A stretch of DNA of 64,000 bases from Ianthella basta (taxonomy: Eukaryota > Porifera > Demospongiae > Verongiida > Ianthellidae): contig OZ025884.1 of assembly GCA_964019415.1 (NCBI GenBank), forward strand, positions 1,700,001-1,764,000, read 5' to 3'. Below the pieces are notes generated by a model. That model was not told where the DNA came from. It did no database searches and saw only the letters and a list, made by a program, of their open reading frames with translations. Made by a program: the position numbers and the translations under genes. This document shows, one piece after another, positions 1 through 64,000 of this stretch (position 1 is its first letter; each line of letters opens with the position of its first letter).

Positions 1-951
1 CATATAATTACAATAGCTTACAGTGATTTAATATTGTTGCAATCACTTCTCAAATGGTGGTGAGCTGTTGCCTAGGAAACGGATGAGTTTGTACCCAACT
101 ATTCTGTCACTGTTTTCAGTGATGCAAGAGTGTATGATTTCTATCTCCTTAGACCAAGGTCTCTGTTACTTTGAGGGTGGGTGCTGGGGGGAGTGAAAGG
201 ATGTGTGACCCTACTGTTCACCGTAGGGACACTGTGAGATGTTTGTTAATTCTGTGCCCATTAGCGTTTGCTTTCCTTATCTCAATGTTACCACAAACAA
301 GTTGTTTACAGGAGAATTTTGTCTCCAGAAGGGGTGTTTCCCCGGAGAGCTGGTACATTAGTGTGGGAGGGATGTTCCCAGGGGGTGTTGTGTTAGACCC
401 CTTATCAGTTACACACTGTTTTGGCAACACTGTTAAAGTGCCCATTGGTCAAGCCGCCATAACAGGCACTACAATCGACTTGTCCAACTTGTCCATTTCA
501 CTGTGTGGCTGATGTGTAGTTTGGTGGAATGTGTCTCTCACTTTAGTCATCACTCACTCAACCATTCCAGCCATTTATGCCCTTGCAGGAAATTGGGGGG
601 TGGGGTCAGGGGTGGGGCTGGTGTGTGTGTGGGTGGAACTGGGGTGTTGTATAGGGCTGAAGTTGGGGGTGGGATTATTTTGGGAGGCGGGCTATTGCCG
701 GTTTCCATCCCAGCAGAATGCACATTTCAGCAGTACAGCTCATCCCTTCCCTTTGCTGCCTCTTCTTCCTCAATTCTCTTTTACCATGTACATAGCACAA
801 AACCCTCATCCTCCATTCTCCACCAGATCTCACCTGCAGCCCTTTCACTCACTCCCACTTCCTATCCACTCTATCCTCACCAATCTCCCTCAATGTCAAA
901 CATACGTATCGTCTCTTCCCTCATTTAGTTGTGTTATACCTCTCAATGTAG
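1..951. other. No recognised gene; probable upstream intron of NCBP1
   Basis: I found no exon here that matches the part of CBP80 expected upstream of the first recognised exon. The open frames are short and look random. Either this is one long intron of the gene that continues at 952, or the earlier exons lie outside the window. Confidence 0.4.
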
Positions 952-1940
952 GCTCTCTTACTATGACCAGGTGGAGGAGATTGTGCCTGTGTCCTTCAGG
1001 CCACTCCTTCCAATGCAGCCGGAGGATAGCTTCAAGTTTGAGCCAAAAGCTGGAGGTGAGTACAGACACTGTCGTTGATGTTGCTAATTTGGATCTGTAA
1101 ACTTGAGAAGGGTTGTGTATGGAGGTACGTATGTAGTAGTGCAATGTGTATGGGGCCTGTGCAGTTACTATTGACTCTCCCATCATCACTTCTGTCCCCT
1201 GCCCCTCCCCCTCCCCTCCCCTCTCCTGCCCCTCCCCTCCCCTCCCCTCCCACTCATGGGGTGCAGCGTCTGTCCCTGGTGCCACTGTTGCAGTGAAGCT
1301 GCTAGACGCCATCAGTAGCAGAAAGACACCAGCTGAGCTCATTCTTGTACTGGATGAGCTGAAGCAGCACTACCCTGATGCCTCACAAGAAGGTAACCAA
1401 CCAATGTGATATGGACCCCCTGCTAACCTGTCCCTGATCACTGTACTCTCACACATTGCGACTGTCTGCTTAAGAGCAAAGACAATGTTACAAATAGTGA
1501 CTTTAGCTATTAGCGTTTGAAGGGACACGCACCACTTGTTCGGTGCTGTAAGGAGATGACAGTGGGACAGTACATTGAATATGTCAACCTTTCTATACAT
1601 GCGTAGCTTACGTATGTTTTTGCACACATTTTAAGCTGAGTCCTTTGGAGGTTGGATGTTGGAGGTTTGGAGTCTTTTAGAGGTTGGATGTTGGGTAGTG
1701 CCATAGCAGCTGCTTGACCTGCCTGCAGTCATACCTGTTGTGTGTGCAGGAGGTACTGTACTTGGAGCAGGAGGTGAACCTGTGCTCCTTCCCTACGTAG
1801 CTGCTGGGAGTGGTTCTGTGCTGACTTGTTGTTTTGTGCTTCTTTTGTCCAGACCTTCAGAATGGGAAGGTGGAGTTGACAACACAGTGTCTCCTGGCGT
1901 ACGGGAAGAAGAGCATCACTCACTGCTTTACTGCTCTCTT

Positions 1941-2035
<95 letters not shown>

Positions 2036-2074
2036 ATGCATGCGTGCGTGCGTGCGTGTGTGTGTGCATGCATG

Positions 2075-2130
<56 letters not shown>

Positions 2131-2163
2131 TGTATGTGTGTGCATGCATGTGTGTGTGTGTGT

Positions 2164-2200
<37 letters not shown>

Positions 2201-3062
2201 TGTATGTGTGTGCATGTGCATGTGTGTGTGCACGCATATATGTTGTAGCTGAGTGTCTGTATGATCTCTCAATGACATAGCATTCTGCACACCTTTATGA
2301 CACTGCTTGTTGTAGGTACCGTCCCCTTCTGCTGGAGCTAGTTCAAAGTGAAGGGGCGAAGGTGGTCTGTGTGAAGGCTGTGGCTGAGTACTTTCAGTTG
2401 AAGCCGCTGTGGTTGCAGCTGGTGCTGAGCAAGCTCATTCGCATGCAAGTCATTGACCCAGGCTCTGTGGTGTCATTTGTGTTCCTCCCCGAGGCGGTGG
2501 ATGTACTGACACGGTGAGGGAAGTGTGGCAATGAGAAACACTCTACTGTAATTTCTCTCTATGAGAAGTAGCAGCTCAATGAAGAGGCCTCACCCTGCTT
2601 CCCACTCTCCATCATTATCTATTCTGCTCTCTCTCCCTCCCTCTCCCTCCCTCTCCCTCCCTCTCCCTCCTCTCCCTCTCCCTCTCCCTCCCTCTCTCTC
2701 CTCCCTCCCTCTCCCTCTCCCTCCCCTCTCCCTCCCTCTCCCTCCCTCTCCCTCCTCTCCCTCTCCCTCTCCCTCCCTCTCCCTCCCTCTCTCTTCCTCT
2801 CCTACCCCTCCCCCTCCTTTGTCTTCCTCTTCTCCCTTCCTTACATATATAGTCACTTTATCTGGGACATCATGGATGTAGTCATCCAAATAGCAGTCAC
2901 AATGTACTCCAAGGTGGGTGGGTAGTCTTGTGTTGTGTCGTGTGCTCTGGGCCTTGCTCAGTGTGTGCTCTCTCCTTGTTTGTTGCCTTCTCCTTCACCT
3001 GCTTTAGGCGAGTGCTGATCTCAAGGAGCAAAAGGCAGAGCTTGCGAAGTATTCTGTGAGTG

Positions 3063-3120
<58 letters not shown>

Positions 3121-3715
3121 CGTGCGTGCGTGTGTGTGTGCATGCACACGCGCGCGTGTGTGTGTTGGCTTCACTTTGTTGCTGCTGTCCCTTGTAATCT
3201 GTATGTCCGTCTGTCTGTCCACACTCTCTGTGAGCAGGAGTTGGAGGGGCTGGCAGTGTATCAAGAAGACAGGAAGGAGGACTTGGAGGGAGAAGTTGCT
3301 GGGCTAGAGGGAAAGTTGGTGCTGGCAGAAGAGACTGTCAAGGGCGTCTTTCTGTTGTTGTGTCAGGTCAGCCCTCATGGTGTACGTATGTACAGTATGT
3401 ATGTGTGCTTGTGTGTACAGTGTGTGTGTACGTGTGTGTGTACGTACATGTGTGTGTGTGGTTGCATGTGTGGTGTGTGTCTGTACATATGTATATGCAT
3501 TGTTAAAACTTCTTGCTAGTTCCTGCCTCCCCCTCCCACTTCCTGCCTCCTCTCCCACTTCCCCTTCCTTTGCCACTTGCTAAATACAATTCAGAAGTTT
3601 GTGTCAACCCTGACGCAGCACTTGACTGTCTGCGAGGAGAGAAGTCAGAATCCAAACAACCAATGGTTCTTGTGTGCTCTAAACGGGTTCCAGCATATCA
3701 TGCTACAGGTAGCGT

Positions 3716-3758
<43 letters not shown>

Positions 3759-4119
3759 CGCGTGCGCAGCAGTGATACAGTGCTGTTTTCTCTTCTGTTG
3801 CTCCTTGTACACTGGCCACTGCCTCGTTGTCAAGAGGGTCAATGCAGACTTGCTTAGAATAGCACACAATACAATGATGAATATGCACTCACAGTCACTG
3901 TTCTCCCCCACCCCCTCCCCTCCCCCTCCCCTCCCCCTTTACTCACCCTCCCTTCCCCCTCCCCCCTCCTCTCCCCCTCCCCTTCCCTCCCCCTCCCCCC
4001 TCCAGTACCGCCCCTACCTCATGAAGTACATGGCTGAGCTTGAATCACAAGTCTTCACCAAAGGAATGCACCCTGCCATTGCCGTTGTGCACCAGCGACT
4101 CCTATCCCTTATGTATTAA
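952..4119 (+). CDS. NCBP1: Nuclear cap-binding protein subunit 1 (CBP80), 3' part
   Basis: This is the C-terminal ~336 residues of the large cap-binding complex subunit, which with NCBP2 binds the m7G cap of nuclear transcripts and supports splicing, export and decay. Ten exons join in phase: 952-1055, 1267-1392, 1750-1773, 1853-1943, 2316-2513, 2853-2913, 3008-3055, 3238-3366, 3595-3708 and 4006-4119 (TAA). Family hallmarks are LSYYDQVEEIVP at the start, the MIF4G-like stretch LVLSKLIRMQVIDPGSVVSF, then FIWDIMD, a charged coiled coil (ELEGLAVYQEDRKEDLEGEV) and the closing helical segment. These follow the order seen in animal CBP80, where the coiled coil lies in the MIF4G-3 region. The 24-nt exon is the least certain but its phases fit. 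The 5' half is not in the window. Introns carry long (TG)n and CT-rich tracts. Confidence 0.85.
1945..2234. repeat. (TG)n microsatellite in NCBP1 intron
   Basis: About 290 bases of nearly pure TG repeat, interrupted by GCATGCATGCGTGCG-type blocks, fill the intron between exons 1853-1943 and 2316-2513. The 5' splice site is itself the start of the tract (AAgtgtgt). Similar tracts lie at 3068-3164 and 3717-3757 in later introns. Confidence 0.9.
2621..2815. repeat. CT-rich (CCTCTCC)n tract in NCBP1 intron
   Basis: A polypyrimidine tract of about 195 bases built from CCCTCT and CCTCCC units precedes the exon at 2853. A second C-rich tract at 3901-4003 directly abuts the final acceptor at 4004-4005, so low-complexity DNA supplies the polypyrimidine tracts of these introns. 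Confidence 0.85.
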
Positions 4120-4136
4120 CACATGTGACTCACCTT

Positions 4137-4260
4137 TAGGTCATGTGACCTGTGTTATGTAGGTCATGTGACTTGCATATTGGTCATGTGACTTGCATGT
4201 TAGATCATGTGACTTGTGTGTTAGATCATGTGACTTGTGTGTTAGGTCATGTGACTTGTT
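4137..4260 (+). repeat. Minisatellite of six TCATGTGAC-containing units
   Basis: Six units of about 20-22 bases, each with the core TCATGTGAC, begin 17 bases after the NCBP1 stop codon, so they lie in its 3' UTR or just beyond. The core resembles the M-box bound by MITF/TFE bHLH proteins in animals. Whether it is bound here is unknown. A related inverted pair occurs at 5512-5530 in the next gene. Confidence 0.8.
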
Positions 4261-4817
4261 ATGTTGTATGACTGAAACTAACAGTAATATGCATTCTCCT
4301 ACATAGTTAACTAGATCATAGATACATTTTATATATATCCTTCTCATTTGAAATCGTTTAGTTTACACATTTCATGCATAATATTATAATTTTATGAAAC
4401 GCTAATGCCGTGCAACAGCAGAGTTTGTAATTGGAATTTTGGCTCACACAACACAACTTGCTGTAGTGAAATGCACACACTGCTGAAAACAGGATTATTG
4501 TGCTATAGAGCACCTCAGTGTGTCGCTAGGTGGCTGAGATGCTGCAGTGCCAGCTATCAGTTAGCACCTGTTTACAGACAGAGACCAGGTAGGTAGCTAA
4601 CTGGTTAATTATTGTTTCCAAATAGCATTGTGAAGACACATTTAAATATTTTTTTGAGTGTGAATGAATTCGAATGATTCTCATGCATGCATGGGCCACA
4701 GGGTGACAGCTGCAACATGTACACACATGCATGCATGGAGTCGCATGCATGTAAATTCGCGCGATCATCCATCATGCCCGTGCATACGGATGGTGCCACC
4801 ACAATGGTGCACTTTGG
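4261..4817. other. Intergenic DNA with CATGCATG blocks
   Basis: No gene is visible between NCBP1 and the cyclophilin gene. The stretch holds AT-rich DNA and four alternating purine-pyrimidine CATGCATG blocks between 4683 and 4752, just upstream of the cyclophilin promoter. Confidence 0.5.
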
Positions 4818-4842
4818 CCAATCAGATCGCTCCTCGTGTATA
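4818..4842 (+). promoter_or_regulatory. ER stress response element-like site and TATA-like box
   Basis: CCAAT at 4818-4822, nine bases, then CCTCG at 4832-4836 fits the animal ER stress response element (CCAAT-N9-CCACG) with one mismatch. TGTATAAG follows at 4837-4844. The site lies about 75 bases upstream of the start codon of an ER-targeted chaperone gene, which is where such elements act. Activity is inferred, not shown. Confidence 0.5.
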
Positions 4843-4895
4843 AGCATTGCGTAATTCATTTGGTTGGAGGGGAGAGAAGGCAATACTCGAACAAG

Positions 4896-8267
<3,372 letters not shown>

Positions 8268-8316
8268 CAGCCCCTCCCACTAGGAGTTGACTCTAGTTCT
8301 GGTAGCATATTCAGTT

Positions 8317-8322
8317 AATAAA
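8317..8322 (+). terminator. Polyadenylation signal of PPIB
   Basis: AATAAA lies 50 bases after the TGA stop at 8265-8267, a normal spacing for an animal 3' UTR. Confidence 0.7.
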
Positions 8323-8329
8323 TGGACAG

Positions 8330-9127
8330 ACCTAGCTAGGACTAGTAGTGGTGTCATTCTTGTAATGGTACTCTGTATGGAACATGTTGTCAGTGACATG
8401 TCAACATCATGGTGACAGTCATGCACGGGAATCATATAAAATAATTACCTAACAGTAGAACAGGCCACTTCCTCCTTTACCATGACACGTTTGAGCATGC
8501 TCAAGCCATGCATACATATATGGCTTTATTGCATGCCTTGTTTGATCAGCCTTGGTCTACATTCACACACCACACACAGCTAGCTGCCGTGGATCACTTG
8601 CAGGCCACGCGTGCATGCATGGCTTAAAATGTATTTGCCTAGTATAGTGCAATTGCATGACTGTCCATCTCCCCTCCCCCTCCTCCCCCTCCCCCTCCCC
8701 TTCCCCCTCCCCCTCCCCCTCCCCCTACACACATACTAGTACACCACACAGTGCCCCATGGCCTGTACATATAATTCAGCCTTCCAATGTTTAATACACG
8801 TTGACACACTATTGTTTGTTGTACAAAACTAGTATAAGGACTAGAGCCAAAATTAATGCTCAGTAATAACCGTCCCTCCATGTGCGTCCCCTCACATCAT
8901 AGTTAGATACCATTTCATCTCACACCAGTTCTATGCTCCATTCGTCAGATCAATAGGGAGTACTTAAACCAGTTGTCAAAGCAGCTCTAGATCTGATAGC
9001 CTTGTTCCCGTTCAATTTGGCTACATTGACACTACATCACAACATGACAAATGTACAACAATTTAACAGTACAAATGTTCTACGTTTCCACACGTAATGA
9101 TGCTGCTAATGTAAAATGACAAAAAGA
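8330..9127. other. Convergent intergenic region
   Basis: This separates the 3' ends of PPIB (+) and the NLR gene (-). It contains a C-rich (CCCCCT)n tract at 8670-8726 and CATGCATG-like blocks. I see no gene. Confidence 0.5.
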
Positions 9128-12100
9128 TTACTTAGATAAAAACCTGTCACTGACTTTCACAGTTAGTGCAGTGTTTGTGCACAGTGTTCCTCTCGCTGAC
9201 TCCACTAACTCCTCTGGTACCACCAGTTCCACTTCTGTGAGTAGTGGGTTCTTACTGAACCCAGCAGCCAGGGCTCTGCTAGCTCTGGCATAGTTACTAT
9301 CGAATTTGTAAACGCCCTTGACATTCACCTTCACCTTGACTACTTTAGCATCACTGGCTGTCTCCTTCAGCTGTGCCCAGTTCTCTTCACTCAACTCCCA
9401 CTGTAGGTACAAACACAACACAGGGGTACTGAGGTGACACCTTACAAGAACAACAAACACTGCACTATTGGTATGGCTTCAGGGGTAGGTTGCTGATGGA
9501 CACAAAATGGCTGTCCAACAGCCACATGAGTAGACTGGCATGCTAGCCCCTCCACCCATGGGAGGAGGGGCTGGCTTTACTTGTGCAGAGCTTTTTACAG
9601 GGTTTGACTTTTGGGATTCACCAATTGCACCAATGAAATTGCAGAACACACGTAAACTGTGCATGTGATGCATATGAATACACCATGACTGCAAATATAC
9701 CTACACAGATAGCAATATAGCTGGTTGCAACAGAGGGGTTGGTTAAGGTTAGTAGCAAATCAGGGGAAACATTATACCAATCAGTGTTGAGACATTGGGA
9801 AATGCTGTTACATAACTTGAATGTTTGCTGGGCTGTGTTAACCCCACCCACTCCACACAGAAACCACAGCCAACTCCCACACTGACGTTAACAAATGGGA
9901 CAGTGCCATATCAAATGGGTGATGGCAATTGGGAATGGGACCTTGATAAGCTCAGATGAGGTATTAAATTTCACACTGCTGACTAATGGGGCTATGGGGG
10001 AGGGGCCTTAGGAGGGCGCATTGGGGGCTCTTATATAAGAGGCCACTCTGCACCGTTCAATATCAGGCACTTTAGGGGGACCTCTTGAGGGGCTCTGCAT
10101 GGTGATGTTCTACATGGACACCTCTCTATAAGGGGGCTCATTCAGGGAAGTCTGTAGGGGGCTAGTAGTAGGCTACTTCGGGAGTCTCTTTCAGGGGGAC
10201 CACTTTAGGGTACGGCATTGGACATAACAGTGTGTACTATCGTAGGCCTTCCTGCTGTTAGCTGTCTCCTTGCAATAGACATAACAGCTCAACACATCAA
10301 ATGTCACTTCACCTACTTACACTCACCTAGTGCACACATACTCTAGTTACTGTAGATGGTGAAAGTTTAGAACGTCTATTAATGCATGCACTCATAGCTG
10401 TGGTGGCGACCTTTAGTGAGCAAACACACTTTTGAAATGTCCTCTAACAAACAAATGTGCACAAGTACAAGATGGAGTCTTACTCTTGATGGTGTCCTAG
10501 TCAGTTAGCACAAGGTACATGCTAACACAAAGACACCCTTAGAAGCTAACCAAGCCTAACTTATAGTATAGCTATGCAAACGTTGCACCACTTGTGAACT
10601 GAGCTAAAACACACAGCCTCCTGAGAGCTACCGTCCTGCCAGAATACCACCTTCCAGTAATACATAGTCTATAGCCAGTGTATAAAATCCACATACACAC
10701 CAGTGCTGTGGTATAGCTAATACATAACGTATTTGACACACACATGGAGACATAGTACAGTGACTCTGTACTACATCTCCATGTGTGTGTGGAATAGAGG
10801 GGTGGATGTTAACACACACACACAATCACTCTCTAGACCATATAATTGGGAGTCTGGTCCATTGGACTCCTCCCCCTGCTGTGATTGCACATTAGATCAC
10901 TTTGTAAAGAGGCCTTAGGAGGGAGGAGGATATAAACACTCAGGGAATACCCCTAAATATACGTAAGCTACAGTATTTGACACACACACAGACACACAGT
11001 ACAGTGATTACTGTACTACGTCTCCATGTGTGTGTGGCAAATAGTTAGGTAACTAGCACTGATGTAGCATGTGAATAGATGTACACTGTACATACCCATA
11101 GTGGGTTCTCCATTGTGATACTGTCCAGGGGGGAGCCTCTGCATGACAGTGACTGCAGCACTGGAAGAGGGTTGGGAAGAACAATGCGAAGTGTCCTCAA
11201 CTGTGGCATGGTCTGGACACAAGTGGCCACAGCTGAAGATGTCTCACCACTGAGTGGCCAATCTACGGTAGAGAAACAGAACAATCATTGAGATCTGCAT
11301 GACAGTGCACACAAGATTGAATGGGGTTGACCTTGAGGGACTTCACAAACAGCAAGGACTGCTACACATTCATTTACACTTGACACATGTACACCACTCC
11401 ATTGAACTCCACTTAGTAGAATGGGGTGATTGGACATTGCTTTGACAAACACTCCATGCATTGCCTCAACATCAAACAGTTGCTAAGTGACAGTGGTTGC
11501 TAAGCAACAGTTACAAACTACTATTGACCATGTCTCCAAATGAGCAACACAGCATACACTGATTATACACAACCAAAACACACTTTGAGGAAGTAAGGGT
11601 GACAAGGAGAGGGGCAGTGCTTCCAATGTATGTGCATGTATGGGCCCAACCCATACATGTACATACCCCTATGTGGTATAGTATAGTTAGAGGCATGTAG
11701 TGATAGGCTCACTTGTAACATCAAGATCTGTTATAGAACGGTTATCTTTGACTCCACTTAGTGCAGGGTAGAGTAGGGAGTCATAACCACACAGCTTAAG
11801 TCTCTTTAGCTGACAGTGGGCAACCTTCTTCTCCAGCACACTGCAGTCACCCTGCACACATAACATACAGTGACAACAGTAAGAGAACAGATGGAGCATT
11901 CATACACTCGGGAAGTCAAACAGAGCTATAGGTCTAGTGTGGCCACTGACAATGTCCATGATGTAATGTGATGCATCTCAAACTGGTTCACACATTTCAC
12001 CTCAGAATGGGAGTAAAACAGCACATGTTATGCACTCAAACAACTCAAGTGTAGAAAGAAGCAGCATAAATAGGAGGAAACCACACAGTGGATTCATGTA

Positions 12101-15100
12101 AACTGGTCCTTCAGAATTCACACCACATAAATATATACCAAGTGAATATGAACAGCCTTGTAGAGGGTGAGATCCAACTCCTCCAGTGGTCTGTGATCAA
12201 AGACCTCAGCCAATGCCTCTGAAGTGCAGTATTCCCGCACTGTCATTATCAACCTCTTTAGTGACCCAGCAGCCTTACATAGTGCTCTGGCATCTACATC
12301 AATAGGGTAAGGGGAACAAGGGAGAATGGAAGGACACAATAGAGATACATCTGACAGCTACACAAAGGGATACAGAGCCATGTAGTAACTGTTGCCATGA
12401 GCAGCAGGTGATCATACAGTCACTTTGTAGTGTACGTATGTACATCACCATAGCAACTGTATGATCACCATTGCCCATGGGAACAGGTGGAAATAAACTA
12501 ATACTGTAGAGTAAGTGCCCATGTCTTAATCAGTACAGCACATGTTGCCATGGCATTGTACAATCATTGGGTGATTATACATTAAACACTGCATAATTGC
12601 TTGCTGTCCATGGCAACAGACTTTACACAATGCAAATCACCATAGTGATTGTACAGTATACACGTAGTTAACAATGCCTTGCCCGTGGCAACAGATGCTA
12701 TAATGATATGGCCATGTACATGGGAGTTAAGGCATACAAAATACTCTCACCCTAGCTCGGGTGATTCCCAACCTCACCATCACCCTCATGCCCACATCTT
12801 AACCACTAAGTAACACACACTACACGTACCACACAAGTGACACATACTATAGATACTACATAATGTAAACAATAAGTCACTTGTACATATACTTCATTAA
12901 AAGAGACAACAACTGAAGGGGTCACACATGCACAACCTCCACACAACATGAATGACACCAACAATTAGTGTGGTCCCATTCACTCACCTTCAGTGGAGAA
13001 CTGCTCCACATGTGACAGTGACAGTGACTGTAAAAGAGGATTACACTGCACAACTGAACAAACATGATGGAAACTGGTGGGGGGTAACATGTCTAGTTCA
13101 GTCAGGTGCTTGCACTTGGTGAGGCAGTGAGAGAGTACCATGGTGTCAAAAGGAGTGAGGTACAAATGAAAGGTGAGACAGCTGTTCAACTGAGTGACAA
13201 TGCTCTGGGTGAGAGACTCATTCTGAGACTCAAACAAAGCGTGAAATACATACAAAAGATGAGGATTGTCCGAGTCACATTTTGCTGGCAGGTCACTGCC
13301 TGTGGCAAGGATGGCCTTGCTGACCTCTGCTGACTTGAACTGTGTTAAACCAGCGAAATACCTGAGGACGACGGCGAATTTGGGGTTGTGGCGGTTCTTC
13401 CTCCAGAAGGCAGCCTGTTCTGCCTTGGGCAACATGGAGAGATGATAAGCACCAAAGAACTCCTGCTTGGTTGTATGGCTGAAGTTCAGTGTACTTGAGG
13501 AACCATCCTGGTCGGGGCGCAAGTGAAGGAGGCCTCCAAAGAATGAATCCTCCAGGATCTCGTCATGCTTGACTGTGGCATGGAAGACACGACGTACTTC
13601 ATCTTCTTGGAAGATGTAGTCGGGAGGTTCCTGGGTGAGACCTTTGAAAGCGAGCACACCGAGGTTGAAGAGGAGCTGCTCCACATCCTGAGGTAGGTTG
13701 GCAAGAGATGGGTCAATTCGGGTTGCTTTCTGCTGTTTCTTCTTCTCTTGAGTGACTGTCTTGGCGATGAAGGACTTGTAGCATTCAGTCATTGTTGCAG
13801 GGAACACCGACCTGCCTGCAACACCGTGGTCATAGATAGAACAGAAGATCTGTAGATTGATAGGGATGTATGCTCCTCCCATGAGGTCTGGACGAGCCCG
13901 CAGATCCGACAACATGGCCTCCCCTTTGCCTGGCTCACTCTTGAAGAACTCTTTCACGTACGACTTCACTGCTTCCTCATCAAATCCAAGTATTTCATAG
14001 AAGAGAGAGCTGGGCTCTTGCAATAGTGGGCATGCACCGGGACGCGTGGACACTATGAAATGTGCTTGGGGAAGCAGACGACCTTGCAAGAGTGCTGCTA
14101 GGAGGGATCCATTGGGGCTGGCGATCAGGCCACGCGTCTCATCGGCTCCATCGAAGATGATGAGTACATTTACTCCCTCACTATCCAGCAGTGCTTCAGC
14201 TGATGCAGAACACTTCTTCCCTGGGATGTAGTACCGGAGAAGTTGGTCCAGACCTTCTTCACTGTTGTCTTTCATCAGAGCTTGTGACACGGCCTTGTCA
14301 CGCAGAGGGAAGTATAGGACGAGGGAGAAGTCACTCGGCTCATTGTTGGCCACTTTCTGACACAGGTGTTTGAGGAAAGTGGTTTTACCTGTGCCAGGCT
14401 GTCCGTGAAGAATTCGGTTCTGCTGGGTTCCTGCTCGAAGAAAGTCATCGACTGTCACTTCTTCAGTTGCTCCATCTGACAGTTGTACGCCGTAGTCACG
14501 GTATCGTTGCAGGAATTCTCCCTGATTTGGGTCTCCTTTCTTTCTCGCTTTAGGGGCACTCTCCAGTACAGCTACTTTAGTGAACTGTACCTTCCGTGAG
14601 CCCTCAGTGAGGGACAGCCGCTGATAACTCTGGTAAGCACGGCTTCTCGCAAGTTGGAGTGGCTCTGGGAGGGCAGGACACACCTGCAGGGGGTGGGGGC
14701 ATAAGTATAGAAGTGATTAAATTATAGTGAGAGAAAATGGATGGTGTTTAATCGCCAGCAATGAAGTGGAGTGTGTGATAGAATGGAGCGACCTGTGTTC
14801 ACACATGTGTACACCCACACACTAACACAATAGGTCTATGCTTACACACAACACATGCAAACTTGCACTACACTGGATGAGGTAAGTGTACAGGTGATTG
14901 AGAGAGTTTGCACATTTCATTCCCTACAAACACACATTATACTACAGTACTACCAGTAGCCACACAACAATGTGGAGTGCCAACCAACTCACTGCATTAG
15001 TCCCAGTGGTGACCACTGTAGGTGGACTGGGGGTGGGATCTATGCACAATAGAGCAACACGGGTAGAGTCAGATGGAGCTCACCACTATGCACTACACTA

Positions 15101-15487
15101 GTCTCTCGTCATGAACTCATCCATTCTATAAATCCGATAACTTTACACAATGCCATCTGTGCTCACTCACACGCAACACCTACCTTTGGCTAGTCTTTGC
15201 TTCATTCCCTGGCCCAAAGAGTTCATCTTTGGGTTGCCTTTGCAGTCAACAAGAATCCCACAGACTTTCAATAAGGCTTCTTTGGTGCACGTTTGTGTGA
15301 GACAAAAGTGTAGCAGTTGATTCTGCTGTGTGGCACTGTCAATTTTTCTGATACTTTTCAGATCACCATCTGAAATAATGCCGTGATATTTCAGATCAAA
15401 TATGATGGCATCTGCATCCACATCAGTGATGAAATGCTGTTGGAAGTCGTCAAGGACTTGTTCAGCTGCATATGTGGAAAGGGAAGA
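9128..15487 (-). CDS. CARD-NACHT-LRR intracellular immune receptor (NLR)
   Basis: This is an NLR-family receptor, expected to sense microbial or danger cues in the cytosol and signal through CARD contacts. Exons read on the minus strand: CARD exon ~15487-15184; NACHT exon 14683-12988; LRR exons 12293-12139, 11851-11713, 11262-11096 and 9400-9128 (TAA). From the NACHT exon onward all phases match. The CARD shows DVDADAIIFDLKYHGIISD and the typical helix pattern. Counting from the NACHT exon start, Walker A GQPGTGKT is at residues 94-101, Walker B LIIFDGADE at 174-182 and the sensor STRPG at 212-216. Leucine-rich repeat strands such as PLLQSLSLSHVEQF, LEELDLTLY and LTEVELVVP form the C-terminus. 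The CARD exon ends in phase 1 whereas the NACHT exon opens in phase 0, so a small exon is missing from this model, or the CARD exon belongs to another transcript. NLRs are strongly expanded in some sponges; function here is inferred from domains. Confidence 0.75.
9860..10230. other. G-rich intron segment without recognised exon
   Basis: Within the long NLR intron 9401-11095 this stretch repeats short AGGGGG and GGGGGCT motifs about ten times at irregular spacing. I see no coding pattern. The rest of the intron holds the two hairpin copies at 10736 and 10979. Confidence 0.35.
10736..11036. repeat. Two copies of a ~58-base hairpin element
   Basis: At 10736-10791 and 10979-11036 two related hairpins occur in direct orientation. 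Each has arms of the type ACACACATGGAGA / TCTCCATGTGTGT around a short AGTACAGTG loop region. They sit about 240 bases apart in an NLR intron and look like small MITEs or a partial tandem duplication. Confidence 0.6.
12380..12700. repeat. Diverged tandem repeat with CCATGGCAAC motif
   Basis: Five diverged units of roughly 65-80 bases lie in the NLR intron between 12294 and 12987. Each carries a GTTGCCATGG / CCATGGCAAC-like core, near 12388, 12470, 12545, 12608 and 12682, together with a nearby (A)TCACCAT or ATTGTACA element. The core resembles half of an RFX X-box, but repeat origin explains it equally well. Confidence 0.5.
14700..15183. other. NLR intron between CARD and NACHT exons
   Basis: About 480 bases between the CARD exon donor and the NACHT exon acceptor. 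An additional short exon is required here to reconcile the phases, but I could not identify it with confidence. Confidence 0.4.
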
Positions 15488-15557
15488 GTTGTGCTACACA
15501 AAACTGCCAACACCACAAGTTCACTGTAGGACCACCCTCCCTCCACCTACTCTCAAC
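15186..15557 (-). repeat. Duplicated CARD exon segment, copy 1
   Basis: This ~370-base block, comprising the CARD exon plus about 70 bases of upstream intron, is a near copy of 58358-58734 in the same orientation. The non-coding flank (ACCACCCTCCCTCCACCTAC) is conserved as well as the exon, so the block was copied as DNA. Here a TAG lies where the other copy has TTG, which supplies a 3' splice site and would be a stop if read through. Confidence 0.8.
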
Positions 15558-15559
15558 AG

Positions 15560-16823
15560 GTGTGTGCACACAAAGGGCTATACATTAGTCTCACACAGCC
15601 AACCACTACTCCTGCCTTCATTTTTATAAGCCGATGTCATCACTCGGCAGGAATAGGGTCTGGTGCTCTGAGCAACCACAACTTGGTGGCTCACTATTAT
15701 GCAGTTACCATGTAACACATGATGTACACATTTCCCTTTGATGTCAAGCTCAAGAAGTCACAGTGGTTGCTAATGGCATTCAGAAAGATAACCTTGTTAA
15801 CTATTCAAAATGGCCACCACATCACGTGCAGTAATGATGGTCACCTACACATAGATGCGGTCATCAAAGACCTATTGGCAGCTGGTCATGACCAAGAGCT
15901 ATGAAGAGACAGTGGCTCATATCTTGGTGATGGAATGTCACACGGGCAAGCACCAAAGACTGCTCTTCAGTTGCACGACAAATTAGGCTAGAATCCTCCA
16001 CATGTGCATGGCTAGTTACTAGTGATGTAGTTTGTGGCAATGGAAGCTGAGAAGGAGAATAGACCCAGTACTTGGTGCCCACCATTTGTGCAAACACTAC
16101 CACTCCATATATGGAAGTCACAGTATAACATACCTTGAACTGTGTCAGGCAGTGGTCCAGGCACCTGAGGGTGGTAGAGAAAAGAGGACCACACAGAAGA
16201 GTAGAACACTAACTGGTGGTAATGTAGGCCTTTACTTGTAGACACAAGTGAAGGAGGGGCTGGTACACAGGTTAGCACTTGTGCGGGTGCTCCTATGCAG
16301 TCCTTATACGTAGGAGCCATTCATAGCTACACTTTATCAGTCAAGTAGTTTGTACACTAACAGCATCCACATGTCACCAGGTAACCTCACACTTTTGTGA
16401 CTGGTGAAATATGGATACTGCCTGCTCCTACTCAGTAGCTGATGAGCAGAATCAGTGATTGGGACAAGGTAGCCCAAGTTCACCATGATGTTAAGCATAG
16501 ACAACATGCACTCATGAACTGAAACAGGAGGTGGGACATGAACATCACTGCATTGACATAGGTGTCAACCATGCAGTGGACCACAGAGGGACAAAGTACA
16601 GTACTGTGCATGAAAGTGGGGGGTTCATTGAAATGGTGAGACTGAAACTTGCAGGGTAATCTTTGGGTCAGAATCTGCCAGCACATGTGTAAGACAACGT
16701 GTGACTCATTCACAGCCCGTCTAGAATTCATCAAAATCAGACAAAAGGAGGAAGAGTGGAAAAGCAGGACAGTGGGACAGGTATCCATTTGGTACATCTC
16801 GTCTAACTAGGCCACTTCACTGT
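15560..16823. other. Intergenic DNA, no gene recognised
   Basis: About 1.26 kb upstream of the CARD exon, where the NLR first exon or promoter may lie. Open frames here are short and without family resemblance, and I found no convincing splice-linked exon. Confidence 0.4.
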
Positions 16824-19065
16824 TAACAAGTATTTCGAGTTAAAAAAACACGTGGGACGCCGGGCGCCCCTGAACTCGAACTGCTTGCTAGCAATTTATG
16901 TATGTTCAGTAAATCAGATAGTTGGGGGTACAGCATTGTTGTTGGCCTGAAAGATACATCAAGATACACTAGACTGTTGGGTTCACAGAAGTTTCAAGTC
17001 TCCAGAGCAGCCAGTCATCCGGTGAAAGCACCCTCACCAAACTGTCAAATGTTTGCTTACTGCTTTTTGATCTATATGACATTCTGAATGAGAATGTAAT
17101 TGTTACTTTGTGCCAGGAGGAGTGTGCGGGCCGAAAGGCTACCCTATGATGACCCTATGAGCAAATCATGGCTAGCTATATACGCCATGATTCGTTAGTC
17201 TGCCATTATTGGCCAACAGGTCTACAAGACTACTGTTGTATTTGGGGCTGTAGCTCGCAGGAGAACAGTTAGGTAAGCTTCCTACTACAATACTATTACT
17301 TAAACATGTCCTAGAAACACTTTGCGTTCTTTGGATACATGATGAATTGTAAAGAAAGATGATTCTGAGTCTGGCAAACAGAGAGAGTCGTGCGCATGGC
17401 CATTTTACAATGTCCGTCAGTGATAATTGGAGCTGTATCTCGCAGAAGAGACTTCCTTAGGCTTTTTATTAGTATCACTCTATTAAGGTGGTAGGGAAGG
17501 CTCAAGCGACAAATCAAACCTGCACCATTTTTGGTACAGAGGTTTGGCTATGGGTCTAAGTTATATATCTGAAGTTTTGCGACGGTCATTACTTGCCTGC
17601 ATATTTTATAAAAGAAACAAAATAACAAAAACCGTGCGAGGTTTCAAGTAACAACTAATTAATTGATGGTCTACAATGTAATTGCTGTACGACTGGCAAG
17701 AGATATGGCTGAGGCTGAAGCAGAAGGAAAGCCTGGATCACCCGTTTCCATTGCCGCCATTTGAGGAAGTGCGTGAGGAACTCCTGAATGTCCAGCAAGC
17801 TCTTGCTACTAAGCGATACCTCAGCTTAGTAGTCGAACCGCTGCGGACTTCTTCGACGATCCAGTCTGACGACAGTACGAAGTCCTCTGATGGTCTACTG
17901 GCTAGGCCTACTCCGCAGGTAACGTGCCCTTGACTGCTTATGCTCGCAAGGTGAGAGCGTCTGTTCTCACCCTTGACATCGCACAATATTTCTGTAGCTG
18001 CTACTCGTCCAGGCAGGCGTATCCCAACTTCCAGAAGCTAGCGGTTAGCCGATGAAGTTAGGGATACGCCTGCTGGTAGCGATCAGCTGCGCAGGAATGT
18101 AAACATACGTATATATGTTATACATATTCCTTGGGTGACGGGTGTGAAATGAGGTGTGAAAACCACAACTATTTCGGCTTACTAATCAGTGCGCAAGGAT
18201 TTTTCCAGACTTCGGCTTCTTGCAAGCGAACGCTTTGGTTGTAAAGCTTGCCGTGTAGTTGGCAGTGCGTTACAGAAGTAGTTCTTGGCGTTCGGTAGGA
18301 TAGAAGGCACGAGGTCTTGTGCAGGTGGATCCCCTAGCATACTAGTGTGTGACACCAAGGTGTTACTAGGCTATCCAGTCTGATGCGTTGTGAACGTTTC
18401 AAATGCGGTTGCCTTCACCTTGAAGTACACAACGATGCGCAGAAATGTATGGCAGGCCACCTGTAAAAACGCAATCGCACTTAAGTTATCGCAAAACTCA
18501 TAACTTTTAAATGAAGAGGGAATATTTCCACAATGCAAGCAGATATGGAATTGGCCTGCCATAGATTTATGCACACATGCCTTTATATTCTATATCCCAA
18601 GTTTGGCTCTGTTCAGCCATTTAGGGCAGAACTAGATAGAATTTTCCTGCAGCTGCTTGACTTCATCTGAGGTGAAAATTTCTGACTCTGAATTCCAATT
18701 ACATTATTTCAATAATGGAAGTGCCAATCAATTAATGATTCACACCAAATTATAGAAAATTTACTTGCTAATCACATCTGAAGTAATGATGATTGCTGGT
18801 TATATAGTTTTAGAGTTACATATGAAAAAGCAATGTACCCTAAAGGAGGCTTTTAGCCTTCCCTACCACCTTAACACATGTTCATGACCACATTTCGTTC
18901 GATTCAAAGACGGCGAAATGCCATTAGAGACGATTTAAAGCTTAGTAAGAAACGACACGAGCACCGCTATTTGCAATGACAGAAATATATAAATTATTAT
19001 ACATAATTATATACGAACATGAAGCCATATGAAGACCTAAAAGTGAAAACAATATAGGGGGGCAA
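16824..19065 (+). mobile_element. Dispersed repeat family R1, copy A, interrupted
   Basis: The copy starts with AACAAGTATTTCGAGTT and a GC-rich palindromic stretch, continues through CCAGTCATCCGGTGAAAGCA near 17015, and resumes after an insertion with CACATGTTCATGACC near 18876. Copy B at 59067-59780 shares the same order of segments without the insertion. Part copies occur at 22420-22475, 25020-25216 and 29365-29560. It has no coding potential that I recognise; class unknown. Confidence 0.7.
17487..18870. mobile_element. TTAA-flanked DNA transposon inside repeat copy A
   Basis: Perfect 16-base terminal inverted repeats (GGTGGTAGGGAAGGCT at both ends) bound 1,384 bases and are flanked on each side by TTAA (17483-17486 and 18871-18874). 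The equivalent unoccupied site in copy B, near 59680, has a single TTAA. TTAA duplication is typical of piggyBac and Kolobok elements. The TIR starting with GG rather than CCC favours Kolobok-like. No transposase is recognisable (longest frame, 17682-17933, is unassigned), so it is non-autonomous. Confidence 0.75.
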
Positions 19066-19289
19066 AAATATGGTGTGACCATCACACCACTCAGTGCTCA
19101 CACCAATGGTGTGATCAGTCACACTATTACTTAAGTGTGACGTTCACACTGACACCAGTATTCACATTGTTTGCTCACATCATTTCTGATAGATTAAGAT
19201 ACTTTGACGTAATTCATACGCTAAGATGAGAGTTTACTTGGAATCCTGCAAGGTATCTAAGTACATAGCTACCCAGGACACAGCTTAGC

Positions 19290-20010
19290 CTGATGGTATG
19301 CTGTGTACATTTGGTGGACCTCCTCAAACTAAGCATGCTATTTGTGCAATTTAATGTACCATTAGGTACTTTGTGTCACCCACAAACAATTCCACCAGCT
19401 GCATGTGGTATGTTGTGTACTATATCTGTAGTGAAATGTACCATGGTATGTTGCGTACAGTGGGTGGACCTCCTCAAACTAAAAATGCTATTTGTGCATA
19501 TTAATGTACCATTATATGTGAGCGGATTTGAGAAAAGGGACCTCTTCGCACTATGCATAAAGTGCCAAGTTTGAAACCCCTAGTCCTTTCCTGTGCTTCA
19601 AACCAGGACGATAAGTTACGCCGTCGCCATGTTTACGGATATAATAACAGAAAGGTTACGGGCCATTTTCTCGTAATTGCACTGAGTGTATTTTCGTACT
19701 TTAAGCAAGAGTATCTCGGAAACGGGAGCAGCTATTGAAGCACAACAATGTGCAACAGATAGCCCATCAACTGTGCTGTGACTTAGTACCACTAACTCAA
19801 ACTCGACCTTTAGCACGAAGTGGTCCCTTTTTCTCAGATCCGCTCACATATAACTAGATACTCTGTGTCACCCACAAACAATCCCACCATGGCCAGCTGC
19901 AGGTGGTATGTTGTGTACTGTATCTGTAGTGAAAGGTCCCGTGAAGTGTATTTATGTGAGCTGTTCATATAATATGTTGTGTACTGCATGATAGGAGTGA
20001 ACATCACACT
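19290..20010. repeat. Partial tandem duplication of ~150 bases
   Basis: Two direct units share GGTGGACCTCCTCAAACTA, GCTATTTGTGC, the ATTAATGTACCATTA block and the CACCCACAAACAATYCCACCA block (19308-19440 and 19458-19930). The second unit is split by the TIR element at 19513-19852. The AT-rich DNA just upstream (19075-19200) repeats the words GTGTGA/TCACACC. Confidence 0.65.
19513..19852. mobile_element. MITE with ~36-base terminal inverted repeats
   Basis: Both ends begin TATATGTGAGCGGAT and pair over about 36 bases (through GGGACC and CTTCG). The element is about 340 bases and interrupts a repeat whose uninterrupted copy is next to it near 19362, which fits a TA target. It has no coding capacity. 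Confidence 0.7.
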
Positions 20011-20069
20011 ACAAATGGGTGTGCTCACTGTGGCAACCAATTTACCAATTTTGGGTGTGATCGTCACCC

Positions 20070-21277
20070 CCTATTTTTAACAGTGTTGACAACCGTGCAT
20101 TGTATAGTATTGTGTGCTGTTACATAGTTGTATGAATTACTACATACTATATCAAATTTGCAGGGCTTTGCTTTCATGTATTTTGTGGGTAAGTGGATAT
20201 TCACAAAAATAAAATTGCACAATTCCCTATATCTAGCAGTACTACACACTGGGGGTAGCATGAAACAAGTGTTTCCCTAGCATGCATGGAAGACAATAGA
20301 GGGTTAACTTAACACTGCAGATGTTTATTCTGGGGTTGTCACATTTATCCAGCATTCAAGTATTCAAGAAGGCAACAAAGAGTGTGGATATCATTAACCC
20401 CCGGCACGCATGTGCCACACGGTTACAGTAGTCATCCTGTTTCACCTTATTCTCGCCCTACAGCCTATGAGGCAGCTTCAGAGCGACACTCTCTCTCCTG
20501 AATTATTTGGGCGACTGCGCTAAAACGGTCATGTTCAAGAGCTAGTAACTGGCCGTGTTTGGCTGCCATTCAACAGGGCCAAAAGGAGAAGAACTATATT
20601 GCACAATGTACCTGTGTGAGTATGCAGGGCGACAGCTGTATGGCCTAAAATTGCACAATAGAAAATGGTTGGGCAACGCCTGAAGGGCTGCATAATCATC
20701 AGCATTGTGAAGTGTCAATGAGACAGCGCATAGCAGAGCAAGCATCAGCAAGCAGAGAAAGCAGCATCACTAGGAGGCTGAGAAACATACCATGCAAGTT
20801 CTCTGTTGTAGTTAGGGCAGCAGAGGACAGCCTGGTGCACATCCATATGTACAAGTGTTCTTACACTGGCTGGGCTCATTGAGTTAACAACATGTCAATC
20901 AGTGGAGTAGCTAGGATAAGTGCTGTGTTATGTACCTATCAGACATTGTGACACAGTACACGCAGCCACTGTCCCTTCTGCCTCAACCCCTAACTATAAC
21001 CCTAACCCAACAATGGACACTTAACACAAAGTGAACATTTGACAGCTGAAACAGTGACAGGGAAGCGACAATAAGGCAAAGGGATACTGTTTTCTATGGT
21101 GCACCAGCAGCAACACTAACTCTTTGTCTAGTATAGCTCTGCAGTCTTTGTCTGTAATGTTTATTTTACTGTAGCTTCTGCTACTGAAAAGGGGTTTCAT
21201 GAAACCCCTGGAATCCTTATCGCTAAACCACTGTTTACACAAGTGCTCACGTACACCCATGCATTTCTTATACATAC
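20070..21277. other. No gene recognised
   Basis: Between the repeat cluster and the coiled-coil exons I see only short open frames. A following exon of the coiled-coil fragment might lie near 21080-21200 on the minus strand, but its splice phase does not fit, so I do not call it. Confidence 0.35.
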
Positions 21278-21749
21278 CTCTGTCAGCAATCCCTTTGGGA
21301 GCTCTTTCATCTCAACGTCTGTGTCAGCAATTGGCTCCGTGTTCGCAGCTGTTTCCAGCATCCTAATTCTGTTCTCCAGACGTGATTTCTCAGTTGTTAT
21401 CAAAGACAACTCTTTAGCTTTAGCATTCTGTGCACAGACAAGAATAGATAACAAACCAACATTGGAACAGTGTGTTGATGTGAAGATGTGAATACGTGTA
21501 GAAGTGCATGTTTACTTGTGTTTTCAAAGCTTGAACAAGTTGCTCTTCAAGGTTGCCGATCCCTTTCATTTGCTCTGCTTCCAATGCACGGCTAGCTTTT
21601 AACTTTTTGACAAGAGAAACATTATCCATAAAAAGATTTGCCACCTTCCGCTCTAAGTCCTTCCTTCCTTTCTCCAGTTCAGAGACCATGGACAGCAGCT
21701 GATGAGATGAACCATCCTCAGTCTCAAGGCGGGTGCCACTGTTGTCAGA
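21278..21749 (-). pseudogene. Two coiled-coil exons paralogous to the 42.7-58.7 kb gene
   Basis: Exons 21749-21516 (78 codons) and 21427-21278 (50 codons) have good splice sites and phase 0 at every boundary. The first reads ...LLSMVSELEKGRKDLERKVA... and KKLKASRALEAEQ. It aligns with exon 46066-45809 (LLSHVQELEDELKRSEQKRF, KLKASREEEGQ). The second matches the style of exon 44799-44590. Neither CARD nor ankyrin exons are found nearby in the right order. I therefore read them as remnants of a duplicated gene broken by later insertions; a short surviving gene is the alternative. Confidence 0.6.
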
Positions 21750-22419
21750 CTGGACATCACATATAAAACAGAAATATCTGTATGATTATGGTGCATATAC
21801 TGACCACCTTTCCCATCCCCCTAGTTGCCAACTAGATCATTCTAGGCTATTTCCTGTATACAAACTTCATCTGTTCCTTTAATCAGCTCAAATTTTACCT
21901 GCGTAACTTCTTTTAACAACAGCATCTCACTTCATGATCTGTTGATTACAGAGTTTACCTACATTCCGCTAGCCACTCTGCCTGCCTCCGCGAGCAAGTT
22001 TCACAAATGGGGGTTTCCAAGATGTTGCTACGCGAGGGACGCCGTTTTATGATGGCATAATGTGTATGTAGACAGACGGTTTAGCTACTGTTGTCCGCTA
22101 ATGATTAAATCTTTCTTCGGATTCTGCTCAGTAGCCTCTCAACGCCGTCAAATATCCACTTGGTGGTGTATACATGACCAGCTTTGGCCAAAGTTAGCTT
22201 GTGCGCCGTTCAAGGACATCTGCAGCTATGCATTTCACTGCCATTTTCAATTACTGCAGGACTTCGAATTAGTCACTGTTTCTGCGTTCTTTTCATTGGG
22301 CAAACTAGTTGATACCTCGAGCTCCAGGGCTATAGAAAGAAGGCCCTATGATTGTGGGTTAGTATATAGCTACAGCTTAGCTAGAACAAAACTATAACTA
22401 GCAAGTATTCCGAGTTAAA

Positions 22420-22480
22420 CAAGTATTTCGAGTTAAAAACTCGTGGGGCTGCCGCCCCAACTCGAAATACTTGCTCCCTT
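22420..22480 (+). repeat. Isolated R1 repeat terminus
   Basis: Contains two AAGTATT(T/C)CGAGTTAAA words and the GC-rich hairpin GTGGGGCTGCCGCCCCAACTC, which is the 5' end of repeat family R1, with no body following. Confidence 0.6.
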
Positions 22481-22545
22481 CGGTCGCTGCTCTGTCACTC
22501 ACAATAGGTAAACATGACATCGTGTCATAATACCTCAGTAACTTC

Positions 22546-22781
<236 letters not shown>

Positions 22782-22789
22782 AATCTCCA

Positions 22790-23515
22790 GCAAAGACGGA
22801 CACATGACTGCATATATCACATGCATTTACAGTGAGTAATTACAGAAACATAATGTACCAAGGAACCCACAGTTGCCAGAGTAGCTAGTAGTCTGTGATG
22901 GCAAAAGCTACGTACGTTTGCTACAACACAGTACGCGTGGGCCAGGTTCTGAAGAGCATTTAGAAGGGCAATCGTGCGAGTTAAGCTTTTCAACGCTACA
23001 AACGGTTGAAGAATGTTAGCGTATACATATCACGGCGTTCACCAGTTTATACGCTGCTCCTGTCATGTGTTCCAGGCGGCGGAGTGAAGTCCTCTGAGGC
23101 GGGCGCGGCCATTATCGAAGAAGGCGCGGGGCAAAGTCGATGACCTGTTGGGCGCTGTCTTGAAGCTGTGTCTTTGCCCGTCGATCAGAAGTGCTGTAGG
23201 AGTCTGTCCCAAGATCAGAGGCAGAAGAAAACGTCCAAAGTTCGCTAAGACATCGTTTAGAAGCCGGTTTTCAAAGTCCCTTGGCCTTGCAAACGGTCCC
23301 ACTTCCGGCCGAATGAAATGGCCGACAATATAAATTCCCTATACCCCATACTTCGCCCAATACATTCAATACAAATGTAAGCATTGACGTACAACCGTAG
23401 GTTAGCGTATTAGGATTGAGCAGAACGGTTGTCCGCGAAGTGCTCCCGCGAGCAACGGCGCATTGACACTAAACTTTCCCAGATTACGGACGCCACACCC
23501 GGTCTCGATCTAAGG
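22790..23515. other. No gene recognised
   Basis: Single-copy-looking DNA of higher GC without long frames or splice-linked exons. Confidence 0.35.
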
Positions 23516-23519
23516 GGGG

Positions 23520-24510
23520 CGACGTGCGCGAAGAAGCCCCTGCCGAGGAGTGCGCGGTGAAAAACCTTCAAACGACCGTCCGCCATCTTGGATTTACGGA
23601 GAAAATATACGGTTTTCCGCGCACGCTCCTATGCTGCCATGACAGAAGAAGAACTCCAACCGTTGTTCGCGAACTCCTCCTGCGAACGTCGACGAAATGG
23701 GCCCAAACGTTCCCAGCCATGGCACGCTGTACCTCACATCAATATAAGGTGGTGGACGTGCTAAAATAAGCTGCTGCCGAGGAGTGCGTGGTGAAAACCC
23801 AGGATGAACTGACGGTCGGCCATCTTGGCTCTTGGAAGAAAGTATGCCGTATCCTAGGCGTTCGCGCATCCAAGCTAGCGCGATGCTGAAGCGGACAAAA
23901 AGGAAAGGGGGTTATCTCACACACAGAAGAAACCAACAGCTTCTTACAACTACCCGTTGTTTGTCTACGGTGATCTTCCATGTAAATTGCATGCACACAT
24001 GGTAGGTCAGTCACACTGACATCACCAGGCCAGCCTGGACTATCCTTTGCCAGAGCATGCATGACAATCCAGTGCATTACTAGCTGGGCCTGAGTAGCAA
24101 TGGCATTACCAGCCTGTATCCGACCAACTGGCATACGCCGAGCACGTGGAGAGACCTGCCCGAAGGTAGTGTATACGTACATATTTCTGGATCTACATTC
24201 ATGTGCTAATTGATAGGCAAAACCACTACCAGTGCAAGTTACAGCGGTTTGGGGCCACCAACATGTCCACAATATAAGGTGGTAGATGTGCTAAAATAAG
24301 CTGCTGCCGAGGAGCGCGTGGTGAAAACCCAGGATGAACCGACCGTCGGCCATCTTGGATCTGCGAAAAACGTACAGGACCCCTCTACAGGATGCACTAG
24401 GGCCCCCTACAGGAAGCACTCGACCACTTTACAGTATACACTGGACCCTCCTACAGGGCTTGCTGAACCCCTTGGAAGAAAAAGTATGCCGTATCCAAGG
24501 CGTTCGCGTT
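23520..24510 (+). repeat. Three direct copies of a ~110-base repeat
   Basis: Blocks beginning near 23535, 23768 and 24300 share GCTGCCGAGGAG(T/C)GCG, GGTGAAAACCCAGGATGAAC, the word GGCCATCTTGG and a downstream GTATGCCGTATCC. The third copy runs straight into the Helitron helicase fragment, and the second is followed by an antisense-independent stretch that includes a partial copy of the Helitron 3' end (24095-24165). Together they suggest repeated Helitron-related insertions. Confidence 0.6.
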
Positions 24511-24518
24511 GTTCTGCC

Positions 24519-24698
24519 ATGTTGATCAACAAAGCCCAAGGCCAAAGTTTGATAGTCGCTGGGCTATACTATGAACCACACTGCTTTGCTCATGGTCAGT
24601 TCTATGTGTGTTGCTCTAGAGTTGGCTGTCGTAACAACCTTTTTATTTATGCACCTGGTGGTGAGACAAGGAATGTTGTTTATAGAGAAGTACTATAG
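24519..24698 (+). pseudogene. C-terminal fragment of a Helitron PIF1-like helicase
   Basis: The last ~60 residues read MLINKAQGQSLIVAGLYYEP, then CFAHGQFYVCCSRVG, NNLFIYAPGG and NVVYREVL before a TAG. These are the closing motifs (V and VI) of PIF1-like helicases as found at the end of the Rep-Hel protein of Helitrons. Nothing upstream in the frame belongs to the helicase, so this is a 5'-truncated remnant. Its distance to the 3' terminus at 24945 fits a Helitron layout. Confidence 0.8.
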
Positions 24699-24837
24699 CT
24701 ATAATCATCAGCATGTAGCTACACACAGATTCTTTGTACACATAAAACTTTCCTTTGTACATATAATTATAGCATTTCTTTGTACATTATATAGCTTTCT
24801 ATTGCAGAAAGTCTGCATATATACACACAGGAACCAT

Positions 24838-24945
24838 CAGCTGCATGGGGCCTGAGTAGCAATGGCATTACCAGCCTGTGTCCGGCCAGCTGGCATACGC
24901 CGAGCACGTGGAGAGACCTGCCCGAAGGGCGGGTCTGTCCGCTAG
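24838..24945 (+). mobile_element. Helitron 3' terminus
   Basis: A hairpin (arms GACCTGCCC at 24915-24923 and GGGCGGGTC at 24927-24935, loop GAA) is followed after seven bases by CTAG at 24942-24945 and then T. A 3' hairpin close to a terminal CTRR, with insertion between A and T, is the defining Helitron end. The ~80 bases upstream recur at 24095-24165. Confidence 0.8.
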
Positions 24946-24957
24946 TATATATATATA

Positions 24958-25216
24958 TCCGTAACATGAAGCCATAGGAAAATGTCAATTTGAAAACAAT
25001 ATAGGGGCTGCCTATGGCAGCCCCTAAAAACTTGTGAGGTGCCGGGGCGTCCCTGAACTCGAACAACTTGCTAGCAATCTTCTTATGAATATTCAGCAGT
25101 TCAGAAAGTTGGGGATACAGCTGATGGCCTGAAATATACATTAAGATGCAATAGACAGTTGGGTGTGCAAGGTTTCCAGTCTCCAGACCAGCCAGTCATC
25201 CAGTGAAAGCACCTCT
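24958..25216 (+). repeat. R1 repeat family, partial copy C
   Basis: The start matches the 3' end of copy A (GTGAAAAC-like AACAATATAGGGG), runs through the palindrome GGGGCTGCCTATGGCAGCCCC-like centre, and continues as the 5' part of the family (CCTGAACTCGAACAACTTGC, CCAGTCATCCAGTGAAAGCA). So two family ends are joined head to tail here. It stops at a CA-rich stretch bordering the retrotransposon. Confidence 0.55.
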
Positions 25217-25336
25217 ACCACACACACATACACACACAACCCCCCCCCACACACACACTATCCATCCATCCATTTGCTGCTTGTGCTCCATAATGACCAC
25301 GAGGGTATAGGAGATGCAGGCCAATAGGGTAAAGAA

Positions 25337-28300
25337 CTACACTGCTCGAGGTCTGGCTTGGCAGAAACGCCGGTGGTTATGAAGTCCTTGTTGGTGGAAC
25401 ATCTGATGACAGAACTGACATGGGATCCTTGCAGTAACAGAGTGACTACGCTGATGGTTGATCAAACCTGACTTGTTCAGAGCCTGGAAGGAGCAGCCAG
25501 GATGATCACAATGTAGAGCCTCCTCGGAGTCAATGAGCCGCTGTTCACGGCGTCGTTTCTTCTCATCCTTTCTGCTCTTCTCAGTGTCTTCTGCTCTTCT
25601 GTTAAGATGCTCTACTCTGTTTCTGATGGTGGTGCGCCAAGAGTCACGCTCTTGGGCTTGCTCCCTCCAAGACTCAGACAGGTTGCACTCCTTGAGGTCA
25701 CTGGTTACCATGTCATTCCACCGGCGTTTCTGTCCGCCAGCGGTACGCTTGCCACCAACGGGAGCAGACACAAGAAGCTGTTTTGGTAGACGGTCATTAG
25801 ACATCCTTGACAGGTGTCCAAGAAAACGAAGACGGCGTTGAACAAGGATTGATGAAATCCTTTGCTGCTTGGCCATCTTGCGTATGGTGGTGTGACGCTT
25901 CTGCTCCCTGACTGAGATCCCCAAAATGATTCGCAGACAACGGATCATGAAGGACTCAAGGCAACGAACATGTGACTCAAGGAGGACTGTGCTTTCGAGA
26001 CCATACAGCAAGGTTGGAAGGATCACACTGTTCAGAATGCGAACCTTGGTGTTGGTCTTGATCTTACGTTGATACCACAAGATCCGAGGAGAGTGACTGG
26101 AAAGCAGATGAGGCCTTGCAAATTCTGGAGTTGATCTCTACATCCATCCCACAATCATTCTGGACAAAGATGCCCAAGTACTGAAAATGGGAGACCACAT
26201 CAATAGGTTCATCTCCTGGCACGAGGTGGATGGGTAGAGGACTCTGGATCTGTGGTTGCTCAGGTGGTAGAACTGCTAGAGACTTGGTCTTCTTGCAGCT
26301 GATGGTGAGGCCTAGCTTTTGGCAGCAATTGGATAGGGATTCTAGCATGATGGTGAGGTCAGACCAGTTGTCAGCGAGGAGAGCCATGTCATCAGCATAT
26401 TCCAGATCAGACACCAGAGACTCAAACTTCAAGATCTTCCTGTTCCCAACAAGATCAGCATCATGTAGGTAGGCTACTTTGATGCCTTTCCCCTGTGATC
26501 TGAGCTCGTCCAAAGCCATATGAATGGCAATGTCAAAGTAAAAGTTGAACAAGGTAGGTGCAAGAACACACCCTTGTCGAACACCGCTGGTAACAGGGAA
26601 CTTGTCTGATGTCTTCCCATAGGCCCTTACAGCAGCATTGGAATCTTCATGTAGGGCCTGGATGATGAACAGCAACTTGGGAGGTAGGCGATAGGAATGT
26701 TGAAGGATGCGCCAAAGAGACTCACAGTTGACAGAGTCGTAGGCTTTCCTCAAATCTATGAAGCAAGCATACAACGGGTGGTGGTATTCATGTGCTTTCT
26801 CCATCAACATTCAGAGAGAGAAAAGTTGGTCAGCACAGCCTCTGCCACGACAAAAACCACACTGGCTTTCACGGAGAAGTTCTTCAGCTCTGGGTTTGAT
26901 CCGGTTTAGGATAGCCTTGGCGAACACCTTACCGGGTATGCTCAAAAGAGCAATACCACGGTAATTATCACAGATGGTACGGCTTCCTTTCTTGTGCAAG
27001 GGTACAAGGAGTTGACTTTGCCAGTCCATGGGAACAGACTCAGTCACCCAGATAGCATCAAAGATAGATTTCAGCCAATAAATGGTCGCATCCTCACCCA
27101 AACTGAGCATCTCCAAGGATATTCCGTCCAGGCCAGGTACCTTACCAGAACTCAACTCAGAGATGGCTGTTATGATTTCTTCTTCAGAGAGGGGTGCAGA
27201 CAAATCAGTGTCTGACAGAGAAGAAGACGTGTTGGACAAGGATGAGACAACAGGAAGATCATCAATGGGAACCACAGCAGTGTTAACCTGGCAATTCACT
27301 TCTGCAAAATGCTCCACCCAACGGTTCAACTTATCCCTATCACTCTGCAAAATGGTACCGTCTTCAGCAACCAGGGTGGATGAAGCTGGTTTAGAGAACT
27401 TCTTCTGCAAAAGACGTAAATCCTTAATTAGAGAGCCTCCTCGGCCCTGCTGTTCAGCTATTTGAGCCCGGCATTCAGCTTCTGCCGCACGTGCACTCCA
27501 CCAAGAGTTCCTAGCTTTCTCAGCTGCAACTCTGGTGAGCTTTTTGAGACGGTTGTACTCTGACGGACAAGAATCGCCTTGCAGTGGTGCATTCTTCAAA
27601 CCAATCCAGGCTTTTTGTTTCTTCTTAGACAGGTTGCGCACTTCATCAGTGACCCAATCAGGATCACTTGATTTAGGAGCAGGAGGTAGGGATTCACAGG
27701 CCTTGTAGATGGAGGATTTGAAGATGTCCCATAGAGAGTTCATGGAGGAAGACTGGTCAGTCTGATCGAAGGCTTCAGATAAGGTAGAGCGGTAACTAGC
27801 TTTGCAAGATAAGGGGACGTTGGTGGTTTTGTAGTGTGGGTTACTTGTTTGTCTTCGCTTAACTTTGATCTTGAAACGCAAGGAAGACACAACAAGTTCA
27901 TGGTCAGACTCATGAAGAGTTGACCGGTACACATGAGTGTCCATGACACTGGTGCGGAAGCGCTTGTTGACAAGAACATAGTCGATCATGTGACCAGGTC
28001 TAGACCGGTCAACATTTCTAAACCAGGTGACTTGATGGAGAGGCTTATGCTGAAACCATGTGTTGGAAACTACGAGTTGATTGCTAGCACAGAAGTCCAG
28101 CAATCGTTCACCATTTTCATTACACTCTCCAATGCCATGAGGACCAATGACTGAATCCCAAGAGGAGTGGTCAGAGCCCACACAAGCATTGAAGTCACCC
28201 AATATGGCCAGGAGATCGGAGGATGGGATGGAAGACAAAGTAGACTGTAGTTGGTCATAGAAGGCCTCTGAGGCACTAACAGCCTCAGAAGTGGCACTGG

Positions 28301-28844
28301 AGGGATTGGTTGGAGCATACACAGAGACAACAGACATGAAAGAGAAGTGGCATTTAAGGCGAATACGAAGGATACGTTCTGATACAGGCTGGAAGACATT
28401 CCCAGCAGCATCCCAAGCAGACTTAGCCAAAGGGTTAAGGAGAATGGCAACACCATGGAGGTGAGAGGAGGGAGTGCCGGAGTGAAAAACGGTGGTACCC
28501 CGAATGGTAGAAATGCCATTACCAGGCCAACGAGACTCGGACAAAGCTAGAAGATCAATTCTCTTAGACTTCATGGTATCAATAACAGAGAGCAGTTGAG
28601 CACTTTGATCACTCAAAGATCCAAGTGAACGAACGTTCCAACAACCAATTCGTGTCCTTGACTTGGCGTGGACAAATTCACGAGACACAGAAAGGGTTGA
28701 GGACTTCTGGGGCAATGTAGATAATGTAGACTTAGCCTTCTCGGTTTTAGAAGCTGAGAGATTTTGCACATCCACTGTAGATGTGCAGGGCACATGATGG
28801 GGCTCTACTCCAACTGTACCATGTTGTGCTATCGGCTGGGCCAT
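25337..28844 (-). pseudogene. Non-LTR (LINE) retrotransposon, decayed
   Basis: One reading covers an apurinic-type endonuclease (RIGCWNVRSLGSL, LAILGDFNACVG, SDHELVVSSL), reverse transcriptase (FIDLRKAYDSVN, SGVRQGCVLAPTLFNFYFDI, YADD) and a C-terminal part with GHLSRM.N.RLPKQ, KRRWNDMV and two C2H2-type fingers (CDHPGCSF...H.RSH and CQFC...H.RFC). It uses host-type target-primed integration. It is dead: an in-frame TGA at 26811-26813 separates QLFSL from MLMEK just before the first RT motif, and a one-base frameshift near 26075-26085 separates FQSLSS from WYQRK. A start is placed at 28844 (MAQPIAQ); upstream frames run through a CA microsatellite. The clade is not resolved; CR1/L2/RTE-like groups are possible. 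Confidence 0.85.
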
Positions 28845-28894
28845 AGTCCAGGAACCAGGGATCACCACGGGGAGGTTGCACAACACGATCCCCC

Positions 28895-28965
28895 CCCACA
28901 CACACAAACACACACACGCACACACACACTCACACACACACACACACACAAAGAGAGAGAGTGAA
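28895..28965. repeat. CA-rich microsatellite at the LINE 5' end
   Basis: A C tract followed by CACACACG/ACTCACAC repeats and AGAGAG, at the 5' boundary of the retrotransposon on the minus strand. A similar CA/C tract at 25217-25260 lies at the other boundary. Confidence 0.7.
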
Positions 28966-28984
28966 AGAGAGGGGGTAGACACAG

Positions 28985-29560
28985 AGCATTAGCTAGCAAG
29001 CTCTGTTGCAAATGGAGGAACAATTCAGCGCATGTTACCTGCCCATAGTGTAATTTCGATTCCTCTAGGAGTACTAACCTTTGCACACTTCGGTGCCATA
29101 ATTTCCTGAAGTGTACTGTGGTGTTCCGCTGTCTCAACGAACTCCATGAGGGTAGCTAGTTTCCCATCATGTGCAATATCACGCTTTTCGGTTGAAAATC
29201 AAGCCAATTCATTCAAGGAACCTCTTTGTGTTGATATATTATAACGAACAAATGGTTCTAATCCTGCTTTAACCATTTAAAAGTACAGTACCACACAATA
29301 GAGGAAGCTGACATGTAGTAAGTTGATAGCGACTTGTCTCAGAGCGCTGCCATTTTAATGCCTGTTGCTTGGTCTTCATGATATTTGGAGGTCTATCTCA
29401 CAGGAGAGTCTTTCAATAGGCTTCTTATTAGCATTACCAAGTAAACACATACCTATGTCCTAATTTCGTTTGATAGATAGACAGCAAAATGCAAGCATAG
29501 ATGATTGCGAGCCTTGTAAAGCATAGACCTTGAGCGCCGCCATCTTGAATTGCCTGAAAT
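28985..29560 (+). repeat. R1-like repeat remnant, copy D
   Basis: From about 29340 the sequence follows copies A and B: CGCTGCCATTTTAATG, GTCTATCTCACAGGAGAGTC, TTATTAGCATTACCAAGTAAACACAT-type words and ATAGACAGCAAAATGC. It may be the distal half of copy C, with the LINE between them, but the junction region does not match well enough to be sure. Confidence 0.5.
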
Positions 29561-31464
29561 ATATGTACTAGACGAGTGTAAAACATTGTGGGGACAGGCG
29601 GGAGTATGGAGGGGCATATTTGCATTAAGGTGTGCACTGCAGTGTATGTGTCCTGCCATGAAGTGCAAAGTCAGCCATGACAGCAGATGGCATGCACTGT
29701 TCCAAGTGCACCATTCACAAGTCCACAAGCAACCCACAAATTGGTAGTTTACATTACACTAGCACCATGCGCAATGCATCATTGGTCAGAGTAAAGTGAT
29801 CCTGTGGGCCAAACAGCTACAGGATCTGTGGTCGCAACAGGTGTGGAGTTGACGAGACGCATCATTGCAGCCACCTTGCTTTGTCCTCCTCATTCTCAGC
29901 TGCCCTCCTCTCTCTGTCCTGTGCCAACGCTGCAGAAGGTTGGCCTTGTGTGTGCTGGCAGCACGTCCAATGTCTGGCATTGCATATTCGTCCACAATAG
30001 CTGCAGGTGGCTCATGCACACAAAGCAGCTTAAATGATGAGTGCTGTATGGTGTCTAAGAGTAGCTGTCTTGTCTTGTCCTGTACACTCTCAGCTGCCTA
30101 CTTCTCTGTGTACTTTTGTCTGCCATGTAGCAGCCTTCTTGCTTTACCTTCTATACTCTCAGCTGCCATCGTCTCTTTGTACCTCTGTTGTTTGAGTAAT
30201 CGCATTTTTGCCTGACTCCCAGCACTCTGGCCTGCCTGCCTTTTTCTGTCCACGTGCCGACCTTGAAGTACCCTTAAGCTTTCTTATGACAGCCTTCCAT
30301 AGCTACCCCAGAATACAATGCATATAGTTCTGTATGTAGTTACAGGCACGTGCACCTACATGCATCGGCCAGTGGCAGCTGTCCTGTTCACTCTGCACCC
30401 GCACTCCTGTTACGAGCACCCTATCCAGGTTATTCCTAAGGGAACGATAACTACAACCGTTGGCCTACTGATGGCAAGCAATGAGTAAACCCAAACTCCC
30501 GCACCCTAGGCCTATTATAGCAACACCCCTAACCTGGGCCAAAATGAAAGAACCAATCATATATGGAGTGACCGCAATGTACCACAGCTTCCATGATGTA
30601 CCACGACTTCCATGATGTACCACGACTTCCGTGACGTACCATGTCTTCCGGTTTTGCACCACCCAGAAGAGAGGGGCTTCGCTTTGCTCGCCCCAATAAG
30701 TTATCGAAGTGCCGTGGTATAACTAATATATATGCCGGCTAGGTTGTTAAGTTGCATTGTGAAAAAGTCGCTGTCATCGCAGAATGGTAGCTTCTCAGCG
30801 ATAGGTTTATCCAGGCTATCGAGGTTAACGGACGAAAGTAGCGTCTGTCAGAACCAAATCTAGCGAGATGGTTGTTGCTCTACGGTGAACTGTGCTCATA
30901 TGCCGACCGTTCAAGTTATTGTGAGGACAAAGACGGCAACGGAGAAGAAGTGTCATGGAAAGAAGGTGAAGGAGACTGAGAGCCAAGCTGTTGTTTACTT
31001 TTCACTGCAATTTATTAGAATAACTCTTACCAATATTTGAATTTTGATAACAATAACAGTGCACAGTGTGGTATCTAATTATTATATCACGGTTAGCGAA
31101 TATATACTCCTGTAGATACCATGGCAACAGAGTATATATGTAATATATCACTGTTACTACGGTAACCACCCCTTGATATTTTTCATATACCTTTAGAGCC
31201 CAGGGCTGATGACTTGACCTGTGCATATATGAGGGGTCAGCACAGATCAAGGGTCTTATACCGCACAGGTCAAACCACACAAATGTCATCAAAATGGCAT
31301 GAATTTCATTATACACAAGAATCCATCAGAAGTAAAATAGCAAAAGGCTACAGTACCAACATTGCTTTAGTAAAAGTTTGCTATAGCAGTTACTAGAACT
31401 AGCAGAAAGTCTCAGCTATGCTATGGAAAATCCTCCAGAATTTGGTCAAACTCTTCCTGTGTTG
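29561..31464. other. No gene recognised; small tandem repeat inside
   Basis: About 1.9 kb without a supported gene. At 30577-30652 there are four diverged direct units of about 21 bases of the type CCATGATGTACCACGACTT. At 29880-30190 three loosely similar CTCAGCTGCC-CTCTGTG blocks recur. Confidence 0.4.
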
Positions 31465-31914
31465 TTATTTCTCGAGGACCTTTCGTATATACATAGCATA
31501 GCCAAGACTTTCTGCTAGCAAATTGAAATCATCACTGGCCTGCCTGGCTTCAACAGTGAGCAGACTCAACCACTTGGTCAGATGGCTAGGGTACGCTCGT
31601 TCGAGCAAATCTTCTGGGCAGCATTCTTTGCCCACGAGCTGTCGCGCTTGCTTCCAGTCAGCAAAAAGCCTCCAGTCAGCATTCAGTGGAACGAACTTCT
31701 GCTGTGCCGCTTCTGCATCTTTCTTAGAAACGAACTGGAAGCGGCTGAAATTTCCAACATAACTGAGAGTTAACCGCTTCTTCTGCCTTTTTGGAGGATG
31801 GTCTTCTTTTCTGCACTTGCTACGGCATTTAGAGCACTTGTCAACGTTGGGGCAAGAACAGTCAATGAAATCGCCAAGACACAGGCAAAAGCAACATGGT
31901 TCGATGGAGCTCAT
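31465..31914 (-). CDS. Small intact ORF, tyrosine-recombinase core-binding-like
   Basis: An uninterrupted 149-codon frame starts MSSIEPCCFCLCLGDFIDCS, with ten cysteines in the first 35 residues (a possible zinc-binding cluster) and a basic stretch PPKRQKKR. The second half (ADWRLFADWKQARQLVGKEC, CPEDLLERAYPSHLTKWLSL, EARQASDDFNLLAESL) has the pattern of the N-terminal domain of Crypton-type and QRICH1/ZMYM-related recombinase proteins: W..F..W...R, CPEDLLE, L..WL....EAR. No catalytic recombinase domain follows. It could be a truncated transposon gene or a captured domain. Function unknown. Confidence 0.4.
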   Translation of the reverse strand: MSSIEPCCFCLCLGDFIDCSCPNVDKCSKCRSKCRKEDHPPKRQKKRLTLSYVGNFSRFQFVSKKDAEAAQQKFVPLNADWRLFADWKQARQLVGKECCPEDLLERAYPSHLTKWLSLLTVEARQASDDFNLLAESLGYAMYIRKVLEK

Positions 31915-32021
31915 CCTCGCAGCAGCTGGCTACGGTCTCCCACCAGAAGAGAAGGCGCTTAAAGGAGCCCGAGTCCACCGGAAAGGTCAAGGAAGCCATA
32001 GTAACTGGGGATATAACAGGT

Positions 32022-32081
32022 ATAGTTCTTTTAGTGTGCGATATGATGCATATGCATCATATCGCACACTAAGAGGACTAT
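32022..32081. repeat. Perfect 38-base palindrome within a 60-base inverted repeat
   Basis: 32033-32070 is a perfect palindrome centred between 32051 and 32052 (arms AGTGTGCGATATGATGCAT). The flanks extend it as an imperfect inverted repeat (ATAGTTCTTTT / AAGAGGACTAT). Confidence 0.9.
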
Positions 32082-32092
32082 AAACTATTACA

Positions 32093-32200
32093 TATATAGT
32101 ATGGTAGGGAGGTCCATAGCTGATATATACGACCGAGGTGCTTACATATTTGCACCGAGGTCGTATGTAGAGGCTATGGACCGACCTACCATACTATATA
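32093..32200. repeat. Two-step hairpin element
   Basis: Outer arms 32093-32119 and 32174-32200 pair (TATATAGTATGGTAGG... with ...CCTACCATACTATATA, one or two mismatches), and inner arms 32128-32141 and 32152-32165 (TACGACCGAGGTGC) pair perfectly around a 10-base loop. It resembles a small foldback MITE. Confidence 0.85.
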
Positions 32201-32204
32201 TAAT

Positions 32205-33110
32205 ATATTGTATGGTGAGTGCACAACAGAAGTGAACCTTCCACAGCAATATCGAGATCAGACCTCTTGCATTCAGTAAGTACTGGCGCCTATACCATTC
32301 CATTCAGTAGATGCCTCCATGACGTCACAATGGGCTACGGGCTGACCAATGAGTATATTGCGCACCTTCTCACAGCACGTTGACCAATGAGATGACAGGG
32401 AACAGAATTCAAAATAATGCACAGTCAACAGTTTTGGTTGTGGCTGTGGCAGGGTGCTGCACTAAGGATTTGGAAAACGTTTCTTTGTCGAGGAAGACCG
32501 TCTTCGATGCAGAATCAGAAGTAGAAGGGAAATCTTAATCATGGTTGGGAGCTTTCAACGATGTCCTGCTGGACTTTGTTCCTTGTCATCTAAAGAAGTC
32601 GCTCAACGGACCGCATCTGCGCATATTCCAGGCCATATTGTTTCACGCAGCTGAACACAGTGCTCGCTGCCTAGAAGATATACATTTACGCATTTATTTT
32701 GGTATTTTGTCCAACTGACTATCCTTCGTGTGGCGATTTTTTTGCAGTCACAGCTTCTTTCGTCCAGATCCTCCGCAGCACTGTTTGTCATGGCCGCAGT
32801 GAAATGGTAAGACTGCTTTGCTTGACCTTGTATAGTAGACTACACCGTCTTCTTGAAATCAGACCTGTTAACTACACAATTCAGAGGTCTGATATTGTAT
32901 ACAATTTGATTTTTGACACCATTGATTGTAGTATATATTTGATTTAGTCATTGATGGACTAATGTTCATGATCATTGCAACCCTGGTAGCTAATGATCAG
33001 TAAAGAGGTCCAATATCATGATATTGGACCTGTGAAGAGGTCCATATCACATATATGGGACCACCTGCCAATACTTAAGATCCTATGGTTGTGCAATCAC
33101 CATACCATAT
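32205..33110. other. No gene recognised; further palindromes
   Basis: 33006-33031 is a perfect 26-base palindrome (AGGTCCAATATCA and its complement). 33035-33062 is an imperfect one of the same GAGGTCC type, and 32845-32884 has ATCAGACCT / AGGTCTGAT arms. No coding pattern is seen. Confidence 0.6.
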
Positions 33111-34740
33111 ATATATAGTAAGGGTCAAACGAATGCTCTATTTTAAGTTCGATTAATGTCTTCCATCTCCGGTTCATGGACAATAAATCAATCCTCCTTG
33201 CTATATATAACCCTAACTACACCTACCTACAGTGCTAGCTATCCCTCTACCTGGCTACAGGGACTATACCTACAATGCATATGCACCAGGGAACAGGCTC
33301 TAAGGCAGAGCCCTGGCTGGGTCTTAAGGGAGCTGGACCTGCCCTTGTGGCCTTTGATCTTTAACCTTTAGCCTATGCTACTGTGATCTCTCCTAATTGA
33401 TCACACCTGGGGAACAGGCCCATGCCCATCAGGTATACCCCCAGGTGATGATGAACTCATATTACCTTATGTTTTTAATTATATACACCTCCCACTAATG
33501 CACTATGCAACCATGCATTATTAGCAGAACTAGCAGACAGACGTGCCCTTTGGGTGTATCCTGCTGGCTTGCCAAGTGCCAGCTGTTCATGCGCCAGCTG
33601 CTCGTGTGACGGCTGTTCGTGCACCAGCTCTTTTTGCGTTAGCTACGTAGCTGGGCTTACACCAGGGCATGCTGCAGCAGCTAGGTATATACAGGTGCAC
33701 ATTATGCAAGGTGTCCTATTGGCAACCATTGCATTGCAAGGCGGAGTATTTCACTTACGTAGTTTGTGAGTAATGCCACTGTCCTCAGTACACTGAGTTA
33801 CATTGCTGCACATCACTGGAGAGCCCAAAAATGCGGACGGACAAACTGAGCCACAAACCAAACGCATAACCCCTATTGCACAATTGTGAGTGGGGTAATT
33901 ATCAGCCAATTTTCAAACCCTCTGCCATATTTCAGCTTGGGGTGGGGGGGGGGGGGGGGGGGGGGCATCTCAAGCTACAGTTTGCTTAGGCATAGAGATC
34001 TGGAAGCCCTGAATAAGTGTAGCTGATTAGGAGTTGCAGCTGTGGATGGTTAGTGAACTAGACATGGACACGCCCAAGTCAAATCACATTCGATTGTATA
34101 CTCTGTGCATTGCTTTAATCATCTCTGTTCAGCAATGGCAGCCAAACAAACTGAGGTACGATTGTCTGCAAACGTGCACACACAAGCAGAAAGGCTACCA
34201 AGCACATAGCAGGCGATTTCTCACTGTATAACGTAGCTAGTTTGCTTAAACTTGGAAACAAGCTCGTAGCTCGTGAGAAATGCACTCAAGGGTTGCAGGT
34301 TGTACGTTGCATCAAGGCATTCGCTCGGCTTCAGACATGGTGCTACTTGGAAACGGCCAGTGCCAAGCTACTTTAAGGGCAGTTTTCTCTGACCACCTAC
34401 CCATCTCTGCCGTAAAGCACCATATACTGCTTTGTTCAACGTCAGATACTTGTCGTATACACACTGGCCGATATTCGGTACAGGCCAATAATTGGCAGCT
34501 TACGCTACCTCCTACTTCCTGTAGAATTAGGTCACAGAGTAAGACCCTACCTATTAAGCACCTTCTGGAGAGCTGCAAATACAAGCTACTGAAACATGGC
34601 CAAATTCCATAGCAATCTGCTATAACTTCGGATGCTTTCCATAATTCCTTAACAAAATGGCTGAATGCTGAAAATGTCCTTGCATGAAGAGATGATACAA
34701 ACTGAAACTGCTTTCTAATGCTCTTAGTGAGCTTCAATAT
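33111..34740. other. No gene recognised; G22 homopolymer
   Basis: A run of 22 G lies at 33944-33965, which is likely to be a sequencing weak point. Near 33119 the words GGGTCAAACGAATGCTCTAT match one end of the TIR element at 60046-60436, so this is a solitary terminus. A short CAGCTG(T/C)TCGTG repeat is at 33575-33640. Confidence 0.45.
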
Positions 34741-34752
34741 GACATGCTTGAG

Positions 34753-35299
34753 AGTTGTACTGTAGATTTAATCTGTAGTAAACCTTGTATCTGCACGTCT
34801 CGACTGTATATGGTTTTGTCAACTTTCTGAAGCATAACTCACCATTGACACTTGAGGTTGCATTGAGTTTAGTATGATTAGAAAGAGAAACTCCAAACTG
34901 CTGCTGTTGCCGAAGGCACCTTGTCCCACAGCATTTTCGTTCTTCCCTGATCACTAAAGGAGTTTCATCAGCCTCGCATTTGATATGCTTCATCCATTCG
35001 TACTCCATGTTGGAAAAACGTTTGTCCTTTATGTGAGACCTGTACATGTCCAGGAAGGCCAGAACCATCTCCAAGATGCATGCCACTAGAGTCTCCTTAG
35101 TTGCCCCATCACTGATGACACAAACGAACTGTCGCCAATGCTCGTATTGTTCAAGGTGCAGGCCAGATTGTAGCTGTTAGACAGTGAAGTCTACGAGGTC
35201 CTGGTAATCTACCTTCTCCGGACATTCCACCATAAGCCTCCACTGCTTAGCAGTAAACTTCGTCTTCTCTGGTTTAGCTTTCCCCTTTCTCTTTGCCAT
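34753..35299 (-). pseudogene. Unrecognised ORF with one in-frame stop
   Basis: A frame opens MAKRKGKAKPEKTKFTAKQW, is interrupted by TAA near 35175, and continues to QLQSGLHLEQYEHWRQFVCV, YEWMKHIKCEADETPLVIRE and TKPYTVETCRYKVYYRLNLQ. The basic start and overall composition look like a real protein of about 180 residues rather than chance. I do not recognise the family. It may be a transposon-associated gene, since it lies 30 bases from a dispersed repeat. Confidence 0.35.
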
Positions 35300-35329
35300 C
35301 TTCACTTGGGTGGGTCACACTTAGCTAGC

Positions 35330-35620
35330 TAGCTAGTATAGCTAAGTAGCTACATGGCCACAGTGATGATTTACACTAGCAAAAAGGACAATTTCACTTG
35401 GTTCGGCTACTCAGAGGCCAGCCACTTCGTATGTAGCTAAGCCTCAGCCATCTATACCAGTAAGACGGGTTTGACGGCAGGAGACAATTCCCTTGCACCA
35501 GGCCCTTATGCATGTCATTCTAAAAAATAGTAATGCCTCTACCATTGGAAAATATCCAGAATGCAATTATTTGCGTGGGCACTTCCCGCTCCTACCCCCT
35601 TTTTTATATCATTATGTACT
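35330..35620 (+). repeat. Dispersed repeat R2, copy 1
   Basis: Shares GACGGCAGGAGACAATTCCC, TTCGTATGTAGCTAAGCCT and ATTGCAATTATTTGCGTGGG-type words with 38810-39055 in the same orientation. The second copy directly follows the right end of the Tigger element. Confidence 0.7.
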
Positions 35621-36390
35621 CCTGGTGTGGAGGTATTTCATTTACAGCACTGGATAGATTGGCCCCACCCTGGACAGGCAAGGACAAAGGATAATTTTGT
35701 CCACCCTGTACTGCAACGTTTATGACTTGATGATGGGACTGTAAAAAAGTACAACACACCGATATTGCTGCCAGTACTAGTTTGGCTACAGCTGATGACA
35801 AGTTTCAGCTAAGAGAAAGTACTGCTAGCCTGATAGATAGCTAGATATGGGGGCTTTGCACTTCATTCCAAACTAAAGAAGCAAATTTCACAGCAGTCAG
35901 TCAAATCAAAATCCAAGTTGCACAGTGTTAAGCATGATCAAGAATTGCAACTGAGATGAACTAAAAACATTCAGTGCTTTAAGAGGATGGTCATAGATTG
36001 TGTGTAAATGTGAGAGTGTAACAATGACAATATGTATAACTGCATACGTACAGGGCATGCTCTCCCTATATGTTGATCCTGATAACTTATTTCAGAATAG
36101 GGATTCTGGCTGATATCTCTCTTAGTGCTTTATGGGTAAGAGTGTGCATGAGAGAGGGGCCTGATTCTGATATACACACTGCCTGAGAACCATCATCGTG
36201 TTATTCTGATGCCTTACGCTTAGCAGCCAAGCAAGTGGACCTATGGGGTGTCTCCACGGAGGGAAAGAATGTTCCCTTTGTAATGAGCACTTTGGGGAAG
36301 TATACTCCTTGGAAATGCCCTTTTGGCATTCTCTTGCCAACTTCGCTCAGCTTGGCTCATTCACACTACATGTATACGGCAAACAGCCTC
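35621..36390. other. No gene recognised
   Basis: Short frames only, between repeat R2 copy 1 and the Tigger element. Confidence 0.4.
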
Positions 36391-36757
36391 TACAGTGAAT
36401 CCTCGGTTATCCAAACCCCTTCGGTCAAATGCCACAAACATTTTGTTAGAATAAGTGAAAAGTTCAGATAAGTGAAATACAATCCACTACAACATTGTAT
36501 AAATACACATGCATGTGTTCATACATACATTCACTTTGTTAGCAACTCTAGTAAGGTCCTCTGCTTTAGGGACTCTCCTTGTTTATGGACTGCGACGGTA
36601 TGGAGTTCTCTCAACGTGCATGTGTTGTATTGATTTACTTCAGGCTGGTATTCAAACCATGTGAGACACTTCTCAAACATATGAGCTGCCATGGAGTTGG
36701 AGACAGGGCAGATATTCAATTCTCCTTAATTCCTCTGGTTCAGGCTCATCTTCCTGG

Positions 36758-37992
36758 TCAGGCCCTACGTAGCTCTGAAAGAACATGGTCACAGATTTCG
36801 TCATCTGTCATCAGCTGAAAGCCAGTATCATTGGAATCACTGTTCAGCCAGGTACTGATCTCACTATCATCCATACTGTATCCCAACTCCTGAAATTCAT
36901 GTATGAATTCTCGTTCATCTTCATCTCCATCTTCCTGTCCTTCAGTCTGATCTTCACTCTCTTTTGGTTCTTGAATAGGCATGCTCTTTCTCCATGACTT
37001 GCGTAGCGTGGATTCCTTGATTTCACCCCATGACTCTGCAATTAGCTCTGTGAAGATTTTCATATTCACTGACTACAGAAAGTCAATGAGAGATGCACCA
37101 TTCCCATTCTCTATCAATAGCCTTCGTAGCAATTTCTTGCGGTGCTTGAGTGCCACAAGCACCCCTTGATCCATTGGTTGGATCAAGAAAGTGACATTTG
37201 GTGGCAAGTAAAGGGTGGCGATGTTTCCATCATCACTAATGAGGTCTTCTTCATTAGGGTGGGCAGGGCAATTATCCAGTACCAGAACAGCTTTTGGCTC
37301 CAAGCCAAGAGAAGAGAGCTCTTTGCATACTGTAGGGATAAATGAATTGTGAAAACAGGCATGAAAAATCTCAAAGCTCATCCATGCGTTTTTCTGGCCA
37401 CAAGACTTCACTCCCTCTTTGCTCAGCTTTCTTCCATCAGCAGAGTGCTAAAAGGAAGCAGCTAGTGTCTTGTGTGGAAACAGGAGAAGGTCCAGTCTCA
37501 TCACAATTGAAAATTTGATTCAGAGTAAGCTGGTGCTCCTCAACAAATTCATTGAAAGATGTGATGGAAGTTGCACTTGCTTCTGCATCAGCAGATGAGT
37601 TTGCGTATTATGTGCCTCTTGCAGAACCTCTACAGCCATCCTGTACTTCCAGAGAAACTTGACTCTTCACCATACATCTTCTTGTGCAGCTGGATAGCAT
37701 ATTCACACAATATCGGGCCTGAGATGGGTACACCCTACATTTGCTTTTGCTTGAACCACAAGTACACGGCCTTGTCGTGCTGTTCATCATCTCCGACCTT
37801 CATTACTTTTGCCTTCTTACTCATGCCCATGTCGTGCATCTCTTGGATGAAGCAAAGGATATAATTGTGATTTTTCTTGATATCCAAGACCGTGCTTTTT
37901 CTAACTCCATAGCGTTTGGCAAAAACATTAGTGAAGCAGCTCTCTAGCTGCTTTATAATGGCCACTTTGTCTTCAATGCTTAAAACTGTCAA
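36758..37992 (-). pseudogene. Tigger/jerky-like DDE transposase, broken
   Basis: The N-terminus (37992-37735) has a psq-type helix-turn-helix, SIEDKVAIIKQLE and GVRKSTVLDIKKN, then YLWFKQKQM. The following CENP-B-like DNA-binding part (GVPISGPILCEYAIQLHKKM, FSGSTGWL) is cut by TAG, TAG and TGA codons. A frame change leads to FNCDETG (first catalytic Asp). After a deleted stretch the catalytic core resumes at 37411 with VLVLDNCPAHP (second Asp) and LPPNVTFLIQPMDQGV (third Asp). An acidic C-terminus ends at 36758. Several stops and at least one frameshift make it non-functional. Confidence 0.85.
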
Positions 37993-38081
37993 CTTTCACT
38001 TAGGCTTCGCAGCGAAGTACAGTCTGCCATCTTTGAGCAAAGAAAATGCATGTGCAACTGAAACGTGTCATGTTGATTTAA

Positions 38082-38722
38082 CCCATTACTCTCAAAGTTT
38101 AAATTGCGTGCCAGCTCCCACTTCCGAAATTAAAATGGCTGCGCATATGAAGAAATTCACCGTGCCGTGTTTTATGCTTGAAGGCCATTTCTTCACCTTA
38201 ATGGCGACGTAGGAGGAATGCTCTGTTTCAAGAAGTAGTCCAGGGCAGTCAACAGTATTCTCAGGCACATTCTGGACTATTCGCGCTCGTATGTGACTCC
38301 TATGAGCGAGCCTGCAAACATTCGTATTCTCCAAGCCTTTTCTCAGCCCCAAAACATGACAATGAACATTTGTTGCTTGATTCAGTATTACAAGAAGATG
38401 TGGAGTTCTTCCTACACCAATTCATGCCAGCGCACGCATACCAAAGCTAAAAATACGAGCAAGAAACGTTGCGTATTATCGCTTGCAAAATAAAGCAGTT
38501 CGTTTCGCGCAGCTTGCGTGATACGGGAAATGAGGTAGGTATGCCAAAGGAAGGCTCTGATACTGCTGCAAGTCCTGTGAAAGAGACGCTGCCGTGGACT
38601 GCTCGTAGCCAGTGAAAAGCGACGTTTTCTGAGTCTAGTTCGCCATGACGCATATATGCGTCATTCGGGATTATCCGCAATCTAACAAATGACGCATATA
38701 TGCGTCATTCAGGACTAATGGG
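38082..38722. mobile_element. piggyBac-like MITE nested in the Tigger element
   Basis: CCCATTACT at the left end and AGTAATGGG-type complement (actual right end ACTAATGGG) at the right are flanked by TTAA at 38078-38081 and 38723-38726. TTAA duplication plus CCC-starting TIRs is the piggyBac signature. Close to the right end two copies of the perfect 20-base palindrome ATGACGCATATATGCGTCAT lie at 38645-38664 and 38689-38708. There is no transposase, so it is non-autonomous. Confidence 0.7.
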
Positions 38723-38809
38723 TTAATAATTGCATAATCCACATGTTACGTGCAAGGTAATTTTGTGATCCAGACAATCGAGGATCCGGATAACCGAGGA
38801 TTCACCGTA

Positions 38810-39055
38810 TGTACTTAGCCACGGCGACAATTTGCACCAGCAAGGGAACAATTTCGCTTGGTTTGGCCACTCGGTGGCCAACTGCTTCGTATGTAGCTAA
38901 GCCTAGGCCTACTACACCAACAAGACAATGGGTTTGACGGCAGGAGACAATTCCCACACATACCATGGGATAATATCCAGATTGCAATTATTTGCGTGGG
39001 CGCTTCCTGCTCTTACCCCTTCCTCTTTATTTCATTATGCGCTCCTGTCCACACT
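38810..39055 (+). repeat. Dispersed repeat R2, copy 2
   Basis: Second direct copy of the repeat at 35330-35620, starting immediately to the right of the Tigger TA duplication. The two copies continue differently on their distal sides. Confidence 0.7.
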
Positions 39056-39358
39056 CGTTCACAAACCTACAAAATACAGACCTACTAAGTCTCACTGACT
39101 TTCACGCTTCAGGAGGTGATCTCAAAGCTCTCACGCACAGGATCCGCGATTTCATGCCTCACAAAAATCATTACACACAAGCAGCTAGATATTGCAATTG
39201 TAACAAAACTACTTGAATGATGACTTACGTACAAGCTAACCCCAAGACAGCGCTGGCAGCAAACAGCTAGTTAGTCTCGTACTTATCCACGCTGCTTCAT
39301 CACCGCCATTTTCATAGTATGACATTGCTCTTAACCCTACCCTATTATACACAGTATT

Positions 39359-42300
39359 CAGGGGTGGCGGCAGCTCCTAAAAAGTGGGGGGGGCTCTATC
39401 TTGGAAGGTACATATACTCCACAATTTTTTTTTGCTTGCTGCGCTCGCAAACCCTTCAGTCTATAATTATTTCTTGTTAACTTAGCCCAAGAGCATATCC
39501 TACGTAATTATCATGCATACATTTTATGTAGTCACTGACATTCAAAGTCCAATAATAATACTAATACAAAAAGCAGTGAATGTCAAAATTTGTAAAAGCA
39601 TTAAAGTATTCACATGCACAGTACAATGTTGCAAACTCTATTAATAGTTTCCAAAGTACTTCTTGCGGTCAAACCTAGCTATGAACTCCTTAGCAACGGC
39701 AACCATGTCAAGCGAATCTGTTAAATCCTTGTGAACATGGAGTAGCATGCAATTGTTTAGTCTCTGTTCTGTCATTGTAGCTCGCACATATGTTAAGACG
39801 CGTCTGAGGGCAGAGAAGGTTCTTTCTGATGTAGCAGATGTAAGGGGAATTGTTAGGTACAGTCTTAGCAGTTGGTGTACAGTGGGCAACATGTCCTTGA
39901 AAACACTGCAGGTGTTCATGGCCTCACAGATGGTATGAACTGACGTAACCTTCTTCACCATAGGAGCGCCCTTCTTGATGACATCCTGCAAAATTGGCAA
40001 GTGCCTGCCCAGGTCTGACAGGTTAACGTCGTCATTGAAGCACGATTCTGCCAACTGTTTGACATTGCTTTCAAAGCTTTTGCCATTTGCAGCATTCAAC
40101 AGGGTACTTTCTATTGCCAGCACAGAAGAAATTCGCTGGCTGCTAAATCTTTCTTCAAGTGCACCAGCTAGGAGATCACATGCTTCAAAGTAAAGCTGGC
40201 AATAGTAAGCCTTTGCTGTAGGGTAGGCATGCTGTGCACTTCCACTATCCAACCGCACTGGCTGTCGCCTATACCTAGGTAGCTGTGGTTGTCCAATTGT
40301 GTGCTTTTCGGCCATTGCAACTGTCCCATCATAGAAGCGATTAAATTCTTCATCTGAACGTAGCCTCTTGTAGTACACCTTAGCTGTTTCAACTGCATCT
40401 AGCGCATCTTGCATGGTGATATCCTTTCTTTGCAGTGTTAAGGACACAGTTTCAGCTGCGCTATAAAGCAGATGACTAAGTTTGAGACCAAACAAGGCAC
40501 TAAATTGCTCCAGGGCGCGTAAGAGACCACCAGCCTTCAATCCATACTCATCACGAGTGGTTAAATGAATTTCTTCTAACGATTTCAGCAAGAGGCTGTA
40601 GTCCTTGAGTATGGCATCAATTGAACCGGTTCGAGCAGTCCACCTCGTTGGGCACAGTGGCTTCAATTTCACAACTGATTCTGAGCTACTTGTTTGCATC
40701 ATCATTGATGTAAACAGTGTCAATCGCTTTGGGGACAGACAAATTAGCTTGTTGACTTCCCTGACGGTTTCTAGGGCATCTCTTAGGCATACAATCTTTC
40801 TACCCACATCTTGCAGGCACAAATTCAAAGAATATGCACAGCAGTGCACTAGCACAGCAGCAGGACATTCATTACTCAATCGCGTTGCCACTCCCGTTCG
40901 TTTTCCCTGCATGTTTGCGGCTCCATCGTATGCCTGACCCCGACATAATGTTAAAGGGAGGCTGCATCGGATCAGGATGTCTTTGATCACAGAAAACAGG
41001 GTTTCAGCCTTCGTATCAGGCACCCTATACAAGCCCACAGGATCTTCCTGAATTTCATAGTTGTCATTCACCCAACGGATCGACAGGTTGAGTTGCTCGC
41101 TGTTGACCACATCAGTGGCTTCATCAGCAATAATGGAATACCATGCGGGGCCGGTTACGTCTTTCATTTGAACAAGAAGTTTGCGCAGCAAAGTCTGTCC
41201 TAGAATACAGATCTGCTCTGTAACTGCATCATGTGACATGAAACAGTTCGCTTTAAGCCACTTCTTTACAACTTCATTGCTACTGCTCTGCATTAGCAGC
41301 AGCTGCTGTAAGTTTCCTTCGGATTCGGTATGGCCTCGGATGGCAATGCCCTGGCGGGTAAGGAATTGTAATCCTGCCAACTGAGCCAAAAGACCATCCC
41401 TCCGCTCCTTTTGAAGCTGGTCCATCTGTGCATTCAAATGCCCTGCAATTGTTGTGTGACCACGAGCTACCCACTTCAATTTGGCCTCTCTGTGAGAGTC
41501 CGAGTTTTCATGACTTTTGAACTTTTCAAGAGCCTTTTTCCAATTGCCAAAACCCGATTCTATAAAAGCCTTGTCACCCGTTTTGCTGAATGCAATCAGC
41601 TTGTGTTTTGTAGCATTTCGGCAGTAAAGGCAAAACACCTTTTTCTGGGTTGTACAAACACTCAGCCAGGGATACTGTTTGTACCACTGCGGTTGAAAGT
41701 TTCTTTTCTTAGCAGCCAGTGTCATCAGCGTGGGTTTATCTTTAGGCTGAAAAGCAATCTCCTCATTACTACAACATTGTCCTGAACACACAGGAGCAAC
41801 GGATTCAGCTTCTGTTGTGGTAGAAGGTGAACAGACTGGAATGCTTTAACCATGACTAACCTCTTCATAAGGGGTATCATCAATCATTTCTACTTCATCT
41901 GCAAAATCTGCTTCCTCACAACTGAAATCATCACCTGAACCATCACTGTCTGTGCCTGAACTGACTTCTGCCCTAGGGTCACATTCTGCCTGAACTTCAG
42001 TTGCCTCAGTTGGAAAATCTTCTGCAGCATCCTCAACTACGCCTGCACACTCTACAGTGGCACTATCCTGTCTTCTTCTCTTCACTGAGTTGTCTTTTGA
42101 CCAAATAGTAACCAACGTTGCTTGTCGTTTCGCCATTTTGCAAACACCATGTGTTCAAAAATGGCGGGCAAAATGGCGTTTTAAATGGCGGAGGCAGATG
42201 TAGGAAGTCCTACCCAGTGATTTCAGTCAGTGTACTTTAAAACAGGTAAACTTTCTCATGATTTGCTGAATATACTCCTCAACCACTGATTTAACTGAAT

Positions 42301-42389
42301 AGTGTTAATCTCACTACAAAATTTTTGGAAGGCTGAGCTTCAGAGAGGGGGGCTCAGCCCCCCCTGCCCCCCCTCTGCCACCGCCCCTG
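39359..42389 (-). mobile_element. hAT transposon with 5-bp target duplication
   Basis: Ends are CAGGGGTGGCGGCAG on the left and the complement of CAGGGGCGGTGGCAG on the right, both flanked by GTATT (39354-39358 and 42390-42394). Five-base duplications with this TIR are reported for the hAT5 branch rather than the usual eight. Inside both ends are G/C homopolymer-rich stretches. The element is 3,031 bases. Confidence 0.85.
39641..42136 (-). CDS. hAT5-type transposase (ZMYM1/TTF-finger related)
   Basis: The main frame (41791-39641) is 716 codons without interruption. It has a TTF-type zinc finger (VFCLYC...H, FKSHENSDSH), catalytic Asp in IIADEATD (about residue 223 of this frame), the YDGAANM Asp (about 289), and the C-terminal hAT dimerisation region SATSERTFSALRRV with the catalytic Glu. 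It is preceded in the same frame by a 97-codon stretch (42136-41849, MAKRQATLVTIWSKDNS..., basic then acidic) ending in one TAA at 41846-41848. Either this single stop inactivates the gene, or it lies in a very short intron (gt...ag sites 39 bases apart exist around it). The rest looks functional, which suggests recent activity. The enzyme cuts and pastes its own element in the nucleus. Confidence 0.85.
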
Positions 42390-42468
42390 GTATTGTACAA
42401 CTAAATGTCCCACTCCTAGTAGACTTCTACTTTGGCAGCTATGCAAGAATTCTGAAATTTACCACCCA

Positions 42469-42474
42469 TTTATT
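42469..42474 (-). terminator. Possible polyadenylation signal
   Basis: AATAAA on the minus strand, 190 bases past the stop codon at 42664 of the CARD/ankyrin gene. Confidence 0.4.
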
Positions 42475-42663
42475 TACATTAGAATTTGCGTTTTTGATAC
42501 AATTGCATTTTGGTTGCCACTGTAAACCAAAAGTATTCTCACGAGCAGATACTCCATTCTTCTGTGAACAAAATGATACTCAACGAGGTAGTCTGTCTTA
42601 CTCTATTGGATAGGAATTTGCCCTGGAAAAGTATATATGTCAGAATTTTCCATCTATGGAAGG

Positions 42664-45600
42664 TTAGGAGGGTCTAAACCCATGACTGACAGTCTGAGCA
42701 CACACCTTTTCACTCTGTACCTCTGCAGGCAATCCCATTTTTGTGGTATATCTGTATCTGACCCTTCCTGGTCTGTACTCTTCTGCCACCCTCACAGTGG
42801 TCATCTCTGCAGACTGATGTAGGAGCCATTGCTCACAGGACTCCTCTTCTTCCTCATGGACAAAGTCTGCCAGCCAACGCTGGTGGTAGTAGTTGAATTG
42901 ATGCAGTTGGAAAGCAGTGACTGCACCCTGCATGGAGTACAAACAGGAAATTATCTTCTATACAAGTCCGTCAAGCACTAAAAAACCCTCTATATAACAT
43001 GTACTCAATGAACAACCCTATGCACCACACACAATTACAGATGTACAGCCAGATATATGTGTATGAGCACACGCACACACGCCATATCTCACCTGCCTTC
43101 CTTTCTTCAGTGCCCTTCCCCGGTGCATCCACTCTGTGCTACTGACTGCCTTTACCAGTTTTGTTTTAGGATCAGTCCTAAATTCCACTATCCCATCCAT
43201 CAGAATACTACCCTCTGCCAGCTCCATGGTGGAGGATGGAAGGATGGCTGTGTTTTGATCCTTGGCCACTACTTTCAACCACCAGCGATGGTGGTGAGCC
43301 CTACAGAGCAGGACAACTATATCACACAACATATAGTAGAGCTGTTTAGTTGCACAGTGCAGTAGAAGTATGCAGTGAAGAAGTGTTACACATCTCAAAG
43401 TGAATAAATTATACTGTACAGTCTGAACGTAGCTGCATTATCAGTAGCTTAGACCTAGAACAGAAGGTGTGTAAAATAGGTACCTCTTTGGAGGGCCATC
43501 TCTTCGAGCTGTTTGCTCAGAGTTCCTGTCTGCAACATCCTACAAAAAGGACACACATACACTGAACTTACGCTGTAGCTATACGTACATGTATGCATTT
43601 ACACAAAGGGTGAACCTTACATTCCACTCCAGCTGTGGGTAGTTCTCTGTGATGAATTCTACAATGGGCTGTCGTCTCAGCCTGCGAGCAATGTCCAGGC
43701 AAGTCTCGCCATTCCCATCCCTGTCAAGTACTCTGTCTCCAAACATGGGACAGAGGTACTGCAAGACAGGTAGGTGACCTCTGTAGGCTGCCAAGTGGAG
43801 GGCATTCTGGGAATTCTGGAGGAGATTAGGGTCATGTGTGACTTAGTGTGTGTGCGCTTGCACGCGCGTGTGTGGAAGTTTAATGGAAACCAATCCATAT
43901 ACGTATATACCTTCATTATGTGGAAGATGTCTCCCTCACTGTACTCCACTAGTTTTCTGACCAAGTCAGAGTGCCCACGTTCCACCGCAAGCAACAGAGG
44001 TGTCCTGCCATCCTGTACGTGACAAAGAAAATTCACAGCACTTTAAATTGAAGAAATGCATTTTAGTATCACTCCATACACTCTCCCACCACATTCCCAC
44101 TTTCACCTATCATTCCCATTCTCAATTCTCATTTCTACTCTTCTTCCTCCATTCCACATCACACCCTACGTTCCAATTCCCATCACCTTTCCCGTCCCTC
44201 AAGTGCATTTCACTACTCTATGTATGTATGCCTTCCTCCCTACCTTGCCTTCCACATTGACAAATCTTTTCACCAGGAGCTGTACCACAAACTGATATCC
44301 CTTTGATGCAGCTTTCAGCAATGTATTGCTAATGGGGTCCGAGGTGGGCCGGCTCTGTTACATGTAAAAGATGTGTGAAAGAGAAACATAGATACAAAAT
44401 TAGAACCACACACAAAAGGTAAGGGAATGGAGGGAGGAAGGCAGGTAAAGACAAGTGAGCGAGGAATGAGGGGTGAGAGAGGAGAGATGAAACAAGTGAG
44501 GAATAGGAGAAGGGAGGAGGGAGGGAGGGATGGAGGATTGGAGTTGAGGAAGAAAAGGAGGGGACTGAATACATACCACAGATACACACCTGAGCAATCA
44601 TTTCCATGTCATGGTTGTATTTCTCAGTCTGCTGAGTCAGCTTCTTCTGCAGGGCACTTATCTCAGACTCTAGATTCTCCATCTGTTGTGCCTGAGCAGT
44701 CAGTTCAAGTACTGTGGACTGGACAACTGGTTCTGAAGGAGATGGCAGTGGATGAATTGGTTGGGAGACAGATGTATGGGGACTAGGAGGCTGGTCCATC
44801 TGCAGAACAAAAAGTGGTATCAGGCATAACCCCAGGTAGTTGTCGTAGTCGTGTTAAATGTATCTTCCCCACTTAGGCCAGATCCAGGTAGATCCAGCCA
44901 AGTCAGGGCTCACCATTCAGTGACATGCCTAATCATACAGAACCTAAAATTTGCAAGTGCAATGTGTAACGTTCTGCCTCAGGTTTCTCTGTGACATTGT
45001 TCTGCCCATCCGAAAGTGCGAACATGAAGAATGTCAAGACCCCAAAGAAGAGAATACATACCAGAAGGTGCAAAGGAGTCATCTAGACTTTCACCCACAA
45101 AACCACAGTTGAGATGAACGATAGAGTGCATGCTTCTGTGGGAGTTGTGGTTGTTGGGAAGGATCCATGCACCACTCTTGTCTGTGCTCATTCTATGCCA
45201 GTTCTTTCACTTGATACGCCATCTGTTAGCACAGCTGCTGCCAGTGTGCTGGATGCATCAACGGGTGGCAGTGAGGAGCTGGCAGTGTCGGACACAGTGA
45301 TCTACATCAGCAGTGAATGTGTGTGTGGTCATGTTGAGTTTCAACTGACTAAGGAAAGTGAGTGACCCAGTACTGAGATACGCAACCATGCCAGGTGCTG
45401 CCCTTACACCAATCAGGATGCCTAGTATGAAGATAGCAAAGAGTGCCCCCTTGATACGACACCAGAAAGTAATTAGTGTCCTGCAAAAGTGCATGTGAAT
45501 GTAGAAGGGAAGCCATGATTAACTGTGCACCAAGGATGCTGTTACCTTTGGATTGCTATTGAGTTGACCCCGGAGGTGGTTAGAACAAGACCTGATTAAC

Positions 45601-48600
45601 CAAATTATTATAATTAGTGTTTTAGCATGCCTTTTATTTCTGTTTCATCAGCATTTTATTCCATGTTTGTTGTTCATAATGTTAGGGGGTTAGTGTGTCC
45701 GTGCGTATGCTTGTATTGTACCTCCCAGGATTTGCATGAAATGCCACTGGTCTGGATGCAGCATTCCTCTTGACAAATTTATCTACGTACTTATCTAATC
45801 TTCCTCACCTGTTTCCTCAGCATTAGCAGTAGTCTTTCCTTAAGGCTAGTCATCTCTTGAAGGATTTGACCCTCCTCCTCTCGACTGGCCTTCAGCTTGA
45901 TCTGTAAGGCTGTAATATCATTAGTCAGGTCAAATCTCTTTTGCTCAGATCTCTTCAATTCATCCTCCAACTCCTGGACATGGGACAGCAGCTCATTGCT
46001 ACCAGCCTCTTTCTCCTCAACTCTGTTTCCCTCCTCCTTAACTTTGGGAGGCAACTTTCCTTCAATCTGTGCAGCAAATGGATGAATGTAATTGGACATC
46101 ATTGCAGACATGTATCTAGTATAATACAGTATTCTCTCTAAACTTCCCCTTTCTAAATTTGTCATCCAGAATTGAAACAATGCAAACTTACTTTAAATAA
46201 TGACAAATACCACCTTCTTTAATATTTGTCACATTACTGAAAAAATCAAGAGATACAAAGCATATTCAACATTTTGTCACAGTAGATAGGTAGATAGCCT
46301 CTAGTTGCACCACACGCAATACTACCTCTTGAAGTTGCACAAGTATGTTATCTGCACACAGCCACAACATGCTTACTGGACATTTTTGGAGCAGACGAAC
46401 TCCTCACAGCTGTTGGCATCAGGAGTTATTGCAATGTGACAGTCTGAAACTACTGCCTGAACTGGGACTGCATAAGCCACCAATTTACCAAGCAATGCCC
46501 CAAACAAAACATTCTAAAGTTTCGCAGGTCACCCAAATGTTCCACAGAGACTCTAACAATCCAACCATTTGTCCCATTTGGCCATAATGTCCATTCCAAA
46601 TGCAACAAGACATCAATTGATGAATTTTTCAGGGCAAAATGGTTGATGAATGGTTAAGACTTAGGATTGCCTCAAACATCAAACTTCATATGCCGTTCAC
46701 TCAGTAGCATAGTTAAAATGGCAGTATACACTGGAAATCACTTAAGCCACATGCTTGCACATGCAGAAATGACAAAGATGAAGTGAGGAATGTTTGACTG
46801 TCTCCAAGGAAGACTGAGGGCTCCTCTTTTATCAGCTATCAGTTCAAGAAGGTATGGACAAAGACAATGAAAATGAAGGAAGATGACAAGAATGGCGAGT
46901 GTCTGTATGTCGTAAAGCTTAGAGATTGCTTATTTTGCCTCTACTGATGTGGCAATTCTGTTTCAAAGTAACACAGATTGGCATTAAGAGAAAGTACACA
47001 AATATGCACGAACTTAATGGTTGATGGTGGGCGTCACATGTGATATAGACATGAAAAGCAAGTCAAGTTCAACCACTGCTGTAGGTCCGCTGAGAAAGGT
47101 AGTCTGCTCAAAGGTTTGTAGCGAAAGAAAACAGCTCATAAACCATGCCAACTTCTATGTCGTGTAAACTTGTCATTTGTGCTACGTGTCTTCATAACAT
47201 ACGACGCATTCGCACCTAAAGGTTAAAGTGAATGCAGTACAAACTCCACGTAGGACATATTAGCTTGAGTGTAGTCTTCAGTATAGTTAGCTTTTTATTG
47301 ATGCTAGATGGAAAATTATACATACATAGAGTAACGTACTATATCTAGAGTAAGCTCCACTCCTTCATTATCTGCAGAGTCATCCACAGCTTCCTCTAAG
47401 TGGATGGGAAAGACAGGAATGGAATTAGCACCAATGTCCTAGTGTATACGCAAGATCCTCCTCCACCCCACCCACCCCCCATGAAGGTAAGGAGTCACCA
47501 GAAGAGTGATCAATTGTTCCAGCATGAATCATGTTACCTTGATGCTCACTGTTTTTAATTACTGATGAAACAAACATAATGATAAAGAACATTTGAGAAA
47601 GGTAAAGACTCTGAGTTGCAACTGGTTGCAAAAGGTTAGCAGATACAATATAACGCCAATTTCAGGGTGAGCCAACTAGGTTAAATACAGTGTTTATAAT
47701 TTAATTGTCATTACGACTGGTCCACTACTCTTCTGCACTGCTCCATCTAATTCTGCATGCCATAATCCTTTACTAAGCTTCCTATTCATTGGTGCTTTCA
47801 CGATATCACACTTCTCTCCTTACAACTTGAAAGGTGTCACCAGACTGCTACATAGTAATCTGTACAATCTATAAACACAATTTGAAGCTGTATGGTCATC
47901 TACAACATGACTGCTTTCACAACGAACATAGTGACCTACAGACTAATTTACGTTATCTTGATTGGTGGCTGATTGTGCAAACAAATCTTGCGGTAAGTAG
48001 TAAATGTGCCATATTAGGATTATAGTTCTGTGTATGCAGCTGCTACTGAGGTGGACTGACAAAGGGAATTAGTCATTTTCAATTCCACAACAACAACACT
48101 GACTCATGGTAAAACACACATGTACAGTGCACTAGCTTGCCTTGTTCTGACCAGGGTTGCATAATTTCACAATGAACAGTACGATACTGCAATTGCTTCT
48201 GCATAAAAGAACAAAGCATGCACATAAAATGACACTGCCCAAAAATGAATAACACAAATGCTTTTATACAGCATGAAACTGCATGTGCATGCACAGAAAA
48301 GTATACACTCACTGCTGTGTCGGGGTCAACCAATGCGTACACCTGGTAAGGGAGGGCCTGCAAGCGACAAAAGAAGTAGCAAGAAGACAAATTATAGACA
48401 CCTTACCACACTAAGAACATAGCAAACAGCACACATTTTATTATACAGTGGAACCCCTATAATGCTGACACCCTTCAGAGCAAGAGAAGTGTCCTGATTA
48501 TAGGGGTGTCCGCATTTCAGAGGTATGGCTTATATGCCCATATGTTAAAACAATCATCTAGTATGAATGAAAAGTATCAAAATAAGACGAATTTGTAAAG

Positions 48601-51600
48601 GTAGAGGTGGTTCGCTCGAGTACTTGACTCACGCACTATTTCTGAAGACAATTCTAAAGGGTAGCTGTTCACGCTGAATTCTCCCATGTTAATGACACTT
48701 TCAAAACCCTTAGTATAGCCGATTTGCGTCACTCGTCAACTTCTGTGCTGTTCCTGTCACTTGTCAGAGGTAGTAGCCATTTACTGGCAGATAATCAAAA
48801 TGTCCAGATTATCGGGTGAGGTATATACAGAGTTGTATAGGGCAGTGCAGAGGGCGCTGTCTGCGATACGGAATAACGGGGTGTCTGCATCTCAAGGGGA
48901 AGTTTATACAGGTAGAATAAGGCCAATCATTGGGACTTCAGAAAGTGTCCGCATAATCGAGGTGTCCACATTTCAGGCGTGTCCACAAGGCGGGGTTCCA
49001 CTGTATTTCATTACATCATATCAATTGCACTCTGGTAGCAACACGGTGAATATAGACTTAACTCACTGAGTCAGACTGTATATACCTATGTACATGCATA
49101 CGTGTAAATATACTAGTCAGTGTTCATTACTGTATAACACAATCATAAGGTAATTGGGGGTAATTTTGTAATCTATTGTGTAGCAAACAATAAGGCAAGA
49201 AGCTACAGGCTGCCCATCTTGACTGGAAGTGCACCAACTTGTGTGGAATTTCTCTACCAAATACGAGCGTACATACACTCTTCACTATTCAAGCGCATGA
49301 ACTTGATGTGGGTCATCGATATGAGTTGGGGCAATTCTGCAAATGAAGGAAATTATCAAACACACAAACTCCGGTAAGTGAAGTTGTGCTGAAGCTGGTG
49401 CATGCTGTCAAGCAAGCCTCGTTTACTAGCTACACGGTGGTAGCACCAATACTAGCTATTGATGGAATGTGCCTGAAGCTTAGTGCATTGTTTATCATCT
49501 AAGTAGTTTAGACTGCAAGTAAAAATTGTTATGGATTTCGGTGTATGCTCATTAGGCCCACAGAGGAGACTGGTACTTGTGGCTACCACTGGACTGACAG
49601 TGCTCTAGTCACAATTCATTGACTGTGCTTTGCAGGACTTTGCCCTTTCTCTTTATTCCAGCGAAATGCCAGCAGATTGTTGAATTGAATGAATTGTTGG
49701 ATTACCCAATTATGGAATTACCTCCGCTTATCTTAACAATAAAAACAAAAGTATGACTGTCGATCACTGTACTTAACATCATGGGAATTCAAGTATGAGG
49801 AAACTTGCTAAGTTAAACGCTACCCTAGCACAGAATATGCCTGCAGGATACTGTAACAAAGCTACAAGAGAACCAGCAGTTAAAACACACACCTTTGTTG
49901 CACGCACAAAGTCCATGTTGCCAATGAGCCCGCTGCGGAGGGCTACTTTGAAGTGCTGAGCCAGGAGCTGGGACACATTCAATTCAAACAGACCAGGTAT
50001 TCGTACCCTGGTCACACGCAGCTCTTGATATGCCCACAGTGCATTCTTTTCAGCTGTGTATTGGATTATGTTCTGCATAAAGGCCTTATTTATTAGGAAG
50101 GTGATTGTGGTACTGTTACCAGATCGAATTCCATTAGCTGAGATCTTGCCCAATGGAATTTTGTAGGCCTCATAGACAAGCAAGACCACCATGTCTTTGC
50201 AATCCATGCGTGTAATCTCATCCAGGTCCCTCGCTGAAGTGATCTCAAGTGACACCTGTGCCTTGATTTCCTCATCTGTAGTGGTACCCTCTTCAAGGAA
50301 ATCCTTCAACTTGGATGCTCTATTGTAAAAAAGTAAATAAGATTCATATCGTTGCAAAAGTTTTGTGGCTAACAATTTTTCTTCCTTTGGTAGGCAGTTG
50401 ACAATCTTCAACAATAGATCTGTATCCTCCCACATCATTGGAACATGTAATTCCTCCAGCAGCTGTGCGACGTTCAAACCATCAGGGATACTATTTTTAT
50501 CTCCTGTGTTCCTCTTCAGCTGAATGGACGCCCGTGCTGATCTTGCCATGCTAATCCAGCACTGCTTATTGCGCTCCAGGATATGCAAAATACGCATATA
50601 GGTGCCAAGATAAAGATCCTTCATCACATTAGATGGCCTCAATTCACGATACTCAGCTTGTTGCAGTGCTCTGATAACGTATCTGCGCTCGTCCTCTTCC
50701 ACATCAAACTCAGAGGACACACACACCAATGAAGATTCTGCATAAAAGATGATGAATATGCTGACGAACAACTGACAAAATAGCTTGAGAAATGTGCAAT
50801 GCAGCTCACTAGTGTACCCTCCACCGCTTATTCTAGCCGAAGGAGCAACAGTACCTTCACTAGAGACTGATCTCTTGGACCTCACAACTGTTTGGGCTGT
50901 GTCTGTGTCTGTGTCTGTTGGGGTGTGGGATAAGTTGAAAATACTACATTCCATGCATGAACAACTTAGGCTCCAACTAATCAAGATGCACTCCTACCTA
51001 CATGCATACAGAATGTACCAAATGGAGATGGGTAGAGCCATCCATGTACATTTCAATACAGTTAGTAAAAGAAGCCAGGTTAATTCTAAAGCATCTTGCT
51101 CTCATGAATCCTTTGATTGGTTAGCAGCTATGTCTGCTCTCCCCGTGGCAAGAAGCAATCAGGTTCATTCTAGTTGGCTAGCAGCTGAGTACTAAATCAT
51201 CAAGAAAAATCAAAGTAGAAAGGTCTCTTCTTGGATGACAGCATGGAGTTCCATAAATTGCTATTGACATTTCGTCCACACTTGTACACAAAAAATATGC
51301 CAATTAGACCTTCATGTTATTATTACTAGAATAATAAAATTTTTCTACAAAAATAGTAAGGATGTAGGGATGGCATAAAAAGGACAGAAACAAGTAAAGG
51401 CTATTACACAGTGGAGCATTAACCATGGTCCCTACATGCAAGAATGTCGCACCGGATAGTGATAGAAAATTTTTACTATTCTAGTTTCTGTACTTTTTAT
51501 AGTGTATATAGCTAGCTAAGCTGTAGCTACATACTAACCCACAATCACATATAGGTCGTTGATGCTGCTATTGGACATATTTCTGTATCCCTGGGGCTCA

Positions 51601-54600
51601 AGGTTTCGGGTAGCTATGTAGCTACCTGGGTTCTGCTCTAAGCCACAGAAAAGAACGCAGAAACGGGGGCCTGGAAGTCAACTGGCAGTAATTAGAAATG
51701 CCAGGGGGAATTGCATGACCACAGATGTCCTTCAAACTGCATGCAAGTTATTAGCTATTGTCCAATGTCTTTGACTCAGGCGAAGAGCTCCAGTTGTTCC
51801 AGAGCAACGGCAAGGAGTCCACGGTCCGTCGGTCGCTTTGAACAGCTGCTCTCAATGGCGAAGTCTTGCCTGTTTCATCCGGTTTTAATTACGTCATCCA
51901 AAAATGGCGTCCATTCTCCCTTGGCAATGCACCGCGTCGTGAGTCAATGTGAGCGTCTTCTAAGCACTAAACTATATGCCGACCCCCCTAACCTACAAAG
52001 GAATGCAGCCAGCCAAAATTGAAGTAATATGGTGCAGGAATTATTCTCCTGGTCCCTTCAGAAAAATAATAAGAGGAAGAAACAAAACATGGGCGCTCTC
52101 TACATGTAGGCGCACCTTCGCTAGGAAGCAAGGTTAGTTATATGCTCTGTTCAGTCCCCGCTTCTTCATGGGAAGCTTTGTCTGTCAGTTTTTGGTCCTA
52201 TTCAGGAGTAGCTCGACTTTTTGTTTGTATTACAACATACAAACAACCACTGCCATCCCTACATAGACAGCACTACCGTGCTGTCTGATATCTACGTATT
52301 CTAATTCACTGGTCAACACAGTCAATGCCTGCCTCAAGGCATGCATAAATGCAGGGCAAGCCACCATGCAAGCATAAAGCAAATGTATACACGACTAATC
52401 ATTTTGCAAACCACCAAATGTCAGAAGAAACCCACAAATACATGACAAATACACAGATACAAAGATACAATGTCATACACATAGGGTGTGGCATCATACT
52501 TCGGCAGGCATGATAGTTTGGCCGCCAGTTCTCCACAATGAAATGCAGCCTGGGTTTTAAATCTTGCCACACATGGAGACTGGGAGAATCTAGCTAAGGG
52601 CTGGGAAGAAGGGGATCAGGGCTGCTTTCGTTGAGAAGTTAGACCGTCGAGAACAAAGCAGCCGAGGTAATAATACTTCAGACGAAATGCATGATACTTC
52701 GGACACAGCTTCAATCATCGCCAAAGCAGGTGTGTTTGCAAGTTTGCCATCGTCGGCATTGAGTCTCATCCTTCCCCTACCCACAGCAGCAGATTGGATT
52801 TGGAGCATTCAACCATTGCACTGTGGTGCTCAGCAATATTTGGTTGGGTAGGGGCATCATACTTTGGACGATGGTAAATGGAAAAAGTTAAAGTTTACTG
52901 CTCTGCAAAGAGTATGATCACTTACCTTTCCTTGTCTCAGTACATTTTATTGTTCCAAGTGCATAAGGAGTGGTGTCTGGGCTTCTGGCCCTCTAATAGC
53001 TATTCTACATATCTTGCATCCCCATGTAGTGAGCCGCCATTTTTTCCAATTCTCAAACTAAGCTCAAGTGGTCACTTACTGTCCATTAGCCGAATGCTCG
53101 CTAGCTCAGTCAGCGCACCCAATTCTAATCATTACCAGGTTCACAAACATCACAGACCAAAGCCAAAGACATGATTAAACTGGACATCATACTCGTTTGA
53201 GAAGCAGGACCAAATTATTTGCAGCTTTCTGCCCATACGAAGTATGATGTCCCTACCCAACCCAATTTCTCTGAGCACCACAATGTAACGGTTGAATGCT
53301 CCAAACCCAATCTGCTGCTGGGGTTGGGGCAAGCATGAGACTCAATGCCAACGATGGCAAACCTGCAAACACACTTGCTTTGGTGATGATTGAAGCTGCG
53401 TCCGAAGTATCAGTCCTTTCGACCGCTTTGTTCTCGACGGTCTAACTTCCCAACAAAAACAGCCCAGATTGCCTTCTTCCCAGCCCTTAGCTAGATTCTC
53501 CCAGTCTCCATGTGTGGCAAGTTTGAAACCCACGCTGCGCTTTGTTGCGGAGAACTGGTGGCCAAAGTACGATGCCGCACCCTACAGATTCTATACACAA
53601 ATGTATATCAACCATTGCAAACACTTGTACTTGAATCATCTATATTGTGTCCTAGCATTATCACATCACACCAAACTGGGGGTTCAACACAGTTGAAAGA
53701 ACTTATTCCTGAGTTAGAGAGCTTTAACACAGCATAATAACCTTACGGTATCCCATGGGTATCGCAGATATTGTACCATTATTACAATCTCTTCTGCGCG
53801 TTTGGCACAGGGTAATTTGGTAAAAGCAGTAGTAGTGATAAGATGGCGGCGACAGAACTCACATAATGACCGATTATTTGCCAAAGCAGGAAGACGACAA
53901 ACAGGAATAAGACGTCGCCCCTTCGTAATTGATTGCAAGAAGCAGCTAGACCGGTAGCGACTTCCACCGCAGCAGGTGACAGGCAGGTCTGTTCATGTCC
54001 GACGAACTCATGAGGCAGGAGGACATTGTCGGCAATGCTAAAACATACAGATGAAGTTGTTGGTATCTTTGTATAGAGTGCCAGCCGTATAAGTCTCCAC
54101 AGAAGAAGCAGGAGACGTGGTCAAAGGCATGCTCGTGTTGACAAAGCTGGATAAGGTTAACGGGGATAATTCCTTAATCTATTGAGTTCAATGCCCTAGA
54201 AAGTGATGATGTAAGAAGCTACAGGCGTCCAATCTTGACTGGCAAAGCAACAACTTGTGCGGAGTATCTGTACTTATTATGAGCCTACAACTCTTCCTTT
54301 TTCAAGTGCATGATCTAGAAGTTTTAATGGGGTGGCGTTTGAGCCAAAATTATTATTTAGCCATTGTATAAAATTTCATGTCATTATATACTAAACCATG
54401 CCATTATATACTATACCATGTCATTATATACTATACCATGCCATGGTTTAGATTACCATGCCATTATATATTGAACCATGTTGGGTTTGCTAAACCATAC
54501 CATTATATACTATATCATGCCATGGTTTAGCATACATTGCCATCATATACTATACCATGCTGTGGTTTAGTAAGCCAGAGGAGAAGGAGCGTTGTTACAC

Positions 54601-57600
54601 AATGCAGCATGCGCATGATGCTCCATCTGTATAGATTAGCCCACTTCCGGATGCCATTTTCAATGCCCCAGAGAGCAGTGGTTGTTTGTATGCTGTGATA
54701 CAAATGAAAAGTCGCACTACTCCTGAATAGGACCGAAAACTGGCAAACGAAACTTACCACGAGGAAGCAGGGACTGAATAGTGCACATAACTTACCTTAC
54801 TTCTCAGCGAAGGTGCACCTACACGTAGATAGCATCCTCGAAATTTCTCACATTTCGTCTTCTTCTTCTCTTTGACAGCTGTAGCACACGAACCAGAAGG
54901 ACCAGGAAATACTTCTCGCACCATATTGCACCATTTTTGGCTGGCTGCATTTCTTTGTAGATTCGAAGGTGGCATGAGTTAGTGCGGAAGACGGCGCTTG
55001 CTACAACTCCTGCCATGTTGCTTGGCCAAGCAGGATGGACGCCATTTTCAAATTATGAAATTAAACCAGATAAAACCGGCGTGACTGGTGCCATTGCTAT
55101 CTGCTGCGTACAGCTTCCGGAGGCTCCTTCTTCCGTTGTTTTGTACCACTGTGGAATTCTTCGCCTTGCTCTATGACTTAGCGTGGCATTGGCTTGTGGA
55201 ATGAATTATTTACAATGTCAATACAATTTCTCAAATGCAAATTGCAGCTAATTTTATCAGGAGCTATATCGTGCCTTCTAGCTCATGCTCTATAAATAGT
55301 GCAGAAACTAGAAATAATTAAAAATTGTCTACAAAAATAGTAAGGATGTAGGGATGGCATAAAATAAAGAAACAAGTAAAGGCTGTTACACAGTGGAGCA
55401 TTAACCATTGTCCCTACATTCAAGGGTGTAGAACTATACAGTGCGACATTTTTGCATGTAGGGACCATGGTTAATGCTCCACTGTGTAACATCCTTTACT
55501 TGTTTCTTTACTTTTTATGCCATCCCTACATCCTTACTATTTTTGTAGAAAATGTTTAATATTTCTAGTGGTATAGCAGCGCAACAAAATGGCGGCATTT
55601 GGGTATCTTAATACACAGAGAGGCAAAATTCCTACCCACTCCAGTGCTGTACTTATCGAATTGCCACTGGCACTCAGATCCTAGTCCTTCACGTATGATT
55701 ACGATTTCAATGATTACGATGATACGATTTCAAGTCAGTCTTAGAAAATGGGGTCAATAGGTGTCCTGTGTCATGTGCTAGGAGCGCACAATAATTGTGT
55801 GGGAAGAGAATAAAATAAGAACTAGTGTATAAAATTTAAAAGAGATTTAGGAATGGCCAGCAGAACAAGCATAGAAAAAACTAACAGTAAACAGTAACTC
55901 AACACCACAATAAACCACATTTCCGTGAAGTTCACTCTGCATTCCTAATTTCTTTGTAGCTGGATAGACCCAATTGTCTATCCCGCCTTTCACATGACCA
56001 ACTTCAAACTGGTTTTGAAAGTGTTTTATAAACGGTTTAAGTCGATTGCATTCACATTGGCATACAGCGGTTCAAAGGCAATGACATCATTGTCCTGTTG
56101 TTTAGTCGATTAGGTGTGAAATTAAAGATGGTGGCGAGTGAATGCTCATTTGTTTCGTGGCAGTTTGCTGCAGCAGACAGAGACGAAAACTTTCAAGAGA
56201 AAGAATAAGAAGGATAGAAGCTATGTGAAGATGATTTCAAGCCTTTTAAGACCAGCAGGAGAAGAAATTGCGCGAAATCATGGCCACGATTGTCGTTGAT
56301 TGAAACTTATGAAGTACGAAGCAGAATCAGCTGCTTTGGGTCAGGAACAGAAGCCAGTCCTCACCAGACCAGCATTTGCGTCTCACGTTTGCTCCAAATC
56401 TGGCAATTCTTTCCTCTGGTAGCCATTTATTGCACCTCTAAAACGGTTTAGCCAAACCAGATTATCTTAAACCTGCTCCCAAGCAGATTTATGGAAGCCA
56501 GTTTAGAAACTGGTTCAGTGATTTTAAAACGGTTTAAGAACCAATGTAAGTGCCAAATGAATGTGCTAAACTGGTTTGACGTGACCATGTGAAAGGGGGG
56601 AATAGCTAGCTAATCCCACGTAGCTACAAGAAAACTAGGAATGCAGAGTGAACTTCACAGGAATGTGGTTTATCATGGTGTTGAGTTACTGTTGCTTGTT
56701 TCTATGCTTCTTCTGCTGGCCATTCCTAAATCCCTTTTAATTCTAAAGTAATTTTTATAAACTAGTTTGCACAGTTTTTGTCCAAAGGATTGTGGCTACA
56801 GCAGATGAATACCTGCGCTGACCAATACCCCTGCCTTAAATTATAGATGAAGACTATGCAGAACTTCGAGCAAAGTTATGCCACTCTAGATAAACCAGCT
56901 GCAGTGTTACTATAATGGCATACCAGCACAACAAATTGGCGGCATTGGGGCATCTTAGAATAGACAGGGAAGAAAACTTCCTATCAGCTCCAGCGCTGTA
57001 CTTATCAGATTGCCACCGGCGTTCGGATCTTAGTCCTTCATGTCCGTATGCGAGTCCTCATACACGACTTGGGTCCATAGGTGCCCTGTGTTGTGCGCTA
57101 GGAACGCACAAAAATTCAGTGGTAAGAACATGAAAAGAACAAATAGGTACAAGCAGCCAGTGGCGAGTTTCTCATGCCTGCACTCCAGACGGGATTTAGC
57201 TGCACTGTTGTCTTCAATATGTTGAAAGAAGCGTATCCACCACCTTCAATTGTTCTTTGCCACCGCCGTTTGTCTATTTTGGTGGAAGCACACTGATACA
57301 TTAAAATAGGAGACACCAATTTTATCGGACACATTCCTAAATAGACGTCAATAACGTGATGTCTGATTTGTACATAGACTGTACTTTTGGAATAATTGTG
57401 ACATCACAAGAGGAATGAAGAATACCATTGAGGATCAAGTACACAAGAAGTTGGTCTGTCCTGCAGTGATTCGTCATACGATAGCACGATTTGAGTATTA
57501 CTCAAGGGAATAAATTCTGTAGTGTCGATGTCAGTGAGGATGGGGATGGGAACCCAGACTCAATCACTTGGAATGGAGCTATAACATTACAAACCCTCAG

Positions 57601-58670
57601 AGTGCTAACAAGTTGGTGTGATGATAGAACAGAGAGGACAAGAATAGGCAGACTGCATGGAAACAGCACAATATTAGCTGGTACATATAGTCATAGGCTA
57701 AGCTAAGGGTGTCCTAGCTTGGAGTTTGAAAGGCGCTTGAAACTACAGAAGCTTCACATACATCCTTACATGTGTGGCAAGCTACAGTGAAGACATATCA
57801 TCAGTGACATGTGCTACAGAGAGGTCCCAGAGGTGCATGGTTTCCCTTCCATTTTTTAAGGTGGCTCATGACAATCACAACAGCACTGCTCTACGTATAG
57901 TCCCTTTGTTCTACACCACGAAGAATTGGTTGATTCTACGCATACGTACAACACCATCTTGTTGTCAGATGTCAAACATTTTCACATGCTTAAGATCACT
58001 TTGCAGATGTTCTATATATGGACAGGGTTCAGATGTACTATATATGGACAGTGCACAGATGTTTTACGGACTGGGTATGCACAGACATTTCACAGTGAGC
58101 AGCACAGTATTCCAAGAGTATTGTGCAGAATATCAGCAGATTTCAATGAACTTGTGTGTAAGAAACTTGCGACTTGTACCATATGCACGATGCAGAGCCT
58201 ACTTTAAGTGGCTTATTGTGGATTTGTGGAGACAATCAGGCATTTATCCATGAAACTCCATACCTTGTACCCAAATATCTGAGGGCATGTATGGTTGAGA
58301 CCTTCATACAAAACTTCTGTGCTTCCATCTGTGCTCCCTCACTCAAAACACCTACCATTGTCTAGCCTTTGCTTCATTTCCTGCCCCAAAGCATTCATCT
58401 TTGCGTTGCCTTCGTAGTCAATGAGAATGCCACAAACTTTCAACAAGGCTTCTTTGGTGCACTTGCCTTTGAGGCACTTGTGCAGATCTTGGTTCTTCTG
58501 TGTCATACTGTCGATCTTTCTGATTCTCGTTAAATCACCATCCGTAATAATATCTTGATGCTTAAGTTCGTAAATGATGGCATCTGCATCCACATCAGTG
58601 ATGAAACACTGTCGGAAGTCGTCAAGGACTTGTTCAGCTGCATATGTGGAAAGGGAAGAGTCATGCAACA
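42664..58670 (-). CDS. CARD, novel region, coiled coil, ankyrin-repeat protein
   Basis: Exons that join in phase on the minus strand: CARD ~58670-58356; 50914-50855; 50737-49893; 48357-48313; 46066-45809; 44799-44590; 44354-44244; 44012-43911; 43815-43621; 43539-43484; 43300-43093; 42927-42664 (stop). The product is about 890 residues. The CARD reads DVDADAIIYELKHQDIITDG. A 281-residue region of unknown family follows (NVMKDLYLGTYMRILHILER, LLEELHVPMMWEDTDLLLKI). Then come a coiled coil (VQELEDELKRSEQKRFDLTN), four ankyrin units (DGRTPLLLAVERGHSDLV, NALHLAAYRGHLPVLQYL, GNGETCLDIARRL) and a C-terminus rich in Trp, His and Glu (RWWLKVVAKDQ, FVHEEEEESCEQWLL). There is no NACHT domain. A role as a cytosolic adaptor or sensor in CARD signalling is inferred. 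The joins from 50914 downward are well supported. The 7.4-kb intron joining the CARD exon rests only on phase (1 to 1) and order; the start codon was not found. Confidence 0.6.
46067..48312. other. Intron region, no further exon certain
   Basis: Lies within the CARD/ankyrin gene. A frame at 47425-47560 on the minus strand (SEHQGNMIHAGTIDHSSG) might be an exon, but its splice sites are weak and the flanking exons already match in phase without it. Confidence 0.4.
48446..49003. mobile_element. Tigger-like MITE
   Basis: CAGTGGAACCCC at 48446 and its complement ending at 49003 (GGGGTTCCACTG), with TA on both sides (48444-48445 and 49004-49005). Internal GTGTCCGCAT words occur near both ends in opposite orientation. 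It is 558 bases without coding capacity, in an intron of the CARD/ankyrin gene. Confidence 0.85.
49150..49400 (+). repeat. Dispersed repeat R3, copy 1
   Basis: Shares AAGAAGCTACAGGC, ATCTTGACTGG, CAACTTGTG(T/C)GGA and TCAAG(T/C)GCATGA with 54160-54340, in the same orientation. A diverged repeat of about 180-200 bases with no coding pattern. Confidence 0.55.
51345..51461 (+). repeat. Half copy of a foldback MITE
   Basis: Matches the left arm and loop of the complete foldback element at 55329-55548, starting CTACAAAAATAGTAAGG and passing GGAGCATTAACCATGGTCCC. The right arm is missing or badly degraded. Confidence 0.7.
52486..53580. mobile_element. Foldback element with ~340-380-base inverted arms
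   Basis: Arms 52486-52868 and 53238-53580 are inverted copies of about 85 percent similarity by eye. Shared words include GGAGACTGGGAGAATCTAGC, AAAGCAGG(T/)GTGTTTGCA and GTTGGGTAGGG. Both outer ends read GTG(T/C)GGCATC(A/G)TACTT. The spacer of about 370 bases shows no coding pattern. Confidence 0.75.
54160..54340 (+). repeat. Dispersed repeat R3, copy 2
   Basis: Direct diverged copy of the repeat at 49150-49400. Confidence 0.55.
54376..54567 (+). repeat. AT-rich minisatellite
   Basis: About eight units of roughly 22 bases built on CCATGCCATTATATACTATA, with interspersed CCATGGTTTAG words that make local palindromes. Confidence 0.8.
55329..55548. mobile_element. Complete foldback MITE, 95-base arms
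   Basis: Arms 55329-55422 and 55452-55548 are near-perfect inverted copies (CTACAAAAATAGTAAGGATG at the left, its complement at the right) around a 29-base loop. It has no coding capacity. A half copy lies at 51345. Confidence 0.9.
55567..55815 (+). repeat. Dispersed repeat R4, copy 1
   Basis: Shares CAACAAA(A/T)TGGCGGCATT, GCGCTGTACTTATC-like and TAGTCCTTCA words with 56908-57130 in the same orientation. The two copies bracket a long-TIR element, so one reading is insertion with local duplication. Confidence 0.65.
55819..56767. mobile_element. Long-TIR element between the R4 copies
   Basis: About 150 bases at each end are inverted copies: ACTAGT, GGAATGGCCAGCAGAA, ACAGTAACTCAACACCA, GAAGTTCACTCTGCATTCCT. 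Toward the centre further AAACTGGTTT / AAACGGTTTAA words occur in both orientations. No transposase is visible. Confidence 0.7.
56908..57130 (+). repeat. Dispersed repeat R4, copy 2
   Basis: Second direct copy of R4. The frames in it are not conserved between the copies, so it is not coding. Confidence 0.6.
57131..58355. other. Intron DNA, no exon recognised
   Basis: Lies within the proposed first intron of the CARD/ankyrin gene. At 58005-58095 three loosely repeated units of the type CAGATGTTCTATATATGGAC occur. Confidence 0.4.
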
Positions 58671-58734
58671 CAAAACTGCCAACATCACCAGTTCACTGTA
58701 GGACCACCCTCCCTCCACCTACTCTCAGCAGGTG
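58358..58734 (-). repeat. Duplicated CARD exon segment, copy 2
   Basis: Partner of 15186-15557. The coding part keeps an open frame. The donor at its lower edge (AATG|gtaggt) is phase 1 exactly as in the other copy. Confidence 0.8.
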
Positions 58735-59066
58735 TAAGAGACAATTAAAGGATTATGCCCAATTCCATGCAGTCAAGTAATGGTACAGCAATACAATGAC
58801 CACCATTTGAACAACGTTGTGGAAGTTGTGAGCGCATGACTTGTACGGTAGCAGCACTATCTAGGTAAATGCTTTCTTCAGGGTACATTACTTCTGGCTA
58901 CATAATTCTACAATTTACATATCCAATTATGTCGATTATTACAAATGTGCTAAAGAAGAATTTCCCATAATTTCTTTGATTCATTAATTGACTGCTTCCT
59001 TATTTATTGAAATAATCCAATTGAAAGCCAAACATTCCCCAGAAATGAAAGCAAACAACATCAGGA
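58735..59066. other. No gene recognised
   Basis: AT-rich DNA upstream of the CARD exon; a first exon or promoter may lie here or beyond, but none can be supported. Confidence 0.35.
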
Positions 59067-59780
59067 AACAAGTATTTCAAATTAAAAACTCCTGGATTGC
59101 CTGGGCACTCCTGAACTTGAACTACTTGCTAGCCCCCGTGTATATATGTCAAATAGTGCAGATAGTTGGGGATGCAGCATTGCGATGCCATAGACTGTTG
59201 GGTTTGCAAGAGTTTCAAGTTCCCAGATCAGCAAGCCATCCGGTGAAAGCACCCCTACCAAACTGTCAAAATGCTTTGCTGGTGCTTTCTGATCTACATA
59301 ACATTATGAATGGGGATGTACATGTTACTTTGTGCCTGGAGGAGGAGTGTGCTGGCTAAAAAGGCTACCCTAAGTGGTAATGCCATGATTTGATTGCCTC
59401 TCATAGGCCAATGGGTCGCTCGACCTCTGTTGTATTTAGGGCTGTACCTCGCAGGGGAATAGTTAGGTAAGCCTTCTACTACAATACTATTATTTAAACG
59501 CGTTCTACAAAGACTTTGCGTTCTTTGGATATACAGCAAAATACGAAGAAAGATGATTTTGAGCCTAGCAAACTAGGGAGCATCGAGCGCGGCCATTTTG
59601 CAATGTCCTACCGTGATAATTGTAGCTGTATCTCGCAGAAATGTCTTTCGTTTCACTGTTTATGAGTATCACTCTATTAACACATGTTCTTGAACACATT
59701 TCGGTCAATTGAGAGACAGCAAAACGCCATTAGAGATGATTTTAAGCTTTAGTTTGTAAAGAATGATGTGAGCGCCATCG
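59067..59780 (+). mobile_element. Dispersed repeat family R1, copy B
   Basis: Uninterrupted copy of the family described at 16824. Order of matching words: AACAAGTATTTC, CTTGAACTACTTGCTAGC, GCAAGCCATCCGGTGAAAGC, GTATTTAGGGCTGTACCTCG, AGTATCACTCTATTAACACA. The last contains the single TTAA that is occupied by a transposon in copy A. Confidence 0.75.
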
Positions 59781-59894
59781 GTGCTGGTACTGGAGAAACA
59801 CTGGTAGTCAGCCAAGATGACAAGGAGAAGCTTAGGGAGAATCTACCCTTTCCAGTCGAGTTCTCAAATTGATTCCATGTGATTGTTTTAATAA

Positions 59895-59998
59895 GAGAGG
59901 CTCTTATAGGTGACAATTACTTACCTACACACACTTGTGGTTGAAAAGGGCTCTTATAGGTGACAATTACTTATCTACGCACACTTGTGGATGAAAAG
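59895..59998 (+). repeat. Tandem duplication of ~51 bases
   Basis: GGCTCTTATAGGTGACAATT followed by ACTTA(C/T)CTAC(A/G)CACACTTGTGG(T/A)TGAAAAG occurs twice in a row with four differences. Confidence 0.85.
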
Positions 59999-60045
59999 GT
60001 CAAAAAAGTGTGCCACTTACAAGAAACAATGCACACTTTCTTCTA

Positions 60046-60436
60046 AGGGTCGAACGAATACTCTATATTAAGTTCGACTATTCGTTGCTTCCAATGAACG
60101 AATACTCAATATTCGTTCTACCGGCAGTGATTACCAAATATGGCCTTCTTCTGTGGAGCGATTACCGGAAATGGGAGGAGAAAGTCAGATGAAGAGCAGA
60201 ACGGGCAAATTTTATCTGACAGAAAGCATTTTTCTGCAGTCTCTGAGTAATCCATAAAAGATAGGAGGTGTTTCGTTCCGTAGATATCGACTGATTTATT
60301 AGCAAAATGAGTTTTACGTGGTTGGCGGCCATGTTTATGACATCATAAAGCATCACCAATATTCAAACGAATAAAACTATCCTTCGAACATTAGACTACC
60401 GAACGAATATTCGACTATTCGGCTATTCATTCGAGC
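60046..60436. mobile_element. Short TIR element rich in CGAATA words
   Basis: The left end GGGTCGAACGAATACTC and right end complement GGGCTCGAATGAATAGC are inverted, with further TTCGACTATTCG words inside each end. Flanks CACTTTCT and CACTTTTT could be an 8-bp duplication with one change, which would suggest hAT, but this is not certain. A solitary terminus of the family is near 33119. Confidence 0.5.
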
Positions 60437-60439
60437 CCC

Positions 60440-61257
60440 ACTTTTTTCCTTCGATATTAATCACAAACATACAACAACAAAAAATTAAATGTCCTGCCAT
60501 AGTTTCTTGTGCATTGTCATGCATGTACATTGCAAGTAACAACTCATACTATTGTCGATTAAGATGGTCTACGTCATACTATTGGACCAATCAGATTTTC
60601 GCAGCTGGTTTTCTTTTGAGCAATTTCACTGCTAATGAGTAAAGATGCGGATGTTGCTACAAGGAACAGCTAAGTCGATTTGCTAGCCAATCAGTTGGGA
60701 TTCCGATTACACTTAAATGCCAGCAAATTGGTGTCAACGAATATTAGACCACTCAGCACTTGGGGAGTTTCGCACCCTCGAGCCTTGTGATCTTCAGATA
60801 TGCATTTCAGGCACCAAAATCAACCACTGTACCTAATACTGTGCAAGATTTCAACATGTGAGCCAGTGCTAGTCTTGTACCCGACGCTGTCCGTCGGCTG
60901 CCAATGTCGTACGCTGTGCCGGCGGACAGGGTACGAGGCTAAGCCAGTCGCTGCCTTAACAAGCAGCCTAGGCAGTAGCAAGTTAGTGTGCGGCTGCCAT
61001 AACCGAGACTATTACAGAAAGTCGGGATGAAGTGGGAAGTTAATCACAAGTTACCTGAGTGTTCATTATTCAGTTTCTTTCTCTTGTGAGTAGGGCTAGC
61101 TGAGTCAGTACTCCGCCTCGATTCCCTTTCCGCGCCCCTCTTTAGCGCTGGCTTTGAACTAGAGGCGCCTTCCATTGTCAGATTAGGGGACACTCCCAAA
61201 CAACCACTCTCCCGCTACTATTGTGCAATCGTGGGTTGCCCACGCTCCGTTGCAAAA
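60440..61257. other. No gene recognised; inverted GTCCGTCGGC motif
   Basis: At 60878-60931 the words GTACCCGACGCTGTCCGTCGGC-like and GCCGGCGGACAGGGTAC form an imperfect inverted repeat. From 61130 GC rises, which would fit a promoter for the + strand gene downstream. Confidence 0.4.
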
Positions 61258-61398
61258 TGGCGACCGGAAGCGGGCTCAGGTCCATCTTGTTAGAGTTACA
61301 GTTCGTCTCTCAGAGTGTGATTGCCTACAGCAAGTGTATACAGACTGTGGCTGTTTATTCCCAGAGGCGTGATGTTTTACTCGCATGCTGCTCATGAG
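61258..61398 (+). CDS. Candidate first exon or small ORF
   Basis: ATG at 61258 in the context CAAAATGGCG opens a 46-codon frame: MATGSGLRSILLELQFVSQS, then AYSKCIQTVAVYSQRRDVLL. Its context and GC rise suit a first exon, but no donor joining it to 61776 in phase was found. I do not recognise the protein. Confidence 0.3.
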
Positions 61399-61477
61399 AG
61401 GAGATGCCAAGTCTGAACAGCGAGGGGCTGAGCATGGCCACTGGTACTGCTGCTTCTCCTCCCTCCTCTCCTCCTTT

Positions 61478-61566
61478 AGTCTGGCGTAGCCCAGACCCAC
61501 TTCCAGCCATTTTATATTGCGCAAAGGGCAGGACTTCCTGGAAGTGGGTCTGGGCTACGTCAGACT
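61478..61566. mobile_element. Hairpin mini-element, 29-base arms
   Basis: Arms 61478-61506 and 61538-61566 (AGTCTGGCGTAGCCCAGACC...) are inverted with one mismatch around a 31-base spacer, giving 89 bases in all. It is a very short MITE-like insertion upstream of the next exons. Confidence 0.75.
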
Positions 61567-61577
61567 ACTCCTTCCTG

Positions 61578-61578
<1 letters not shown>

Positions 61579-61673
<95 letters not shown>
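61579..61673. repeat. (TG)n microsatellite
   Basis: About 95 bases of TG repeat with GCGTGCGTGCG interruptions, directly after the hairpin element. Confidence 0.9.
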
Positions 61674-61674
<1 letters not shown>

Positions 61675-61775
61675 ACTCACGCTCACACCTGCTCTGCATA
61701 CACTCCTATTCCTTTCCCACTTTCCAAGGTTCGGTCAATCCTTGACACCATCCCTCCTTTCTTCACTCCATCTAG

Positions 61776-63098
<1,323 letters not shown>

Positions 63099-63694
63099 GT
63101 GAGTGGACACCTGTGAGTGGTTGGGGGCATGTGAAGGTACCAGTGATGTGTGGAGTGCTGTGTGGAGTGAGTATTGTGAGTTGTGAGGATGATGTGAGAG
63201 GTGAAAGTGAATGTTGGTGTTAAGGAGACGAGCAACTTGTTAAGAGGTGGCCTTGTGAGTATGTGAGTGTGTAGGAGTGAATTAGGGACACTTCCAGCTT
63301 GTCAGTAATGTTGGTCCTCCTCCCTGCCCTCCCCCCACCCACACAGTGTACAAGTACATGTGTAGGAGGGTACTAGAGACACAGAGTTGAGTGCTATCTC
63401 CCTGTCTACCACATTGAGGTGTCAAGGTAACGCTGCAGCCACCTGACACGACCAGAGATATACCAGCACTGCAACACAGACATTCCCTGTGGTGAGTGTG
63501 TCTGTGTATTGTTGTACACATTACTCTAACCTGTCTTAGCAGACCACCTGCTAAATAAACCATACACTTTGGCTTAATGCTGTAATGGTGATAGGCAGTG
63601 TAGATTTGAGGCTCTCCCTCCTCAGCCTCCTGCCCTTCCCCATTGCTCCACCTCCCCTCCCCTCTCCTCCCCTCTCCCCACTCCTCCCACTCCA

Positions 63695-63872
63695 GCAAAG
63701 TGTGGGTGTGTCATCTAGCAGTGTTGAAGTCAGGCCCACTGTGGACACTGTAGGAACTTGTACAACAGAAGTGGTTGCCTCTGAGAGTGTTGCTGCAAAG
63801 GAGAGTGAACCGGCTCTCCCTCCAGAGAAAAGGCTCAAGGTGGAAGACAAGAGACCTGAACTATTGTCATGA
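63695..63872 (+). CDS. Terminal exon of an unrecognised + strand gene
   Basis: After a CT-rich tract and acceptor (ccactccag at 63686-63694) a frame of 58 codons ends in TGA at 63870-63872: QSVGVSSSSVEVRPTVDTVG, TTEVVASESVAAKESEPALP and PEKRLKVEDKRPELLS. The basic-acidic end looks nuclear or cytosolic rather than secreted. It may be the last exon of the gene carrying 61776-62322. Confidence 0.4.
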
Positions 63873-64000
63873 GACAAGCCTTGATTTGATGTCTCTGCTG
63901 TGTCATGTTTGGTAGACAACTGCACAAACTGTGTATTGTCAGGTGTTCTTTAACAGTTTGTTGGGTTGGTGTTTATTTCATAGTGATCGAAGTGTGTCAC

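Follow-up and report, generated by a model that had tools for sequence, protein, structure and literature searches.

A candidate chimeric CARD and ankyrin-repeat gene within a large family of death-fold proteins in the sponge Ianthella basta

A 15-exon gene model of 956 residues (61175-42664), rebuilt on the minus strand of the window (the whole 64,000-nucleotide stretch of Ianthella basta DNA analysed), is best read, with somewhat better than even confidence, as a chimeric gene belonging to a large sponge family of cytosolic adaptor or sensor proteins tipped by a death fold. Such proteins would start with a CARD (or Death) domain and a TRADD-N-like central domain, continue with a coiled coil and ankyrin repeats, and end in a conserved C-terminal region. 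A rearrangement would have brought an NLR-type 5' unit, formed by exon 1 and the CARD exon, beside the central-ankyrin part, with the junction now in the repeat-filled intron 2 and the 5' unit spliced in frame onto the rest.

The model includes a first exon missed by the earlier note (61055..61175), which starts with an ATG, encodes 40 residues of basic character and ends in phase 1. It is followed by the CARD exon 2 (58356..58637), entered and left in phase 1, by the uncertain joint of intron 2 (50915..58355; 7.4 kb with inverted-repeat elements), with a duplicated segment on either side (pieces of 42701-51269 and of 57366-64000), and by the less certain exon 3 (50855..50914; 60 nt, phase 1-1), the skipping of which leaves the frame intact. 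Exon 4 (49893..50737) encodes the 281-residue central domain, here called A-type, and leads through exons 5-7 (48357-48313; 48198-48141, with a GC donor; 47395-47340) to the coiled coil of exons 8-9 (46066-45809, 44799-44590), the ankyrin repeats of exons 10-12 (44354-44244, 44012-43911, 43815-43621), the linker exon 13 (43484..43539) and the C-terminal exons 14-15 (43300-43093, 42927-42664). In these last exons the conserved region spans ~143 residues and reaches 42706, the residues beyond that position being doubtful. All phases are compatible across the 15 exons, and the model shows no stops, frameshifts or broken splice sites. The exon chain proposed in the earlier note is real, a first exon being added to it, and so is its list of parts (CARD, central region, coiled coil, ankyrin repeats and an unrecognised C-terminus); four ankyrin units are counted by eye, and Pfam recognises them among the model's parts (Ank_2, E 2.5e-18). 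The lack of NACHT also holds for the Pfam families listed for these parts, and the window's own NACHT exon, used as a query, has no second copy within the window.

Exons 4-15 are one gene, since a paralog at C3:3.41-3.42 Mb, with 80% identity over the central exon, keeps their order, frames and splice sites, even the GC donor; exon 13 was not found there. This gene is under purifying selection, with a dN/dS of 0.41 over 705 codons, a pairwise value of the kind that can reflect constraint on the partner, and its exon order recurs across the genome. The central region, which had been considered novel, is present but not unique: A-type exons are detectable in at least 105 places, own copy included. 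B-type places number at least 74, and their homology to A-type is tentative (hhalign E 0.011, probability 4%). In 43 of the 105 A-type exons (own copy included) the exon-8 coiled coil follows on the same strand within 10 kb, a coiled-coil exon being upstream in one case and on the opposite strand in none, and in 17 of the 105 the coiled coil and then the C-terminal exon follow in order. Similarly, the C-terminus (exons 14-15) is indeed free of Pfam matches but hardly solitary, as its exon-15 part alone retrieves 26 other matches in the genome. One scan of prokaryote genomes with six short patterns confirmed no relative.

Death-fold exons do precede other A-type copies, with a Death exon upstream of at least seven of them and a CARD upstream of a few. 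These neighbours were counted using all 105 A-type, 74 B-type and 110 Pfam-CARD matches, together with 15 hand-picked of 150 matches to the window CARD and 30 hand-picked of 150 Death matches. By the Pfam list, a CARD is within 10 kb upstream of only four of the 105 A-type exons, and downstream of one; of those four upstream CARDs, the one whose DNA was read, ahead of the A-type exon C3:3199323, was rejected, because the exon after it is a different central-like exon and it therefore probably belongs to another gene; reading the DNA there revealed a CARD-like exon closer by. Another A-type exon is preceded, at a distance of 577 bp, by a CARD with 51% identity to that of the window. Finally, a compact paralog at C3:3.193-3.201 Mb has a CARD-like exon and, after it, exons for the central domain, the coiled coil, the ankyrin repeats and the C-terminal region, its CARD-like donor and central acceptor being compatible in phase 1 and 0.6 kb apart. 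Its CARD-like exon is under the Pfam cut-off (E 0.011), as are the weak PF00619 matches of its closest relatives among the loci fetched (L006 and L008; E 9e-5 and 0.0012), and shows no detectable relationship to the window CARD.

The central domain is a candidate TRADD-N-like domain, an identity that found no clear support in Pfam, PDB and hhalign comparisons and that no fold test confirmed. Alignment A3, built from 26 of 30 fetched A-type loci (leaving out L011, L014, L015 and L030 (one stop)), displays a hydrophobic pattern that, by eye only, is compatible with the beta-alpha-beta-beta-alpha-beta order of an RRM-like fold, a four-stranded sheet with two helices. According to the published description (Kaur et al. 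2021, PMC8195603), the uS motif of TRADD-N is a tiny residue with Ser, or sometimes Cys, right after it, in the turn that links strands 2 and 3. The Ser encoded in exon 4 at 50114-50112 does not vary among the 26 aligned A-type copies and is preceded by N, D, H, R, Q or C; all 14 B-type copies have Gly followed by Ser (12) or Cys (2). In both types the match of this position to the uS turn is putative. When compared with human TRADD by hhalign, A3 gave E 0.003-0.007, better than each of 100 shuffles, over only 29-41 columns, with a probability of 6-10% and an alignment that is out of register at Ser67; B-type did no better than shuffles. PF13820, PF20694 and PF09034 are listed for none of the 26 A-type or 14 B-type members at E <= 10, PF13820 and PF20694 have zero matches across the genome, and PF13820 also has zero in all controls. 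The single-sequence structure model of the central exon failed (pLDDT 34.7). As described for TRADD-N, its authors required transitive searches to detect such relationships (PMC8195603). Several relatives have one central copy, with a Death-like N-terminus before it and a variable C-terminus after it; here the C-terminal side agrees, and the N-terminal side hinges on intron 2.

Regarding the CARD, its sequence signal is weak (PF00619, E 0.0045, in one of 20 relatives), and a PDB profile search placed a designed protein first (E 0.0067) and ICEBERG next (E 0.3). Nonetheless, the best predicted model (pLDDT 88.9) displays the six-helix death fold with a kinked helix 1, seen as helices 2-7 and 9-15 followed by five more; three of the five models were poor, and on model comparison the rows with high VIA were nearly all CARDs. 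The genome holds 39 other relatives of this CARD at 71% identity or more. Beyond the window's own copy, exon 1 is found 21 times at E <= 1.2e-5 (13 on C17, seven on C19 and one on C8). A listed NACHT follows downstream within 5 kb in at least 11 of these 22 copies; the window's own belongs to the 22 but not to the 11, and the count used 22 of 102 NACHT matches plus that of the window, with approximate coordinates. The earlier note had pointed to a neighbouring NLR that shares the CARD, and both CARDs are indeed related (75% identical). The kinship goes beyond resemblance: judged by sequence, exon 1 plus the CARD is a 5' unit of the NLR-type family, homologous, flanking DNA included, to NLR-type and CARD-B-type 5' ends. 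It is therefore possibly a leftover, and its splicing onto the central exon is uncertain.

The CARD joint at intron 2 is consequently the weak point of the model, and on it turns the main rival to the chimera, two neighbouring genes, which we hold to be a serious alternative albeit clearly short of even probability. Exon 1 and the CARD would then form a truncated NLR-type or CARD-only gene, next to a central-coiled coil-ankyrin gene with its own first exon and devoid of a death-fold domain. In agreement with two genes, no recognisable CARD or Death exon was seen in the 10 and 9.5 kb read upstream of the two closest paralogs (80-81%), although death-fold-central genes occur elsewhere in the genome. 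Exon 1 and the CARD lie within a segmental duplicate of another C17 locus (C17:1.190-1.197 Mb), where the same exon 1 and CARD precede a different domain, and in both copies the frame of the CARD runs into a stop five codons beyond the donor, so that a CARD-only product is possible. The length and repeat content of intron 2 also suit two genes; on the contrary, phases are compatible across it, and searches for Death and NACHT gave no match at 58.3-50.9 kb. The window CARD is moreover conserved: among 15 codon differences from its nearest duplicate, the eight polarisable ones (seven non-synonymous) all fall on the other copy, seven being ambiguous; this conservation may stem from gene conversion or from the time before the rearrangement. 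The one candidate first exon seen for a separate gene, near 51.6 kb (ATG and phase-1 donor, by eye), is unlikely, sitting between inverted-repeat arms (51330-51460 and 51884-51927), with adjoining stretches copied near 22.2-22.4 kb, and not being conserved in paralogs. That either unit, or both, is a decaying pseudogene piece yielding no working protein is very improbable: broken family copies exist (stops in five of 105 A-type and two of 27 C-terminal copies, and a lone coiled-coil piece in the window at 21.5-21.7 kb) but the model itself is intact and its dN/dS argues for constraint, if not only the partner's.

If the gene is chimeric, its ankyrin repeats and C-terminal region would recognise a ligand from microbes or from the host, the coiled coil would bring copies together, the central domain would relay the change, and the CARD would nucleate CARD-CARD assembly with caspase- or NLR-type partners. 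The more specific proposal, that a TRADD-N-like/ankyrin receptor gained an NLR-type exon 1-CARD in frame, by way of phase-1 introns and a junction rich in repeats, and became a sensor able to feed an NLR's CARD pathway, falls slightly below an even chance. If true, phase-1 death-fold and central exons in arrays would be freely exchangeable, creating an immune repertoire by exon shuffling. The orphan architecture thereby finds its place in a sponge family that is large and for the most part unnamed, in which different death-fold exons (CARD or Death) precede related bodies, and this locus a concrete candidate for an NLR-CARD graft onto another receptor.

Compared with the CARDs of Apaf and CED-4, that of exon 2 is 12-15% identical, and the remainder of both proteins differs from this model. 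The earlier note knew of no standard animal family with this order; a published set of 357 Amphimedon proteins of the NCOA6 clade, as far as its description goes, presents Death-like domain(s), TRADD-N and then mostly ankyrin repeats or SH3-LRR, with a proposed switch role (PMC8195603), the TRADD-N identity being putative in our case. The model would resemble these proteins, as described, in a Death-like N-terminus, single central domain and variable C-terminus, in a large lineage-specific expansion, and in a conserved Ser that may correspond to the one their motif places after strand 2 and before strand 3; it differs in that its central region is undetected by TRADD-N Pfam models, the residue preceding Ser is not tiny, and a coiled coil and a conserved C-terminal region are added (PMC8195603). 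Sponge CARD NLRs, such as NLRC of Dysidea avara as described (PMC12909245), are the other parallel: exon 1 and the CARD are of one family with NLR 5' ends in this genome, the window NLR included; unlike such NLRs, the model carries a central domain and ankyrin repeats instead of a NACHT, and LRRs are not seen.

The minus-strand exons described in the earlier note are correct and, with a first exon (61175-61055, minus strand; phase-1 end compatible with the CARD exon) and a small exon 3 added, all join into one open frame of 2,871 nt, coding for 956 residues and a stop without any earlier one, with AG acceptors and GT donors except for a single GC. Pfam matched the ankyrin repeats of this 15-exon model (61175-42664; Ank_2, E 2.5e-18) and returned no match for its CARD, central region or C-terminus at E <= 10. 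Directly downstream lies a long transposase-like open frame (41845-39641, minus), which we take to be a hAT-like transposase. Other minus-strand frames resemble, by look, an endonuclease and a reverse transcriptase (28988-25337), presumably of a non-LTR retroelement, and one without Pfam match (31929-31465) shares, by eye, a Cys-rich motif with a frame at another locus of the assembly (L058:2761-3033).

The protein of central exon 4 matches 105 places in the 209-Mb assembly, its own copy counted, some matches covering part of the domain only. Among these A-type exons 100 lack an internal stop, and identities to exon 4 are 80-81% for two, 37-48% for twelve and 24-35% for the remainder. Alignment of 26 of the 30 fetched copies contains 11 invariant columns, Ser209 among them.

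The doubtful joint is intron 2, the 7.4-kb gap (58355-50915) from the CARD exon to exon 3. From 57366 to its end, the window is matched by contig C17 (1.190-1.195 Mb) in eight pieces, seven of them collinear (84-91% for six, 70% for one) and one inverted, much of 59.0-60.8 kb being without match there, and 42701-51269 matches contig C3 (3.41-3.42 Mb) piecewise; the border between these two duplicated segments, crowded with inverted repeats, thus falls inside intron 2. At E <= 1.2e-5, exon 1 has 21 further copies, of which C17 and C19 together hold 20. For at least 11 of the 22, counting the window copy (itself without one), a NACHT is listed no more than 5 kb downstream. Another 39 CARDs in the genome are at least 71% identical to this one, and the CARD exon of the NLR in the window (15466-15191, minus), whose NACHT exon lies at 14716-12980 (minus; PF05729, E 6.3e-23), is 75% identical to it. 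Compared with its duplicate, the CARD shows 15 codon differences, of which eight could be polarised with ten other CARDs, all falling on the other copy, and seven are ambiguous; the pairwise dN/dS of 0.34 is borderline against neutrality (P 0.05). Such conservation would speak against mere debris, and gene conversion could be an alternative cause.

In the two paralogs most similar to this gene, reading 10 and 9.5 kb of upstream DNA revealed neither a CARD nor a Death exon. A Death exon precedes at least seven A-type copies, six recognised by our own Death profile (seeded with L016, L017 and L035) at loci L016, L017, L026, L035, L013 (via L049) and L020 (via L051), and the seventh by Pfam (C10:3.06 Mb), the upstream reading at most other A-type loci covering 1.5 kb; at L016, Death donor and central acceptor are both, by eye, in phase 1. 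Pfam-listed CARDs lie within 10 kb upstream of four of the 105 A-type exons and downstream of one; one of the upstream four was rejected as part of another gene. On contig C5, a CARD 51% identical to that of the window stands 577 bp before an A-type exon. A compact gene (C3:3.193-3.201 Mb) opens with a CARD-like exon, joinable in phase 1 to the central exon behind it, and continues with coiled-coil, ankyrin and C-terminal exons; this series makes it very likely that the genome holds the domain order of the earlier note at another place too, led by a different CARD-like exon. That exon falls short of the cut-off with PF00619 (E 0.011; RAIDD CARD, E 0.084), matches Pfam-CARD-bearing frames in L007 and L004 (phmmer E 6e-4 and 0.02), has nearer relatives reaching PF00619 at up to E 9e-5, and shows no detectable relatedness to the window CARD. 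Weakly CARD-like plus-strand frames upstream of NACHT hits (L041:3-299 and L042:2-307; PF00619 E 0.055 and 0.032) match it at phmmer E 2.5e-14 and 4.2e-14, and the ankyrin family may share a second CARD with NLR-type genes. Upstream of the compact gene also sits a separate CARD exon, followed by another central-like exon (L092:4846-6197, minus; PF00619 E 2.4e-6).

On balance we lean slightly towards a joined gene, exon 1 and the CARD being spliced onto the central-ankyrin body. Two neighbouring genes in its place is a less likely reading, whose odds are raised a little by the weakness of the compact gene's CARD-like exon and the few A-type exons with a listed CARD upstream, which also slightly lower the odds of the joined gene and of a natural chimera. 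The latter, an NLR-type exon 1-CARD unit grafted onto a TRADD-N-like/ankyrin receptor body, is proposed tentatively, and the locus offers a testable case of receptor chimerism.

Judged from sequence, exons 4-15 are a single gene. The paralog that is 80% identical (C3:3.41-3.42 Mb) repeats the series of central, short, coiled-coil, ankyrin and C-terminal exons; acceptor and donor dinucleotides, the GC donor included, agree in each of the nine exons whose two ends could be mapped (exons 8, 13 and 15 mapped incompletely), and dN/dS between both is 0.41 (705 codons). Of the 105 A-type exons, 43 have the coiled-coil exon downstream in the same orientation at no more than 10 kb, one has it upstream and none on the opposite strand; the exon-15 domain within 16 kb is downstream for 19, upstream for four and on the opposite strand for none, and both follow in order after 17. 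Paralog and genome-wide exon order, with the shared splice sites and dN/dS, make it unlikely that the coiled-coil and ankyrin exons are separate genes, one of the outcomes that the earlier note had named as refuting its model. An isolated coiled-coil exon from this family (21743-21519, minus; 37% identity), with no second A-type match beside it or elsewhere in the window, is a remnant or a piece of another gene.

At the C17 duplicate locus, exon 1 and the CARD recur, followed by a different central exon of similar layout (B-type), also entered, by eye, in phase 1. This exon occurs at 74 places in the assembly. Within 10 kb, 34 of them have a Pfam CARD upstream in the same orientation, four have one downstream and none has one on the opposite strand. 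Compared by hhalign, A-type and B-type match over their whole length, though weakly (E 0.011, probability 4%). At C3:11.6-12.2 Mb, B-type exons form a dense array, many with a CARD exon upstream.

Regarding action, the ankyrin repeats and C-terminal region would bind a ligand, the coiled coil would pair copies, the central domain would transmit the change and the CARD would seed CARD assembly; since this CARD is of NLR type, this copy could pass signals to the partners that the nearby NLR uses. In two other sponges, CARD- and ankyrin-containing genes are described as up-regulated after microbial patterns (PMC6208332), which is compatible with this proposal and uninformative on the studied gene.

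The central region is probably the TRADD-N of Kaur et al. 2021 (PMC8195603). Searches with Pfam and PDB profiles did not detect TRADD-N in it, its hhalign score to TRADD exceeded 100 of 100 shuffles over a short, out-of-register stretch only, and a single-sequence structure model gave no usable fold. Beyond that paper, none of the titles listed by text searches of the literature pointed to this sponge family. The exon observation of the earlier note is confirmed, and its interpretation as a candidate new sensor or adaptor is supported in part; the gene belongs to an already known kind of sponge protein. As described by Kaur et al., Amphimedon has 357 TRADD-N proteins, of which as many as half have an architecture of their own; in most architectural types, one to three Death-like domains come first, TRADD-N next and a variable C-terminus last, formed most often by ankyrin repeats or SH3-LRR, and TRADD-N is proposed as a switch for flanking domains (PMC8195603). 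With these proteins, as there described, the Ianthella basta family agrees in how its domains are ordered, in its size and in its invariant Ser.
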